In this document: positions 1 through 64,000 of the stretch, piece after piece
Layout of the letters: each line of letters starts with the position of its first letter
Position numbering within the stretch: the first letter of the stretch is position 1
Made by a program: the position numbers and the translations under genes
From: Methylotenera sp. L2L1
Lineage (GTDB): Bacteria; Pseudomonadota; Gammaproteobacteria; Burkholderiales; Methylophilaceae
DNA: 64,000 bases
Assembly: GCF_000744605.1 (NCBI RefSeq)
Contig: NZ_JQMG01000001.1
Coordinates: 1,984,001-2,048,000 of the forward strand
Reading direction: 5' to 3'
The notes under the pieces: generated by a model
Told to the model about the DNA's origin: nothing
The model's database searches: none
The model's input: only the letters and a program-made list of their open reading frames with translations

Positions 1-1118
1 TTCTCAATTTCAACCAAGTATTTCTCTTCATCATCGCTGACAAATGAAATTGCAACGCCGCTTGCGCCGGCACGTCCGGTACGGCCAATACGATGCACAT
101 AATCTTCTGGCGCACTTGGAATTTCATAATTAATCACCATTGGCAGTTCACTAATATCTAAACCACGCGCAGCAACATCCGTTGCGATAAGCGCAGTCAC
201 TGTGCTAGCTTTAAACGCATCTAATGCTTTAATACGCTCTTGTTGGGTTTTATCGCCATGAATTGCGTCTGCCGCAATGCCTTCGCGTACTAGGCTGCGG
301 CTTAAACGGCTCGCCGTTAATTTTGTTTTGGTGAATACGATGACTTGTTTTGCATCGGCTTCTTTTAACAGCTGAATTAACAAGGCTTCTTTATCTGATT
401 GCGCAACTTGATATACTTTTTGCGTTACGTTGTCGTTGGTTGCATTGCTGCGCGCCACTTCAATCAATTGAGGTTTAGTTAAAAAGTCATCTGCTAATTT
501 TTTAATCTCGTTTGAGAATGTCGCTGAAAACATCAAATTTTGACGCTGTTTTGGCAATAGTGCCAAAATACGTTTCAAATCAGGCATAAAGCCCATGTCC
601 AGCATTCTGTCTGCTTCATCAAGTACTAACATTTGTACTTGGTTGAGCTGTAATGTTTTTTGTTCAATATGATCCAACAAACGGCCAGGGGTCGCTACCA
701 ACACTTCCACGCCCGTTTTAAGGTGAGGTGTCTGTGTTTTGATATCTACGCCACCATAGACAACCAGTGAGCGTAATTGCGTATGCTTGGCATACGCTTT
801 GACGCTTTCTTCCACCTGAATAGCAAGCTCACGTGTTGGCGTTAAAATTAACGCGCGCACGGGGTGCTTGGCAGGAGAGGTGCTGCTATTGGCTAGCGGT
901 AATAACTTCTGTAGTAGGGGAAGCGCAAATGCCGCAGTTTTACCTGTGCCAGTTTGCGCCCCTGCCATTAGATCCCCTCCAGCCAAGGCAACAGGAATAG
1001 CCTGTGCCTGAATTGGTGTTGGAGTAGTGTAACCAGATTCAGTTAATGCACGTAAGAGCTCAGGTGCGAGTCCTAATGTGCTGAAACTTGGGCTGTCAGT
1101 CGTTACGATTTCTGTCAT
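1..1118 (-). CDS. rhlE: DEAD-box RNA helicase, RhlE type (3' end outside window)
   Basis: ATP-dependent RNA helicase, probably acting in ribosome assembly or RNA turnover. The frame opens at an ATG at 1118 and runs off the left edge without a stop, giving about 372 residues that begin MTEIVTTDSPSF. The helicase motifs appear in order: Q motif with PTPIQAQAIP, motif I AQTGTGKT, PTRELA, GG, TPGR, DEAD, SAT, then in the second RecA domain ATDVAARGLD and HRIGRTGRAG. The C-terminal tail is missing. It lies directly downstream of, and on the same strand as, a second RhlE-type helicase, so the two are tandem paralogues. The family is certain; the specific RNA target is not visible. Confidence 0.93.
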   Translation of the reverse strand, partial: MTEIVTTDSPSFSTLGLAPELLRALTESGYTTPTPIQAQAIPVALAGGDLMAGAQTGTGKTAAFALPLLQKLLPLANSSTSPAKHPVRALILTPTRELAIQVEESVKAYAKHTQLRSLVVYGGVDIKTQTPHLKTGVEVLVATPGRLLDHIEQKTLQLNQVQMLVLDEADRMLDMGFMPDLKRILALLPKQRQNLMFSATFSNEIKKLADDFLTKPQLIEVARSNATNDNVTQKVYQVAQSDKEALLIQLLKEADAKQVIVFTKTKLTASRLSRSLVREGIAADAIHGDKTQQERIKALDAFKASTVTALIATDVAARGLDISELPMVINYEIPSAPEDYVHRIGRTGRAGASGVAISFVSDDEEKYLVEIE

Positions 1119-1154
1119 TTGTTGGATACTGTTCAATTAAAGTCTTTACTTAAG

Positions 1155-2867
1155 TTATGCAAAACTACGTGAGCGACGTGGTGCACCATTGCCTGCACCT
1201 GCATTAGCGCCAGCAAAACCACGTGCTGGACCACGGCTATCGCTACGACCAGCAGGACGGCTATCACTGCGATCACCATCACGACGTGCAGCAGGTGCTG
1301 CGCTACGATCAGAACGGCCTTCGCTACGTTGACCGTCGCGTGAGTAAGGTTTTTTACCGAAGGCTACGCTATCGCCAAAGCTACGGTTAGGTGTACCCGC
1401 ATTGTTACCACGGCTACGGTCACCAGACTTATCAAACGCTGCGCGGTCACCAAAGCTACGTGCACGGTCGCCAGATGGTCTTTCTGAGCGGTTAGTATCA
1501 GATCTGCCAGCATAACCAGCTGAGTTGCCATTGATTTCACGCGGAGCTGAGTCACGGTTGCCACGATTTTCAAAACGGTTTTCGCTGCGAGGAGCGCTAT
1601 CACGGCTAGCGCCATTGCGATCATCACGACCTTTGTAACCACCACGGTCATCACGTGGTTTAAAGCCACCACGACCACCTGGTTTGTGACCATCACGACG
1701 GCTGCCGCTAGGGCCATCCATCTTCATGGCACGTTTTGGTTCAAAACCTTCAATCACTGCAGGCGACATGGTGTTGCCAGTGAATTGTTCGATTTTACGT
1801 AGAATATGTCTATCCATGTTCGACGCGAATGAAATGGCGATACCAGTGTTGCCAGCACGACCAGTACGGCCGATACGGTGTACATAGTCTTCTGCAAATT
1901 TAGGTAAGTCGTAATTGATGACGTGTGTAATGCCATGTACGTCAATACCGCGTGCAGCAACGTCAGTCGCTACCAAGATTTTTACATCGCCATGACGTAA
2001 TTTAGTCAATGTGCGGTTACGTGCACCTTGTGTCATATCACCGTGTAGTGCGGCTGTTTTATGGCCTGCTGCGTACAAATCTTCAGCTAACACATCAGCG
2101 TGACGTTTAGTGCTGGTGAAAATGATAGCTTGGTTAACTTCAGGAGCAATCAATAAATGCTCAAGCAGTTTGTTTTTGTGTGTCATATCATCAACAAAGT
2201 GCAAGCGTTGCTCAATGTTTGCGTGTTTTTCACGTTGAGCTGCTACTTGAATTGTTTTAGGATTTTTAAGAATTTTGTTCGCAATACGTGCGATGTCTCC
2301 ATCTAATGTCGCTGAGAACAATAATGTTTGACGCTCTGCCGAGAGTTGCTCGCAAATACGTTCAACATCAGGTAAGAAGCCCATGTCTAACATACGGTCA
2401 GCTTCATCTAATATCAACATTTGTAGACGTGATAAGTCAATACGACCACGTTCCATATGGTCCAATAGACGGCCTGGCGTTGCTACTAAGATGTCTAGCG
2501 GTTGTGATAATAGTTTGTTTTGTAGTGGGTAAGGCATGCCACCTACGATACTTACTGTACGTGCACGGATAAATTTACCGTATTTACGTGCAGCTTCGTT
2601 CACTTGTGTTGCAAGTTCACGAGTAGGTACAAGTACTAAAATGCGTGGACCACGGCTTTTAGATTCGTGTGGAGTTGCTAGTAAGTTTAGTGCTGGCAAC
2701 ATGAATGCTGCAGTTTTACCTGTACCAGTCTGTGCTGAAGCCATCAAGTCGTGACCTTCTGTCACAACAGGAATTGCTTGGGCTTGAATAGGGGTTGGGG
2801 CTGTATAGCCTGATTCCTCTAAAGCACGAATAATAGTAGGGTGTAGATTTAATGATTCAAAAGACAA
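1155..2867 (-). CDS. DEAD-box RNA helicase with long disordered basic tail
   Basis: RhlE-family RNA helicase. I start it at TTG 2867 (protein begins MSFESLNLHPT, 570 residues). This codon sits 5 bases after a GGGA ribosome-binding site and aligns with the usual N-terminus; the longer in-frame ATG at 2966 would add 33 residues unlike the family. The core (about residues 1-375) carries PTPIQAQAIP, AQTGTGKT, PTRELA, TPGR, DEAD, SAT, ATDVAARGID and HRIGRTGRAG. The remaining roughly 190 residues are low complexity, rich in R, G, S, D and N, with RGG-like pieces and a repeated RSFGD module. Such tails bind RNA and can promote condensates or cold tolerance; that role here is inferred. The neighbouring rhlE begins 36 bp after its stop. 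Confidence 0.93.
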   Translation of the reverse strand: MSFESLNLHPTIIRALEESGYTAPTPIQAQAIPVVTEGHDLMASAQTGTGKTAAFMLPALNLLATPHESKSRGPRILVLVPTRELATQVNEAARKYGKFIRARTVSIVGGMPYPLQNKLLSQPLDILVATPGRLLDHMERGRIDLSRLQMLILDEADRMLDMGFLPDVERICEQLSAERQTLLFSATLDGDIARIANKILKNPKTIQVAAQREKHANIEQRLHFVDDMTHKNKLLEHLLIAPEVNQAIIFTSTKRHADVLAEDLYAAGHKTAALHGDMTQGARNRTLTKLRHGDVKILVATDVAARGIDVHGITHVINYDLPKFAEDYVHRIGRTGRAGNTGIAISFASNMDRHILRKIEQFTGNTMSPAVIEGFEPKRAMKMDGPSGSRRDGHKPGGRGGFKPRDDRGGYKGRDDRNGASRDSAPRSENRFENRGNRDSAPREINGNSAGYAGRSDTNRSERPSGDRARSFGDRAAFDKSGDRSRGNNAGTPNRSFGDSVAFGKKPYSRDGQRSEGRSDRSAAPAARRDGDRSDSRPAGRSDSRGPARGFAGANAGAGNGAPRRSRSFA

Positions 2868-3281
2868 GATAGTCCCTTTCAAAAGCAGTTTTATAAAAAC
2901 AATAAAAGGGCGCGAGCAAATACATGTATGTTTACAGTGATGTTGTGAAAAAACAACATAACGCAAAAAGCAAATTTCAAATATATAGTTCGAGATGCTT
3001 TATTTACCAGCGCACGGGCATAGCCGCTAACCAGTAAAGATAGATTTAATATTAAATCTAAAGATAGTCACTTCAAAATTTCACGAGTGACTGAGGGTCA
3101 GGGCGATGAATCTAAAACTCTAGAGCTATTTGTTAAGCTGTTTAAAGTTCTAAGTTGTGCGCATTATATGCATTAATTACACTTTGTCAAAGTGTTTTTT
3201 ACTATATTTATAGATAGTTAAATCATTCTTAGGGCTTAATGTGTTAAAATCGCCGCCTTTCAATGAACTGGTAGCAAGACA
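2868..3281. promoter_or_regulatory. Divergent control region between the helicase gene and typA
   Basis: A 414-bp non-coding stretch separates the minus-strand helicase from plus-strand typA, so it must hold both promoters. It contains a perfect 20-bp palindrome at 3041-3060 (TAGATTTAATATTAAATCTA). A weak sigma-70-like candidate for typA has TTGTCA at 3184-3189 and an AT-rich -10 near 3208-3214. A second AT-rich -10-like stretch lies near 3242-3249. The long leader on the helicase side fits the long 5' UTRs known for cold-inducible helicases, but nothing here proves that. Confidence 0.5.
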
Positions 3282-5090
3282 ATGTCTCGTAATTTAAGAA
3301 ATATCGCAATTATTGCCCACGTTGACCATGGTAAAACAACTATGGTTGATAAACTTTTACATCAAGCAGGTACATTTACATCTCATCAGACAGTGTCTGA
3401 GCGTGTAATGGACAGTGGCGATATTGAAAAAGAACGTGGTATTACCATTTTGGCAAAAAACACTGCGCTGAATTACGAAGGTACGCATATTAACGTTGTG
3501 GACACTCCAGGCCATGCGGACTTCGGTGGTGAAGTTGAGCGTGTATTAGGTATGGTGGATGGCGTTGTTCTGTTAGTAGATGCTGTTGAAGGCCCGATGC
3601 CACAAACACGTTTTGTTACTAAAAAAGCGTTGGCGCTAGGTTTGAAACCAATCGTTGTTATTAATAAAGTAGATCGTCCAGGTGCACGTACTGACTGGGT
3701 AGTGAATCAAACATTTGATTTGTTTGCTAACTTGGGTGCAACAGATGAGCAGTTAGACTTCCCTGTAGTATATGCGTCAGCAATCAATGGCTATGCTATG
3801 TTGGATATGAATAAGCCTAGCGATAACATGCGTGCTTTGTTTGAAACGATTTTAAGTCATGTAGCGCCACCAGCTGGTGATAGCAATGCACCTTTACAGT
3901 TGCAAGTTTCAGCATTAGATTATTCAACTTACACTGGTCGTTTAGGTATTGGTCGCGTGACTAACGGTAAAATCAGACCTGGCCAAGCAGTGACTGTGAT
4001 GAATGAAACTAAACAAATCGCTACGGGTAAAATCAACCAAGTGCTTGGTTTCCGTGGTTTGGAACGTGTGCCAGTTGAAGAAGCTGAAGCTGGCGACATT
4101 GTAATTATTTCTGGTTTAGATGATATTGGTATTGGTTTCACTATCTGTGATCGTGAAAACCCAATTGGTTTGCCTCATTTAGGTGTGGATGAGCCAACAT
4201 TGACCATGGACTTTATGGTGAATACTTCACCATTAGCTGGTACTGAAGGTAAATTTGTGACTTCACGTCAAATTCGTGATCGTTTAACTAAAGAGCTTTT
4301 AGTTAACGTTGCTTTGCGTGTTGAAGACACTGAAGATGCTGACGTGTTCCGCGTTTCTGGTCGTGGTGAGTTGCACTTAACCATCCTGCTAGAAAATATG
4401 CGTCGCGAAGGTTTCGAGATGGCAGTAGGTAAACCAAAAGTTGTTTACCGTGAAATTAATGGCGAAAAATGTGAGCCATATGAAATTCTTACTGTGGACT
4501 TAGAAGATGAGCATCAAGGTGCTGCGATGGAGGAATTAGGCCGTCGTCGTGGTGAAATGCAAAATATGGAGTCTGACGGTAATGGTCGTACACGTTTGGA
4601 ATATAGAATTCCAGCGCGTGGTTTGATTGGTTTCCAAGGTGAATTCTTAACGATGACCCGTGGTACTGGTTTGATGGGTCATGTGTTTGATGAATATGCT
4701 CCAGTTAAAGCTGATATGCCAGGCCGTCGTAATGGCGTGTTGATTTCAGCTGAAAATGGCGAGGCTGTGGCTTACGCGCTTTGGAAGTTGCAAGACCGCG
4801 GTAAAATGTTCTCAGTACCAGGTGACAAGTTGTATGAAGGTATGGTGATTGGTATTCACAGCCGTGATAACGATTTGATCGTGAACCCGATTAAAGGTAA
4901 GCAGCTGACTAACATTCGTTCATCAGGTACTGATGAGGCTGTACGTTTGATTACGCCAATTGCATTATCTTTAGAATCAGCAGTTGAGTTTATTGATGAT
5001 GACGAGTTGGTGGAAATTACCCCTAAAACGATTCGTATCCGTAAACGTTACTTGCTTGAGCATGAGCGTAAACGTGCATCAAAAGACTAA
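3282..5090 (+). CDS. typA: Translational GTPase TypA/BipA
   Basis: Ribosome-associated GTPase of the EF-G/LepA superfamily, needed for growth under stress and cold and for 50S assembly. The 602 residues match the usual TypA length. GTPase motifs: AHVDHGKT at residues 12-19, DTPGH at 74-78 and NKVD at 128-131. The rest matches the family beta-barrel, EF-G-like and C-terminal domains (for example [10 protein letters not shown]). The ATG at 3282 gives the conserved N-terminus [11 protein letters not shown]. It is monocistronic, followed by a strong intrinsic terminator, and divergent from the RNA helicase gene. Both neighbours fit a ribosome/RNA maintenance theme. Confidence 0.97.
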
Positions 5091-5109
5091 TTATTAGTTG
5101 ATGTATTGA

Positions 5110-5137
5110 AACCCAGCCTAGTGCTGGGTTTTTTATT
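5110..5137 (+). terminator. Rho-independent terminator of typA
   Basis: Perfect 8-bp stem AACCCAGC (5110-5117) with GCTGGGTT (5123-5130), loop CTAGT, followed by a T-rich run. It starts 20 bp after the typA stop. Confidence 0.9.
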
Positions 5138-5353
5138 GTTTGTTCATCTGACTTGATCTGCAATCACGTTAGAAATGACATTGAATGTTACATTTTGGAT
5201 GGATTGGTGCTTGATTTTGGCTGTTTACAGCCAAAAATGTAATAGTTTTGTAAATCAATCAAATGCTTAGCGCTTGTTTGGTAAAATTTAATAATTGTAA
5301 TGGTTTTACTTAGGTACTTATTTTTACTTTACTAACAATAATAGGAGTTAATT

Positions 5354-5881
5354 ATGTTTCGTTTATCTTTAGGATCTACTTTAGTTGCAGCTGTATTTTT
5401 TGCAAACTCTGCTATCGCTGGCCATGACACTATCAAACCAAAAGCTTATGATAGTTTAGGAAAGTGCGTAAAAGCAGCATTAACTAAGCACGAAGGCACG
5501 ATTGTAAAGACAGAGTTCAAGTCTGAGAAAAAAGTGGGTGTTTATGAGTTTGATATCGAAACTGCAGATGGTAAGGCATGGGATGTTGAGTGCAATGCTA
5601 AAACTGGTAAAGTAACAGAGGTTGAGGAAGAAGTTAAGGCTGATGATGCTAGATTCAAAGTGCTTGCTAAAGTAAGCGAGGCTGATGCTAAAGCAACAGC
5701 ACTGGCTGCACATCCTGGCACTGTGGTAGAGACAGAGTATGAGCTTGAGTCAGACGGCAAAGCATCTTATGAGTTTGATATTTTAGAAGCTGATAAAGAA
5801 GAAATTAAAGTAGAAGTTGATGCGACTACTGGTAAGATTGTTGAAGTGAGCTACGAAGAATACCAAATCGGTAAAGAGTAA
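5354..5881 (+). CDS. Secreted PepSY-like protein with internal duplication
   Basis: A 175-residue exported protein of unknown specific role. Residues 1-22 form a signal peptide ending SAIAG. Two tandem modules of about 60 residues follow, each with the pattern (T)VV/IVKTE-(Y/F)E-...YEFDI...KVEVDA/ECNA-TGKI/KVTEV, as in PepSY domains (often peptidase-inhibitory or periplasmic sensory). The protein is acidic, rich in E, D and K, with one cysteine in the first module near residue 36 and another in its ECNA segment. A good Shine-Dalgarno (AGGAG) lies 7 bases before the ATG. It stands alone between two terminators. PepSY assignment is by pattern only. Confidence 0.8.
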
Positions 5882-5894
5882 TAGATTTTGTATA

Positions 5895-5929
5895 AAATAA
5901 AAGCCAGCATTTGCTGGCTTTTATTTTTT
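5895..5929. terminator. Bidirectional terminator between PepSY gene and flagellar operon
   Basis: Long stem AAATAAAAGCCAGCA (5896-5910) pairs with TGCTGGCTTTTATTT, with a TT loop and T-rich flank on both strands. It can stop the plus-strand PepSY transcript and the convergent minus-strand motD transcript. Confidence 0.88.
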
Positions 5930-6022
5930 GATGCTAGCAATTTTGGTGTTAGCAAAGCAATCAAACTACACATACATTGTATTAAACCACGTACGTTGTA
6001 TTAAACAGCCGCGATATCGACT

Positions 6023-6880
6023 CTAATTGGGAGCTTTCGGTACTGTTTGCGCTTTAGGTGCTAGGGCAGATGCCTGAGGCACAATCACATTGGAGGTGTC
6101 CTCTTGCGTAGGTACTTCATAGGTAATGATGATAGATACACGTCTGTTTTTTGCACGACCTGTTTCTGTTTCGTTTTCGCTAATCGGTTGTGATGCGCCT
6201 AGACCAGTTGCACTTAAGCGCTGTTCGCTGATACCTAAAGTGCTTAGCAGTCTCACAACACTGCTGGCGCGCACTGCAGAAAGTTCCCAGTTAGAGAAGA
6301 ACGTAGTGTTATGAATAGGTGTGTTGTCTGTGTGACCTTCTACCTGTATTTTTCGTTGATTATTTTTAATTAACGGAACAATTTCGCTAATGATTGCATT
6401 GGCCGCCATTGATAAATCAGCAGAACCGGCACTAAATAACAAGTTATCTTGTATATCAATACGGATACCACGGCTAGTCTGTATGACTTGAATCTTACCC
6501 TCTGCAATCATTGGTGCCAGTTTGTTAGATACCTCAGCCCCAGTTTTGGCCATGGAATCACGCTCTCTGCGCATTTTTTCTGTATATAAATGGCTTAGTG
6601 GAAGTGGTTTGATGATTGATGTGGTGTTAGTTTCCGTGACGCCTCGCGCGCCTAGGCCTTTTTCTGTACTTGTTTGGTTGACACCAGAGCTACCATTACC
6701 GCTAAAAGCCGTGCCGATAGAGTTAGTGAGTTGTTTGTATTTACCTATTTCTACGGAAGAAATAGAGTACATGACGACGAAAAATGCGAATAAAAGCGTA
6801 ATAAAGTCAGCATAAGAGACTAACCATCGCTCATGGTTATCTTGATCCTCTTCTACTCTTTTACGGATGAGTTTCGACAT
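6023..6880 (-). CDS. motD: Flagellar stator protein MotD (MotB family)
   Basis: Peptidoglycan-anchored stator subunit of the second MotAB-type stator. In 285 residues it shows one transmembrane helix near residues 20-42 with the proton-channel aspartate in SYADF (Asp25), a linker, and an OmpA-like peptidoglycan-binding domain near 150-255 (VEGHTDN, SNWELSAVRA, NRRVSI). Last gene of the flhB-flhA-flhF-flhG-fliA-motC-motD operon, 25 bp after motC. The order fliA-motC-motD resembles the MotCD stator of Pseudomonas, hence the name; a plain motAB pair lies at 16602-18412. The tail is rich in P, A and V. Confidence 0.9.
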   Translation of the reverse strand: MSKLIRKRVEEDQDNHERWLVSYADFITLLFAFFVVMYSISSVEIGKYKQLTNSIGTAFSGNGSSGVNQTSTEKGLGARGVTETNTTSIIKPLPLSHLYTEKMRRERDSMAKTGAEVSNKLAPMIAEGKIQVIQTSRGIRIDIQDNLLFSAGSADLSMAANAIISEIVPLIKNNQRKIQVEGHTDNTPIHNTTFFSNWELSAVRASSVVRLLSTLGISEQRLSATGLGASQPISENETETGRAKNRRVSIIITYEVPTQEDTSNVIVPQASALAPKAQTVPKAPN

Positions 6881-6905
6881 AGTTTATAATTAAGTTAATT
6901 GGCGA

Positions 6906-7655
6906 CTAGTGTGGTTTGTCTAGGTAGCTGTCTAAGCGTTCCTCAACAATTCTAGGGTGATCGCCATTGGCAATAGACACCCATGCGTTGAGTAACATTT
7001 CACGTGTTTTTAATTCTGCTTGAATGTGTGTTTTTAACTTGTTTGCAATAGGCAAAAATATCAAATTGGCAAAGCCAACGCCATAAATAGTGGCCACAAA
7101 TGCGACAGCGATACCGCTACCTAGCTTGCTTGGGTCGGATAAATTCTCCATCACATGAATTAGGCCAAGTACCGCGCCCAAAATCCCCACAGTCGGCGCA
7201 TAGCCGCCAGCTGCGTCCCAAATTTTCGCAGCACTACGCATTTGAACCTCATGGAAATAGATGTCAATCGCACATATCTCGCGAATTTTTTCTGGAGGAG
7301 TACCATCAATCATCAAGCGCATGCCTTTAATAATAAAGGGATCAGTTTCCCTTTTTAAGAAAGGCTCCAGCATGAAAATACCTTCTTTACGTGCAAAATT
7401 GCTCCAGACCAAAATGCGTTTGAAAAGCTCTTTCTTGTCATCAACTGGCTTTTTAAATACTTTTTTTAGCATTTTTAAGCCTTGAATGAAGGTTTTGGCT
7501 GGTGTTTGTACAAGTACCGCACCAAAGGTGCCGAACATCACGATAAGAAAAGCTGCATATTGCAACAGCGAACCAACGTTCCCGCCCTCAAGTTTTTGCC
7601 CTAGTATAATCCCTGCAACAGCAAGGATTAGGCCGATTATGCTGCCCCAGTCCAT
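6906..7655 (-). CDS. motC: Flagellar stator protein MotC (MotA family)
   Basis: Integral inner-membrane proton-channel subunit that pairs with MotD. The 249 residues show paired N-terminal helices (about 2-20 and 30-50), a basic cytoplasmic loop that contacts FliG, and two more helices around 150-205 in the conserved APTVGILGAVLGLIHVM stretch. The length (about 250) fits the MotC/PomA type, against 286 for the other MotA. It overlaps the end of fliA by 19 bp, which suggests translational coupling within the operon. Confidence 0.92.
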   Translation of the reverse strand: MDWGSIIGLILAVAGIILGQKLEGGNVGSLLQYAAFLIVMFGTFGAVLVQTPAKTFIQGLKMLKKVFKKPVDDKKELFKRILVWSNFARKEGIFMLEPFLKRETDPFIIKGMRLMIDGTPPEKIREICAIDIYFHEVQMRSAAKIWDAAGGYAPTVGILGAVLGLIHVMENLSDPSKLGSGIAVAFVATIYGVGFANLIFLPIANKLKTHIQAELKTREMLLNAWVSIANGDHPRIVEERLDSYLDKPH

Positions 7656-8371
7656 GACTTCTCTCTTAAGTTAGCACGTAGCCTTGCAACTGCCTGACTA
7701 TGTAATTGACATACACGGGATTCTGAAACGCTCATTACCGCACCAATTTCTTTTAAGTTTAACTCTTGTTCGTAGTATAAACCCAGCAAGATTTTTTCTC
7801 GCTCAGGTAGCGAATCTATCGCAGCAATCAGTGCATCTCTGAAGTCACCGATGAGCAAGCCTTTAATGGGGTCACTGTCGTGGTCAGACTGAAAGCGATC
7901 TAAGAAATGTTCTCCACTCTCTGCTTCGTGAAAGTCTTCATAGTAAACCAGTTGGTGTCCGCTACAGTCACCAAGCATTTCGTGGTATTCAGCGAGAGAT
8001 AAATTCAGTTTTTTAGCAACATCATTTTCAGTAGGGGGTTGGCCAAGTTGCTGTTCTAATTGGCTAATGGCATGTTCAACATCACGCATGTTTTTACGGA
8101 TGCTACGTGGCAACCAATCTGAACTGCGTAGCTCATCCAGCATGGCGCCTCTGATTCTTTGTGCGGCATATGTTTCAAATTGTGCGCCGTGGGTGTCTTC
8201 ATAACGATTAACCGCATCTAGCAGACCCATCATGCCAGCTTGAATCAAATCATCAAGCTCTACACTAGGTGGAAGCTTGGCTTTTAATTGATAAGCGAGT
8301 TTTTTAACTAAGATAGCATGCTGATCCAGCAAAACGTCTTTTTGATCTTTTTTCCCATGCGCTGTGTACAT
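7637..8371 (-). CDS. fliA: Flagellar sigma factor FliA (sigma-28)
   Basis: Alternative sigma factor for late flagellar and chemotaxis genes. The 244 residues hold sigma region 2 (DDLIQAGMMGLLDAVNRYE, residues about 40-60; AAQRIRGAMLDELR), region 3 (MRDVEHAISQLEQQLG), and region 4 with LKEIGAVMSVSESRVCQLHSQA. Start ATG 8371 gives the normal family length. It sits 14 bp after flhG. A matching sigma-28 promoter is visible upstream of the cheY-cheA genes at 19077-19103. Confidence 0.95.
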   Translation of the reverse strand: MYTAHGKKDQKDVLLDQHAILVKKLAYQLKAKLPPSVELDDLIQAGMMGLLDAVNRYEDTHGAQFETYAAQRIRGAMLDELRSSDWLPRSIRKNMRDVEHAISQLEQQLGQPPTENDVAKKLNLSLAEYHEMLGDCSGHQLVYYEDFHEAESGEHFLDRFQSDHDSDPIKGLLIGDFRDALIAAIDSLPEREKILLGLYYEQELNLKEIGAVMSVSESRVCQLHSQAVARLRANLREKSWTGAA

Positions 8372-8385
8372 AAATCGTCTTTAGC

Positions 8386-9225
8386 TTAGTTGTATGATGC
8401 CTGTTTATTGTTAAAAATATTATCATGCTTGTCATCTAAGCGTTGTGCAATTTGCTTTAATGCAGTGGATGCGATAGCAAGCGGAAATGCGTCAATGACT
8501 GAGCGTCCTAATTTGGAAGCGCGGTTTAAATGACTGTCAGCAGGAATTGCACCAAAAAAATCTAATTCAATTTGCATAAAGCGTTTTGCTACTTGCGATA
8601 TATTGCGGAATACTACTTGCGCCTGTGCGTCTGTTGAATCATCTACAATGATACCAAAAGAACGTCTACCAAGTTCACCGCATACTTGTTTAATCAGTGA
8701 ATACGCTTGGGTAATAGACTCAGGCTTGCGTGAGAGCTGAATAATAATCTCACTTTCGTTGAGTTTGTGTAAAGGCAGCGTGTTAGCTTTGTTGAGCATT
8801 GTGTCCACTAACACCATGTCGTATTGCTGGGCCAATTGGTTGAAAAGCAGATTAAGCTGACTAGTGGTATGGTTGTCATTTGCATTAGCTAATAGCTGCT
8901 TTTGCATTAATTTAACGCTTAAAAAGCCATGGCTAGTTGATTTAATTGCTTGCTGTAAGATATGTTTTTCTTGAATAACATCTAGAAGTGAAGGGGACTG
9001 ATCTAACTCATAGCTTTGTTCAAGCGTATGCTCTGATGCGTGCATGACGAGCACATCGCTGCCTTGATTCGCGATAGAAGTTGCTAGGTTTGTGATTAGA
9101 CGCGGTTGTGTTTGTGAGGGTAAGGCGGATAAAACAGACACAACTCTAGGCTTTGGTTTTGCCATAATACGTCTTAATCCTGCAGCTTGATCGTTATGCA
9201 TGACGCTATTATTGAAGTTTGACAT
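8386..9225 (-). CDS. flhG: FlhG/FleN-like flagellar number regulator with degenerate P-loop
   Basis: MinD/ParA-family protein that controls flagellar number with FlhF. Residues 12-18 (DQAAGLR) are the conserved helix that stimulates the FlhF GTPase. The expected deviant Walker A (KGGxGKT) is absent: residues 28-43 read VVSVLSALPSQTQPRL, with no lysine or GKT. The usual aspartate-rich DADLG segment after the second strand is replaced by MHASE. The later YDMVLVDT strand is kept. Length 279 is normal and the reading frame is intact, so this looks like a fixed non-ATPase version, not a broken gene. It lies 2 bp after flhF and before fliA. Confidence 0.88.
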   Translation of the reverse strand: MSNFNNSVMHNDQAAGLRRIMAKPKPRVVSVLSALPSQTQPRLITNLATSIANQGSDVLVMHASEHTLEQSYELDQSPSLLDVIQEKHILQQAIKSTSHGFLSVKLMQKQLLANANDNHTTSQLNLLFNQLAQQYDMVLVDTMLNKANTLPLHKLNESEIIIQLSRKPESITQAYSLIKQVCGELGRRSFGIIVDDSTDAQAQVVFRNISQVAKRFMQIELDFFGAIPADSHLNRASKLGRSVIDAFPLAIASTALKQIAQRLDDKHDNIFNNKQASYN

Positions 9226-9227
9226 GG

Positions 9228-10562
9228 TTAAATCTCCGCTAGTTGAGAGATGTTTCCAGTGCTACTGGCTTGTCCCATGACAAATGGCAATTCTTCAGTT
9301 AAGAATTGAAACGGACGATTTGCAGGCGACTTTAAGTTCAATGCCAAATGAATCAACTCTATTTTATTTGCTAAGTTGATATCCTCAGGAACACGCTGTC
9401 CATTAGCGGTGTAGTAAAGCTTTAATTTTTCACGAATAATGACATCAAGCGCATTGCCGATAGTGGCAGCTTCATCTAGTTTAGTGATGATGCAGCCATC
9501 AAGACCTTTCCCTTTGTAGGCTTGAATAACATCGGTGAGCGTTTCACCAGTATTAGTCGCGTTTAAGCACAGTAATTTTTTTATAGGTGTTTTGCTGCTC
9601 GAAAGCAGTGCAATTTGTTCCGTTACCATACGGTCACGCTGGCTTACACCCACGGTGTCAATCAGAATGGTGTGTTTGTTTTTCAGTTCATTGAGTGCAA
9701 TAGCAAGGTCTGTTTCATCTTTAACAGCATAAACCATGACACCTAAAATCTTGCCATATATTCTGAGTTGTTCGTGACCGCCGACCCGGTATGCATCCGT
9801 TGTAATTAGCCCTAGGTTTTGTGTGCCGTGTTTCATGACGTAACGCGCTGCAAGCTTGGCTGTCGTTGTGGTTTTGCCTACACCGGTAGGGCCAATTAAG
9901 GCAAACACACCGCCTTGGTCTAACACCTCGGTTTCATTCTCGATGGTATGCAGATTTTTACCTAGGATGTACTTCACCCAGGCATTTGCTTTTTTGCTAT
10001 CTAAATTCTCAGGTAGTTTTTCTGCTAAATATCTTGATAATGCAGGACTAAAGCCAGCCCCCAATAGTGCACCAAGTATTTCAGATTTAATCGGGTCGCG
10101 TTGCTGAACATTGCTCCAAGCAATCGTAGCAAGTTGCGATTCAATCACATTACGCATATTGCGCATCTCATTAAGCATGAATGCCATTTGCTTACTAGTC
10201 GCGACATTGCCTGCACTGGCATGTCGGTGAGCATCATTTATATGTGTTTGCGTGCTTGAGCTTTTTGATTGGCTATCTATTTTTTTAGCATCAAAGTGTT
10301 GATGTTCTTCACGAGCACTCTTATTCAATAATGATAATAATGCCGTTGGCTCATCATGATGTTTAGCTTGTTCGTAATTAAACGCATGCACGGCTTGGTT
10401 ATCATTAACCATTGCATTCATCTCATCTTCTCTAAAAGCCATAATTTCATTACCGCCCGCTACTACCCGATTAGAAAGAATCACAGCGTCATCTCCCAGC
10501 TCTTTGCGGACCATTGTTAGCGCTTCGCGTGAGCTTTTACCGAAAAATCGTCTAATGTTCAT
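9228..10562 (-). CDS. flhF: Flagellar SRP-type GTPase FlhF
   Basis: SRP-family GTPase that sets flagellum position and number. The 444 residues comprise a variable N-terminal B domain (NIRRFFGKSSREAL start), a linker rich in H, Q, S and N (about 60-125), an N domain, and the G domain: P-loop GPTGVGKT at 224-231, TTDAYRVGGHEQLR, DTVG, and TKLDEA (base recognition). The start overlaps the flhA stop by 4 bp (ATGA), a sign of translational coupling. FlhG follows after 2 bp. Confidence 0.96.
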   Translation of the reverse strand: MNIRRFFGKSSREALTMVRKELGDDAVILSNRVVAGGNEIMAFREDEMNAMVNDNQAVHAFNYEQAKHHDEPTALLSLLNKSAREEHQHFDAKKIDSQSKSSSTQTHINDAHRHASAGNVATSKQMAFMLNEMRNMRNVIESQLATIAWSNVQQRDPIKSEILGALLGAGFSPALSRYLAEKLPENLDSKKANAWVKYILGKNLHTIENETEVLDQGGVFALIGPTGVGKTTTTAKLAARYVMKHGTQNLGLITTDAYRVGGHEQLRIYGKILGVMVYAVKDETDLAIALNELKNKHTILIDTVGVSQRDRMVTEQIALLSSSKTPIKKLLCLNATNTGETLTDVIQAYKGKGLDGCIITKLDEAATIGNALDVIIREKLKLYYTANGQRVPEDINLANKIELIHLALNLKSPANRPFQFLTEELPFVMGQASSTGNISQLAEI

Positions 10563-12640
10563 GCAGAACCTCCAATTAGGCTAGTGACGCGTATTGTTTT
10601 TGAGTCGGGCAATTCTTCATGTGAAAGTACACGGAGATTGGGTACAGCACGGCGCAGAAATTTAGCTAGAGCTGCTCTAAGTGGAGCAGAGACTAATAAC
10701 ACAGGCGTTAAGCCCATTTGTTCTTGTTGTCTGGCTGCTTCTTCAGCTTGTCTAGATAGCGTTTCTGCCATACCTGGCTCCATCGCTGAGCCGCCTGTGT
10801 TATTTTGCATCGCTTGTAGCAATAGGCGTTCTAGGTTGTTATCCAGTGACATGACCGTTACTTCATTGCCTGTAGGGAATAGTTGTTGCACGATAGCGCG
10901 TCCAAGTTGCACACGCACTAATGCAGTTAAATCATTGGTATCTTGAGTCTGGCTTGCATGTTCTGAAAGTGTTTCAACAATTGTTCGCATGTCTCTAATA
11001 TGAACACCTTCTACTAGCAAGTTCTGTAGCACTTTTTGCACGATAGCGAGTGGCATGAGTTTAGGTACTAAATCCTCAATTAGTTTAGGAGACTCTTTGC
11101 TAATGTGATCTAGTAATTGCTGTACTTCCTGACGACCTAGCAATTCAGCTGCATGCATGGAAATAATGTGGTTTAAATGCGTTGCGATAACAGTGCCAGC
11201 ATCAACCACCGTGTATCCCATGCTTTGTGCTTCATCGCGAATACCTGCATCAATCCATACCGCTGGTAAACCAAAAGCAGGGTCTGTAGTGATATGTCCA
11301 GCAAGCGGACCTGTGACCATGCCTGGGTCAATCGCTAGATACTGACCGTAATTAGATTCGCCAGTCGCAATTTCAACACCTTTTAACGTAATTCGATAAC
11401 CAGAAGGTCTTAATTCAAGATTGTCGCGAATATGTACAGTGGGGGCGAGGAATCCAATTTCATTCGCAAACTTCTTGCGTAAGCCTTTAATTCGCTTCAG
11501 TAAATCACCACCTTGTAGCTTGTCTACTAATGGGATCAAGCGATAGCCAACTTCCAACCCTACCGTATCTACCGGTGTCACATCATCCCAGCTGGCTTCT
11601 TCTACTTCTAATGGGGCAACAGGTGCTTCTTCAACATCAGGCTCTTCTTTGATCGTATTTTGTCGCTCATTCACAAGGTAAGCGATACCCGCAAGAAAGA
11701 GTGCTAATGTTAAAAATGCAAAATTTGGCATACCCGGAATGATGCCCATGCCACCCACAATGGCCGCAGTCACGTAAATCACTCTAGGGTTAGAAAATAA
11801 CTGTGTCGTTAGTTGGCCGCCAATATCTTCAGTATTGGCTACCCTTGATACAACCACACCAGCTGCAACAGAAATAACGAGTGAAGGAATTTGCGCAACC
11901 AAACCATCACCAATCGCAAGTAAGGTATAGATTTTGACAGCATCTTCAAAGGCTAATCCGTGTTGAACCATCCCAACAATTAGGCCGCCTACAATATTGA
12001 TAATCGTGACTAGAATACCTGCAACCGCATCACCACGGACGTATTTACTCGCACCATCCATTGCGCCGTAAAACTCAGACTCTTGACTAATTTCAGTTCG
12101 GCGTTTGCGCGCCTCATCTTCACCAATTAACCCAGCGTTCAGATCGGCATCAATCGCCATTTGTTTACCTGGCATTGCATCTAGAGTGAAACGCGCACCA
12201 ACTTCAGCAATACGCCCTGCGCCCTTTGTTACAACGGTAAAGTTGATGATGGTTAAGATGATAAACACCACAATGCCCACTGTATAGTTGCCGCCAATCA
12301 AAAAGTGACCAAATGCCTCAATCACTTTACCAGCAGCATCAGGGCCGGTGTGTCCTTCGGTGAGTACAACGCGGGTAGAAGCCACGTTGAGTGATAAGCG
12401 TAGCATTGTGGTAACTAATAACACAGTTGGGAATGCGATAAAGTCGAGTGCCTTTTTAGTTTGCAACCCAATTAGCAATACCATGATAGACAGTGCAATA
12501 TTAAAGCTGAATAACACATCCAGTGCGATAGCAGGTAACGGCAAAATCATCATTGATAACAGCAAAACAATGATAAGAGGTGCAGCAACCGTGCGGCTAC
12601 CTAGATTGCTCATCCAGGCTGGTAAGTTAATTGGATTCAT
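10559..12640 (-). CDS. flhA: Flagellar type III export gate protein FlhA
   Basis: Major export-gate membrane protein of the flagellar type III secretion system. The 693-residue length is standard. The N-terminal half has about eight membrane helices and the FHIPEP-type loop (RIAEVGARFTLDAMPGKQMAIDADLNAG). A linker at about 330-365 is rich in E and V, and the C-terminal half is the cytoplasmic docking domain for chaperone-substrate complexes (VIVETLSEHA, VLSHEELP). Its ATG shares a base with the flhB stop (TAATG) and its stop overlaps flhF by 4 bp. Confidence 0.97.
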   Translation of the reverse strand: MNPINLPAWMSNLGSRTVAAPLIIVLLLSMMILPLPAIALDVLFSFNIALSIMVLLIGLQTKKALDFIAFPTVLLVTTMLRLSLNVASTRVVLTEGHTGPDAAGKVIEAFGHFLIGGNYTVGIVVFIILTIINFTVVTKGAGRIAEVGARFTLDAMPGKQMAIDADLNAGLIGEDEARKRRTEISQESEFYGAMDGASKYVRGDAVAGILVTIINIVGGLIVGMVQHGLAFEDAVKIYTLLAIGDGLVAQIPSLVISVAAGVVVSRVANTEDIGGQLTTQLFSNPRVIYVTAAIVGGMGIIPGMPNFAFLTLALFLAGIAYLVNERQNTIKEEPDVEEAPVAPLEVEEASWDDVTPVDTVGLEVGYRLIPLVDKLQGGDLLKRIKGLRKKFANEIGFLAPTVHIRDNLELRPSGYRITLKGVEIATGESNYGQYLAIDPGMVTGPLAGHITTDPAFGLPAVWIDAGIRDEAQSMGYTVVDAGTVIATHLNHIISMHAAELLGRQEVQQLLDHISKESPKLIEDLVPKLMPLAIVQKVLQNLLVEGVHIRDMRTIVETLSEHASQTQDTNDLTALVRVQLGRAIVQQLFPTGNEVTVMSLDNNLERLLLQAMQNNTGGSAMEPGMAETLSRQAEEAARQQEQMGLTPVLLVSAPLRAALAKFLRRAVPNLRVLSHEELPDSKTIRVTSLIGGSA

Positions 12641-13827
12641 TAGGCAAACGCTCCAGGTTCATTTGACACATCATCTACGCTGGGAAGTGGCAACAGGCTG
12701 TGAGGATCCAATTCATCAGGTACCACTAAAGTGCTTGGCACTTCTGGTTGATGGCCCCCATCTTTTTTGAAAATACGCATTTGAAATACGTAAGCCAATA
12801 TTTCAGCAACAGCTGTATATAAAGCTTCGGGGATTTCATGCTCTAGTTCAGTGTGTGCGTATATTGCACGTGCTAGTTTAGGTGATTCAACGATAAGAAT
12901 TTTGTGCTCATCAGCAACTTCACGTATCTTCAATGCTACGGCATCCGCACCTTTAGCCACCACAACAGGAGCTCTCATACCGCCTTCTTTATATTGAATG
13001 GCAACAGCATAGTGGGTCGGGTTGGTAATGACGACATCCGCATTTGGGATTTCAGACATCATTCTACGTCTAGACATTTCTCGTTGTTGCTGACGAATTC
13101 TAGATTTGATTTCTGGATTACCATCAGACTCTTTAGATTCGCGCTTGACCTCTTCTTTTGTCATCTTCAGTTTTTCAGCGTATTGATATAACTGAAAAGG
13201 CACATCAATAGCTGCGATAAAAACAAGCACACTGACAATTGCTAAGAAGCTAAATAACAATAAATCATTCACTTCAGCAATACTTTGATTTAAGGGCAGT
13301 AACGAAAGTGAAAGAATCGACTCCATGTCGTTGGCGATAACGATATAAGAAACAACGCCTACTAAGATTGCTTTGCTTATAGATTTAATCAATTCAGCAA
13401 GAGCGTTCTTCGAAAACATATTGCTCAAGCCAGTGATTGGATTTAATTTTCCAAATTTTGGTGCAAGTGCTTTTTCACTAAATACCCAGCCACCAATCAG
13501 GGCTGGTGACGCAATCGCAACAACAAACAAAATCAACGCTAAAGGGGAGAATGCCAGCAATAGATTGTAAATGTTATCGGATATTTTCATTAAAAGTATC
13601 ATTGGATCATAAGCATAAGCGCGCTCCAATGTTAGCCCTGAACTCATGGATGTTTTCAATGCCTCACCTAGTTGGCCTCCCATCATTAGCATTGCAAAGC
13701 CGGCAGCAAGCAATACTGTCACTGTAGCAAGCTCACGAGAGCGCGGAACGTCACCTTCCTCACGCGCTTTTTCTAAGCGCTTGGGGGAGGCCTCTTCCGT
13801 TTTCTCTAAATCGCTTTCTTCAGCCAT
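12640..13827 (-). CDS. flhB: Flagellar export switch protein FlhB
   Basis: Substrate-specificity switch of the flagellar export apparatus. The 395 residues begin with the typical charged leader (EKTEEASPKRLEKAREEG), have four membrane helices between about 30 and 210, and a cytoplasmic domain with the autocleavage motif NPTH at residues 269-272. First gene of the minus-strand operon that runs to motD. The 658-bp region upstream is shared with the divergent flhDC genes. Confidence 0.97.
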   Translation of the reverse strand: MAEESDLEKTEEASPKRLEKAREEGDVPRSRELATVTVLLAAGFAMLMMGGQLGEALKTSMSSGLTLERAYAYDPMILLMKISDNIYNLLLAFSPLALILFVVAIASPALIGGWVFSEKALAPKFGKLNPITGLSNMFSKNALAELIKSISKAILVGVVSYIVIANDMESILSLSLLPLNQSIAEVNDLLLFSFLAIVSVLVFIAAIDVPFQLYQYAEKLKMTKEEVKRESKESDGNPEIKSRIRQQQREMSRRRMMSEIPNADVVITNPTHYAVAIQYKEGGMRAPVVVAKGADAVALKIREVADEHKILIVESPKLARAIYAHTELEHEIPEALYTAVAEILAYVFQMRIFKKDGGHQPEVPSTLVVPDELDPHSLLPLPSVDDVSNEPGAFA

Positions 13828-14485
13828 TACGCGTCCTGTTACTTAAATAATGCTATTTGGGTCAACTTTGAAACTAAATGCTTTATTACTGACTATATTA
13901 TTAATTAAAGTAATGTCATTGCATCTTGAGAATAAGCAGGTGAAAACCCTGCTTTCTTATTGTCGAGGTCTATTAAAGAATGATTTATTTACATGCTTAG
14001 ATTATTTTTAATTATTTATAAAAAATATTAAAAATAATTTTCAATATAAAACAATTGGTTACGTGTTTTTATCATATTTATTTAAATTTTTTTATAAAAT
14101 ACCCTAAAGTTTTCAAAAGTACTGCCGATATATGGTTATTAGATGAAACCGTTAATGTTTATTGCTTTAATTTTTGCATCTAATTTGCAATTTACTAACG
14201 GTGTCAATCATAAAAACTTTAGGATTTTTGATGATTTTAAAAAGTTAATAAAATCAATATCTGTTATTTATTTGTTCATTATAAATACAGTTAATACATA
14301 TATTTAAGTACCCATACAGCCAATGTAGGTGTTTGTAAGACAAGCACCTACATTGGCTCGTCCTGTTTCCTCACAAAAAAAACCGACAGCGTATTCTTGT
14401 TAATTGCGGTAAAAGAGCTCAAAGTGTATCTAACCAAAGCTCGTATGCTTTAACAACTGCAATATATTAAGAATCGGAAATAAAA
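13828..14485. promoter_or_regulatory. AT-rich divergent control region flhB / flhDC
   Basis: No gene is visible in these 658 bp. Positions about 13980-14110 are extremely A/T-rich, as expected for a bent or H-NS-like-protein bound promoter. A long hairpin lies at 14318-14358. The region should contain the promoter of the flagellar master regulator flhDC on one strand and of flhB on the other. I could not pick a convincing single promoter by eye. Confidence 0.5.
14318..14358 (+). promoter_or_regulatory. Long hairpin in the flhDC leader
   Basis: Perfect 14-bp inverted repeat AGCCAATGTAGGTG (14318-14331) with CACCTACATTGGCT (14345-14358). Pairing continues inward (TTTG with CAAG, one G-U) to leave a 5-base TAAGA loop. 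It lacks a T tract, so it is not a standard terminator. It lies about 130 bp before flhD, where E. coli flhDC mRNA has a regulated leader. It could also be a genome-wide repeat; only a genome search can tell. Confidence 0.55.
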
Positions 14486-14803
14486 ATGACTGAAATAGAA
14501 TTGATGTCGGAAATTAGAGATGCCAACCTCAACTATTTAATGTTGGCGCAGCAGTTGATTCGTGCAGATAAAGCCACCGCCATTTTCCGTTTGGGTATCA
14601 GTAGTGATATTGCTGACCTGTTAGAAGGTTTGAGTAATATGCAGTTGGTTAAGCTAAGTGGTGCTAATGTTATGCTGGCAAGGTTTCGCTTTGATGATAG
14701 TGCCATTTTGGGTATGCTTACTAACTATACAAAAGATCGATCACAAGCGCATTTACATACGGCCATCTTAATGTCTGGGCAAGTGGCCGAGTCAATGGTT
14801 TAG
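14486..14803 (+). CDS. flhD: Flagellar master regulator subunit FlhD
   Basis: FlhD joins FlhC to form the FlhD4C2 activator of class II flagellar genes. The 105 residues match the family length and sequence (ISDANLNYLMLAQ-like start, DKATAIFRLGIS, then HTAILMSGQ near the end). It is followed by flhC after 45 bp. This places the locus under enterobacterial-type FlhDC control, although the operon on the other strand encodes FlhF/FlhG as in polar flagellates. Confidence 0.95.
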   Translation: MTEIELMSEIRDANLNYLMLAQQLIRADKATAIFRLGISSDIADLLEGLSNMQLVKLSGANVMLARFRFDDSAILGMLTNYTKDRSQAHLHTAILMSGQVAESMV

Positions 14804-14848
14804 TTAAATAGTGCTCGTCACGGTAATAAAATTAAGAAGGAAACTATC

Positions 14849-15427
14849 ATGGAAAATAAAAGCCCAGTGACTTCTGCCAAAAGTGTGGTCAATGAGTCGG
14901 AGCAAATTCAGCTTGCTATTCAGATGATTAAGTTGGGTGCGAGATTGCAACTGTTGGAGTCTCAAACTACTCTGTCACGTGAGCGCTTGATTAAGCTTTA
15001 CAAAGAGCTCAAAGGCGTTTCACCACCAAAAGGCATGCTACCATTTTCTACAGATTGGTTTTTAACTTGGCAGCCGAATATTCACTCTTCTATTTTTTAT
15101 AATATTTATAAATTTATGCTTGATTACACAGGTGAAACCGGTATTCATGCAATCATTAAGGCTTATAGTTTATATCTTCAGCAGGTGGAGACGGAAGAGG
15201 GTGCTGAGCCAGTGTTGTCTATGACGCGCGCTTGGACGATGGTGCGCTTTGTGGAGAGTAAAATGCTGAAATTGCAGAGCTGTAGCTGCTGTGGGGGTAA
15301 CTTTATAGTCAATGCTTATGATTTAAATGGTCGTTATGTATGTAATTTATGCCATGTTCCTTCTAGAGCGGGAAAAACTAAAAAAGCAAAAGAGCTCACT
15401 TACAAGGTAGTAACAATGAGCGCTTAA
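14849..15427 (+). CDS. flhC: Flagellar master regulator subunit FlhC
   Basis: Zinc-containing partner of FlhD. In 192 residues it has the DNA-binding helical part ([29 protein letters not shown]) and a C-terminal zinc cluster formed by Cys145, Cys148, Cys165 and Cys168 (CSCCGG ... CNLC); an extra cysteine, Cys147, lies between. A purine-rich AAGAAGGA ribosome site precedes the ATG. Next gene is a membrane methyltransferase, not motA as in E. coli. Confidence 0.95.
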
Positions 15428-15551
15428 CGGGTGCTTGTAATGTTCTTATATTGTGTTAAGGTTTTGATGGCTTGTAGTACATAATGTCTAGAAGTACATA
15501 AAAATATAATAGAAACATTCAGTACATGCTCTGCATCACAGGGGAGTGAGT

Positions 15552-16376
15552 GTGTATCTGAAATTTAATTGGCATCAAATGTTGCGGTTATTCTTCAATA
15601 AAATCAATCTAAAGCCAGCTACACTCGCTGTTTTAATACAAGCTGTTGCCTTTTTTTTTGTTTTTTCATTCGCATGGATTGTTAAGTCGCAATCACTCTA
15701 CGTGATAAGTGCTATGCCAATGTGGTTCATATCGTTTTTGGTCTTGATGCAAGCGACCGTTGCTGCATGGTTTGCAAATATAACGAATATGGCCAAATGG
15801 TGGCGTTGGATACACTTCATCTTCCCGCTAGCTGTTTGGGTAATGTCTCAGTTGCATGTTCCTAATGCAATCTATTTGATAGGATTTTTGCTTAGTCTAA
15901 GTTTGTACTGGACAACTTTTCGTACACAAGTTCCATTTTTCCCTTCTACAGCTGCCGTTCGGCAACAAGTTTTAACATTCATTCCTCAACATCAACCTAT
16001 GCGCATCATTGATATAGGTAGTGGTTTAGGAGATATGTCTATGTATATTGCCAAAGTAAGGCCGGATTGCTTAGTCAATGGTATTGAAATAGCGCCCTTG
16101 CCTTGGTTAATCAGTGTGGTGCGCGCAAAGCTCAAAGGTTCAAAAGCAGATTTTAGAATTGGTGATTATCGATTATTGAATTTTGCAAACTATGATCTTA
16201 TTTTTGCCTATTTATCACCTGCAGCAATGTCTGATTTGTGGCAAAAGGCACAAGCCGAAATGCGTTCTGGGGCGCTATTAATAAGTTATGAGTTTGAGAT
16301 TGAGGGTGTCGAGTCGACAGAGGTTATTCAGGCTGGCGACAATGAGAAGATGTTGTACGTCTGGAAAATCAAATAA
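15552..16376 (+). CDS. Membrane-anchored class I SAM-dependent methyltransferase
   Basis: Predicted methyltransferase with about four N-terminal membrane helices (residues about 20-125, rich in F, W and L) followed by a cytosolic Rossmann domain with motif I IIDIGSGLGD near residue 152 and an acidic strand end in NGIEIAP. The substrate is unknown. I prefer GTG 15552, 5 bases after AGGGGAG; GTG 15546, two codons upstream, overlaps that site. Its position between flhC and motA suggests a link to motility, for example modifying a membrane lipid, receptor or flagellar part, but that is inference from neighbourhood only. Confidence 0.8.
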   Translation: MYLKFNWHQMLRLFFNKINLKPATLAVLIQAVAFFFVFSFAWIVKSQSLYVISAMPMWFISFLVLMQATVAAWFANITNMAKWWRWIHFIFPLAVWVMSQLHVPNAIYLIGFLLSLSLYWTTFRTQVPFFPSTAAVRQQVLTFIPQHQPMRIIDIGSGLGDMSMYIAKVRPDCLVNGIEIAPLPWLISVVRAKLKGSKADFRIGDYRLLNFANYDLIFAYLSPAAMSDLWQKAQAEMRSGALLISYEFEIEGVESTEVIQAGDNEKMLYVWKIK

Positions 16377-16601
16377 TTTATTGCGATGGATATTAATCTT
16401 TATAGTTAGTGGTTTTGTCGGTAAGCGCATGATTATTTGATAAATATCTATCTTTGTAATTTGCTCAATATTGATGTTGCCTCATTAATTGATAGTAGTG
16501 TTATAAAAAATTGCTTTATTCAAGTAATTACTTTACGTTATATTGGCTATTCTATTAGGAATGTTTGAAAACTGTAGTATCAAAATCTGGAGTACGAAAG
16601 T

Positions 16602-17462
16602 ATGTTTGTTATTATTGGGTACGTCGTTATCTGCGGAGCGGTTTTTGGTGGTTATGCTATGGCGGGCGGTCATTTAGGTGGCTTATGGCAACCGCTAGAA
16701 GTGGTGATGATTTTTGGTGGGGCGTTAGGTGCTTTTGTTGTAGGTAACGACAGTAAAGCAATTAAGGCTACAGTGAAAGCTTTACCTACCGTGTTTAAAG
16801 GGTCTAAATTTAACAAAGCCCTTTATATGGATTTGCTAGCGTTGTTATTTGAAATTCTTACTAAAATTCGTAAAGATGGCATGATGTCCATTGAGAATGA
16901 TGTTGAAAATCCTGAGGCTAGCCCTTTGTTTAGTAAATATCCAGCATTGCAGCATGATCATCATTTAATTGAATTTATTACAGATTATTTACGCCTGATG
17001 GTTTCTGGCAACATGGACGCGTTTCAGGTTGAAAATTTGATGGATAATGAAATAGAAACGCATCATATGGAAGGGCATGTGCCTGCCCATTGCATATCAA
17101 AATTAGGTGATGGTTTACCTGCATTTGGTATTGTTGCAGCGGTGATGGGTGTTGTGCATACAATGGAAAGTTTGCATCTACCACCAAATGAATTAGGGGT
17201 TTTGATTGGGCATGCATTGGTCGGTACTTTTTTAGGTATTTTATTAGCTTACGGTTTTGTTGGGCCGCTTGCTGGCTTGTTAGAACAAAAGCTTGAAGAG
17301 AGCACAAAAATGTATCAAACGGTTAAAGTGACATTGTTAGCAAGCCTTAATGGCTATGCACCAGCTATTGCTGTTGAGTTTGGTCGTAAAGTGCTTTATT
17401 CAACAGAGCGTCCTGGTTTTGCCGAACTTGAAACGCATGTTAAGCAAGCTAAGGGCAAATAG
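16602..17462 (+). CDS. motA: Flagellar stator protein MotA
   Basis: Proton-channel subunit of the main stator. The 286 residues have helices near 2-20, 30-50, 168-190 and 198-222, the cytoplasmic loop rich in charged residues, and the conserved GDGLPAFGIVAAVMGVVHTM stretch. The length matches E. coli MotA (295). motB begins 11 bp after its stop. This is the second stator gene set of the window, paralogous to motCD at 6023-7655. Confidence 0.96.
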   Translation: MFVIIGYVVICGAVFGGYAMAGGHLGGLWQPLEVVMIFGGALGAFVVGNDSKAIKATVKALPTVFKGSKFNKALYMDLLALLFEILTKIRKDGMMSIENDVENPEASPLFSKYPALQHDHHLIEFITDYLRLMVSGNMDAFQVENLMDNEIETHHMEGHVPAHCISKLGDGLPAFGIVAAVMGVVHTMESLHLPPNELGVLIGHALVGTFLGILLAYGFVGPLAGLLEQKLEESTKMYQTVKVTLLASLNGYAPAIAVEFGRKVLYSTERPGFAELETHVKQAKGK

Positions 17463-17473
17463 GGGAAGTTGTT

Positions 17474-18412
17474 ATGGCTGAGGAACTGCGCAAGCCGATT
17501 ATCGTAAAAAAGATTAAAAAAGGTGGGGGTGGACACCACGGTGGCGCTTGGAAAATTGCCTATGCCGACTTTGTGACGGCCATGATGGCTTTTTTCTTGT
17601 TGATGTGGTTGCTTGGGTCAACTTCTAAGGCTCAAAAAGAAGGGATATCTGAGTATTTTAAAACGCCATTAAAAGTAGCATTGATGGGTGGGGATTCCGT
17701 CGGGGCCAGCGATACCTTAATTAAAGGTGGCGGTGGTAAAGATATGACGAAAAAGCAAGGGCAGGTCAAGCCGGTTGATGGTCCGCCAGGTAAGCAAAAA
17801 GCTGTTGATGTGAAAGATGCCAAAGCAGCGCTGGAAAAGGTTGAGGCTCAAAAGCTGGAAGAGTTAAAGCTTAAGCTAGAGCAATCCATAGAGGAAAGCC
17901 CTACTTTAAGTAAATTTAAGAAACAATTGTTAATCGATATCACTTCAGAAGGTTTGCGTATACAAATTGTTGATGAGCAAAATAGACCAATGTTTGAGTC
18001 TGCAAAAGCTGAGATGCAGCCATATGCTAGACAAATTCTGAAGGAAATTGGGCAGATGCTTAATGGAGTCTCCAATAAAATAAGTTTGTCAGGGCATACT
18101 GATGCAGCTACTTATTTAAATGGTGAAAAAGGTTATAGCAACTGGGAGCTGTCCGCTGACCGTGCTAATGCATCACGCAGAGAATTGATTGCTGGCGGGA
18201 TGGATGAAGCTAAATTATTACGTGTTGTAGGGTTGTCTTCAGTTTCTTTGTTTGATAAGGATGATCCGCTTAATCCAATCAATCGACGTATCAGTATTAT
18301 TGTGATGAATAAACAGGCTGAGATGGATGCAATGAAAGATGATGGGGAGGCGACATTGGCATCTGATGCAGATAGTGCGACGGTAGATAATGTACTGAAT
18401 AAAAATAACTGA
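17474..18412 (+). CDS. motB: Flagellar stator protein MotB
   Basis: Peptidoglycan-binding stator subunit. 312 residues: a short basic, glycine- and histidine-rich N-terminus, one membrane helix with the channel aspartate Asp32 in AYADF, the plug and linker, and an OmpA-like domain at about 140-280 (LSGHTDA, NWELSADRANASRREL, NRRISIIV). Cotranscribed with motA. Confidence 0.96.
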   Translation: MAEELRKPIIVKKIKKGGGGHHGGAWKIAYADFVTAMMAFFLLMWLLGSTSKAQKEGISEYFKTPLKVALMGGDSVGASDTLIKGGGGKDMTKKQGQVKPVDGPPGKQKAVDVKDAKAALEKVEAQKLEELKLKLEQSIEESPTLSKFKKQLLIDITSEGLRIQIVDEQNRPMFESAKAEMQPYARQILKEIGQMLNGVSNKISLSGHTDAATYLNGEKGYSNWELSADRANASRRELIAGGMDEAKLLRVVGLSSVSLFDKDDPLNPINRRISIIVMNKQAEMDAMKDDGEATLASDADSATVDNVLNKNN

Positions 18413-18516
18413 TGTAATGCGATATGTCTTGGTTTTAAATTAAAGCCAATGGCAATTCTTTGAATAATAATGGTGTGCTTCATTAAGTAGTATCAACGCG
18501 TTAGGGTCGTTGTTGT

Positions 18517-19065
18517 ATGGAAATAAAAACATTACCAATTGCTGAGTTGCGCAAGCTACTTGCTGCGGTTTCTGACCACGGCAAGCAGCATTTAATAGAA
18601 GTTGAAGCGGACTTGCTGCAAACAACATTTTTATTGAGTGAAGCTATTGAGAAATTAAGTGCTAGTTTCACGGCTGTACATGAAGCTGTCTGTGAGCAAC
18701 AGCAGGTATTGGATGCGCTGGTTGCAAAATATGCAATCGAGAAGCCAGTTCTAGAAAAGTTGGAGACCTTCAAGTCTAAAATTGGTGAGGAAGTCAATGT
18801 GGCTGTCACTAGCCTTCAATTTCAAGATCTAACGAGTCAGTTAATCGCAAGAACAATCAAACGGGTTAATGGTTTAAAAGAGTTACTGCATGAGGTTGAA
18901 TCACATAGCAACGAGATGGATCCTAGCCACGAGCATGAAGAGATTGTTAAGTTTCTGGAAGAAATGAGTAATAGTTTGCAAGTAGGTAGCCATGCTTTGT
19001 CTGGAGGATTACGCCGTTCTGTCGGTCAGAAAGACATGGCAACTGGTGAAATTGATCTTTTTTAG
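18517..19065 (+). CDS. Short CheZ-like protein (putative second CheY-P phosphatase)
   Basis: A 182-residue, mostly helical protein. It carries FQDLTSQ (Asp104, Gln108), the same D-x3-Q phosphatase signature as CheZ; the true CheZ at 35280-35969 has FQDLTGQ at Asp151/Gln155. Compared with CheZ it lacks about 45 residues, and the usual CheY-binding tail (DDLLDSLGF) is replaced by EIDLF. The latter resembles the AIDLF end of CheD. It lies between motB and cheY. I infer a CheZ-like role; the alternative is a helical scaffold protein that only keeps the motif. Start ATG 18517. Confidence 0.65.
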   Translation: MEIKTLPIAELRKLLAAVSDHGKQHLIEVEADLLQTTFLLSEAIEKLSASFTAVHEAVCEQQQVLDALVAKYAIEKPVLEKLETFKSKIGEEVNVAVTSLQFQDLTSQLIARTIKRVNGLKELLHEVESHSNEMDPSHEHEEIVKFLEEMSNSLQVGSHALSGGLRRSVGQKDMATGEIDLF

Positions 19066-19076
19066 AGTGCTAAGGC

Positions 19077-19103
19077 TAAATATATTAGGTTTGCTGCCGT
19101 TAG
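19077..19103 (+). promoter_or_regulatory. Sigma-28 (FliA) promoter before cheY-cheA-cheW
   Basis: TAAA at 19077-19080, exactly 15 bases, then GCCGTTAG at 19096-19103. The FliA consensus is TAAA-N15-GCCGATAA, so 10 of 12 defined bases match with ideal spacing. It lies about 80 bp before the cheY start. Confidence 0.75.
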
Positions 19104-19184
19104 GCAGTGTAAGTTAAGCATAAAAGCGCTCTGAATTTAGTGGTAAGCGTGATTGTTTGTTAACAGTAAAAAGTGAGTAAATAA

Positions 19185-19553
19185 ATGGCAAAAACAATAT
19201 TAGCAGTTGATGATTCAGGATCTCTGCGCCAAATGGTGGCATTTAGTCTGAAGGCTGCAGGTTATGATGTGGTTCAGGCTGTGGATGGACAGGATGGTCT
19301 CAACAAAGCTAAAGAGAAAACTGTAGATCTAGTGTTAACCGATCAGAATATGCCAATTATGGATGGTTTAACATTAATTAAAAATTTAAGAGAATTAGGC
19401 TCGTATCAGAAAGTGCCAATTTTGATGTTAACAACTGAGTCTAGTGATGAAATGAAAGCAAAAGGTAAGGCTGCTGGTGCTAATGGTTGGTTAGTTAAGC
19501 CATTTGATCCTAAACGTTTGATTGAAGTTGTACAAAAAGTGATTGGTTCATAA
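19185..19553 (+). CDS. cheY: CheY-like response regulator
   Basis: Single receiver domain of 122 residues. Acidic pocket Asp9-Asp10, phosphoacceptor Asp53 (LTDQNMP), Thr in MLTTES and Lys in VKPF are present. It sits immediately upstream of cheA and resembles CheY paralogues placed at the start of che operons. The second CheY at 34879 is closer to the enterobacterial motor-binding type, so this one may act as a motor regulator or as a phosphate sink. Confidence 0.92.
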   Translation: MAKTILAVDDSGSLRQMVAFSLKAAGYDVVQAVDGQDGLNKAKEKTVDLVLTDQNMPIMDGLTLIKNLRELGSYQKVPILMLTTESSDEMKAKGKAAGANGWLVKPFDPKRLIEVVQKVIGS

Positions 19554-19844
19554 GTGTTAAAGGTTATTGTAGAGTAACTACAGGTATAAAAATGTTAAGT
19601 ATTGTAAATTTGAATTTCTTTTTTAAATAATAATAAGCAAAGAGTTTCTTAAGAGATTCTAATTAAGCCTTTATTTTTACGAGTGAGAAATTCTGATTCT
19701 AATGAGATTGAACTCATTTAATCTTGTGCAAGTTTTAGTGATTTCTAATTGGATTCACTGAGAGTTTGAAATAAATGCAGCAGCGGTATTAGCGCAAACC
19801 ATACGTTTTGTATGTTAGCGCAAGTAAATAAATGGAGTGCGGCA

Positions 19845-22157
19845 ATGACAATTGATATGAGTCAGTTTTATGAGGTCTTCTTTGATGAGGCTGAAGAGCT
19901 GTTGGCAGAGGCCGAGCGTTTGCTCTTAGGCATTAACATTGCGAATCCTGATAATGAAGAATTAAACGCAATTTTCCGGGCAGCCCACTCAATTAAGGGC
20001 GGGGCTGCTACTTTCGGTTTTATGGATATGACCGAAATTACGCATGTGCTTGAAAATTTGTTAGATAAGATTCGTAAGAATGAAATGGCTCTTACTGCTG
20101 AACATGTGGATGCATTCCTTGCAGCTAAAGACGTGCTCAAAATGGAACTGGATGGGCATCGGTTAGCCACAGAAGTGGATGAAGAGCAAGTGGCTGACGT
20201 AAAGATGATGTTAAAGTTACTTTCAGAAGCAGGCGCCGCTCCGGCACCAGCCGCAGTTGCTGCAGCCCCTACTGTCGAAGTTGCAGAGCCAGTTGTGACA
20301 GAAACCGTACAAAATGTAACGCCTGATGGAATGAGTTGTTTTAATATTGTGATGCCAGATATCACAGAAAAAGACGTTGAGAACCTACAAGAGGAGTTGG
20401 GTCTTTTAGGTGAGGCTGCAGTGAGCAAGCAAGCCGACGGACATTTTGTAATTACCCTCACAACCGACTCATCCCAAGCTGATATTGTTTCCATCTGTTC
20501 GTTCATTGTAGATGCGGACGATTTAGTCATCACATTAAAATCAGACACACAGCCTATCATTGCACCTACTGTTGAGGCTGCAAAGCCTGCAGTTGTCGAA
20601 ACAGCAGAAGTTAAACCTGTTGAGGCTACTAGTGGGACAAGCACCAAAGTTTTAGTGCACGAAGAAGTGGGTTATGGTCTTTTTGAAGAGGATGGTAAAG
20701 AGAAGCAAGAAGAAGGTTATGGGTTCTTTGCACCGTTCCAACCTCACCCTGATGCTGTAAAAGCAAACCTAATTGGTGATGATACAGCACTCACTCTTGC
20801 AAACAGCGGAACTACTGCTGCACAATTTGCAGCCAAAACAGAAGTGACAGCAGGAAGTACGGCAGCACAAGATGCTGAACGCAGAAACCTTGGGCGTAGA
20901 GAGTCAGACAAGGCACCAGCTAGCGCTGAAGCATCTTCAATTCGTGTTGGTGTTGAAAAGGTCGATCAGTTGATTAATCTTGTTGGTGAGTTGGTCATTA
21001 CACAAGCAATGATTGAGCAACGCATTAGCATGCTAGACCCAGTGCATAATGAAGCGCTAATTAATAGCGTTGGACAATTGACACGTAATACACGTGATTT
21101 GCAAGAGTCAGTGATGTCAATTCGCATGATGCCGATGGACTTTGTGTTTTCACGCTTTCCTCGGATGGTGCGTGATTTAGCCGCTAAATTAAATAAAAAA
21201 GTGGACTTTGTTACTGTGGGGGCTACGACAGAGCTGGATAAAGGCTTGATTGAACGTATTGTTGACCCGCTTACACATTTGGTGCGGAACAGTGTAGACC
21301 ATGGCATTGAGATTCCGGAAAATCGTAGAAAAGCTGGTAAGAGCGAATCTGGCACACTCACGCTGTCTGCTGCCCATAAAGGCGGCAGTATCGTTATTGA
21401 GGTAACTGATGATGGTGCAGGTTTAAATCGAGACAGAATTCTTGCTAAAGCACAGTCAAACGGTTTGCCTGTCAGTGAGAATATGACAGATGGTGAAGTT
21501 TTTTCACTGATTTTTGCCCCAGGTTTCTCTACAGCAGAGGTAGTCACTGATGTCTCTGGTCGTGGTGTGGGTATGGATGTAGTTAAAAGAAATATTACCG
21601 CAATGGGCGGAGCTGTTGAAATTCGCTCTGCACTTGGTTTTGGCACCACAATTTCCATTTCACTTCCGTTAACCCTTGCAATTCTGGATGGTATGTCAGT
21701 ATCACTAGGCCAAAGTGTCTATGTTATTCCGTTAAACCTGATTGTTGAAACGTTGCAGCCTCGTGCGGAAGATATTAAAACCGTCACAGGTGAGGGGCGT
21801 ATGGTGCATGTGCGCGGAGAGTATTTGCCAATTATTGCGCTACATAGTTTGTTTAATCACGCCACAGATATCACGGATCCAACGCAAGGGGTCTTGGTGT
21901 TGTTGGAGTCTGATGGTAAAAAATCAGCTTTGTTTGTTGATCGCTTGGTCGGTCAGCAACAGGTCGTTATTAAGAGTTTAGAGACAAACTTTAAAAAGAT
22001 CCCTGGCGTATCTGGCGCGACTATCATGGGTGATGGCTCAGTCGCTTTAATTTTAGATGTGGCTGCGCTGATACAAATGGGGCAGACCACCAACTATATT
22101 ACAGGCGCAGCCTCATTTTCTAACCAAAATAATCCGCATATGCAAAGCAATGCGTAA
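19845..22157 (+). CDS. cheA: Chemotaxis histidine kinase CheA
   Basis: Central chemotaxis kinase, 770 residues from ATG 19845, which has GGAG 7 bases upstream; an in-frame ATG at 19812 lacks a ribosome site. Domains: P1 histidine phosphotransfer with His48 (AAHSIKGG), a P2-like region near 150-245, dimerisation P3 near 365-420, ATP-binding P4 with HLVRNSVDHG, DDGAGL and GRGVGMDVV, and the CheW-like P5 at the end (YVIPLNLIVETLQ). Two linkers are rich in A, V, P and E. cheW follows after 12 bp. Confidence 0.97.
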   Translation: MTIDMSQFYEVFFDEAEELLAEAERLLLGINIANPDNEELNAIFRAAHSIKGGAATFGFMDMTEITHVLENLLDKIRKNEMALTAEHVDAFLAAKDVLKMELDGHRLATEVDEEQVADVKMMLKLLSEAGAAPAPAAVAAAPTVEVAEPVVTETVQNVTPDGMSCFNIVMPDITEKDVENLQEELGLLGEAAVSKQADGHFVITLTTDSSQADIVSICSFIVDADDLVITLKSDTQPIIAPTVEAAKPAVVETAEVKPVEATSGTSTKVLVHEEVGYGLFEEDGKEKQEEGYGFFAPFQPHPDAVKANLIGDDTALTLANSGTTAAQFAAKTEVTAGSTAAQDAERRNLGRRESDKAPASAEASSIRVGVEKVDQLINLVGELVITQAMIEQRISMLDPVHNEALINSVGQLTRNTRDLQESVMSIRMMPMDFVFSRFPRMVRDLAAKLNKKVDFVTVGATTELDKGLIERIVDPLTHLVRNSVDHGIEIPENRRKAGKSESGTLTLSAAHKGGSIVIEVTDDGAGLNRDRILAKAQSNGLPVSENMTDGEVFSLIFAPGFSTAEVVTDVSGRGVGMDVVKRNITAMGGAVEIRSALGFGTTISISLPLTLAILDGMSVSLGQSVYVIPLNLIVETLQPRAEDIKTVTGEGRMVHVRGEYLPIIALHSLFNHATDITDPTQGVLVLLESDGKKSALFVDRLVGQQQVVIKSLETNFKKIPGVSGATIMGDGSVALILDVAALIQMGQTTNYITGAASFSNQNNPHMQSNA

Positions 22158-22169
22158 GGAGCTTAAACA

Positions 22170-22670
22170 ATGAGTACAGATAATGTAATGAGCAATTCAA
22201 GTTCAAAAGCTAAAAGTGCAGAGGGTGAATACCTTACCTTTGTTTTGGGCGCTGAAGAGTATGGGTTAGAGATTCTTAAAGTACAGGAAATTCGCGGATA
22301 TGACGCGGTGACTCAAATTGCTAATACCCCAGAATTTATTAAAGGTGTTGTAAATTTACGCGGAAAAATTGTACCGATTGTGGATTTACGTATTAAGTTT
22401 AATTTAGGAAAAATCGAGTACAACGAATTTACCGTTGTCATTATTCTTAACTTACACGGCCGTGTAGTAGGTATTGTGGTGGATGGCGTTTCAGATGTGA
22501 TTGCGTTGAAAGAAGAGCAAATCCGTGATGTGCCATCATTGGTGACTAGCATTGATACTAAATACATTGTAGGTTTAGCCACTTTGGAACAAAGAATGCT
22601 GATTTTAGTAGATATTGAACAGTTAATGACGAGTCAGGAAATGGCTTTAGTAGACGCTGTAGCAGCTTAA
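22170..22670 (+). CDS. cheW: Chemotaxis coupling protein CheW
   Basis: Adaptor that links receptors to CheA. 166 residues with the typical CheW fold segments: [49 protein letters not shown] and LVDIEQLM. An AAGGAG ribosome site lies upstream; the gene is 12 bp from cheA. Confidence 0.97.
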
Positions 22671-22849
22671 ATATAAATGAGCGACTGGCTTCTGCAACAA
22701 TGATGGTGATTGAGAACAGTTTTAATCGATAAAAATTAAAAAACGTACTTCTCCAGGGTAAATAATATGATCAGTTTGCGAGGTCAATTTACTGAAAGTG
22801 AAGCTGTGGTTTGTGTTGTCCTAATATGCGGTAAAAATGGAGATATCTG

Positions 22850-25408
22850 ATGAAATTACTTAGAGCGCTAACTGTTGCGCAGCGATTAATGGTGATTATT
22901 GCACTTGCGGTTGCTGTGGTTACAATACAAGCTGCAATTGGCTTGTTTGAGCTTAGCCAAGTAAGAACTAGCTTGCAATCTGTGTATCAGGATAGGATGG
23001 TGCCAGTAGAGTCGCTAAATCAGATTACCTTGAATATGTTGAAGAACCGTGCGCATTTAAATGCAGCATTAAGCCATTACAAAACAACGGTAGGTGAAGA
23101 TGGGCAGGTCCATGTTGAACTGGACGCTGAATACTCTGTTAAACAAGCTGATTATATTGAAAGTAAAATTCAAGAAATCAGTAGTATTTGGAATGCATAT
23201 TTACAAAATAATTTGACGCCAGAAGAGAAGCTTTTAGCTGATAAATTTGCTAAAAGTCGTGGTCAGTTCGTTGAGGCTGTACTAAAACCAGCAGTGATTC
23301 AATTACGCGCAAATAACTATGAGGCCTTGAAGCTTACGAATGAGCAGGCGCTTGATTTGTACGAGGCTGCTGAAGTTGATATGAAGGCGCTGCTAAAGTT
23401 GAACTTGGATATTGCGGCCAATGAATATATCAATGCATCTACTAATTATGACAGCGTGCGTTTATTGACGTTTTTTGGCTTAGCTTTAGCAATTTTAACG
23501 CTAGTTTGGTTAGGCTTCGCAATTACACGTTCAATTACCAAGGCATTGGGCGGCGAACCAGATACGATGTATGACACAGCGAAACGTATTGCATTAGGGG
23601 ATTTAGACTTTACTATTCCACTAGGTGCTAACGATCGTAGTAGTACGATGGCTGCCATGAGCACTATGCAAGCCAATATTAAGTTATTGATTTCTGATAT
23701 TGCAGTGCTTTCACAAGCCTCACAACAAGGACGTTTAGCTGCGCGTGCGGATGCTAGTCATCACCAAGGTGATTTCCGTAAAGTAGTGATGGGTGTGAAC
23801 GATACTTTAGATGCTGTGATTGGGCCGCTGAATGTCGCTGCAAATTACATGGATAGAATCTCTAAAGGTGACATTCCAACGAAGATTGTTGATCATTACA
23901 ATGGCGATTTTAATACCATTAAAATTAATCTTAATACATGTATAGACGCGGTTAATAATTTAGTTAGTGAAGCCATCAATTTAGAAAATGCTGCAGTAGA
24001 AGGGCGTTTAAATAATCGCGGTGATGTTACTAAGTATCAAGGTGACTTCCGTAAAGTTGTAGAAGGGTTTAATAACTGTTTAGATGCAGTGATTGATCCG
24101 TTAAATGTAGCTGCTGGTTATGTAGAGAACTTTGCTAAAGGTAATATTCCAGCCAAAATTACAGATGATTACAATGGCGATTTTAATATTATTAAAAACA
24201 ACTTAAATGCATGTGTTGATGCTTTAAGTCTATTGGTTTCAGATGCCAATATGTTGGCGCAAGCTGCGCAAAGCCATGAGTTGGATACACGTGCGGATGT
24301 ATCTAAGCATTGGGGTGATTACAGAAAAGTAGTTGAAGGCGTCAATGGCACACTAGATGCGGTCATGCAGCAAACTGCAGCAGATGCGGCAGAAAAAGCG
24401 CAAGAGGCGCAACTGCTGTCAGATGCTGTAGACGAAACTCAACTTATTATTGAAGGCGCCAAAGCAGGAGATCTGAGCAGCCGTGTATCCCTAGATGGAA
24501 AAACAGGCGCAATTGCTAGCTTGTGTGATGGTGTAAATGCGCTGATGGATAAGATGACTGAAGTTATCATCCAAGTGCGTGAGGCTGGGGAGACAATTAA
24601 TACTGCCGCTGGTGAAATATCTTCAGGTAACAACGACCTTTCAAGCCGCACCGAACAGCAAGCATCAAGTCTGGAAGAAACAGCTTCTAGCATGGAGCAA
24701 CTTGCCTCAACAGTAAAACAGAATGCTGAGAACGCTAAACAAGCGAACCAGCTGGCTAGTGCAGCCTCGGGTGTTGCAGTCAAAGGTGGCGATGTGGTTG
24801 GTCAGGTTGTCAATACCATGAATGCTATCAATCAAAGTGCACATAAGATTGAAGATATTATCTCTGTGATTGACGGTATCGCCTTCCAAACAAACATTCT
24901 AGCCCTTAACGCAGCCGTTGAAGCGGCAAGAGCCGGTGAACAAGGCCGTGGATTTGCGGTTGTAGCAGGTGAAGTGCGCAATCTTGCTCAACGATCAGCC
25001 TCAGCAGCTAAGGAAATTAAAGAGCTGATTTCGGACTCTGTGAATAAAACTGCAGAGGGCACTAAGCAAGTTGAAAATGCAGGCGCCACCATGCAAGAGA
25101 TCGTTACTTCGGTTCAGCGTGTGACAGATATTATGGGTGAAATTACAGCCGCTTCAATCGAACAAAGTGCCGGTATTGACCAAGTAAATAATGCGATTAC
25201 CAGCATGGATGAGGTGACACAACAAAATGCGGCCTTGGTTGAAGAGGCTGCTGCGGCTGCCGAATCTCTGGTTGATCAGGCAGTTGGCTTAATGGATACA
25301 GTCAGTGCGTTTAAGTTGAGTGGTGGTTTGGGCCTACAAAACAGGCAAAATTTAAGAACGATTGCTCCGCCAGCACGAATAACAGGGATGGCACCACGTC
25401 TAAGTTAA
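22850..25408 (+). CDS. Methyl-accepting chemotaxis protein with HAMP-like array
   Basis: Transmembrane receptor of 852 residues: helix near 14-32, a periplasmic helical-bundle sensor to about 200, second helix near 203-222 ending [11 protein letters not shown], then a long run of HAMP-like repeats. Three repeats contain [12 protein letters not shown] or close variants. The signalling domain has the invariant hairpin [33 protein letters not shown]. Unlike the next two receptors it ends in MAPRLS and has no C-terminal xWxxF tether for CheR/CheB. The intergenic gap after cheW is 179 bp, so it may have its own promoter. Confidence 0.93.
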
Positions 25409-25741
25409 GTTGTGATTTTTCAGCTGAAGGGGCTAAGCAAGCAGCTATTAAATAGCAAGTTCGATTAGTCTCAGTTCGCTTAAAAGCATACTTAGTGATT
25501 AAAAAATGTGTTGATAATCAATGGATATTAGGTGGCTTTATCTATAGTCAGGTACAAATGTACTAAAAAAGTATAAATGAAGCGAACCCCATTAGTGAGT
25601 TTGATTAGAAACTTAATTTGTGACTTAGTGACAGTGTTTGGCAATTGAACAAACTTCACTAGCAAAGTAATTGAGCGATTTAATCGTGTAGTACTAGTTA
25701 ATACATATTAATTGATAGTTTTGAATAAATTGGATATATAA
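25409..25741 (+). promoter_or_regulatory. Intergenic region between the first and second receptor genes
   Basis: 333 bp without a gene. I see no convincing terminator or sigma-28 box by eye; several short AT-rich stretches could serve as promoter elements for the downstream receptor gene. Confidence 0.4.
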
Positions 25742-28255
25742 ATGATTACAGCAGCAAACAGTCGAATAGATCCTTGGGCAACTAGCGCAGACAAACTAAT
25801 GACTTGGACGTTAGTGATGTTGCTGGCTATCAGTTTTTTTATAGGGTTTTCTAACGGCACACAGTTTGAAACTTTTGTCGTTGGTGTTCCTGCGTTACTA
25901 ATACCATTATTACTCGTTAACATGCTACCTGGTGCGGTGGTGACTAGGATTGTGATTGCAGTGGCTTTTATGGTGTTCTCTGCACTTCTTATTCAGCAAA
26001 CACATGGTATGAGTGAGGCTCACTTTGCCATTTTCATTTTATTGGCTTTTTTGCTGCATTACCGTGACTGTAAGCCAATTTTCGCTGCAGCATTAGTGGC
26101 TGTAGTGCACCATATAAGTTTTAACTCACTCCAAGCCCATGATGCTGGATTTTATGTATTTCAACTGGGCGCAAATAATAAGCTGCTACTAATACACACA
26201 TTAGCTATTGTGCTTGAAACTGCGTTTTTAATTGTGATTGCTAATAGCTTCCGTAAAGAAGCCAATATGCTTGGAGGCTCGTCTGCTGATGTTGTGAATA
26301 TTGCAAGACAGTTAGCAAATGGCCATTTAAATATGGCAATAGAGGTTGATGCGAAAGACACATCTAGCGTTAAGTCTGCGCTCAAGTTAATGTCAGCAAG
26401 CTTAGCAACAACATTAGCTCGCATTGAAAACATGGCACTTGAGCATAAAAAAGGTAACGTAAATGCGGTGGTTGATTTAGAAGGACTTAATGGAAGCTAC
26501 CATGCAATTGCAGAAAAAATCAACGCCACGCTAGTCGCACAATCTAATTTGGTGCAAAGCGTTACTGAAAGCGTGATTGGTTTTTCAGGTGGCGATCTCG
26601 ATAAGTCTTTCGAAAAGTTACCAGGGAAACTAGGCTTTGTTCATGAAGCTATTGAACAGCTTCGTGCCAATGTGAAAGGCATTATTGAAGACATTACAGA
26701 AATGTCCCAAGAGCATGAAGCTGGCAATATTGATGCCACAATAGATGTCACTAAGTACAAGGGCTCGTACGCACAAGCCGTGGTAGCTGTGAATGCGATG
26801 GTAGGATCCCACGTACGTGAGAAAGAAGAAGTGACGCAAGTGATGCGAGCGTTAGGAGATGGTGATTTTGACGTACAAATTCAACAATACCCTGGTAAAA
26901 AAGCGGAAATCAACAAGAACCTAGACCGCCTCAAAGGCAAACTAAAAGGCGCAGTAGACTCAGTTAAATGGGTGACGAACGAACATGCACAAGGTAACAT
27001 TGACATGAGCCTACATGCACACCTATTTAAAGGCGGCTTCTCTGAACTAGCCGCAGCAGTCAATGCGATTGTTGCTGGACAACTGGAACTAACAGAAAAA
27101 GCCCTAGCCTGTGTTAAAGCCTTTGGCGAAGGTGACTTTGATGCCCCATTAGAAAAATTCCCAGGCAAAAAAGTATTCGTGAATGAAGCCATTGAACAAG
27201 TACGTACCAACTTAAAAGCCCTAAACGAAGATGCACAATTACTAGCAGACGCCGCACATGCTGGCCGTGTCACAGTACGTGCTGACGCTAACAGGCACCA
27301 AGGCGACTACCGTAAGATTGTGAACGGCATGAACGAAACGCTAGAAATGATCGTTGGACCGATCGTCACCGTTCAACAATCGGTTGAAACCATCAACACC
27401 GCAGCAAGAGAAATTGCACAAGGCAACGCAGACCTATCACGTCGTACAGAAGATCAAGCGGCCTCACTAGAAAAAACCGCTGCCAGCATGGAAGAACTCT
27501 CTTCAACCGTGAAACAAAATGCCGACAACGCTAAACAAGCCAACCAACTAGCCTCAGCTGCCTCAGGTGTTGCGGTCAAAGGTGGTGTAGCCGTGTCAGC
27601 AGTCGTCAGCACCATGGCAGAAATCAACGAAAGTGCCAAGAAAATTGAAGACATCATTAGCGTGATTGACGGCATTGCCTTCCAAACGAACATCTTAGCG
27701 TTGAACGCAGCGGTTGAAGCAGCAAGAGCCGGTGAGCAAGGTCGAGGATTTGCGGTTGTTGCAGGTGAAGTCCGCAACCTAGCACAACGCTCAGCTTCAG
27801 CAGCCAAAGAAATTAAAGAACTGATTACAAACTCAGTGAACAAAACAGCAGAAGGCACCAAACAAGTAGAAACGGCTGGCGACACCATGCAAGAGATCGT
27901 CAGCTCAGTCAAACGTGTGTCAGACATCATTGGTGAAATCTCTGCAGCCTCACAAGAGCAAAGTGTTGGTATTGAACAAGTGAACGAAGCCATCATGAAA
28001 ATGGATGACGTTACACAACAAAACACAGCACTAGTTGAAGAAGCGGCAGCGGCTGCAGAATCGATGATGGAGCAAGCGGACGAACTAATGAATGCGATTA
28101 GTGTATTCCAGCTAGGCACACATGGCGAAAGCCAAGCACCACGCAACGTGCCTAAAGTGAATGTTGCAAGTAAAGTGGCTAGTATTGTGAGACCAGCCCC
28201 TGTCAAATTGAGTGTAAAAACCAACTCAGATGATGGTGATTGGGAAGAGTTTTAA
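25742..28255 (+). CDS. Chemoreceptor with six-helix membrane sensor
   Basis: Methyl-accepting chemotaxis protein of 837 residues. The sensory part has no sizeable periplasmic domain but about six membrane helices in residues 20-167, with histidines and an HHISF motif next to YRDC inside the membrane region, so ligand or redox/energy sensing may occur within the bilayer. HAMP-like repeats follow, then the signalling domain ([23 protein letters not shown]). The C-terminus DWEEF fits the xWxxF pentapeptide that tethers CheR and CheB. From 26798 on the DNA is identical to the next receptor gene. Confidence 0.93.
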
Positions 28256-28258
28256 AAA
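26798..28258 (+). repeat. 1.46-kb perfect direct repeat, copy 1
   Basis: From ATGGTAGGATCC at 26798 to the three As after the stop at 28258, the sequence matches 29494-30954 at constant offset 2696; the preceding and following bases differ. It covers the last HAMP-like units and the whole signalling domain. Codon use inside the block (many CTA, ATC, AAC, GCC codons) differs from the TTA/ATT-rich style of the unique 5' parts. Confidence 0.93.
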
Positions 28259-28326
28259 TACATGTTGTAGGTTGTGTTTTTAGAAGTTGATATTTATAGG
28301 TTTTTTTAGTAAGAAATGGACTTGAG

Positions 28327-30951
28327 ATGCAAATGACTGTTGCAAGAAAAATGTTATTAATAACATTGATTTCTGTATTAGGTTTAGTAGGTTTGTTAAC
28401 GCTAAATATTTTCCAGACCGACTCTGTATATAAAGACACTAATTATGCAAATGAAAATATAGTGCCTAGTGTCATTAAACTTGATGAAATGCGATATAAA
28501 TTCAATACGCTACGTATCAGGGTTGCTAATCACACGTTGATTAAGGATGATGCAAAAATGGCAGAAGTTGAAGCCGCTATTAGAAAGCTTCAATCTGAGT
28601 TGAAAGACATTACAGAGACATATGTTAGTTTTATTTCAGATGAGCAAGAAAAGCGCCTGTTAGAAGCGGATGTGGAAGGTTTAAATGCGTATTACTCACG
28701 TATGGAGCCAATACTAGATGCGTCTAGAACGAACCAAAAAGAATTAGCGCATGAACTATATATCGCCATCCGTACTCCAGCAGAAAAGGCTAATGATGAT
28801 ATAGCTAGCCATATGAGCTATAAAGTTGAACTAGGTCAGAAATATGCCAATGATGCATTAACGGTAAAGCAACACGCGACAAGACTTTCTTTAGTGATGG
28901 GCTTATTAATCGTACTCGCTACCATTATCCTTGGTGTTTTCATTACACGTAACTTACGTAAACAATTAGGTGGAGAGCCAAATGATGTTGCGAAAATTGC
29001 GAATGATATCGCCAATGGTGATTTAAATAGTGCAATTAAAATTAACGCTGATGATCGTTCAAGCTTGATGGCTTCAATGTTCACCATGCAACAGACATTA
29101 AAAACTGTGATTGAAGAGCAAAGCACAATGTCTGCACAAAACAAGCTTGGTAATATTAGTGCACAAATTGACGCTGCAAAATTCCGTGGTACTTATAAAA
29201 CCATGGCTACGAATATCAATGAAATGGCATCTAATCAAGCTGATGTGATGCGTAAAGTGACGGCTTGTATTGCTGAGTTTTCTAAAGGCAATTTTGATGA
29301 GCCATTAGAGCGTTTCCCTGGTCAACGTGCTTTTATTAATGAGCGTGTAGAGCAGCTACGTATCAACATTAAAACCTTGATTGCTGAAATGCAAAATATG
29401 TCTCAGCAGCATGATTTAGGTGAAATTGACGTAGAAGTTGATGTGGCTAAATTTACTGGTACTTACGCTGAGATGGCGCAGTCATTAAATAAAATGGTAG
29501 GATCCCACGTACGTGAGAAAGAAGAAGTGACGCAAGTGATGCGAGCGTTAGGAGATGGTGATTTTGACGTACAAATTCAACAATACCCTGGTAAAAAAGC
29601 GGAAATCAACAAGAACCTAGACCGCCTCAAAGGCAAACTAAAAGGCGCAGTAGACTCAGTTAAATGGGTGACGAACGAACATGCACAAGGTAACATTGAC
29701 ATGAGCCTACATGCACACCTATTTAAAGGCGGCTTCTCTGAACTAGCCGCAGCAGTCAATGCGATTGTTGCTGGACAACTGGAACTAACAGAAAAAGCCC
29801 TAGCCTGTGTTAAAGCCTTTGGCGAAGGTGACTTTGATGCCCCATTAGAAAAATTCCCAGGCAAAAAAGTATTCGTGAATGAAGCCATTGAACAAGTACG
29901 TACCAACTTAAAAGCCCTAAACGAAGATGCACAATTACTAGCAGACGCCGCACATGCTGGCCGTGTCACAGTACGTGCTGACGCTAACAGGCACCAAGGC
30001 GACTACCGTAAGATTGTGAACGGCATGAACGAAACGCTAGAAATGATCGTTGGACCGATCGTCACCGTTCAACAATCGGTTGAAACCATCAACACCGCAG
30101 CAAGAGAAATTGCACAAGGCAACGCAGACCTATCACGTCGTACAGAAGATCAAGCGGCCTCACTAGAAAAAACCGCTGCCAGCATGGAAGAACTCTCTTC
30201 AACCGTGAAACAAAATGCCGACAACGCTAAACAAGCCAACCAACTAGCCTCAGCTGCCTCAGGTGTTGCGGTCAAAGGTGGTGTAGCCGTGTCAGCAGTC
30301 GTCAGCACCATGGCAGAAATCAACGAAAGTGCCAAGAAAATTGAAGACATCATTAGCGTGATTGACGGCATTGCCTTCCAAACGAACATCTTAGCGTTGA
30401 ACGCAGCGGTTGAAGCAGCAAGAGCCGGTGAGCAAGGTCGAGGATTTGCGGTTGTTGCAGGTGAAGTCCGCAACCTAGCACAACGCTCAGCTTCAGCAGC
30501 CAAAGAAATTAAAGAACTGATTACAAACTCAGTGAACAAAACAGCAGAAGGCACCAAACAAGTAGAAACGGCTGGCGACACCATGCAAGAGATCGTCAGC
30601 TCAGTCAAACGTGTGTCAGACATCATTGGTGAAATCTCTGCAGCCTCACAAGAGCAAAGTGTTGGTATTGAACAAGTGAACGAAGCCATCATGAAAATGG
30701 ATGACGTTACACAACAAAACACAGCACTAGTTGAAGAAGCGGCAGCGGCTGCAGAATCGATGATGGAGCAAGCGGACGAACTAATGAATGCGATTAGTGT
30801 ATTCCAGCTAGGCACACATGGCGAAAGCCAAGCACCACGCAACGTGCCTAAAGTGAATGTTGCAAGTAAAGTGGCTAGTATTGTGAGACCAGCCCCTGTC
30901 AAATTGAGTGTAAAAACCAACTCAGATGATGGTGATTGGGAAGAGTTTTAA
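28327..30951 (+). CDS. Methyl-accepting chemotaxis protein with 4-helix-bundle sensor
   Basis: Receptor of 874 residues. Residues 8-28 form the first membrane helix, then a periplasmic 4-helix-bundle-type sensor to about 185, a second helix near 190-210, HAMP with KQLGGEPND, more HAMP-like repeats, and the signalling domain. The final about 485 residues are identical to the previous receptor, including the DWEEF end that should bind CheR/CheB. Thus the pair differs only in input domain. Starts 71 bp after its neighbour. Confidence 0.94.
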
Positions 30952-30954
30952 AAA
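29494..30954 (+). repeat. 1.46-kb perfect direct repeat, copy 2
   Basis: Second copy of 26798-28258. Perfect identity at DNA level, including synonymous positions, implies very recent duplication or ongoing gene conversion. Recombination between the copies would delete 2.7 kb and leave one receptor that keeps the input domain of the first. Confidence 0.93.
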
Positions 30955-31001
30955 GTGATTTTATGCTAAGGCACCTAATGGTTTACAATAGAGGGTAAAT
31001 C

Positions 31002-31103
31002 GTTAGCGCACAGCTAACTTTAGTAATTTTAAGATAGGGTAAGGTGGATGAGTGTAGCGTTGTCCACCATATGTAAGTAAAAATTGGCGGTAACGCTACA
31101 CTC
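31002..31103 (+). promoter_or_regulatory. Structured leader of the fae homologue with competing hairpins
   Basis: Three dyads precede fae. First, GTTAGC-GCACA-GCTAAC (31002-31018). Second, GGTGGA (31043-31048) with TCCACC (31063-31068), 14-base loop. Third, GAGTGTAGCGTT (31050-31061) with AACGCTACACTC (31092-31103), a 12-bp perfect pairing. The second and third share bases and cannot form together, as in attenuators. A 10-codon ORF overlaps them. Whether this is an RNA switch or a protein operator cannot be decided by eye. Confidence 0.5.
31048..31080 (+). CDS. Possible leader peptide upstream of fae homologue
   Basis: ATG 31048 opens a 10-residue ORF, MSVALSTICK, ending TAA at 31080. AGGG lies 8 bases upstream and AAGGTGG directly upstream. 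It overlaps both arms of the two competing hairpins, so its translation could set which one forms. The peptide ends Cys-Lys, residues that react with formaldehyde; any sensing role is speculation. Confidence 0.3.
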   Translation: MSVALSTICK

Positions 31104-31165
31104 GACCGTCAAGTGTAACAAAGTAGTTAATTTTGAAATTTATTTAGAAGTTCTAGGAGACTTAA

Positions 31166-31732
31166 ATGGCTGTTATTGATCGTGTATTAATTGGTGAAGC
31201 ATTGGTGATCGAAGATCGTCCAGATGGTAGTGGTTTGGATCTTAAAAATGTTGCTCACATTGACCTAATCATGGGCCCACGTGGTAGCGCTGCAGAAGAT
31301 GCATTTTGCCGTACACTAACTGATCAAAAAGAAGGTGTGAATGGTTTGTTAGCTATCGTTGCTCCTAATATGATGGTAAAACCAAACACAGTAATGTTTA
31401 ACAAAGTGACTTTGAAAAACACTAAACAATCATTGCAAATGTTTGGCCCAGCACAACGCGGTGTTGCGATGGCTGTGATGGATTGCGTTGCAGATGGCAC
31501 AATTCCAGTTGAAGAAGCTGATGACGTATTCATTTCTGTTGGTGTATTTATTGACCAAACTGCAGACATGGATGACCGTATTCAAGATTGGAACTACCGT
31601 GCTACTAAACAAGCAATCAAAAGCGCAATCGCACGTGAGCCAAAAGCTGCTGATTTGTTGAAAGTTTATAAAGATTCTGCACATCCTTTTGCTGCAAAAG
31701 AAGGCAACAGAAGAGCAACAGATAAGGCATAA
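31166..31732 (+). CDS. fae: Formaldehyde-activating enzyme (Fae) homologue in chemotaxis operon
   Basis: Fae condenses formaldehyde with tetrahydromethanopterin in methylotrophs. The 188 residues follow the family closely: IGEALV start, AHIDLIMGPRGSAAE with the catalytic histidine (His31; His22 in the Methylobacterium enzyme, by recalled alignment), KPNT, MFNKVT, MFGPAQRGVAMAV, EEADDVFISVGVFI and the HPFAAKEG end. Differences: a 9-residue insertion before His31, MMVKPNT where typical Fae has LPCKPNT, and VFIDQ where it has VFIHW. These suggest a divergent paralogue. It lies between three receptor genes and cheR, so I infer a role in formaldehyde or C1 sensing or in protecting the chemosensory system. 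Catalytic activity is untested. Confidence 0.88.
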   Translation: MAVIDRVLIGEALVIEDRPDGSGLDLKNVAHIDLIMGPRGSAAEDAFCRTLTDQKEGVNGLLAIVAPNMMVKPNTVMFNKVTLKNTKQSLQMFGPAQRGVAMAVMDCVADGTIPVEEADDVFISVGVFIDQTADMDDRIQDWNYRATKQAIKSAIAREPKAADLLKVYKDSAHPFAAKEGNRRATDKA

Positions 31733-32113
31733 GGTAATTTGTAGTTAAGTAATAAGTAAGTTGTGATGTGGAGCAATGTTTTAAGATGGAAAATGTCAGA
31801 TAGTGCCAGTTTTAATTAAATGGCTTTCTTGATATTTACATCTTGCATTGCTACCTTGTCATACAGCATCAAATAATTAAGATAGTGAATGTTTTACGCG
31901 GAGATTAATCGCTGATTAAAGTGGTTAAGCTTTAATATAGCTCCGTTGGGTATGTTGATATTGTCCATAAATAGTCAAAAAATTAAGTAAGCAGTTAACT
32001 GCAACATAATTAATAAAAAATAAAATTAAGAGTGCCCAAAGCATATTGCTAAAGCGCTTTGTACCACATTGGTACAGTAAGTGACTGACAATAAATTACG
32101 TGGTGAATATCTA
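31733..32113 (+). promoter_or_regulatory. Intergenic region between fae homologue and cheR
   Basis: 381 bp before the preferred cheR start. It contains three perfect dyads: GCAGTTAACTGC (31991-32002), AAAGCGCTTT (32051-32060) and TGTACC-ACATT-GGTACA (32060-32076). They could be operators or mRNA hairpins for the cheR-cheD-cheB genes. No obvious terminator follows fae. Confidence 0.45.
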
Positions 32114-32998
32114 ATGTTTAAAAAAGAGCAGCATGATGAGGGGCGAGAGTTTAACTTTACTGCTCAAGACTTTGCCAGAGTACGTCACTTAATTTACCGT
32201 CATGCAGGTATCTCACTATCAGAAGCTAAGTCGGATATGGTTTATAGCCGTATTGGGCGAAGACTTCGCGTCCTAGGTGCTACATCATTTAAGCAGTACT
32301 TGGATAACCTTGAAAGTCAAAACGATACTGCCGAATGGGAAGCATTCACGAATGCACTAACCACGAATTTAACGTCGTTTTTTCGTGAAGAGCACCACTT
32401 TCCAATACTCGCAGACCATCTGCTAACACTAAAAAAACCGATTCGTATCTGGTGCTCTGCGGCATCTACCGGTGAAGAGCCTTACACAATTGCAATGACC
32501 GCATGTGAAGCGTTTGGTAGTTTAAATCCACCAGTTGAAATTATAGCCACAGATATTGATACCAATGTATTGTCTACAGCATCTCGTGGAATTTACCCTT
32601 ATGAGCGCGTGAGTAAGCTTTCGGATGCGAGACGTAAGCGCTTTTTTTTAAAAGGCACGGGTCCTAATGAGGGTTCTGTTGCAGTAAAAAAAGAGCTAAA
32701 AGAAATGATTACTTTCAGCCAGCTTAATTTGTTGGATGAAAACTGGGCGTTACAAGAGCCTTTTGATGCAATATTTTGTAGAAATGTCATGATTTATTTT
32801 GACAAACCTACACAGTCTAAAATTTTAAGTCGATTTGTGCCGTTAATGAAATCTCACGCATTACTATTTGCAGGGCATTCCGAGAACTTTCTTTACGTAT
32901 CGGATGCGTTTCATTTACGTGGTAAGACAGTCTACACATTAGGTGATAGTAGCCATGTAAAGCGTTCTAATAATCTGATTAAAGAGAGATCTTTATGA
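32114..32998 (+). CDS. cheR: Chemoreceptor methyltransferase CheR
   Basis: SAM-dependent enzyme that methylates receptor glutamates. From ATG 32114 (GGTGA 7 bases upstream) it has 294 residues; GTG 32081 would add 11. N-terminal helical CheR domain (FNFTAQDFARVRHLIYRHAGI) and catalytic domain with IRIWCSAASTGEEPYTIAM, IIATDIDTNVL and FDAIFCRNVMIYF. It overlaps cheD by 4 bp. The DWEEF tails of two receptors in the same cluster are its likely docking site. Confidence 0.95.
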   Translation: MFKKEQHDEGREFNFTAQDFARVRHLIYRHAGISLSEAKSDMVYSRIGRRLRVLGATSFKQYLDNLESQNDTAEWEAFTNALTTNLTSFFREEHHFPILADHLLTLKKPIRIWCSAASTGEEPYTIAMTACEAFGSLNPPVEIIATDIDTNVLSTASRGIYPYERVSKLSDARRKRFFLKGTGPNEGSVAVKKELKEMITFSQLNLLDENWALQEPFDAIFCRNVMIYFDKPTQSKILSRFVPLMKSHALLFAGHSENFLYVSDAFHLRGKTVYTLGDSSHVKRSNNLIKERSL

Positions 32999-33603
32999 GT
33001 ATGTTGGAAGAGGAAATTTCAACAACCCTATATTTTGACCGAACTTTTGATTGTGAAGCTGCAAAGATAGCGCCTGGTGAATACTACTTTACTGATAAAG
33101 ACATGGTCATTGTGACAGTGTTGGGATCATGTGTTTCTGCCTGCATCAGAGATAGCAAAACAGGAGTAGGTGGTATGAACCACTTTATGTTGCCTGATAG
33201 TGCTGCTACAGATAAAGACAGCCCTGTTTCTGAGTCTATGCGTTATGGTACCTATGCCATGGAGGTTTTAATTAACCAGTTGCTGCGCAATGGTGCACGT
33301 CGTGAGAATTTAGAGGCTAAGATTTTTGGTGGTGGTAACGTGCTGAAAAGCTTTACGACCACGAATGTTGGTGATCGCAACGCTATTTTTGTAAGAAAAT
33401 ATCTGAATGCTGAGGGGATACGCATTACAGGTGAAGATTTGTTAGACATCTATCCTAGAAAAGTTTATTACTTCCCTAAAACGGGTCGAGTTTTAGTGAA
33501 AAAACTGAAGCAAATGCATAATGACACCTTGTTTAAACGTGAAGAGGTTTACGCAAGCAAGCTTAAAACGGCAGATGTCGCTGGTGCAATTGATTTATTT
33601 TAA
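32995..33603 (+). CDS. cheD: Chemoreceptor glutamine deamidase CheD
   Basis: CheD deamidates receptor glutamines and can modulate CheA/CheC-type partners. The 202 residues include the catalytic cysteine in TVLGSCVSACIRD, a histidine in GGMNHFMLPD and the AKIFGGGNVL loop. The start overlaps cheR (ATGA). It ends GAIDLF, similar to the GEIDLF end of the short CheZ-like protein at 18517. Confidence 0.95.
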   Translation: MSMLEEEISTTLYFDRTFDCEAAKIAPGEYYFTDKDMVIVTVLGSCVSACIRDSKTGVGGMNHFMLPDSAATDKDSPVSESMRYGTYAMEVLINQLLRNGARRENLEAKIFGGGNVLKSFTTTNVGDRNAIFVRKYLNAEGIRITGEDLLDIYPRKVYYFPKTGRVLVKKLKQMHNDTLFKREEVYASKLKTADVAGAIDLF

Positions 33604-33642
33604 CTATTAAATTGAATAAGCAACAAGACACGAGATAAGCAA

Positions 33643-34713
33643 ATGAAAATTAAAGTACTTGTTATTGATGACTCAGCACTGATTCGTAGTTTACTCACTG
33701 AGATTATTAATGATCAAAAAGATATGATAGTCGTAGGTGCTGCACCAGATCCACTAATCGCACGTGAAATGATCAAGCAATTAAATCCTGACGTACTAAC
33801 GCTTGATGTTGAAATGCCGAAGATGGATGGCTTGGACTTTTTAGAAAAACTAATGCGTTTACGCCCAATGCCAGTTGTGATGGTGTCTACGTTGACCGAG
33901 AAAGGTTCGGAAATCACCATGCGTGCGTTAGAGTTGGGCGCAACAGATTTTGTGACCAAACCTAAAATGTCAATTACCGAAGGTATGCGTGAGTATACCG
34001 AAGAAATTACCGACAAAATACGAGCTGCTTCTCAAGCTAGAGTTTCTTCACCTAGCCGCCATGCCGTTGCTGGAAATGCTGAGAATCGCCCATTGCAATT
34101 ACGTAATCCACTGATTAGTAGTGAAAAGCTGTTAATTATTGGGGCTTCTACCGGCGGTACCGAAGCAATCAAATCGTTTTTGTTGCAAATGCCATCAGAT
34201 TGCCCTGGTATATTGATTACACAGCATATGCCTGCAGGATTTACAAAATCTTTTGCAAATAGACTAAACTCTTTGTGCCAAATATCCGTTAAAGAAGCAG
34301 AGGGCGGTGAGCGTATTCTACCTGGGCATGCTTATATAGCCCCAGGTGATAAGCATTTGCTGTTGGCAAGAAGTGGTGCAAACTATGTGACAGAGCTGAG
34401 TGATGCGCCACCAGTGAATCGTCATAAACCTTCTGTGGATGTGTTGTTTGATTCTGCGGCATTACATGCAGGTAAAAATGCTATCGGTGTAATCTTAACT
34501 GGAATGGGTAAAGATGGCGCAGTAGGTATGGCTCAAATGAAGAATGCAGGTTCATATAACTTTGCTCAGAATGAGGAGAGTTGTGTGGTGTATGGCATGC
34601 CAAAAGAGGCAGTAGCACATGGTGGTGTCGATGAAGTGGCACATTTGAATGAGTTGCCAAAATTAGTGCTTAATCATTTAGTGACCAATAACACTCGTGC
34701 ATTACGTGTGTAA
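33643..34713 (+). CDS. cheB: Chemotaxis methylesterase CheB
   Basis: Response-regulator methylesterase that removes receptor methyl groups. 356 residues: receiver domain with acidic Asp9-Asp10 pair and phosphoacceptor Asp55 ([10 protein letters not shown]), linker near 130-155, and a catalytic domain with [11 protein letters not shown] (Ser), TQHMP (His) and [11 protein letters not shown] (Asp). It begins 39 bp after cheD. Confidence 0.97.
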
Positions 34714-34878
34714 AGGTTATGCAGGTTGTTGGCGCTTTAAATCTGAGTCATCTAGTTAATGGAGCAGTCTCCATCATAAATCAGTACAATATATAAAAAT
34801 TATAGAATTTATTCATAGTGTTCATGTATAGATTGAAACTTGAAGCGCTGTGAATAGTTAATGTTAATGGAGTGAAGC

Positions 34879-35277
34879 ATGGCAAATACAAATACTAAAT
34901 TTCTAGTTGTGGATGACTTTTCTACGATGCGTAGAATTGTTCGCAACTTGCTTAAAGAGCTGGGCTATACCAATGTTGATGAGGCTGAGGATGGGGTTGC
35001 TGCGCTGAGTAAACTGAAAGGTGGTGGGTTTGAGTTTGTTGTATCAGACTGGAATATGCCTAACATGGATGGTTTGACATTGTTGCAAAATATTCGCGCA
35101 GATGCTGAGTTATCTAAACTTCCAGTATTGATGGTGACCGCTGAAGCTAAAAAAGAAAATATTATTGCTGCAGCACAAGCTGGCGCTAATGGTTACGTAG
35201 TAAAGCCTTTTACAGCGGCTACGCTTGATGAAAAGTTATCAAAAATATTTGAGAAGCTTGAGAAAGCTGGGGCTTAA
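34879..35277 (+). CDS. cheY: Chemotaxis response regulator CheY (motor-binding type)
   Basis: 132-residue receiver closely resembling enterobacterial Che[25 protein letters not shown], phosphoacceptor Asp57 in [11 protein letters not shown], Thr in MVTAEA, Lys in VKPFTA. It lies 2 bp before cheZ, its phosphatase. This is the likely switch-binding CheY of the two in the window. Confidence 0.96.
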
Positions 35278-35279
35278 CT

Positions 35280-35969
35280 ATGACTAGCGAAGCCACACAG
35301 CAACAAGCCGCAAGTGTTGATCCTTCAGTTGGGCTGTCATCGAGTGATGAAATTCTTAATCGTGTAGGCCATGTAACGAGAACATTGCATGATAGTTTAA
35401 GTGGTTTAGGGCTAGATAAGATATTAGAGCAAGTAGCACAAGATATTCCAGATGCACGTGATCGTTTGGCGTATGTTGCACGCATGACTGAGCAAGCTGC
35501 TGAGCGTGTTTTGAATGCAACTGACGTGGCGATTCCATTGCAAGAAGAACTTGCTGCCGGTGCAACTGCATTGCAACAGCGCTGGACAAATGTGATGGGT
35601 GAACCTTCGCTAAAGAGTGAATACAATCTGGCCGCTAATGAAACATTAACCTATTTAACAATGGCAGGAAAAAACACTGCGGAAACCAAAGCCTTATTGA
35701 TGGATATCATGATGGCGCAGGATTTCCAGGATTTGACAGGGCAAGTCATTAAAAAAATTACTGGCCTCGCACAAGAGTTGGAGCAACAGTTGGTGCAGTT
35801 ACTGATTGACTTCTCGCCGGCAATTCCTAAAAAAGATACGGAAACAAGTAAAGCTGACGCTGGTGATAACTCATCGCTACTGAATGGCCCGCAAATTGAC
35901 CCAGATGCTGTGGATGTGGTTGCTAGTCAAGAGCAGGTTGATGACTTACTTGATAGTTTGGGATTCTAG
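35280..35969 (+). CDS. cheZ: CheY-P phosphatase CheZ
   Basis: Dephosphorylates CheY-P. 229 residues, helical, with the catalytic signature QDFQDLTGQ (Asp151, Gln155) and the C-terminal CheY-binding tail DDLLDSLGF, separated by a flexible linker. Start ATG 35280, 2 bp after cheY. End of the chemotaxis cluster. Confidence 0.96.
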   Translation: MTSEATQQQAASVDPSVGLSSSDEILNRVGHVTRTLHDSLSGLGLDKILEQVAQDIPDARDRLAYVARMTEQAAERVLNATDVAIPLQEELAAGATALQQRWTNVMGEPSLKSEYNLAANETLTYLTMAGKNTAETKALLMDIMMAQDFQDLTGQVIKKITGLAQELEQQLVQLLIDFSPAIPKKDTETSKADAGDNSSLLNGPQIDPDAVDVVASQEQVDDLLDSLGF

Positions 35970-36073
35970 TCGCTCATCCTATAAATCAGTATCCATTAAG
36001 ATGGTCATGCGACTATATTAGTGTTAGTGGATATTGTTGAGTGATTACCGAGTTGAGATTTTAATCATATTAT

Positions 36074-36100
36074 CAGGGAGCTTTAGGCTCCCTGTTTAAT
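36074..36100 (+). terminator. Terminator after cheZ
   Basis: Perfect stem CAGGGAGC (36074-36081) with GCTCCCTG (36087-36094), loop TTTAG, then TTTAAT. It ends the chemotaxis transcript about 105 bp after cheZ. Confidence 0.8.
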
Positions 36101-36142
36101 GTCTAAAATCAACATCAAGCTACATGCCGTTGTAGATAGAAA

Positions 36143-36688
36143 CTAATTTGCTGTCGCTTGTAAGTTTTTTAAATCATCAATGATTTGCTGAGAGTGGTTT
36201 GAAACATTCACGTCATGGTAAATTTTGACTACTTTTGAGTTCGGGTCAATTAAAAAAGTATAACGTTTTGCAATTTTAGTAAAGATTAGGTTGGTAAGTG
36301 CATGATAAGTGTTTGCGACACTACCATCTATATCCGCCAGCAAGGTGAATGGTAGGTGATATTTTTCTGCAAACTTCTGGTGAGAGGCTTCTGAGTCAAC
36401 GCTAATTCCAATTACCTTGGCATTCAATTGCTCTAATTTAGATAAATCATCTCTAAAGTTGCAAGCTTCTTTGGTGCAGCCGGGTGTGTCATCTTTTGGG
36501 TAAAAATAAAGGACTACATATTTTCCCTTGTAATCTGAGAGCGAGTGGTAGCTGCCTTTGGTATCTTTTAATCCGAATTCAGGCGCATTTTCGCCGATAG
36601 TTAAACTTGGTTGCATCGATGCGTAATGGCGATAGCCTAAGAGTGCAACGAGTATGATTGCTACATAGAATAAAACCTTAATTAACAT
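36143..36688 (-). CDS. Membrane-anchored peroxiredoxin (Bcp/PrxQ type)
   Basis: Thiol peroxidase, 181 residues. An N-terminal hydrophobic helix (residues 2-19) probably anchors or exports it, placing the domain in the periplasm; classic Bcp is cytosolic. The peroxidase core has YPKDDTPGCTKEAC: peroxidatic Cys71 and resolving Cys76, five apart as in the PrxQ class. VVLYFYP and KRYTFLIDPN also fit. Transcribed toward cheZ, convergent, with the terminator between. Confidence 0.9.
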   Translation of the reverse strand: MLIKVLFYVAIILVALLGYRHYASMQPSLTIGENAPEFGLKDTKGSYHSLSDYKGKYVVLYFYPKDDTPGCTKEACNFRDDLSKLEQLNAKVIGISVDSEASHQKFAEKYHLPFTLLADIDGSVANTYHALTNLIFTKIAKRYTFLIDPNSKVVKIYHDVNVSNHSQQIIDDLKNLQATAN

Positions 36689-36846
36689 ACAATGACCTTC
36701 GTTTGATTTTGTTCAATGATGGATAAGTCTTACAGAATCTTAGCATTATTTGTTTTTTCTGTAGAGCAAACGTATGACAACGCTACATTTATTCACGTAA
36801 TGTTTTATTTAGCACCTCTACGCTTTATAATGCTGCACTAGTATTT

Positions 36847-36922
36847 GCCCCCGTAGCTCAGTGGATAGAGCATCCCCCTCCTAAGGGGAGGGTCACACGT
36901 TCGATTCGTGTCGGGGGCGCCA
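36847..36922 (+). tRNA. tRNA-Arg (CCU anticodon), CCA encoded
   Basis: Acceptor stem GCCCCCG (36847-36853) pairs with CGGGGGC (36912-36918). The anticodon stem TCCCC/GGGGA frames the loop CTCCTAA, anticodon CCT. The T arm ACACG-TTCGATT-CGTGT is canonical. Discriminator G36919 and CCA 36920-36922 are encoded. The 3' end doubles as the attachment site of the adjacent integrative element. Confidence 0.95.
36903..36922 (+). repeat. attL in tRNA-Arg 3' end
   Basis: Positions 36906-36918 (TCGTGTCGGGGGC) are repeated exactly at 48759-48771. The match extends to 20 bp with two mismatches (36903-36922 against 48756-48775). Core of site-specific integration by the neighbouring tyrosine recombinase. 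Confidence 0.88.
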
Positions 36923-36986
36923 CCAGCTTTATAAGACCATGATTCTAAATGGTTTTAAATATAAATCAATCACTTAAAAACTCAAA

Positions 36987-37012
36987 CTGTTACACATAGC
37001 TGTTACACACAG
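36987..37012 (+). repeat. 13-bp tandem repeat at left end (integrase arm-type candidate)
   Basis: CTGTTACACATAG (36987-36999) followed directly by CTGTTACACACAG (37000-37012). A degenerate pair with the same period and orientation occurs at 48673-48698 near the right end. Placement about 65 bp from each att core fits integrase arm sites. Confidence 0.65.
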
Positions 37013-37022
37013 CTCAATCTAA

Positions 37023-38666
37023 ATGAGCTTGTGCGATAGAATAACGAACATGAGTGATGAAGTGAAACTACAAACAAACGTAACCAACCATAAAGGCTCT
37101 AATTACTACTATTATCGAGCCAGAGTCCCTACAGACTTAGTGTCTCATTATGGCCGAGCAGAAGTAATGTTCTCATTACGAACCAAAGACCCGCGAGAAG
37201 CCAACACAAGAGCCACGATAGAAAGACTTAAGCTTGACCAAGAGTATGCACATATCAGAGCAATGAAAGCATCCTCTAAGCGTGGTGACATTAGTGATGA
37301 TGAGTTGGAGCGGATAGCGCTTATATGGTCTGCTGAACAACTAGAGGAGGATGAAGCTGACAGGCTGGAAGGTCTTCTCTTAGATGATGATTTCTATGAG
37401 GCAACTTTGCTTGATACCAGTTTTCTTTCTTCATCTACAAGTGAATGGCTATCTCGTGGAAATCATGAGCACATAACCTCAATAGTTGACCATGAGCTGG
37501 AAAGACATGGCATCACACTTGATAAGAACAGCCAAGCATACAGGAAAGCTTGTAGCCACTTTCTCAAGGCTGGTAAGCGTCTTTCGGAGTCACTGAAGCT
37601 AAGGAACTCAGGTGAGATTGTAGACACGCCAGTAATTGATAGAAGCCCTGTAAAGTCTAAGTCTGAAGACACTTTAGAGTTTCTTTTAAATTATTGGAAG
37701 CTGCAGGCTAATCCAGCACTAAAAACATTCAATGAAGCAAAGAAAATAATTGAAAAGATAGCTGCTCAGACGGAGCATATGCAAGCGTCTAGGGTTTCTA
37801 AAGGAGACATAGTCACCTACAAAGACAATCTACTTAGTAATGGACGCAGCTCTGGAACGATTGGGAGGCATCTAAACTTAATCAATGCAATATTTAACTT
37901 AGCTGTAGCCAATGATAAGTTGAGTAGCAATCCAGCAAAAGATGTAAAAGCTCCTTTGGAAAAGGGAAAGAAAAAGCCACGAATACCATTTAGTATTGAG
38001 GAGCTGAAGCTTATATTTGCATCTCCAATTTATACCGCTAATCATAGACCCAGAGGCGGTGCGGGTGAGGCTGCATACTGGCTACCTTTAATATCCTTGT
38101 GGACAGGCGCACGACTTGGGGAGATTGGTCAGCTACTTGTTGACGATATAGCTGAGGATAGCGGAGTAAAGTACATACACATAACCACGGAGGTGGGTGA
38201 TGAAGAGGATGAAGATACCCCTCAGAAAACACTCAAAAACAATTCCTCAAAACGAAGAGTACCTATACATCCAGAGTTAGTGCGTTGTGGCTTTTTAGAT
38301 TACGTGTCTTCAATGAAGGATGCAGGTCATTCAAGACTATTCCCGCTTCTTAAGTCTTCACCTACTAGACCACTCACGGCTGCCTTCTCTCAGTGGTTTG
38401 GCAATCATAAGCGCAAAGGGCTAGGCATCACCGATAAGCGTAAAACCTTTCACTCCTTCAGGCATGGCTTCAAGGATGCTTGTCGCGAGTGTCTAATTCC
38501 AATTGAGCTTCATGACAAACTAACAGGTCATAAGAGTGCTGCCTCCTACAGCTCCAGTGTTGGTGATGGCTATGGTGCTGAGAACTATCCTATTAAACCT
38601 TTAAACACAGCCATGCTAATGCTTAGGTATGAGGGCTTAGACTTATCCCACCTATACATCAAGTAA
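37023..38666 (+). CDS. int: Tyrosine recombinase (integrase) of the tRNA-Arg element
   Basis: Site-specific recombinase, 547 residues. The N-terminus has an integrase-associated pattern (YYYRARVPTDLVSHYGR, LRTKDPREA). A SAM-like core-binding domain lies around 220-300, and the catalytic domain has Arg in WTGARLGEI (about residue 361), HSFRHGF (about 476), TGHKS (about 501) and a tyrosine near 516-521 (YGAENY). Start ATG 37023; ATG 37050 is a possible alternative and neither has a clear ribosome site. It lies 100 bp from the tRNA, the usual arrangement. Confidence 0.93.
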   Translation: MSLCDRITNMSDEVKLQTNVTNHKGSNYYYYRARVPTDLVSHYGRAEVMFSLRTKDPREANTRATIERLKLDQEYAHIRAMKASSKRGDISDDELERIALIWSAEQLEEDEADRLEGLLLDDDFYEATLLDTSFLSSSTSEWLSRGNHEHITSIVDHELERHGITLDKNSQAYRKACSHFLKAGKRLSESLKLRNSGEIVDTPVIDRSPVKSKSEDTLEFLLNYWKLQANPALKTFNEAKKIIEKIAAQTEHMQASRVSKGDIVTYKDNLLSNGRSSGTIGRHLNLINAIFNLAVANDKLSSNPAKDVKAPLEKGKKKPRIPFSIEELKLIFASPIYTANHRPRGGAGEAAYWLPLISLWTGARLGEIGQLLVDDIAEDSGVKYIHITTEVGDEEDEDTPQKTLKNNSSKRRVPIHPELVRCGFLDYVSSMKDAGHSRLFPLLKSSPTRPLTAAFSQWFGNHKRKGLGITDKRKTFHSFRHGFKDACRECLIPIELHDKLTGHKSAASYSSSVGDGYGAENYPIKPLNTAMLMLRYEGLDLSHLYIK

Positions 38667-38930
38667 CAAAACTATCGCTCACCGTGTAGCCTTCGGGACA
38701 GTAAAAACCTCTGGCATATTCGAGAAGTGGACAGATGAAGCATCAACTAATGCCATCCTCAAGGGGAGACTTAAAGTGACTATGGTGTAGCTTTAAGCAC
38801 ACATAGATTAATACATTAATAACCATATACATTAGTCAAGTATTACAAAAAAATAGGTAGCGAGTACAGTCTTTAGTTTGACTATATTCACTACCTTTAA
38901 TCGTTTCTACTGCTTGCTTGATACTTCAAA

Positions 38931-38946
38931 CGCGGAAATCTCCGCG
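38931..38946 (-). promoter_or_regulatory. Hairpin after antirepressor gene
   Basis: CGCGGA-AATC-TCCGCG, a perfect 6-bp stem with four-base loop, 8 bp past the antirepressor stop. On the minus strand it is followed by only a short TTT, so it is a weak terminator. Its core CGGAAATCTCCG resembles the palindrome inside the gene (39450-39469). Confidence 0.5.
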
Positions 38947-38953
38947 CTTATAC

Positions 38954-39742
38954 TTACTTCACTTGCAACTGGTTTAAGTTAATCTTTCCACCATATATGC
39001 TCACAAGAATCGGCTCACTATCACGCCACTTTTTGCCATCCTCATACATTGTTAAAGCAACCTTGTATGCATCGTTGTATGTGTCTTGCAGCTCAGCGTA
39101 GTTCTTTAAGACATCACGAATACCCATGCGATACTTAAGGCGTACCTCACCAGCTCTTAAGCCAGTCAAAACTTTGCAGACATTACTTTTAAGCATCTTC
39201 TCATGCGAGGTAGCCTCCTCAGGATTACGCTTGTAGGCTGCATGAGTCAGGCGATTGTCTAGCTTAACGGGGACTACAGCGCGACCAAGGTTGTATCGTT
39301 CCAAGTTGCGTACAATCCTCTCCATGTCAAGGAAGTAACAGCGTATTTCATTCCCATCTTCTGTGTTAGCTTGCATTGCTAGTTTCGCAGCTAAGTCTCT
39401 ACTTAGGGTGTAATTCTTAGATGGCTTGCCTTGTTTGTTCGGAATCTCAAATACGGAAATTTCCGTATTATGCTTTTGGCTATCTACTAACGGTTTGATG
39501 TGGTAATTAGCCCAGTCGTTAAACCGTTTGTGTGGCTTTCCAATTCTAGACCACAACTTCCTAGCATCAATACATGGGACCGTAGCGTCTTCCATGTAAG
39601 GCAATACTGTACGGACGCGCATAGCTCGCTTGGCAGCATCCTCACTGAGACCAAATTCCATGAGCTGCATTGCTGGCACATTTGTGTGAGTAAGGGTTAG
39701 TGTACGCCCATCACGGGCTAGTTTCTTTGTATTACTTAACAT
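38954..39742 (-). CDS. AntA/AntB-type antirepressor
   Basis: 262-residue phage-type regulatory protein. Residues about 60-140 match the AntA/AntB pattern: a domain beginning at IDARKLWSRIGKPHKRFNDW, then KNYTLSRDLAAKLAMQANTEDGNEIRCYFLDMER. Such proteins relieve prophage repression. The C-terminal part is of unknown fold. The gene contains a perfect 20-bp palindrome at 39450-39469 and is followed by a related hairpin at 38931-38946. The region upstream (to 40500) is non-coding and repeat-rich. Confidence 0.8.
   Translation of the reverse strand: MLSNTKKLARDGRTLTLTHTNVPAMQLMEFGLSEDAAKRAMRVRTVLPYMEDATVPCIDARKLWSRIGKPHKRFNDWANYHIKPLVDSQKHNTEISVFEIPNKQGKPSKNYTLSRDLAAKLAMQANTEDGNEIRCYFLDMERIVRNLERYNLGRAVVPVKLDNRLTHAAYKRNPEEATSHEKMLKSNVCKVLTGLRAGEVRLKYRMGIRDVLKNYAELQDTYNDAYKVALTMYEDGKKWRDSEPILVSIYGGKINLNQLQVK
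39450..39469. promoter_or_regulatory. 20-bp perfect palindrome inside antirepressor gene
   Basis: AATACGGAAATTTCCGTATT reads the same on both strands. The core CGGAAATTTCCG recurs with one change at 38933-38944. It could be an operator, but it lies in coding sequence, so chance or coding duplication is possible. Confidence 0.4.
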
Positions 39743-40500
39743 GTTGATATGTTTCCTTTTGATGTACCTCTCCCGAATGTCTCCTCCCTTAAAGCCTCAT
39801 CACCAGCCATCAACAAGCTAGCTTTAAGAGCATTCAGAAAAGGTACAACAGAAAGAAGGTAATGATTGAATATGTCCGTGTAGCTCGCTATTGCTGACTA
39901 ATAGGACGTTTGAGAGTCCAGCCTTTGGGTGGCTTGGAGATGGACTTGTGGTACTTGTTTTGGAGAGACTGAAGCCTAACTTTAAGTGGGGCTTAAAGTG
40001 ATAGACATATCAGGGTGATTACCCAGAAGACAATCCATGTGAGGTGTTACTTTAAGTCTTGCTTTAATAACTGCATATTTATATCCCCCCTTAGACCCCC
40101 CTGACATAGATTTATTTAGAGTCTTACTTAAAGTCTTACTTAAAGTGTTTCTTAAGTTGTTTCTTTATTGATATTCACTTGGTGGGTATGTGTCTTCAGT
40201 ATTGTCTAACCTTCACTTTAACTTATCCTCTGATTTCACTCAGGTCTTACTTAAAGTCATACTTAGAGTATATTCATGGCTCATTCTCTATAGTGTGGGG
40301 AATTGAATTTTCTAATTTAATCAATTAGTTGCTCATGTGCAGAAAAGTCAGTATTTAGTCCTTCCAAATGAAGCCAACCTAGGCTCATTATCTCTAGGGG
40401 GTCTAATTGATTTTATAGGTACATACACTCAGATAACCACTAGCTAGCTATCTCAATTCAAGTTATTATTTGGTTACTGTAACACTAATCAAAAGTAATC
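39743..40500. other. Non-coding, repeat-rich stretch between antirepressor and umuD
   Basis: 758 bp without a supportable gene. It holds three clusters of 12-bp iteron-like repeats (40042-40065, 40119-40166, 40242-40277) and many ACTTAAAGT/ACTTTAAGT words. Near the umuD end is GTTACTGTAAC (40473-40483), an odd palindrome that may be the umuD operator. No canonical LexA box (CTGT-N8-ACAG) is seen. Candidate replication origin or regulator-binding region. Confidence 0.55.
40042..40277. repeat. 12-bp iteron-like repeats (consensus AAGTCTTACTTA)
   Basis: Cluster 1: two units at 40042-40065. Cluster 2: GAGTCTTACTTA (40119-40130), AAGTCTTACTTA (40131-40142), AAGTGTTTCTTA (40143-40154), a weaker unit 40155-40166. 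Cluster 3: AGGTCTTACTTA (40242-40253), AAGTCATACTTA (40254-40265), a weaker unit to 40277. All in the same orientation with strict 12-bp period inside clusters. Confidence 0.7.
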
Positions 40501-41106
40501 ATGTCACGTGGCGGAATAAGACCTAACTCAGGACGTAAAACTCCTTCAAGTCCATACAAAGAGAAGACCTCCGTTATCAGGGTGCCTAACAGTCTGAAGT
40601 CTGATGTGCTGGTGTATCTTGAGGCGTACAAGAAGACAATCTCTAGGTTCTCGGAACCTGACATAAGTTTACTTAAAGCATCCATCTATCCTCCAAGTTT
40701 ACCCAGACCCATTTACAGTGGACGGGTGTCAGCAGGTCAATCAAGGTTTCCTTCACCAGCTCAAGACTATGAGCAAGAGGAGTTGGACTTAAACAAACAC
40801 ATGATAGCTAACCCACCAGCTACATTCTTTTATCGCGTAGGTAACTCATACGACTCCATGATTGATGTGGGTATATTGCCCAATGCTTTGCTAGTGGTTG
40901 ATAGGTCTATAACACCTAAGTCCTCCCACATTGTATTAGCAGAGGTAGATAAAGAGCTGGTGGTGAAGAGGCTTTATAAGTGGAAGGGAGTCATCGAGCT
41001 AAGGTCTGAAAACAAAGAGAAAAACTATCCACCCATTACCTTCAAGGATGGTGAGGAGTTGATTGTCTTTGGAGTGGTCACATTCAATGTCAATGCCCTT
41101 AAGTAA
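40501..41106 (+). CDS. umuD: UmuD-like SOS protease with N-terminal extension
   Basis: LexA/UmuD-family autoprotease that activates UmuC. 201 residues, longer than E. coli UmuD (139). Residues 1-45 are a basic extension ([13 protein letters not shown], then [19 protein letters not shown]) of the kind found in phage DNA-binding proteins. Cleavage site Ala78-Gly79, catalytic Ser119 in YDSM, catalytic Lys156 in LVVKRLY. It overlaps umuC. An 11-bp palindrome 18 bp upstream of the ATG is the only operator candidate. Confidence 0.9.
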
Positions 41107-42376
41107 TCGTGTCTATGCACTTTGTGACGCTAACTCCTTTTATGCGTCCTGTGAGAAAGTCTTTAGACCAGACCTAAAGAATACACCTGTAGTAGTACTG
41201 TCTAACAATGATGGATGTGTGGTAGCTCAGAGCAAAGAGGCTAAGGCAATGCTTGACCTCTGGATGTGTAGACCTTGGTTTGAAATTGAGGAGGAAGCTA
41301 AGAAGCTTGGGGTGGTTGCCTTCTCCTCAAACTATGAGCTTTATGCCAACATGAGCAATCGCTTCATGACTACCCTAAGGCAGTTTGCACCAAGGCAAGA
41401 GGTCTATTCCATTGATGAGTCATTCCTAGACCTCACAGGTATCAACCGTGACCTAGTGGCTTATGGTAAGCAGATTAAAGACACTGTGCTGCAATGGACT
41501 GGCTTGCCTATATGTGTGGGTATAGCAAACACTAAGACACTCGCTAAGCTGGCTAATCACTGTGCTAAGAAGCAATCTCACTTCAATGGTGTATGTGACT
41601 TCACCAGCATGAGTAAGACCGAGATAGACGCTATGATGCAGCAACTCCCATTATCCAAGGTATGGGGTATCGGTAACAAGCTGGAAGCTAAGCTCAATAA
41701 GCTCGGTGTTCATGATGTCCTAAGGCTCAAGAGAGCTGACCCCAAGCGCATTAGAGATGAGTTTGGAGTATTGTTAGAGCGAACTATAAGGGAGCTTAAC
41801 GGTGAGTCATGGCTAGAGCTGGATGAGACATTACCAGAGGCTAAGCAGGTCATGAGTTCTCGCTCCTTTGGGACTAGAGTGAGTACCTTAGCTGAGCTTG
41901 AGGAGGCTGTCAGTTATCACGCTACCAATGCCAGTGCTAGGCTGCGTAAGCATGGCTTATATGCTAATGCCGTGTATGTCTTCATTCAGAATAGTCCCTT
42001 TGATAAGGCTCAGTTCTATGGTGCAAGCCATACTGTTGCTATGCCTTCACCCACTGACAATACCATGCAGATAAACAAGACAGCTCTTTGGATACTAAAG
42101 AAGCTTTACAAGGAAGGTATCTACTATCAAAAAGCTGGTGTAATGCTAATGGAGTTAGTGCCTTCAGGTGGTCAACAATCAGACCTCTTTGGGTTTACTC
42201 AAGGTGACTCTAAGTCAGCCAAGCTAATGGACACCCTAGACAGTATCAATAAGAAGTACAGTAAAGGTACAATCAAGCTTGCCTCTGAAGGTGTGCATAA
42301 GGCGTGGGTAATGAAGAGGGGGATGAAGAGTCCGAACTACACAGGTGACTGGAATGAGTTGCCACATATAAGATAG
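41093..42376 (+). CDS. umuC: Translesion DNA polymerase V subunit UmuC
   Basis: Y-family error-prone polymerase. Start chosen at ATG 41093 ([20 protein letters not shown]), overlapping the umuD stop by 14 bp; ATGs at 41087 and 41063 are in frame but add unconserved residues. Catalytic motifs: [23 protein letters not shown], and [11 protein letters not shown] with the paired acidic residues. Helix-hairpin-helix follows ([16 protein letters not shown]). The clamp-binding motif QSDLF lies near residue 362. 427 residues, normal length. With umuD it gives the host mutagenic SOS repair. Confidence 0.95.
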
Positions 42377-42384
42377 GGGGGTGT

Positions 42385-43329
42385 ATGGATGTCTGGGAAT
42401 GTGTATCTAAATTAGAGCTTGTGGTCTTCCTTAAAGAGCAATGGAGTTGGATTAAAGAGTTTGGCAACTCTGACTTTACAGTGGCTTTTATTGGTTCTTT
42501 AGCGGGTGCGCTTGGTGGTGCTTGGGCAGCGCAAAGGATTGCCGAGAGGGCGAAATATAAAGAACAGTTGATGACTGAGATGAAGCTAACAAATGCAGCC
42601 ACATCAGTAGCATTTGGTATGGTTAGCTCTCTATTAGCACTCAAAGCACAACATATATTGCCAATCAAAACTGAGTACGACAAAGCAAAGCAAGAATTTA
42701 CTGAGGCTATGGCAAGCCCTCACAAGCAGCAAAAGGAAATAGTTTTCATTGCTGACTTTCGTGCTCTTACTCCGCCAATATGTTCAATTGATGTTTTGCA
42801 ATCATATGTACATGGAAAATTAATGATGAAGTCCAGACCCCTTGCCTTGATAGGTGCATTAGCTGAAGCATTGGAAGGAATTAAGTTCACTAACAACTTA
42901 AGAAACGAACTAATTCACAACTTCAAAAATAATAATGATGAAGACTATAAATCCAGACAAGCCGAAGTCTACTTTGGTATTACTCAAGTTGATGGCAAGC
43001 GTGATACTAGATACAACGATTTATTGAATGCAGTTTATAACAAGACGGATGACGCTATATTCTTTTGTATGCTGCTCATGAAAGACCTAAATGAGCATTG
43101 TACAAAAACCAAAGAACTATATGAGGATAAGTTTGGGAAGGGTGAAATTGAGCCTGACATTGCTACATTTGAAAAGCCTGCTAAAGCAGGACTGCTACCT
43201 GATGAGGCCAAATACAGCGACTGGATAACAAGCTTTCAGTCAAGACCAAAGAAGCTTTCAAGACTTCAGAGATTTAAGAATTGGCTAATTACAGAGCTAT
43301 TCAAGAAGCGCAGCTTCAAGTTAGGTTAA
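42385..43329 (+). CDS. Membrane-anchored protein of unknown function
   Basis: 314 residues, not recognised. One membrane helix near residues 32-52 (FIGSLAGALGGAWAAQRIA), then a long, mainly helical cytosolic part with many charged residues and a basic C-terminus (RPKKLSRLQRFKNW, FKKRSF). A strong AGGGGGG ribosome site lies just upstream, 8 bp after umuC, so it may be cotranscribed with umuDC. Its 3' end overlaps the convergent SRAP-like gene by 14 bp. This architecture is common among unknown proteins on islands; no function is claimed. Confidence 0.75.
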   Translation: MDVWECVSKLELVVFLKEQWSWIKEFGNSDFTVAFIGSLAGALGGAWAAQRIAERAKYKEQLMTEMKLTNAATSVAFGMVSSLLALKAQHILPIKTEYDKAKQEFTEAMASPHKQQKEIVFIADFRALTPPICSIDVLQSYVHGKLMMKSRPLALIGALAEALEGIKFTNNLRNELIHNFKNNNDEDYKSRQAEVYFGITQVDGKRDTRYNDLLNAVYNKTDDAIFFCMLLMKDLNEHCTKTKELYEDKFGKGEIEPDIATFEKPAKAGLLPDEAKYSDWITSFQSRPKKLSRLQRFKNWLITELFKKRSFKLG

Positions 43330-43735
43330 CAAGCCTCGGAAATCTATCATGCACCCAAGCATACTCTTCAGGGGTGTCTTCAGTGACCACATATACACGC
43401 CGCTCATCATTGTTATTCACAATTAGAGCCTCGATAGCCTTGCCCTTTGGTACATCAATCCAGTGAGATACCTTCTCAGCATCCTTCTCCATGAAGCCGT
43501 GAGCTGCTAACTGTACAATCACAGGGTTATAGCGTTCCCACTTACCGAGTTCGATAGAGTCAGACCTAGCCCATCCACCTTGCACAAAGGGAGCTTGTTC
43601 TTCTATGCGTCTTCCCCATTTAACCCATTCAATGCTACCGTCACTCTTGACCACTGGAAGTGCAGCTTTAGGGTTGGGGAAGTAGACCTTCCACTCTTTA
43701 TCAGATGACTCAGTGTATCTCACCCCAGAGCACAT
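43316..43735 (-). CDS. Compact SRAP (YedK/HMCES)-like protein
   Basis: Only 139 residues, against about 220 in typical SRAP proteins. The expected elements are recognisable in order: Cys2 after Met (covalent abasic-site linkage), GGWARSDSI (compare NARSET), HGFMEKD with Glu83 (compare DGFYEW), and VHDRFPRL with His129 (compare HxRMP). The family shields abasic sites in single-stranded DNA. The assignment is by motif order and moderately secure. It is 4 bp downstream of the nuclease gene, in one operon, and near umuDC. Confidence 0.7.
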   Translation of the reverse strand: MCSGVRYTESSDKEWKVYFPNPKAALPVVKSDGSIEWVKWGRRIEEQAPFVQGGWARSDSIELGKWERYNPVIVQLAAHGFMEKDAEKVSHWIDVPKGKAIEALIVNNNDERRVYVVTEDTPEEYAWVHDRFPRLVNLT

Positions 43736-43739
43736 AGAG

Positions 43740-44225
43740 CTACCTTGTAGCCTTTCTCCAGTCCCAAGGAGGTATAGGGTTAGGTTCTACCCAAAGTCCT
43801 GCCTGAGATGCTCGAGCGTCTTCCTGAGCGTCTAAATACGAATGCCTATCCTCTAGTGGTTGCTCATTGCTGTACTTGGTATAGTGCCACGCTAAGCCTC
43901 GCTTAACTTGCTCTAAGTTTGCATCAAGGTCATTGACCCACACCTTGCCGACAATACGGCTATAGCGGTCTACCTTAGACCAGTCTACCTGCACAGTTTT
44001 GTTATAGACTAAATCTGATAGTGACTTCTTTGAGACCTGACCAAAGGGCTGCTTCTTTTCAGGTGCATCAATACCAGACAATCTGACTTTGTACTGAGTG
44101 TTGCTTGCATCTAGCACAGTGATAGTGTCACCATCAGCCACCCCTACAACTCTCCCTTCAAGTATTGCAGCCTGAGCTGGTGAGAATAGGAGAGAGGCAA
44201 GTAAAACAACAATGTATTTAATCAT
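43740..44225 (-). CDS. Secreted thermonuclease-like protein (SNase family)
   Basis: 161 residues with a signal peptide (1-19, ending PAQA). The SNase core shows ADGDTITV, RLSGIDAPEKKQPFG (Arg48, Glu56), DRYSRIVG (Arg90) and the C-terminal A-SQAGLW. It hydrolyses DNA/RNA with calcium in the periplasm or outside. Placed on the island with a SRAP-like gene 4 bp downstream. A terminator separates it from the resolvase transcript. Confidence 0.9.
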   Translation of the reverse strand: MIKYIVVLLASLLFSPAQAAILEGRVVGVADGDTITVLDASNTQYKVRLSGIDAPEKKQPFGQVSKKSLSDLVYNKTVQVDWSKVDRYSRIVGKVWVNDLDANLEQVKRGLAWHYTKYSNEQPLEDRHSYLDAQEDARASQAGLWVEPNPIPPWDWRKATR

Positions 44226-44298
44226 TCAAGGATTATCGTACATCATGCCTCTATGTGTCTATTGAGCTAAGCTTTGAGTCTCTCTAGGGCGCAATAAA

Positions 44299-44332
44299 AA
44301 GGCTGACCCATACACACATATAGGACAGCCTT
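44299..44332 (-). terminator. Terminator after resolvase/small membrane gene
   Basis: On the minus strand AAGGCTG-T-CC pairs with GG-T-CAGCCTT (one mismatch, 14-base loop), followed by TTTTTATT. It isolates the resolvase transcript from the nuclease gene. Confidence 0.75.
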
Positions 44333-44362
44333 AGATAACGCCTTATAGAGCGTTTATGTGGG

Positions 44363-44455
44363 TCAATACAACATGTTATGTAACACCCATCCAGTCAAAA
44401 TGGAGACTAGGAGACCACATCCAACCATGAAGACACCAATCATTAAGCTCTTCAT
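44363..44455 (-). CDS. 30-residue single-pass membrane peptide
   Basis: ATG at 44455 lies one base after the resolvase stop and opens a 30-codon frame. The start MKSLMIGVFMVGCGLLVSIL and the end HNMLY* bracket one hydrophobic segment, residues 4-24, flanked by a lysine. Position suggests translational coupling to the resolvase, since no separate ribosome site is obvious. It could be a small membrane toxin or regulator, or chance; no function is assigned. Confidence 0.45.
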   Translation of the reverse strand: MKSLMIGVFMVGCGLLVSILTGWVLHNMLY

Positions 44456-44456
44456 C

Positions 44457-45068
44457 TTAAGCACTCTTCGAGGTGAGACTTACATCACCAGCCTTGAGAT
44501 ATTGATACAAGGTCTCTCTTGATATTCCGTACTCCCTAGCAAGTGCAGCACGGTTCTTATTGCCATTCTCTTTATCCTTAGCTAATAGCTCAGTCACTCT
44601 AGCATCACTCAAAGTAGGCTTACGTCCAGCATAAGCACCCTTAGCCTTGGCAATAGCAATCCCTTCACGCTGCCTTTCTTTGATTAGCTCACGCTCAAAC
44701 TCAGCAAAGCTACCAAGTATGTTTAGCATCAGCTTAGACAGAGAGGACTCATCCCCTGTGAATGTCATATTCTCTTTGACGAACTGGACACCCACACCCT
44801 TATCATTCAACTCCCTAACGATAGCCTTCATGTCGGTCAAGTTACGTGCAAGCCTATCCATTGAGTGAACTATCAATGTGTCACCTTTGCGGAGGTGCTT
44901 GAGTGCAGCTTGAAGCTGTGGTCTAGCTGTGTCCTTACCACTAGCCTTATCAATGAAGACTTCATCAAGGTTGAAACCCTGAAGTTGCTCTTCTTGTCTG
45001 CTAGTGTTTTGGTCTACTGTAGATACACGGATGTAGCCTACCAATTGCCCTGAGTGTTTGCTTGTCAT
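44457..45068 (-). CDS. Serine recombinase (resolvase/invertase)
   Basis: Site-specific recombinase of the Tn3 resolvase/Hin type. From ATG 45068 (AGGACGA upstream) 203 residues; a longer frame to 45131 adds unconserved residues. Catalytic Ser16 in GYIRVSTVDQN, followed by SMDRLARNLTDM and GSFAEFERELIKERQREGIAIAKAKGAY, and a C-terminal helix-turn-helix (NRAALAREYGISRETLYQYLKAG). It probably acts on sites in the adjacent 45124-45210 region, for element resolution or DNA inversion. Confidence 0.93.
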   Translation of the reverse strand: MTSKHSGQLVGYIRVSTVDQNTSRQEEQLQGFNLDEVFIDKASGKDTARPQLQAALKHLRKGDTLIVHSMDRLARNLTDMKAIVRELNDKGVGVQFVKENMTFTGDESSLSKLMLNILGSFAEFERELIKERQREGIAIAKAKGAYAGRKPTLSDARVTELLAKDKENGNKNRAALAREYGISRETLYQYLKAGDVSLTSKSA

Positions 45069-45123
45069 GTTATTGTCGTCCTGAGTGAGTGTGTCAGGAT
45101 AGAGTCTAAGACCTAATACACAA

Positions 45124-45210
45124 TGTGTCAAGTAATTAATATACCAATTCTAATCTGACACAATTCAAGGTGTGGCTTAATGTCAGTTTAGAGTACACCC
45201 CAAGCTGACA
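45124..45210. promoter_or_regulatory. Two inverted-repeat sites upstream of resolvase (res-like)
   Basis: TGTGTCA (45124-45130) with TGACACA (45156-45162), and TGTCAG (45181-45186) with CTGACA (45205-45210). Sites of this size upstream of a resolvase gene usually are its recombination or autoregulation sites. They also lie before the divergent 96-residue gene. Confidence 0.5.
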
Positions 45211-45262
45211 CTTCAAGTAAAATGCTTAGATACAAACAACTATAAACAAAGGGAGCTATTAA

Positions 45263-45553
45263 ATGACTTCAAGCATCCGTTTTACGGTATTGAGTGTGCT
45301 AGCTACATTACTGATACCCATAACAGCATCAGCCGATATGTTCACACCTTCTCACTCATGCAGGAAGCCATACAAGCCTTATGAGTTTCAAAGTAAGTAT
45401 GAGGTAGAGACATTCAATAATGATGTTAAACGCTATAAGGAGTGCATCAGTGACTTTGTTGAGGAGCAGGATGAAGCCAGCAAGAAACACCTTGAAGCTG
45501 GACAAGATGCAATTGAAGACTGGAATAAGTATGTCAAGTATGAATTAAACTGA
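45263..45553 (+). CDS. Small exported protein, unknown function
   Basis: 96 residues. Signal peptide 1-24 (ending ASA-D). The mature part has two cysteines (SCRKPYKP and YKECISDF) that could form a disulfide, and a helical, charged C-terminus. AAAGGGAG lies before the ATG. Proteins of this pattern occur on islands, but I know no function. Divergent from the resolvase gene. Confidence 0.75.
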   Translation: MTSSIRFTVLSVLATLLIPITASADMFTPSHSCRKPYKPYEFQSKYEVETFNNDVKRYKECISDFVEEQDEASKKHLEAGQDAIEDWNKYVKYELN

Positions 45554-45635
45554 TTACAAGGGGTACAGGGGGGAGTCGCAACTTCCTTAAACTATCAATG
45601 ACCTCACGAATTTTTGTGATTAAAGTTTTTGCTAA

Positions 45636-46355
45636 TCAATCTGGTGAATTAAGTCTACCCATTCTAATTAACTCTGCACCGAAGCGACTAATAAAACTAG
45701 CTTCAAAAATGTTTTTGACTAGAAATACTGCTTTGCCAGATGGTTGTATAAAAGCTTCGTTATACTTCGTATTTACTTGGCTTGAAACCATATAGAGCCA
45801 CTGGAACCCACCATAAACAAATCGGTAACAAGTGATATTGTTTAATCTATCCCGCGAAGGCTGGACAATTAAGTCAGTAACTACACCTTCATGTTTCAAA
45901 CCATACATGATGCAGCCAAAATCGTTGCTTTTTCCAGCGTCCGAATTGACTAGCATAACCCTTAATTTTTCTTCATAAACACCCAAATTCACATTCTTGA
46001 AAAAAGGAAGTGTTGAAACACTCGCTCTCCACAAAATTGATAGTTGGAAGAGTTTAAATTTTGAATAGTCAATGTCTGTAATTATTACTAAGTTTCCACT
46101 TCTTTCCACACCTAAACTCAGCCCACCTTTTAGGACTAAGCTGGCATAACGCTCCCATTTTGAGAGTTTGCTTTCACAAGCCGCACATAAGAGTTTTTCG
46201 CTTAAACCCTTTTGCAACATTGAATTTCTTTGTTCGGGGATTGTAGATAGGACATGAAAGCGGTGCTTATCGTCATACATCGTTTTGTAAAGAAATTCAG
46301 GAATGATATGGGAGTTTTTAAGCTCTGCTTCACTTTTACACAATGCACAAATCAT
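45636..46355 (-). CDS. Zinc-ribbon HNH-like protein, unknown function
   Basis: 239 residues. N-terminal metal site CALCKS (Cys3, Cys6), SHIIPEFLYK (His16), and LLCAACE (Cys57, Cys60): two CxxC pairs around a histidine, the layout of zinc-bound HNH endonuclease domains. A second catalytic histidine is not obvious, so nuclease activity is uncertain. The rest is not recognised. It begins 16 bp after the HEPN-like gene and is probably cotranscribed; the pair may form a defence or toxin-type module. Confidence 0.65.
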   Translation of the reverse strand: MICALCKSEAELKNSHIIPEFLYKTMYDDKHRFHVLSTIPEQRNSMLQKGLSEKLLCAACESKLSKWERYASLVLKGGLSLGVERSGNLVIITDIDYSKFKLFQLSILWRASVSTLPFFKNVNLGVYEEKLRVMLVNSDAGKSNDFGCIMYGLKHEGVVTDLIVQPSRDRLNNITCYRFVYGGFQWLYMVSSQVNTKYNEAFIQPSGKAVFLVKNIFEASFISRFGAELIRMGRLNSPD

Positions 46356-46371
46356 GATTCGCTTATTTGGA

Positions 46372-47331
46372 CTAAGCTAGAGTCAAGTCTATAGGTAATG
46401 GAAAGCGAGCATTAGCAATGATGTCATCCGCGAAGTTTTCCCAATTACCACGCGCTACTCGTCTAGAAATGTAATGTGCTGCCATATTTACATAAGCACT
46501 AGATACCGATGCTAAGTCCTCTGTGAATTGGGTTAAAGCTTGTGTGTAATCCAAACCATATGACAAATAAATTGCATCCCTGTAGTTAGCTTTGCCACGA
46601 TACCTGAAAGCTTCATAAAGAAAGTTTACGAAAGCTGGTGACAACCTTTCATCTCGTAGCTCTTTTGCAGCATTAGTTCTGAAGTTGGAAACTCCTAAAT
46701 CTCTGAATGACCTAGACTCTCTAACTTTATCTTCAATTTCCACCTGTTTATACTTTGCAGTTCCCTTTAAATAGGACAGAGCACCACCAAGTGCTTCAGC
46801 AGTATTTCTGGGTGCCTCTCTCAAGTCAAAATTGTTACCCATTCTAATTGCGGTAATTTGGTCATCGATACTGGCAGGCGTTAAGTCCTTTATGCTGTAT
46901 TGAAAAGGATTTACTACGAGCCCTCTATCAACAATTTCTGACTGAAATATATTTGCTGTATCACTGTGGCTCTGTGGGTCAGCGCCATTGGTTGCAGCAA
47001 TCATTGCTTTACTTGCATAGTAAATTGAGTAATACCAAGATACTATTGCAGACCTTACGCAAGAGTATGGTTCATCTAAATCACTGAGCTTGGCTAATGA
47101 AGCAGCATTGTGCAACGCCATTAGTAGACATCCAAATGCTAAAGTATCAGCTTCTTCATTAGGTGCACGTCTGTTCTGACCTGCATAAAATGCTCGCAAA
47201 GAAGGATTTTCAAACGCGTTAGTATTTACCAGAATTGCTAAAGCTCTCATCCAATAAGTGGTGCCTTGAAATGCATATTTTGCATCTGGTAGCTCATATT
47301 GGTCGTATAAACGGTCTATTAACCAAGACAT
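46372..47331 (-). CDS. HEPN-like helical protein, unknown function
   Basis: 319 residues, almost all helical. Residues 91-130 (CVRSAIVSWYYSIYYASKAM, then SHSDTANIF) resemble the core of HEPN domains, with an alanine/tyrosine-rich helix and a downstream histidine. The canonical R-x4-6-H RNase motif is not clearly present. First gene of a two-gene operon with the HNH-like gene; divergent from the unknown gene at 47482. HEPN assignment is tentative. Confidence 0.55.
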   Translation of the reverse strand: MSWLIDRLYDQYELPDAKYAFQGTTYWMRALAILVNTNAFENPSLRAFYAGQNRRAPNEEADTLAFGCLLMALHNAASLAKLSDLDEPYSCVRSAIVSWYYSIYYASKAMIAATNGADPQSHSDTANIFQSEIVDRGLVVNPFQYSIKDLTPASIDDQITAIRMGNNFDLREAPRNTAEALGGALSYLKGTAKYKQVEIEDKVRESRSFRDLGVSNFRTNAAKELRDERLSPAFVNFLYEAFRYRGKANYRDAIYLSYGLDYTQALTQFTEDLASVSSAYVNMAAHYISRRVARGNWENFADDIIANARFPLPIDLTLA

Positions 47332-47406
47332 TAAGAATCCCTCGACTTTTCAAAAGCATAGCTTAGTTGAGGTGCGCATTTAGGTCTACACTGTAACAGC
47401 TATAAA

Positions 47407-47435
47407 GTATCAATTTTGTTACGAAAATTTATGGT
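47407..47435 (+). promoter_or_regulatory. Shared 29-bp upstream element, copy 1
   Basis: The last 15 bases, ACGAAAATTTATGGT (47421-47435), recur exactly at 48298-48312, and the 14 preceding bases are partly alike. Both copies precede island genes of unknown function (47 bp before 47482 and 70 bp before 48382). Probable common promoter or operator. Confidence 0.5.
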
Positions 47436-47481
47436 ATAACTTTCTCATCGTTGACTTGTTTGATGGGCTAGGGGGCTTGGT

Positions 47482-48252
47482 ATGGAACTTCATTCTTTTG
47501 ATGAGCACTGTTTAGAGCTACTTGAAGCCTTGCCAAACGGACACTCCAGAAACTACTTTAGGTCTGCTATCAATCATCTTAGACTTGGTGAGAAACTATA
47601 TCCATTTGACAGCTCAATGGGTGTATTCAGACACATAACTGCCGAAGAGGAAGCAGCTTCAGGTTTGATGCAATGTCTCAAAGACAAAGGATACACGAAT
47701 GCTGATAAGTTAGACCCTTGGAGACACCAACATAAGCATGCAGTAATTCCAATGTTCTCTGCTATTTGTGGTTATTTAAATACGATGACTACTGACCTTG
47801 GAATAGTAATTGACCTTTCAATCAAGGAGCTAAACGAAGTAAAGAGTGTTGCTTTAAGTGTGACTCAAACGATTAACGGCAACAATATGACTTACGAGCC
47901 AATTCCACCACTTAATTTCACTTTTACCAGTGAAGGAAAGCGTCTATCCTACAAGAAATATTTAGATGAGTTTGCAAGCGCTAAGGGTGTTAAAGATGTC
48001 GCTAAACATATCGAGCAAGCAGCAAATAAGCGAAATCAAATACTATATGCCAGTCCTAAAGGCTATCCCGCACAAGTTGAAGTAGAGCCTCATTTCTTTA
48101 CCGCCTATCAAAGTAGAGTATTCAGCATGCTTAGAACATACCTGCTTATTGTGCCGTACCATGAAAAGCTGCCATTCGTTCAGGATGTCTTAGATGCATT
48201 CTTGAGTATGCTAGGTAAAATTAAACTAGATGACATTCACACGGATATTTAA
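47482..48252 (+). CDS. Hypothetical island protein
   Basis: 256 residues, not recognised. Soluble, helical N-terminal half containing RHITAEEEAASGLMQCLKDK and WRHQHKHAV; no signal peptide or membrane helix. Preceded by a copy of the shared 29-bp element and divergent from the HEPN-like gene, so it may belong to the same accessory module. No function proposed. Confidence 0.7.
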   Translation: MELHSFDEHCLELLEALPNGHSRNYFRSAINHLRLGEKLYPFDSSMGVFRHITAEEEAASGLMQCLKDKGYTNADKLDPWRHQHKHAVIPMFSAICGYLNTMTTDLGIVIDLSIKELNEVKSVALSVTQTINGNNMTYEPIPPLNFTFTSEGKRLSYKKYLDEFASAKGVKDVAKHIEQAANKRNQILYASPKGYPAQVEVEPHFFTAYQSRVFSMLRTYLLIVPYHEKLPFVQDVLDAFLSMLGKIKLDDIHTDI

Positions 48253-48283
48253 TCCTAAGCACCTCTCAGTGGGGGGTATCAAC

Positions 48284-48312
48284 GCATCAATGCTTGCACG
48301 AAAATTTATGGT
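48284..48312 (+). promoter_or_regulatory. Shared 29-bp upstream element, copy 2
   Basis: Second copy of the 47407-47435 element (15 identical bases at its 3' end, 23 of 29 overall), upstream of the 84-residue gene. Confidence 0.5.
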
Positions 48313-48381
48313 GAAAGTTTTCTTGTGTTTCACTCCAACAGTACCTATAGTCATCGCAAATAATTTAAATAAGGACGCAGC

Positions 48382-48636
48382 ATGAAAAAACTATTAGTAA
48401 CAGTACAAGTGGAGTTAGATGTCCCTGACACTTGGGATTTGGTAGAGCATCCTGACGAAGTTCAAGCAATTAAGATTGAAGACGGTCGGTACATGTATAT
48501 GAGTTTTTTGCCTATGTTTACCAAAGACCCAAAGGAGGGTGCCGAATGGTCAAGCGAGTGCTCTGATGAGTTTACAAATAAGCTCTTGGATATGGTTGCT
48601 GATGAAGAGGTCTTGATGAAGTTTGAAACAGAGTAA
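48382..48636 (+). CDS. Small acidic hypothetical protein
   Basis: 84 residues, not recognised. Begins MKKLLVTVQVELDVPDTWDL, a beta-rich start, and is strongly acidic (many D and E). AAGGA ribosome site 7 bases before the ATG. Last gene of the element before the right att site. Small acidic proteins on islands are often inhibitors, but nothing specific supports that here. Confidence 0.65.
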   Translation: MKKLLVTVQVELDVPDTWDLVEHPDEVQAIKIEDGRYMYMSFLPMFTKDPKEGAEWSSECSDEFTNKLLDMVADEEVLMKFETE

Positions 48637-48672
48637 TAAAATTGTTGCCTTTTGACGTCTCAATATATTAAA

Positions 48673-48698
48673 CTGCTACGCACAACTGTTACACACAG
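48673..48698 (+). repeat. 13-bp tandem repeat at right end (integrase arm-type candidate)
   Basis: CTGCTACGCACAA (48673-48685) then CTGTTACACACAG (48686-48698). The second unit is identical to 37000-37012 at the left end; 61 bp lie between the pair and the att core. Confidence 0.65.
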
Positions 48699-48755
48699 TT
48701 CAAATGGCTGAGTATTAAGTCATTGATTTTAAAGCTTCAATACCCTCGATATAAA

Positions 48756-48775
48756 GACTCGTGTCGGGGGCACCA
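48756..48775 (+). repeat. attR, right end of the element
   Basis: TCGTGTCGGGGGC (48759-48771) followed by ACCA, a copy of the tRNA-Arg 3' end without any other tRNA sequence. Confidence 0.88.
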
Positions 48776-48916
48776 TGAGTCTAATAAGTTCATTGGTGTT
48801 GGTATCACTTGCTGGGTAGTGCTTTTAAGTGTGCAACACATTGGTTTGAACGTATTTTAATTAATTCACAGTAAATATATGAGCTTTGGCTTAAATAGTA
48901 TTAACAAACCAATAAA

Positions 48917-50515
48917 ATGACATCAAAATTATTTCAAAGACTATCTTTAGCTCTATTTTCATTATTGGCTGTTTTTATTCTAGTCACGTTTAAGCAGTAC
49001 GGGATTAGCAATGACGAGCAAGTGCAGCATGTTTATGGGCAATTGTTGCTAAATTTTTATAGTACAGGTTTTGCAGATCATGCAGCTTTTACTTACAAAA
49101 ATCTCTATTTGTACGGCGGGCTATTTGATTTAGTCGCCGCTATGTTAGAAAAAATCTTACCACTTTGGGTGTGGGATATTCGCCATTTGCTTTCAGCCTT
49201 GTTTGGATTCGCTGGAATCGTGGCTGTCTATAAGGTTACTAATGAACTTGCTGGGCGACGCGCTGCTTTTCTAGCCGCATTTTTACTGGCGATTACAGGG
49301 GCTTGGGCTGGTGCGATGTTTACGCATACCAAAGACGTATCCTTTGCGGCTTGTATGGTGTGGGCGTTGTATTACACGCTACTGATTTCTAAACACTTGC
49401 CTCATGTTCCTTTAGCCTTGAGTTTGAAGCTGGGTGTTGCTGTGGGAATGGCATTGGGCTTAAGAATAGGTGGTGCATTTGCTGTCATTTATTTGCTTTT
49501 AATGCTGCTGGTAGCAGGGTGGTTAAATGCTAAAAGCTTGAAACTTAAATTGGATTTCTACTGGCAGAGTTTTTTAGGCTTGTTACCTGCTGGTGTTGTG
49601 GCTTTTTGCTTAATGGCTATTTTCTGGCCATGGTCTGTGATGGGTGCTGATCACATTTTGATTGCTGTAAAGTCTTTCTCGCACTTTGCGTTTGATATGA
49701 ATACCATTATCAATGGTGAATTTATTCGTATTGGTGATGTTCCGCGTACTTATTTGTTTCAGTATTTGGGGATTCGATTACCAGAGATTTTTCTGTTAGG
49801 TTTAGTTAGCTTTTTTGTTGTGTTAGCAATTAGATTTAAGCACTTAGTGTTAGCACATAAGCTCCCGGAAATTACGGTGGCGATTGCACTGTTCACGCCT
49901 TTGATTTTTGTGATTTTAGATCGTCCTGCGCTTTATAATGGGGTAAGACATTTTACATTTGTGATTCCTACATTAGCGATTGTCGCCGGTATTGGTTTGT
50001 CTAAAATGTTTGATATGTTGGCAGCTCATCAAAAGTGGCGTGTATGTTTTGCAACTGTATGTATGCTATTAAGCATGAATACAATTTATACGCTATGCGC
50101 GCTGCATCCTTATCAGTACTTGTATTACAATCATTTTGCAGGCGCAGATTTTAAGCAAGCCCAACATGATTGGGAGGGCGATTACTGGTCTAGTAGTTTG
50201 ATTGATGCTACCAAGATTTTGGCAAGACATGTTGATGCTGAGGCTGTGTCGAATAGTAAAGTGTCTGAATATTCAGTAGCTGTTTGTGCAGAGGCTTTTC
50301 AGGGGCAGGCCTATTTAGATGAAAGATTTAAAATTACCGAAAATTGGGTGACGGCTGATTTCTTTATCTCTAGTACTAATATGAATTGCGATAAAGTACT
50401 GCAAGGTGAGGTTATTGGGATTGTTGAGCGCTTAGGTGCTCCGTTAGCTGTCGTTAAAGACCGTAGAGCATTAATTGGCGAAGCGCGTAGACCGCGTGCA
50501 GCACCACGAGATTAA
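48917..50515 (+). CDS. Membrane glycosyltransferase, GT39/ArnT-like
   Basis: 532 residues with about ten membrane helices. An early loop contains SNDEQ (Asp33-Glu34), like the acidic site of GT-C lipid-linked sugar transferases, and HTKDVSF follows later. It would transfer a sugar from an undecaprenyl- or polyprenyl-phosphate carrier in the periplasm. First gene of a four-gene operon with gtrB, gtrA and a YdjC deacetylase, which together supply and flip such a carrier. The acceptor is unknown. Confidence 0.82.
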   Translation: MTSKLFQRLSLALFSLLAVFILVTFKQYGISNDEQVQHVYGQLLLNFYSTGFADHAAFTYKNLYLYGGLFDLVAAMLEKILPLWVWDIRHLLSALFGFAGIVAVYKVTNELAGRRAAFLAAFLLAITGAWAGAMFTHTKDVSFAACMVWALYYTLLISKHLPHVPLALSLKLGVAVGMALGLRIGGAFAVIYLLLMLLVAGWLNAKSLKLKLDFYWQSFLGLLPAGVVAFCLMAIFWPWSVMGADHILIAVKSFSHFAFDMNTIINGEFIRIGDVPRTYLFQYLGIRLPEIFLLGLVSFFVVLAIRFKHLVLAHKLPEITVAIALFTPLIFVILDRPALYNGVRHFTFVIPTLAIVAGIGLSKMFDMLAAHQKWRVCFATVCMLLSMNTIYTLCALHPYQYLYYNHFAGADFKQAQHDWEGDYWSSSLIDATKILARHVDAEAVSNSKVSEYSVAVCAEAFQGQAYLDERFKITENWVTADFFISSTNMNCDKVLQGEVIGIVERLGAPLAVVKDRRALIGEARRPRAAPRD

Positions 50516-50519
50516 ACAC

Positions 50520-51497
50520 ATGAACAAGAATATTCTCCCAAGACTAAATACTGAAGCGCACATTAGTGTGATTGTGCCGGCCTTTAATGAAGAGGCTGCC
50601 ATTGTTAGCACTATCCAAAATATTGCAGAACGCCTTAAACAGTTGACTTCAACTTGGGAAATTGTGGTGATTGATGATGGTAGTCGTGATCAAACTGCTA
50701 ATGTTGTGCGTCACTTACCTGACAGTTTGCAAACTACATTGGTGCGTTTCTCACGCAACTTTGGTAAAGAGTATGCAATTACTGCTGGCTTGGAATATGC
50801 GACCGGTAATGTAGTAATTTGTATGGATGCCGATGGTCAGCACTCATCTGACTTATTGACGCAGATGCTAGAAAAATGGCGTGAAGGTTACGACATGGTT
50901 TATGCGTACCGCCAAGATCGTGCCGTAGAGTCTCGATTTAAACGCTGGGGTTCACGTATTTTCTATCGTGCGATTAGTTTAGGCGGACAGATTCATATTC
51001 CACGAGATGCTGGGGATTTCCGTTTGATGGACAGGCAAGTGGTGAATGCATTGCTTTCTTTGCCTGAGCGTAACCGCTTCATGAAGGGTATTTATGCATG
51101 GGTTGGCTATCATTCTATTGGTATTCCATTTACCCCATTACCACGCTCTCATGGTGAGAGTGCGTTCTCAAAACTAAAGCTAATTCAGTTGGCTTGGACA
51201 GGCGTGACCAGTTTTTCTGTGATGCCATTGCGCTTAGCGAGTGCGGTAGGTGCTTTACTTGCGGTACTGTCTTTTATTTATGGCATGTATGTGGTGATTG
51301 ATCATATGTTTTTTAATGAATCAGTGCCAGGTTGGCCTACAATTATTGCCAGCATGATGTTTTTTGCTGGCGTGCAATTGTTGTTTATTGGTATTTTAGG
51401 TGAATACCTTTCTCGCATTTATGATGAGGTGAAAGGGCGCCCACCTTATATTGTGGCCGAGGTATTAAAACCACAAGTGACCATGCCTCATCAATGA
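50520..51497 (+). CDS. gtrB: Polyprenyl-phosphate glycosyltransferase (GtrB/GT2)
   Basis: Loads a sugar onto undecaprenyl phosphate at the inner face of the membrane. ATG 50520 gives 325 residues, 4 bp after the preceding gene; a TTG at 50475 would extend into it. GT-A fold with ISVIVPAFNEE, VIDDGSRD and CMDADGQH; two C-terminal membrane helices near 230-300, as in GtrB/DPM1 type enzymes. Overlaps gtrA by 4 bp. Confidence 0.92.
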   Translation: MNKNILPRLNTEAHISVIVPAFNEEAAIVSTIQNIAERLKQLTSTWEIVVIDDGSRDQTANVVRHLPDSLQTTLVRFSRNFGKEYAITAGLEYATGNVVICMDADGQHSSDLLTQMLEKWREGYDMVYAYRQDRAVESRFKRWGSRIFYRAISLGGQIHIPRDAGDFRLMDRQVVNALLSLPERNRFMKGIYAWVGYHSIGIPFTPLPRSHGESAFSKLKLIQLAWTGVTSFSVMPLRLASAVGALLAVLSFIYGMYVVIDHMFFNESVPGWPTIIASMMFFAGVQLLFIGILGEYLSRIYDEVKGRPPYIVAEVLKPQVTMPHQ

Positions 51498-51886
51498 CAC
51501 AGACGCATCGACATTCAATTTCATGGTTTGCCGTGATAGGCGCACTGGCTGCAGGTGTGCATTATGTGGTTGCCGTGAGTTTAGAATTAACACATGTGCT
51601 AAATGCAGTTTATGCAAATACTGCAGGCTTTGTTTTTGCGTTCCCAGTGAGCTATTTTGGGCATCGTAAACTTAGCTTTTCTGGGCAGGATTCGTCTCAT
51701 CAGCATGCGTTCCCACGCTTCTTTATAGTTGCTTTATCTGGTTTTTTAGCCAATCAACTTTTGGTGATCAATGCCATTTATTTTACGAGTGTCCCATTTT
51801 GGTTGGTGCTTGGTATCGTGATGGTGATTGTTGCGGTTTCTACTTACTTTTTGAGCAGATACTGGGCATTTAAGGGGATGCGATAA
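51494..51886 (+). CDS. gtrA: GtrA-like polyprenyl-phosphate sugar flippase
   Basis: 130 residues with four membrane helices and the GtrA pattern (FAVIGALAAGVHYVV, ANTAGFVFAFPVSYFGHRKLSF, YFLSRYWAFKG). It probably flips the sugar carrier made by GtrB. Overlaps both neighbours (4 bp with gtrB, 1 bp with the deacetylase gene). Confidence 0.88.
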   Translation: MTQTHRHSISWFAVIGALAAGVHYVVAVSLELTHVLNAVYANTAGFVFAFPVSYFGHRKLSFSGQDSSHQHAFPRFFIVALSGFLANQLLVINAIYFTSVPFWLVLGIVMVIVAVSTYFLSRYWAFKGMR

Positions 51887-52701
51887 TGAAGCTTATCATT
51901 TGCGCGGATGACTTTGCACAAAGCCCTGAGATTGATACAGCGATTGTACGCCTAATAGAAAACAACAGGCTTAGTGCGACATCTTGCATGGTGAATAGCC
52001 CACACTGGGTGAGCTCTGCAAAGTTATTAACTGCCGAGATTCGGCAAAAAGCGCATATTGGATTACATCTTGATTTTACTCAGTTTGGATATCGATACCC
52101 ACATTTTCTATTGACCTTGTTCAGCTTGTTGCGTTGTTTGCCAAAGCTAGCCATACAACAAAGTATTGAGCATCAACTGAATAGGTTTGAAGCTGAGCTG
52201 GGGACTAGCCCTGATTATGTTGATGGGCATCAGCATGTGCATCAACTTCCACAGATTCGTCAGATATTATTGTCTGTATTGAAGCAGCGTTATGATAAGC
52301 ATTTGCCGTGGATAAGAATTGCTAAGCCACATATGGCCAGTGGAGTTAAAGGCCGCATCATTAAAATGTTGGGCGCGGATGCGCTAGAGCAAGAAGCTAA
52401 GCAGATGGGCTTTAGGTGTAGTGCTGTACTCTTGGGTGTTTATAACTTTAGTGGGAATATACAGGATTATAAAAAACGTTTAATCGACTGGGCAGCGCAG
52501 GCTAAGCAGGGCGTTGGTACATCGGTACTGATGTGTCACCCAGCCGCTGAAGAGCTACGAGAGAAAATGGTAGCGGGGCAAGTCGAGGACAGACAAATCA
52601 ATGACCCGATTTACTCCGCCCGACTTAATGAGTTTCGTGTGCTTAATAGCGATTGTTTTGACGCTATATTTAACGAAGTCAAGATTGTACGTGAGCCCTA
52701 A
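51886..52701 (+). CDS. YdjC/HpnK-family carbohydrate deacetylase
   Basis: 271 residues. Metal-site motifs ICADDFAQS, HIGLHLD and DGHQHVHQLP match the YdjC/ChbG/HpnK deacetylases that remove N-acetyl groups from sugars. Last gene of the GT39-gtrB-gtrA operon, so it may deacetylate the transferred sugar, for example an N-acetylhexosamine on the lipid carrier. That link is inferred from position. Confidence 0.88.
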   Translation: MKLIICADDFAQSPEIDTAIVRLIENNRLSATSCMVNSPHWVSSAKLLTAEIRQKAHIGLHLDFTQFGYRYPHFLLTLFSLLRCLPKLAIQQSIEHQLNRFEAELGTSPDYVDGHQHVHQLPQIRQILLSVLKQRYDKHLPWIRIAKPHMASGVKGRIIKMLGADALEQEAKQMGFRCSAVLLGVYNFSGNIQDYKKRLIDWAAQAKQGVGTSVLMCHPAAEELREKMVAGQVEDRQINDPIYSARLNEFRVLNSDCFDAIFNEVKIVREP

Positions 52702-52788
52702 ACAAGTCGTTATCGCTTAGGTCATGCACGATATTGACTCGTGAGTTTGTGTTTAAATTCGCTAATTCGCTTTAAGTTGGTGGTGATA

Positions 52789-53259
52789 TTAAACTGAAGC
52801 TGGTTTAGCCGATTTCTTTGATTTAGGGCTTGTTTGCATGACGCAGTACTCTTTACCATAAGTACCGATGTTGGAATCTATTTCATAGTAATGGTTGGTG
52901 TAAGCAAATTTCCCAGCTGCATTTTTATGTATATTTGCAATGCCTGTGCTGAACTCTGATGAACTTAGCTCCGTCATGCTTAATGTAAAAGCAACTTTGT
53001 TTAAATTGGCGACAGCTTTGCCTTTATAGACAAAAGAGTTCTCAGTTTCTACATGAAAGTCATAAATGCCGATGCTTCCTCTGCTTGCTGTGCGATTAAG
53101 CATTAGTTTTGCTTGTACTTGGTAGTTGCCTACTTTGTTATTGTTGCCTTTACATGTGTATGTGCCGCTATAGTTTGCACCAACAAAGTTTGGTTTTGCC
53201 TCTGCTATTTGAATAGAGCTAACCGTAAGTAGTAAAGAAGCGATAATCGTACGTTTCAT
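52789..53259 (-). CDS. Exported protein, unknown function
   Basis: 156 residues. Signal peptide 1-21 (ending AEA-K). The mature part is beta-rich, with two cysteines (YTCKGNN and EYCVMQ) that may pair. The basic tail is rich in S, K, A and P. Not recognised. Transcribed against the preceding operon and divergent from the GH17 gene. Confidence 0.75.
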   Translation of the reverse strand: MKRTIIASLLLTVSSIQIAEAKPNFVGANYSGTYTCKGNNNKVGNYQVQAKLMLNRTASRGSIGIYDFHVETENSFVYKGKAVANLNKVAFTLSMTELSSSEFSTGIANIHKNAAGKFAYTNHYYEIDSNIGTYGKEYCVMQTSPKSKKSAKPASV

Positions 53260-53433
53260 GATGGATATATTAAGGTGTTTCGAAAGGGAGTATTGTAGCG
53301 TGAGGCTCTTAATGTATGAAGCTAAGTTTTTATATTTTTATACCTTAATATTTTGTTTTGTTTCGATGCTTGCATTATGATGAGCGCCTAAATCAACTTA
53401 TCGTCGATTATTTAACCTATTACACCTGAATTT

Positions 53434-55029
53434 ATGTCTGAATTTATGCAAATTTCCCAAGTTAAGGCATTGTCTACAAAACTACTCTGGCGTTTCAGTC
53501 TATTCAATATTGTTTTGTTAATAGGTTTAATCATCTGGCTTTGGCAGGAAACCAAAACAATTAACGTGATACAGCCGCAATTGCCTGCGGATGGAAAACT
53601 ACAGTGCGTTTCTTACTCCCCTTATTATAACCCTGGGCAAACCCCGCTTAATCCGAATAGTTTTATTCAGCCAGCACAGATTGACCATGATCTTGCGGTG
53701 CTTTCCAAACAGTTTAATTGTGTCCGTATTTACTCTGTTTCTCAAGGGCTGGGCTATGTGCCAGAGGCGGCTTCTAAATTAGGGATGCAGGTTTACTTAG
53801 GTGCTTGGATAGGCTGGGTAGGGGCGAATAACGATAAAGAACTTGATCTGGCGATTAGTATCGCAAATAAGTATCCTAAAACGGTCAAAGCATTAATTGT
53901 CGGTAATGAGGTTTTATTACGTGGCGAACAGTCAGAAGCTGCGATGCAGGGGTATTTGCTAAAAGCACAGCAATTAACAGACGTGCCTGTCACCTATGCT
54001 GATGTGTGGGAGTTTTGGCGTAAACATCCTCAGCTTGAATCTAATGTAGATTTCGTCACTGTGCATATTCTTCCATATTGGGAAGATGACCCGCAATCGG
54101 TTGCTCAGGCAAATCATCATGTAGTGAATGTGATGAGCTTGCTTAAAGATACTTTTAAGAAGCCAATTTTAATTGGTGAAACGGGTTGGCCATCTATTGG
54201 TAGGCAGCGACAGGTTTCTCAACCAAGTTTAATTAACCAAGCAACTTATCTACGCGGCTTTTTACAGCTTGCGCATGATAACGGCTGGCAGTACAACCTA
54301 ATTGAGGCGATTGACCAGCCATGGAAGCGTGACCTTGAAGGTACGGTGGGTGGATATTGGGGGATGTATGACACAGCGTTAGCCCCTAAGTTTGCATTTA
54401 CTGGTGATATTCAGCCACGAAATGATATTGGGAGTATCGTGCTGGCAGGCTTGTTAGGCTTTGCCTTATTTTTAGGGTTGGCATTTTACTTTCATGTGCG
54501 GCAGGGGTATGTGAAACTAGGTTTTGCTGCGGCAGGTACCGTGTTTGGTGTATCAGCTTGGTTGCAAACTCAGTACTTACTCAGTGCGTGTCGAAACGCC
54601 TTAGAATGGACGACTTTAGGTGGTTTGGCTGTGGTTGGCTGGCTAATGGTGATCGGTTTAGTGTTATGCGTATGCCAATCTCATCAACGTTATTTATTGA
54701 TAGTAAAAACCTGTGCTTTTATATTGTTATGTGCGGCAATCAGTGCAACGGTTTTATTAATCGTTGATGGCCGGTATCGAGATTTCCCTATTAGCTTATT
54801 TGCATTGCCTGTTCTGCAATTATCATTTGCTTCAATGCTTCTTGATATAGACGTTAGGCTGCAACGTGTGCTTGCCTATGCAATGAGTGTAGTTTTAGTT
54901 ATTGCGGCTTTGTGTAGCGTTTACTTAGAGGCTTACAATGTGTCCGCTTATTATTGGTTGGTGCTTTGTGGCTTACTCGCAGCGGCGTTGTGGCCTAAAC
55001 ATCAACTTTCAACTCGTTCATTATTTTAA
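53434..55029 (+). CDS. Membrane-bound GH17 beta-1,3-glucan enzyme
   Basis: 531 residues. A membrane helix near 19-37, then a periplasmic GH17 domain: VGNEVLLR with acid/base Glu159 and IGETGWPS with nucleophile Glu249. About six or seven further membrane helices fill residues 330-520. GH17 enzymes hydrolyse or transglycosylate beta-1,3-glucans. It is a paralogue of the first half of the next gene (both contain a QPWK-(R/K)-(D/E)LEG...YWGM(Y/F)D stretch). Likely remodels the glucan made by that synthase. Confidence 0.88.
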   Translation: MSEFMQISQVKALSTKLLWRFSLFNIVLLIGLIIWLWQETKTINVIQPQLPADGKLQCVSYSPYYNPGQTPLNPNSFIQPAQIDHDLAVLSKQFNCVRIYSVSQGLGYVPEAASKLGMQVYLGAWIGWVGANNDKELDLAISIANKYPKTVKALIVGNEVLLRGEQSEAAMQGYLLKAQQLTDVPVTYADVWEFWRKHPQLESNVDFVTVHILPYWEDDPQSVAQANHHVVNVMSLLKDTFKKPILIGETGWPSIGRQRQVSQPSLINQATYLRGFLQLAHDNGWQYNLIEAIDQPWKRDLEGTVGGYWGMYDTALAPKFAFTGDIQPRNDIGSIVLAGLLGFALFLGLAFYFHVRQGYVKLGFAAAGTVFGVSAWLQTQYLLSACRNALEWTTLGGLAVVGWLMVIGLVLCVCQSHQRYLLIVKTCAFILLCAAISATVLLIVDGRYRDFPISLFALPVLQLSFASMLLDIDVRLQRVLAYAMSVVLVIAALCSVYLEAYNVSAYYWLVLCGLLAAALWPKHQLSTRSLF

Positions 55030-55053
55030 GATAGAAATTTTCAGCGTAACTTT

Positions 55054-57624
55054 ATGATTAAAAAATTTAAACGCTATTTAAGCCCATTTATTTTTGCAGT
55101 GGTAGTGGCTGCGATTCACTTTGGCATTTGGCATATTTCCAATCGTGCTCTACCGTTAATCAATGCACCTGATATTGTGAATGGCTTTGCATTCAGTGGG
55201 TTTCAAGAGGATCAAAGTCCGCTTAGAAAAGAATATCCGAGTGCGGCTGAGTTGGAAAAAGACTTGCAACTGCTCAAACCATTAACCAAACGTATTCGTA
55301 TTTATGGTGCGCTTGAAAATAGCGAAGTTACCGCACTAGCTTCTAATTTAGGGTTTTATGTGACTGCCGGTGCATGGCTTGGTAGTGATGCTGTTGCTAA
55401 TCAACGTGAAGTAGATGCGCTAAAGGTGAAAATTAAGCATTACCCAAGAATTGAACGTGCAATTGTGGGTAACGAAGTTTTGCTAAGAAACGACCTTACT
55501 CCAGAGCAGTTGATTAGTTACATAGAGGAAGTTCGCAAAACAACAAAATTGCCTATCTCTACAGCAGAACCTTGGCATGTATGGTTAAAGAACCCAGAGC
55601 TTGTGAAGCATGTTGATTATATTGCAGTGCATTTGCTGCCATACCATGAAGGCGTGCCCGTAGAGGCTGCCGTAGATTACTCGCTTAAGCGATATCAAGA
55701 GTTAATGGATGTTTATCCGAGAAAGAAAATCGTGATTACTGAAATTGGCTGGCCTAGTCATGGGCCAACTTTAGGTGCTGCGGTTGCGTCTGATGTGAAT
55801 CAAGCGCTTTTTGTGAGGGAGTTTTTAGCCAAAACTGCGCATAAGAATTACGACTATTACTTAATGGAAGCATTTGATCAGCCTTGGAAGAAAGAGCTTG
55901 AGGGGTGGGCAGGCGCTTATTGGGGGATGTTTGATGCTGAGCGCCATGAGAAGTATTCATTACAAGGCGCAGTGCCTAAAGATGACCGTTGGAAAGCGAA
56001 GGCGCTATGGGCTAGTTTGCTAGGGCTATTGCCAATATTCTTTATCGCTTATCGATTTAGGCATTGGGGCTTAGGGGCGCGTAGTTCAATGGCGGTATTG
56101 CTTCAAGCCTGTATTACTACGTTAGTGGTTGCATGGAATTTGCCTGGAGATTATTACTATACGATGAAAGACTTTATCGTATTAGTGGCATTGCTGATAG
56201 GCATGGGATTAACGTCAGCAGTGTTGATGATCTACGCGGTTGAGTTTAGTGAAGTGATGTTTAAAAAAGGCTGGAATCGTGCATTCAAACGCGCGAAGCC
56301 TTTGCCTGCTGAGCAGGAGTTATTTGTTTCTGTGCATTTGGCCTGTTATAACGAGCCGCCTGAAATGGTGATTACTACCATTGAGAGTCTGGCGAAGCTT
56401 AACTACACCAATTTTGAAGTGATTGTTGTTGATAACAACACTAAAGATGAAGCTAAATGGAAGCCATTAGAAGCCTACATGGCGAAGATGCCAGAGAATT
56501 TTAAATTCTTTCATTTGCCACAATGGCCTGGCTTTAAAGCTGGTGCTTTGAATTTTGCGCTAGACCAAACTAATCCTAACGCACAAGTGGTGGGTGTGGT
56601 AGATGCTGATTATGAGGTAACACCGGATTGGCTTTCTGATTTAGTACCACATTTCTTAGAGCAAAAAGTGGCTGTGGTACAAGCACCGCAAGCCCATAGA
56701 GATTGGGAGCATAGCTTCTTCCGAAGTATGGGTAACTGGGAGTTTGAAGGCTTCTTCCGTATCGGGATGCATCATCGTCATGAGCGTAACGCATTGATTC
56801 AGCACGGCACAATGACATTGGTTAGGTATCAGGCGCTTATTGATAGTGGTAAATGGTCTGAATGGTGCATTTGTGAGGATACAGAGCTAGGGTTGCGCTT
56901 GCTTGAAGATGGATATGAGCTACGTTATATCGATGATACTTTTGGTCGAGGTCTAACGCCTGCTGACTTTAAAGCACTTAAATCGCAACGTTTCCGTTGG
57001 GCATTTGGCGCGATGCAAATTCTTAAGCATCACATACCTAAGCTATTGGGAGACTCCACGTTGACATTCGGGCAGCGCTATCACTTCTTAACTGGCTGGT
57101 TTGGTTGGTTAGGCGAGGCATTGCAGCTAGGCTTTACGATAGGCTCAATTGGCTGGTCTATCGCGATGCTTTTATTTCCAGAAGATGCAAGCCTGCCAGT
57201 CTCCATCATGATTACTACCATCATTTGTTTCTTGGTGATTAAAGCAATCATGGGGCCGATGCTATATTTGAAAACGATGACGTGCAAATGGATTGATATT
57301 TTTGGGGCATCGGTTGCAAGCCTTGGTCTATCACATGCAATTGCCAGAGGTATCATCAGCGGGTTAATCAAAAAAGATGGCGTGTTTAAAGTGACGGCAA
57401 AAGGGAAGGGGCTTAATAAAACTACTTGGTATGATTGGGTTGGCCCAATACAAGAGGAGTTGTTTTTACTGAGTGCTTTAACGTTATGTAGCATTGCCAT
57501 GCTAATTACGCGCGGTATCAGCAATATTGATGCGCAAATATGGGTGGCGATGCTGAGTTTGCAATCATTGCCTTATTTAAGTGCTGTTGCTTGCCAAATT
57601 ATCAGTAAAAAAGAAAATGGATAA
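55054..57624 (+). CDS. ndvB: NdvB-like GH17-GT2 glucan synthase
   Basis: 856 residues. Membrane helix near 11-27; GH17 domain with Glu141 (VGNEVLLR) and Glu230 (ITEIGWPS); membrane helices near 330-420; cytosolic GT2 domain with HLACYNEPP, DADYEV near 516, CEDTE near 607 and QRFRW near 646; then more helices. This fusion is that of NdvB, which makes periplasmic cyclic beta-(1,3)-glucans. It lies 24 bp after the GH17 gene and overlaps the OpgB-like gene by 8 bp, so the three form a pathway operon. Confidence 0.9.
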   Translation: MIKKFKRYLSPFIFAVVVAAIHFGIWHISNRALPLINAPDIVNGFAFSGFQEDQSPLRKEYPSAAELEKDLQLLKPLTKRIRIYGALENSEVTALASNLGFYVTAGAWLGSDAVANQREVDALKVKIKHYPRIERAIVGNEVLLRNDLTPEQLISYIEEVRKTTKLPISTAEPWHVWLKNPELVKHVDYIAVHLLPYHEGVPVEAAVDYSLKRYQELMDVYPRKKIVITEIGWPSHGPTLGAAVASDVNQALFVREFLAKTAHKNYDYYLMEAFDQPWKKELEGWAGAYWGMFDAERHEKYSLQGAVPKDDRWKAKALWASLLGLLPIFFIAYRFRHWGLGARSSMAVLLQACITTLVVAWNLPGDYYYTMKDFIVLVALLIGMGLTSAVLMIYAVEFSEVMFKKGWNRAFKRAKPLPAEQELFVSVHLACYNEPPEMVITTIESLAKLNYTNFEVIVVDNNTKDEAKWKPLEAYMAKMPENFKFFHLPQWPGFKAGALNFALDQTNPNAQVVGVVDADYEVTPDWLSDLVPHFLEQKVAVVQAPQAHRDWEHSFFRSMGNWEFEGFFRIGMHHRHERNALIQHGTMTLVRYQALIDSGKWSEWCICEDTELGLRLLEDGYELRYIDDTFGRGLTPADFKALKSQRFRWAFGAMQILKHHIPKLLGDSTLTFGQRYHFLTGWFGWLGEALQLGFTIGSIGWSIAMLLFPEDASLPVSIMITTIICFLVIKAIMGPMLYLKTMTCKWIDIFGASVASLGLSHAIARGIISGLIKKDGVFKVTAKGKGLNKTTWYDWVGPIQEELFLLSALTLCSIAMLITRGISNIDAQIWVAMLSLQSLPYLSAVACQIISKKENG

Positions 57625-59167
57625 GGCTCGCTTGATACCAGCTAATACACATAATCCTTATTGGTCAAATTCACATCATCGTCATTTCATCCGTGGCGTG
57701 ATTCGATTTTTGACCTACCTCTGCGCATTTTTTCTGATGGCGATTGCTTATTGGATAGCTGATAATTTTGGTGAGCCCTCGCTTGAACAATTACTCTACC
57801 ATGCGCAGTTTGGTATGGGCGGGCTGGTTGATACAGATGCTGCTGTGATTAAAAGCTTTTTGGTTTGGTGCGTTGCGCTACCAATATTAGGCTCGCTACT
57901 GCTGGTATTGATTGAGTACTCAATCGCATTGTTTATAACGCATGGGTCTACTCATTGGTTAACTAAACCAGCTCGGCTGGCTAATATCCATTTTATCAAG
58001 GTGTTTTATTGGTTTATTGGGCATCGGGCACCCTTATATGCATTGACGGCTGCAGCAGTGTATTTTGGGATTCAGTTTTCTGTCACGATATTTCTGCATA
58101 ATCTATTTGGTAAAGATTATTTTGCAGCGCACTACCTTAATCCAATAGCCGTAAAAGTAGAGGCTGTACAACCTAAAAACTTAGTGCTGATTTATGTAGA
58201 AAGCCTCGAGAACTCTTATAAAGAACCTAAGTTGTTTGGTAAAAATCTATTAAGCAGTTTAGATCATTTAAAAGGCTTAAGTTTTACAGATTATAAAAAA
58301 GCACCAGGCACATGGTGGACAATTGCCGGCATTACAGCAACGCAATGCGGGGTGCCGCTTAAAAGCGTCAGTTTGTATGATGGCAATGATCAAGGCGAGA
58401 AAATGAAGACTTTTCTGCCTAATGCAGTTTGCCTAGGTGATATTTTGCATGATGCTGGCTATCACAATGTATACATGGGGGGAGATGCACTCGGCTTTGC
58501 GGGTAAAGGCATGTTCTTTAAAGACCATCATTATGATGAAGTTTATGGTCGCGATGAATTAAAAGGCAAGCTGACGGATGCTGAGTTGAATTTTTGGGGT
58601 TTGTACGATGACCACTTATTCGCGGCAGCTAAAGCTAAGCTGATCGCACTGCATAAGAAACAGCAACCGTTTAACTTAACAGTGACTACGATTGACACGC
58701 ACGGCCCTGACGGACATATTTCCAGCTATTGTAAATCATTAGGTGTGAAGACTTTTGAAGGCATTGTGGAGTGCACATCAAATCAGGTTGCTGGTTTTGT
58801 GAAGTTCATCAAGAAAAGTGGTTATCTAAAAGATACGAATGTAGTGATTCTTGGTGATCATTTGGCGATGGAAAATCCGGTCAGTGATAAGTTAGACCGA
58901 GTAAAAGAGCGCCTTATTTTTAATCAATTCATTTCAAATAGCCATTTTGAGAAGAGTCGTAATTACATTTTGCCTTTTGATATGTTCCCTACCATTCTGG
59001 ACTTTATCGGCTTTAAAGTGCAGGGCGGCAAATTAGGCTTAGGCTATACTGCTTTTTCTAAAGAAATAGATATGTCACGCATGCCTGATTATGAAGAAAT
59101 GAATCAAGATTTACTCAATCAATCAGACATATACTTAGATCTTTGGAAGCGTAAAACCATACCTTAG
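57617..59167 (+). CDS. OpgB-like phosphoglycerol transferase
   Basis: 516 residues from ATG 57617; the longer frame from 57581 lies inside ndvB. Three or four N-terminal membrane helices, then a periplasmic alkaline-phosphatase-fold domain: LIYVESLENS, nucleophile threonine in PGTWWTIAG (about residue 230), DTHGPDGH and GDHLAM. These fit OpgB/MdoB and LtaS proteins, which move phosphoglycerol from phosphatidylglycerol to glucans or teichoic acid. Overlap with ndvB implies decoration of the NdvB glucan. Confidence 0.85.
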   Translation: MDKARLIPANTHNPYWSNSHHRHFIRGVIRFLTYLCAFFLMAIAYWIADNFGEPSLEQLLYHAQFGMGGLVDTDAAVIKSFLVWCVALPILGSLLLVLIEYSIALFITHGSTHWLTKPARLANIHFIKVFYWFIGHRAPLYALTAAAVYFGIQFSVTIFLHNLFGKDYFAAHYLNPIAVKVEAVQPKNLVLIYVESLENSYKEPKLFGKNLLSSLDHLKGLSFTDYKKAPGTWWTIAGITATQCGVPLKSVSLYDGNDQGEKMKTFLPNAVCLGDILHDAGYHNVYMGGDALGFAGKGMFFKDHHYDEVYGRDELKGKLTDAELNFWGLYDDHLFAAAKAKLIALHKKQQPFNLTVTTIDTHGPDGHISSYCKSLGVKTFEGIVECTSNQVAGFVKFIKKSGYLKDTNVVILGDHLAMENPVSDKLDRVKERLIFNQFISNSHFEKSRNYILPFDMFPTILDFIGFKVQGGKLGLGYTAFSKEIDMSRMPDYEEMNQDLLNQSDIYLDLWKRKTIP

Positions 59168-59329
59168 ATTCATTTTTTGCTTCATTTTAGAGCTTTATTT
59201 AAGCATACAGCTAAAGGGGGGGGTAGCTAAGGTGCTAGGGGACAGTATTGGCAATCTTAAGTCATTGGTTAAGTATCGTACTTTAGTTTGATTGATCCAG
59301 TTGATGAAGTGATTTTGAATGGTTGTGAT

Positions 59330-61018
59330 ATGAAACTTAGAACAAGATTTTTATTACTGATGACCTTGATTTTCATTGGTTTTATTTTTATTACTTGGAC
59401 TTTGTCTGGCAGCTTGATGAACAAACTGAACCAGCAGTGGGGCGAGCAATTTGCGCAGCGTCAGGTGATGTTTGATAAGTATCGCACCTTAGCACCGCTG
59501 ATCCGAGAAATTGCTTTAGCTAGGCAGATGGCTGCAGAGCCTGCCATTATCGAAATGGCATTACACGAGCACAATCCAGAAGTACAGAAGCGTGGCATTG
59601 CCGCCATGGAGAAGTATCGCTTTAATTTTCGTGATCATAGCTATTTTGCGGCTTTTGCAAACAGTGGCAATTATTATTTTAATGATGCTAAAAACCAATA
59701 CGCCAATAAGCAATTGCGTTATGTATTATCGCCAACCACTGCAAAAGATAAGTGGTTTTATGCCACCTTAGTCAGTGGTAATAAGTATCAGGTGAATTTG
59801 GATCCAGATGTTCACCTTAATGTCACTAAAGCATGGATTAATGTATTAATCACAAAAGATAATGAAACACTCGGCGTCATTGGGACGGGTATAGACCTGA
59901 CTGACTTGATTAAAGAAACCGTTAGCATTTATCAGCATGGTGTAGAGAATCTGTTTATTGATAAAAGTATGGCGATTCAATTAAATAGTGATCCTAAACT
60001 AATCGACTACATGACCATTGCAAAAGATGTCGGTCAGCGTATTAAAATCGATAAATTGTTAAGCAATCCTGACGATATTGAACGACTAAGAAAAACCATG
60101 CTTACGTTAGAAAATAATCCATCTGAGGTTGCAACTCTAAAGGTTGATTATAAAGGCAGTCAATATTTGCTAGGTGTAGCATTTTTGCCCGAAATCGGCT
60201 GGTATGACCTAACGTTGATGAACGACCAGAGTTTGAATCTGTATGATGACCTTTTAAAAGGTCACGTCTGGTTTGGTTTGGCACTATTGTCGGCATTGGT
60301 GATATTGGGATGGGCGTTGCATTATTGGATATTTAACCCTATATCAGCCTTACGTGCCTCTACAGATAAAATTGGTAGTGGCAACTTTGAAATTGATCCG
60401 CCTTTAACTGGCGCTGGTGAAATAGCGCATTTATCACGCTCATTTGAGCATATGGCACGCTTTGTAATTGATACCAATCATGAGTTAGAGCAGAAAGTTC
60501 GCGAACGTACTGAAGAGCTGCATCATTTGTCGGAAATGGATCCACTAACTGGTTTGCTAAACCGTCGTGGCATGATGGATCGGTTTGAAACCGAGTTTTC
60601 ACGTCAGTCACGTCAAGGTGGTTCAATGGGGTTGTTATTACTTGATCTAGATTTATTTAAAGCGATTAATGATACTTTCGGCCATGCTGCAGGTGATTTA
60701 GCGCTTTGTGAAGTGGCTAAGGTGCTGCAGTCTTCAAAACGCGGTTATGACTACGTGGCAAGATGGGGTGGGGAGGAGTTTCTCATGCTTATGCCAAATT
60801 GCTCACAAGATGATCTTATGATGGTCGCTGAGCGTATTCGTTTAGAAGTTGCCGCGCTTATTATGCAATCTGGCGGAGATGTGTTTCACTTAACAGTGAG
60901 TATTGGCGTACATCGCCCACATATTCCAGAGACTTTAGATACGATGCTTCAAAAAGTAGATAGGGCCTTATATGCAGCCAAGAATGAAGGTAGGAATTGT
61001 GTTCGACTCGTAGCATAA
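59330..61018 (+). CDS. Diguanylate cyclase with periplasmic sensor and HAMP
   Basis: 562 residues from ATG 59330. Membrane helix near 7-26, a periplasmic sensor of the Cache type to about 320, second helix near 322-345, HAMP, coiled coil, then GGDEF domain with active site GGEEF near residue 480. An RxxD inhibitory site (RGYD) lies exactly 5 residues before GGEEF, so product inhibition by c-di-GMP is expected. c-di-GMP would influence motility or the neighbouring envelope glucans. It lies 162 bp after the OpgB-like gene. Confidence 0.93.
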   Translation: MKLRTRFLLLMTLIFIGFIFITWTLSGSLMNKLNQQWGEQFAQRQVMFDKYRTLAPLIREIALARQMAAEPAIIEMALHEHNPEVQKRGIAAMEKYRFNFRDHSYFAAFANSGNYYFNDAKNQYANKQLRYVLSPTTAKDKWFYATLVSGNKYQVNLDPDVHLNVTKAWINVLITKDNETLGVIGTGIDLTDLIKETVSIYQHGVENLFIDKSMAIQLNSDPKLIDYMTIAKDVGQRIKIDKLLSNPDDIERLRKTMLTLENNPSEVATLKVDYKGSQYLLGVAFLPEIGWYDLTLMNDQSLNLYDDLLKGHVWFGLALLSALVILGWALHYWIFNPISALRASTDKIGSGNFEIDPPLTGAGEIAHLSRSFEHMARFVIDTNHELEQKVRERTEELHHLSEMDPLTGLLNRRGMMDRFETEFSRQSRQGGSMGLLLLDLDLFKAINDTFGHAAGDLALCEVAKVLQSSKRGYDYVARWGGEEFLMLMPNCSQDDLMMVAERIRLEVAALIMQSGGDVFHLTVSIGVHRPHIPETLDTMLQKVDRALYAAKNEGRNCVRLVA

Positions 61019-61165
61019 ACTTACTTAAGCAAACTAACTTCATGATTTTACTTAGTTACTGTTCATGAACAACAATAGTGCTGATAGTCTGCGTTGGCGC
61101 ATAATTCACCCACACGAACAAGACAGCCGTCAGTTCTAGAAAAACTTAAACTTTGGAGAAATATT

Positions 61166-61237
61166 ATGTGGACAACACCAGCAGCGACAGAAATGCGTTT
61201 TGGCTTTGAAGTAACCATGTATGTAATGAACAAATAA
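61166..61237 (+). CDS. pqqA: PQQ precursor peptide PqqA
   Basis: 23-residue peptide MWTTPAATEMRFGFEVTMYV followed by MNK and TAA. Glu15 and Tyr19 sit in the E-x3-Y arrangement (GFEVTMY) that is cross-linked to form pyrroloquinoline quinone, cofactor of methanol dehydrogenases. TTGGAG lies 7-9 bases upstream and a terminator 17-20 bases downstream, so it is a stand-alone unit. pqqB-E are not in the window. Confidence 0.92.
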   Translation: MWTTPAATEMRFGFEVTMYVMNK

Positions 61238-61253
61238 GTTTGTTCTACGAAAT

Positions 61254-61287
61254 AAAAAAACCAGCTAATTATTAGCTGGTTTTTTTA
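61254..61287 (+). terminator. Terminator after pqqA (bidirectional)
   Basis: AAACCAGCTAA pairs with TTAGCTGGTTT around a TTA loop centred near 61270, flanked by A and T runs, so it can also end the convergent uup transcript. Confidence 0.88.
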
Positions 61288-61322
61288 TTTCAACCTGTCG
61301 GTATTTTTCACTTAATGAGCGA

Positions 61323-63230
61323 TTAAGCTAAGCGTTTATCAAGCGCTTCCCAACGTAGCATTTTAGCTTCAATCTCTGCATCAATTTCAGTTAAACGTGT
61401 TTGTAGCGTTTTGACTTTATCAGGATCTTGTACGTAGATGTTAGCATCTGCTAGTGTTAAATTGATGCTGGTTTGTTCTGCTTCCAGTTTTTCAATCAAT
61501 GCTGGCATTTCATCTAGTTCTTTTTGTTCTTTAAAGCTTAGTTTGTTCGCCGTGCTTTTAGGCGCAACTTCTTTTGCCGCTGGTTTGCTAGATTGTGCTT
61601 TTGCTAGTGCTGCTTTATCGGCCTCACGTTTAGCGGTGAAACGTTGCCAATCATCATAGCCGCCGCCAAACTCTGTTAACACACCATTGCCTTCAAAGGC
61701 GATTACTTGTGTCACAGTATTTTCTAAGAATGCACGGTCATGGCTGACTAGGAACAGGGTGCCATTAAAGTCTTGTAATAGATTTTCCAGTAGTTCTAGT
61801 GTGTCGATATCTAAGTCGTTGGTTGGTTCATCTAACACTAATATGTTGGCAGGGCGTGCAAATAAGCGTGCTAATAGCAATCGGTTACGCTCGCCACCTG
61901 AAAGTGATTTTACTGGTGAGCGTGAGCGTTGTGGTGGAAATAAGAAGTCTTCCAAATAGCTAATGACGTGTTTGCGCTCTTCACCAATTTGTACAAAATC
62001 AGAACCCGGGCTAATGGTGTCAGCTAATGTGGCTTCTTCATTAAGCTGTTCACGCATTTGGTCAAAATAGGCGACACTTTGTTTACTGCCACGCTCAATA
62101 TTGCCGCTATCTGGCTCAATGTCTGCCAGTATCAGTTTGAGTAGGGTTGTTTTGCCGACACCGTTAGGACCTAGCAAGCCAATTTTATCGCCACGTAAAA
62201 TACGTGTGCTGAAATCTTTAATCAGTACTTTGCTGCCATAGGATTTGCTGACGTTCTCAAGCTCAGCAATCAGTTTGCCGCTGCGTTCGCCTACATCCAC
62301 ATTCAGTTTTACATTGCCTTGACGTTCGCGACGGGCTGCACGCTCTAATCTAAGTGCCTCTAGTCTGCGCACTCGGCCTTCATTGCGTGTGCGGCGTGCT
62401 TTAATGCCTTGGCGAATCCACACTTCTTCTTGTGCCAGTATTTTGTCAAACTTGGCGGCGTGCGTTTCTTCAACGGCTAATAGCTCTTCTTTTTTAACTT
62501 GGTAAGCAGTGAAGTTACCAATAAAGTCTGTAAGTTTGCCGCGGTCTAACTCTGTGATGCGCGTCGCTAGTTTGTCCAGAAAGCGTCGGTCATGGGTAAT
62601 AAATAACACGCTGCCATTAAAGCCGAGCAATAAATCCTCTAACCATTCAATCGCACTTAAATCCAAGTGGTTGGTTGGCTCGTCAAGTAACAGCACTTCA
62701 GGCTCTGCTACCAGTGCGCGGCCTAACGCCACACGCTTGCGCCAGCCACCTGAAAGTGTGCTGATCAATGCGTCAGCGTCTAAGTTTAAGCGGCTCAGTA
62801 CAGCTTCAACACGTGATTGTGCTGCCCAGCCATTTTGTGCATCTAAATCATGTTGTAGTGCTTGCATGTGCGTCATCAGTGCTTCGATATCTGCATCGGG
62901 CATGCCCATGTCATGGGTCACTTGGTGATAATCAACGAGGATTTGTTGCAGGTTACCTAATCCTTCTGCCACAGCTTCAAATACCGTATGTGTTGCGACA
63001 AGTTCAGGCTCTTGCGGCACATAGACCACACGTGCATTAGGCGCACGCCAAACCGTACCATCGTCTAGTTTAATCGTGCCGGCAATCGCTTTTAATAAGC
63101 TGGATTTACCTGCGCCATTACGGCCAATTAAACCTACACGCTCTCCTGCGTCTAGCTGAAATGCAGCGTGGTCGAGCAGGGCGTGGTGACCAAAGGCGAG
63201 GCTGGCGTTATCGAGGGTGATGTATGGCAT
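61323..63230 (-). CDS. uup: ABC-F ATPase Uup
   Basis: 635-residue soluble ABC-F protein. First ATPase domain: GLIGRNGAGKSSLLKAI, LSGGWRKRVALGRALV, LLLDEPTNHLDL. Second: GLLGPNGVGKTTLLKLI, LSGGERNRLLLARLF, LVLDEPTNDLDI. Between them a charged linker rich in R and E, and at the end a coiled coil (about 555-630) typical of Uup, which binds branched DNA and ribosomes. No membrane segments. It starts 60 bp before the rep gene end. Confidence 0.95.
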   Translation of the reverse strand: MPYITLDNASLAFGHHALLDHAAFQLDAGERVGLIGRNGAGKSSLLKAIAGTIKLDDGTVWRAPNARVVYVPQEPELVATHTVFEAVAEGLGNLQQILVDYHQVTHDMGMPDADIEALMTHMQALQHDLDAQNGWAAQSRVEAVLSRLNLDADALISTLSGGWRKRVALGRALVAEPEVLLLDEPTNHLDLSAIEWLEDLLLGFNGSVLFITHDRRFLDKLATRITELDRGKLTDFIGNFTAYQVKKEELLAVEETHAAKFDKILAQEEVWIRQGIKARRTRNEGRVRRLEALRLERAARRERQGNVKLNVDVGERSGKLIAELENVSKSYGSKVLIKDFSTRILRGDKIGLLGPNGVGKTTLLKLILADIEPDSGNIERGSKQSVAYFDQMREQLNEEATLADTISPGSDFVQIGEERKHVISYLEDFLFPPQRSRSPVKSLSGGERNRLLLARLFARPANILVLDEPTNDLDIDTLELLENLLQDFNGTLFLVSHDRAFLENTVTQVIAFEGNGVLTEFGGGYDDWQRFTAKREADKAALAKAQSSKPAAKEVAPKSTANKLSFKEQKELDEMPALIEKLEAEQTSINLTLADANIYVQDPDKVKTLQTRLTEIDAEIEAKMLRWEALDKRLA

Positions 63231-63289
63231 GAGTGACTTTCAAATTATTACTAATATATTTTAACTGCTTGTTTCTGATATACAAAATG

Positions 63290-64000
63290 CTACTGTTTAT
63301 TGAGCATGGCTCTAATGTTTGCCATTTTAGATTTACCAAAATCTTTGCTGGCTTCTGGATCTTTATTAAACGGGTTGCCGAAGTGACGTACATCATCTTT
63401 TGGAATTTCAGTAATAAAACGGCTAGGTTCGCACATTTCCATTTCACCTGCGCGTTTACGTTTTTTACACCATGAAATATTGAGTGATTTTTGCGCTCGG
63501 GTAATACCAACATACATTAAGCGGCGTTCTTCTTCGATTTTGTCGTTATCAATCGATTCTCGGTGAGGGAGGATGCCTTCTTCTACACCAATCAGAAATA
63601 CGTGGCCAAACTCCAAGCCTTTAGAGGCGTGTAGCGTTGATAGCTTCACCGCATCAGGCTCACCGTTTTCACGGCCTTCTAACATGCTCATGAGTGAAAC
63701 CATTTGCGTGAGTTCTAGCAGGTTTTTGCCTTCTTTTTCATTACCATACTCGGTGCTTGGCTCACCTTTTTTGGACAACCAGCCAGTAAAGTCCAGCACG
63801 TTGGTCCATTTAACTTCTGCAGCGCGTGGCTCTTCAGAGTCATATAAAAACGCTTCATACTGTATGGTGGCTAATAAATCATTCAGCACTTCATTCGCAG
63901 GGTCGCGTACGGCACGATCTTGCAGTTTGTTGATGTACTGGCAAAAGTTGAGTAAATCCTCTAGCTGTTTATTGCCAATCTCATTTTGGAAGCCACCTTC
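63290..64000 (-). CDS. rep: ATP-dependent DNA helicase Rep (3' part)
   Basis: The frame is open from the right edge to a stop at 63290, about 236 residues of the C-terminal part of a UvrD/Rep superfamily 1 helicase. Motifs visible: LSTLHASKGLEF, EEGILPH, EEERRLMYVGITRAQ. The tail SRFITEIP follows the Rep pattern. The 5' two-thirds lie outside the window. Rep helps replication forks pass protein roadblocks. Confidence 0.93.
   Translation of the reverse strand, partial: EGGFQNEIGNKQLEDLLNFCQYINKLQDRAVRDPANEVLNDLLATIQYEAFLYDSEEPRAAEVKWTNVLDFTGWLSKKGEPSTEYGNEKEGKNLLELTQMVSLMSMLEGRENGEPDAVKLSTLHASKGLEFGHVFLIGVEEGILPHRESIDNDKIEEERRLMYVGITRAQKSLNISWCKKRKRAGEMEMCEPSRFITEIPKDDVRHFGNPFNKDPEASKDFGKSKMANIRAMLNKQ

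Follow-up and report, generated by a model that had tools for sequence, protein, structure and literature searches.

The che-linked fae of Methylotenera and Methylophilus is probably a metabolic gene that moved into a chemotaxis cluster

Introduction

Genes for the formaldehyde-activating enzyme (fae) within a conserved chemotaxis cluster were described for Methylotenera and other Methylophilaceae in 2013 (PMC3728764, which credits Lapidus et al. 2011 for the linkage) and 2014 (PMC4109929). The arrangement of the locus studied here is the same, and the statement of its initial annotation that no Fae–chemotaxis system was known to have been described is hence corrected by the literature. In these accounts (PMC3728764/PMC4109929), the authors recall their proposal of 2008 that Fae might act in sensing, signaling, or regulation, and the che-linked fae of M. 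mobilis is described as less transcribed than mmol_2056. For Methylovorus and Methylobacillus, fae is placed in the H4MPT cluster—the pathway being called auxiliary—and ecotypes of M. methylotrophus are said to carry one Fae, with one ecotype lacking a true Fae (PMC4109929). H4MPT genes are reported for all Methylophilus genomes and flagella for all but two Methylotenera strains (PMC8399692, PMC6794327). A further system that ties C1 metabolism to chemotaxis is MtpA, the formaldehyde-taxis receptor of Methylobacterium aquaticum 22A. However, MtpA is a cytosolic receptor and not a Fae, and formaldehyde taxis of strain 22A is described as independent of Fae, as a fae1 fae2 hgd triple mutant still shows it (PMC10613068).

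As far as seen in the open-licence literature, the linkage accounts of PMC4109929 and PMC3728764 make no mention of an empty old site, a leftover terminator, terminator loss, a tail, a codon-usage contrast, or survival of fae after the loss of chemotaxis. It is these details that are new here, whereas the linkage itself is already known. Both the arrangement and the open suggestion of Fae signaling date from 2013 or earlier, and the new evidence makes this question testable: the same gene can be compared in three natural states, namely in a metabolic cluster, in a chemotaxis cluster, and after chemotaxis genes were lost.

The fae gene and its surroundings

The window—the whole stretch of 64,000 nucleotides of Methylotenera sp. 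L2L1 that was analyzed—carries a fae gene whose product scores 206.7 bits against PF08714 (cut-off 27) and 196.9 bits against TIGR03126 (cut-off 118.05), in agreement with its initial annotation as a clear Fae relative. For comparison, we used the solved structures 1y5y and 1y60, which we take to be Fae of Methylobacterium extorquens. The window Fae is close in sequence to 1y5y (E 1.5e-53), and its His31 aligns with the 1y5y histidine, so that the catalytic-type histidine is indeed retained. It differs from 1y5y by nine extra residues that precede His31 (in gaps of 6 and 3), by GVFIDQ in place of GVFIHW, and by a C-terminal tail; the insertion as well as MMVKPNT and VFIDQ had been described correctly. 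The histidine of the VAHIDL motif, presumably the catalytic residue of Fae, is invariant across the 23 rows of our alignment A1. Fae2/Fae3-type homologues (names from PMC4109929) belong to the same Pfam Fae family but lack, unlike the window Fae, a histidine at the aligned place of this motif. A Pfam search with the window Fae (E up to 0.001) returned only Fae, and no che domain or array-binding domain.

The host genome is a single contig of 2,641,989 bases with three Fae homologues, and the window gene is hence not its only fae. The second histidine-type Fae (L001, at 540425) has no insertion and reads GVFIHW—we name this form B-type—and the third (L003, at 910070) is of the Fae2/Fae3-type without the histidine motif. 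Mch, a marker of the H4MPT pathway, is also present in the host genome.

Three chemoreceptor (MCP) genes with starts at 22850, 25742, and 28327 lie upstream of the window fae, and cheR, cheD, cheB, cheY, and cheZ lie downstream (Table 1). Profile matches thus confirm the annotated location between three chemoreceptor genes and cheR-cheD-cheB. As to the annotated term "chemotaxis operon", an operon is a guess for the window genome: the spacer from the MCP stop to fae measures 214 nt, and that from the fae stop to cheR 348 nt or 381 nt, depending on whether a GTG or an ATG is the start.

Table 1 Features of the window at and around the fae gene
Feature	Positions	Strand	Remarks
typA-like gene	3282..5090	+	Named by eye; blast match to the L132 gene; adjoins fae in L036 and L132, both of which lack the intervening flagellar/che region
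MCP gene immediately 5' of fae	28327..30951	+	C-terminus DGDWEEF
Leader with inverted repeats	31040..31117	+	GAGTGTAGCGTT (31050-31061) / AACGCTACACTC (31092-31103); also 31040-31048 / 31063-31071
fae (formaldehyde-activating enzyme orthologue)	31166..31732	+	188 aa, ATG start; Pfam and TIGR03126 matches; His31 aligns with the 1y5y histidine
Coding stretch of residues 12-29	31199..31252	+	Holds the 9-residue insertion relative to 1y5y; common to insertion-type Methylophilaceae Fae
Short C-terminal tail after HPFA	31694..31729	+	AKEGNRRATDKA; short version of the tail (12-61 residues) that most che-linked copies bear
cheR	32081..32998	+	Real start possibly a later ATG
cheD	32995..33603	+	Profile match
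cheB	33643..34713	+	Profile match
cheY	34879..35277	+	Profile match
cheZ	35280..35969	+	Profile match
Peroxiredoxin-like gene	36143..36688	-	Named by eye; its match directly adjoins fae in L036, L059, L132, L134

Besides fae, the surroundings bear some features of their own. Two adjacent MCP genes are identical over their last 1458 nt, stop included (26798-28255 and 29494-30951), while their sensor parts differ, which we read as a putative recent gene conversion or duplication. The N-terminal part of the second MCP (25742-26250) appears membrane-rich by eye and contains several histidines, with no Pfam family above cut-off. Just past the peroxiredoxin gene beside the che cluster, a 547-aa ORF (37023-38666) resembles, by eye, a tyrosine recombinase.

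Distribution and descent of the linked gene

The initial annotation had proposed a search of Methylophilaceae for fae near che genes, and such linkage proved to be conserved. Our census comprised 87 Methylophilaceae genomes of at least 95% completeness. Among the matches listed, Fae is present in 72 of these, and Mch in the same 72; CheD is found in 50 and the CheA dimer domain in 56, some of the latter being weak matches to other kinases. As read by eye from the tables, Fae lies at most 2 kb from CheD in all 31 CheD-positive genomes of the two genera (17/17 for Methylotenera, 14/14 for Methylophilus). Other Methylophilaceae genera contribute 19 CheD-positive genomes, and the matches listed for these include no Fae within 20 kb of CheD; the closest distance outside Methylotenera and Methylophilus, again among the matches listed, is about 23 kb (G010). 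In a sample of 399 genomes of the order, 36 carry Fae, 10 of them Methylophilaceae, and 21 of the 26 others also carry CheR. Independent fae–che linkages elsewhere in the order were rejected, since Fae lies within 10 kb of CheR on one contig in 0/21 of these sampled genomes with both genes (by eye; some are on fragmented contigs, which could hide cases). As far as seen, the linkage is a property of a single clade.

The Fae tree that we calculated holds 104 rows (112 before dropping rows identical over 178 residues), with Fae2/3-type rows and those below 150 residues excluded. The che-linked rows do form one clade as the annotation had asked—45 rows with a support of 100/94, nested in the insertion-type Fae of Methylophilaceae. 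Forty of these are linked and five are scored unlinked: L012, whose contig ends after fae, the formerly linked L077, and L036, L059, and L115 from a branch without che genes beside fae. The linkage label changes three times on the tree, which may represent one gain and two losses. B-type Fae constitutes a separate group (support 100/99). The che-linked fae is an orthologue of the metabolic fae found in the H4MPT/RuMP cluster of sister genera. L012 itself (JAKQJQ010000243.1) is a contig with MCP-fae whose Fae is 91% identical to that of the window; its assignment to a Bacteroidota MAG is probably a binning error.

Across 80 compared loci, the insertion is common to most unlinked Methylophilaceae Fae, together with M/L-M-V/T/C/A-KP and VFID motifs, and the H4MPT-cluster Fae of Methylobacillus, Methylovorus, and others bear the insertion and both motif changes with small variations. 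A shorter stretch takes the place of the insertion in L075, L076, and the second tandem copies L051 and L052, and the gammaproteobacterial rows L078-L083 have none. Since insertion and motif changes occur in genes outside chemotaxis clusters, they lend no support to a new job at the che locus, of which the annotation had taken them as signs; a recruited paralogue with a locus-specific insertion was rejected on the same ground.

The vacated site

In other genera, fae sits between hpi and a hisA-like gene: leaving L131 aside, this holds for every fetched locus that shows both flanks (41/41), although some genomes appear under a named as well as an unnamed record and so enter the count twice. The names hps, hpi, and hisA-like were assigned by eye, and mch was identified with Pfam. 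In the host genome (L131), hpi and the hisA-like gene are only 74 nt apart with no fae between them. We compared 15 Methylotenera stretches, L131 and 14 more, of which 10 (L131 and 9 others) show both flanks: in 10/10, the gap measures 58–152 nt and holds no fae. The five stretches without both flank genes were not counted, and no fae match occurs in them either. By eye, each of the ten gaps contains a GC-rich hairpin whose end is rich in T, and the same kind of hairpin is found 3' of fae in other genera. Hence, the simplest reading is that fae departed from this site and its terminator remained. The empty site is established for Methylotenera; for Methylophilus, the view was restricted to the mch region of one genome (L138).

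Terminator and spacing

At the new site, a terminator is mostly missing. A hairpin with a T-run lies between fae and cheR in 4/39 linked loci, where shuffled sequences predict 1.0, but in the 150 nt after fae in 30 of 40 other loci (1.6 expected), the scanned lengths being unequal with medians of 122 nt and 153 nt, respectively. For unlinked Methylophilaceae loci alone the count is 24/31, which omits six gammaproteobacterial loci (five matches) and three ex-linked clade members—L036 with a match, L059 and L077 with none. In the window, the 100 nt that follow fae gave no terminator match, and neither did the + strand between 30800 and 32200. This scarcity of terminators after linked fae suggests read-through from fae into cheRDBYZ.

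Ten Methylophilus-type loci show only 51–57 nt from the MCP stop to fae and 38–69 nt between fae and the earliest start that cheR could have, and the fae–cheR gap reaches up to 520 nt (L025). No MCP match is present in the fetched upstream DNA of L016, L018, L020, L021, L023, and L025 (only 2 kb for L025), and fae–cheR persists in all six. A promoter scan of the fae region gave no more sites than in shuffles.

Signs of a working enzyme

Among the matches listed, the che-linked fae is the sole intact histidine-type Fae in 21 of the 31 linked genomes; unfetched matches were hereby sorted by score and match length, and fetched low-score matches were all of the Fae2/3-type. This count comprises 20 genomes and G037 from the Methylophilus group, whose B-type fae lies in two overlapping pieces (L176/L177) and is apparently broken, the che-linked fae being whole. 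An intact B-type Fae besides the linked copy is found in nine linked genomes (G000, G048, G049, G050, G062, G066, G071, G032, and G036), and G061, which is 6% contaminated, carries a second insertion-type Fae. The dN/dS of the Fae body is 0.020–0.038 in five groups.

Codon usage was assessed as CAI with weights from the ribosomal region of each genome. The window fae reaches 0.827, the 97th percentile of 88 ORFs, next to 0.856 for hps and a ribosomal-region median of 0.747; the che and MCP genes of the host range from 0.58 to 0.68, and its B-type fae has 0.598. Linked fae genes elsewhere score 0.743 (G033), 0.783 (G048), 0.777 (G030), and 0.622 (G071), the last barely exceeding cheZ with 0.619. 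Among 39 linked named loci, 36 could be compared, and fae has the highest CAI of fae, cheR, cheD, and cheB in 35 of these; the weights for this comparison came from a single genome of each genus, Methylotenera and Methylophilus. The codon usage of fae is thus mostly that of a highly expressed enzyme, unlike that of its che neighbors.

Seven Mch-positive genomes (G045, G046, G055, G070, G073, G076, and G083; L116, L119, and L156-L160) have, among the matches listed, a Fae2/Fae3-type protein without the histidine motif as sole Fae match. They fit the ecotype without true Fae that is described in PMC4109929.

fae where chemotaxis was lost

Eight Methylotenera genomes have no CheD match. Of these, G059 keeps fae-cheR-cheD at a contig end (L135) and G067 has CheA, which leaves six chemotaxis-less genomes, defined by no CheD and no CheA domain below E 1e-10. 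A dedicated chemotaxis protein is expected to be absent from such lineages. Insertion-type Fae is kept in 4/6: it is whole in G052, G053, and G058, and cut by the contig end in G051. It was not found in G055 and G070, both of which are in many contigs. The gene order in G052 (L132) is DEAD-box gene, typA, fae, and peroxiredoxin. The window has these DEAD-box, typA, and peroxiredoxin genes (identified by eye) on the two sides of a 31-kb stretch with flagellar, che, and fae genes; from this comparison, the flagellar and che genes on either side are gone in G052 while fae is present. In G053 (L077), a 150-nt remnant of an MCP signaling domain lies just 5' of fae. The CAI of fae is at the 93rd percentile in G053 and the 94th in G058, and at the local median in G052, where another genome's weights were used.

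The C-terminal tail

Apart from the lost terminator, a gained tail sets the linked form apart. In 39 linked loci, the tails after the HPF motif comprise 4–61 residues, with at least 12 in 38/39, at least 31 in 26/39, and the shortest in L017 (4). Outside the linked clade, the tail exceeds 6 residues in one of 43 rows (the 48 rows of the unlinked list minus the window gene L002 and the clade members L012, L036, L059, and L077). This exception is L072, an unlinked Fae with mch upstream, which ends in ...SRRAEDN, a sequence similar to the start of the linked clade's tail. The window genome carries the short form only; long tails repeat a pattern like NRRxxDxA...AIxQMKxRN. A tail dN/dS of 0.04–0.26 argues for constraint. 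Used as a query, the tail matched only fae in 4 of 8 genomes, and gave 4 matches among 56 candidates in a large protein database, all of which are Fae (the search needs shared 5-residue words and similar length); the candidate idea of a tail common to another protein was hence rejected. In four tail-bearing relatives, Pfam returned only Fae above cut-off, and one sub-threshold match to Rpn9_C (E 0.6). An AlphaFold2 model of a tail-bearing relative predicts one long helix at residues 184-234 with pLDDT blocks of 57–74; its mean pLDDT is 70.1 with a weak core stretch at residues 63-81, and the model was used for the helical tail only. L077 retains the tail, with no che genes seen there and the MCP remnant remaining. 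The tail may serve in docking, which is the bold reading, or may be a drifting extension into intergenic space, the plain one.

Competing explanations

In the mechanism that we propose, fae would have moved, in an ancestor shared by Methylotenera and Methylophilus, from the mch...hps-hpi-[fae]-hisA-like cluster to the spot just 5' of cheR, with its terminator apparently left behind at the old site. The relocated Fae most likely continues to supply the H4MPT oxidation pathway by condensation of formaldehyde with tetrahydromethanopterin. At the new place, fae is usually preceded by a receptor gene and followed by cheRDBYZ without an intervening terminator, so that read-through from fae probably accounts for at least part of the che transcription. 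Any tie to chemotaxis would then consist in shared expression rather than in a dedicated sensor. We regard the core of this account—an ordinary metabolic fae that moved into a che cluster—as likely. It fits most of the evidence: the orthology, the empty old site in Methylotenera, the missing terminator, the codon usage, and the retention in four of six chemotaxis-less genomes. The direction of the move, the enzyme activity, the read-through, and the benefit of the arrangement are inferences. Counting against a relocated enzyme are the transcription in M. mobilis, the two genomes G055 and G070 without insertion-type Fae, the low fae CAI in G071 and G052, the tail, and the 520-nt gap of L025. 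A neutral variant shares the same core, so that the two likelihoods overlap: fae might have reached cheR by chance and stay because an important gene in a conserved cluster is hard to move, with no functional or regulatory link. The persistence of fae beside typA or prx where che genes are missing, the single clade of linked rows, and the 0/21 count elsewhere in the order speak for this variant. The absence of a terminator in 35/39 linked loci and the 51–57 nt gaps to the upstream MCP in ten loci, which point to a shared transcript, speak against it, as do the six loci without MCP match, in which upstream neighbors changed while fae–cheR stayed; altogether, we consider a purely neutral relocation rather unlikely.

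The initial annotation had suggested a paralogue recruited to sense, buffer, or report formaldehyde. In its strict form, a Fae copy without enzyme role would act purely as formaldehyde sensor or buffer in chemotaxis. The second histidine-type Fae of the host genome (L001), the lower transcription of the linked copy than of mmol_2056 in M. mobilis (PMC3728764/PMC4109929 accounts), and the lack of insertion-type Fae in two of six chemotaxis-less genomes are in line with it. This reading fails because the gene is an orthologue of the H4MPT-cluster fae; the slot in that cluster is empty in Methylotenera, the linked copy is the sole intact histidine-type Fae in 21/31 genomes among the matches listed, unlinked genes share its insertion and motif changes, its catalytic-type histidine is kept, its body is conserved (dN/dS 0.02–0.04), and its codon bias is mostly high. 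We hence deem it very improbable. More room is left for a moonlighting Fae that still makes methylene-H4MPT while its tail docks to CheR/CheD or the receptor array and thereby lets adaptation respond to formaldehyde load or H4MPT flux. The tail of at least 12 residues in 38/39 linked loci against a single such tail among 43 rows outside the clade, its apparent constraint, its matches to Fae only, its predicted single helix, and the linkage in 31/31 CheD-positive genomes would agree with such a role; a tail length of 4–61 with only the short form in the window genome, the persisting tail of L077, the lack of a Pfam domain in the tail, and the formaldehyde taxis retained by the 22A mutant (PMC10613068) would not, and we think this role improbable. 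The same doubt applies to the combined form, in which a metabolic Fae was captured by the che operon, gained the helical tail, feeds the H4MPT pathway, and tunes receptor adaptation to formaldehyde load via tail or shared expression; if true, metabolism-linked taxis would run via an enzyme in place of a receptor. The near confinement of the tail to the linked clade is not explained by metabolism alone. Together with the transcription in M. mobilis, it may keep a second, signaling role possible for the relocated enzyme, above all in genomes that also carry a B-type Fae. If tail or read-through matters, the locus shows how a metabolic enzyme becomes wired to behavior; if neither does, it is a clear case of a gene relocating without change of job.

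Leaders of linked and unlinked fae genes

In five M. mobilis-type genomes (window, L004, L005, L008, and L163), the fae leader could fold into one long hairpin or into two small ones whose loops carry 12-nt stretches complementary to each other. In L005, a change on one side of this pairing is matched on the other, and L008 and L163 have a mismatch. A REP-type repeat was rejected, as a genome-wide search that allowed up to 3 mismatches gave no second copy of the pattern, and a search of the leader for known RNA families gave one chance-level match only. An ancestral leader carried along in the move was likewise discarded, for the hairpin-rich Methylobacillus-type leader is not evident by eye in linked leaders. 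Among unlinked fae loci, L038, L045, L047, L049, L050, L051, L057, L058, and L060-L063 have a hairpin leader within 125 nt upstream. One of its hairpins combines a nearly constant AACAG loop with a varying stem and is preceded by TATAAT in several loci, which makes this leader a possible candidate for a regulatory RNA.
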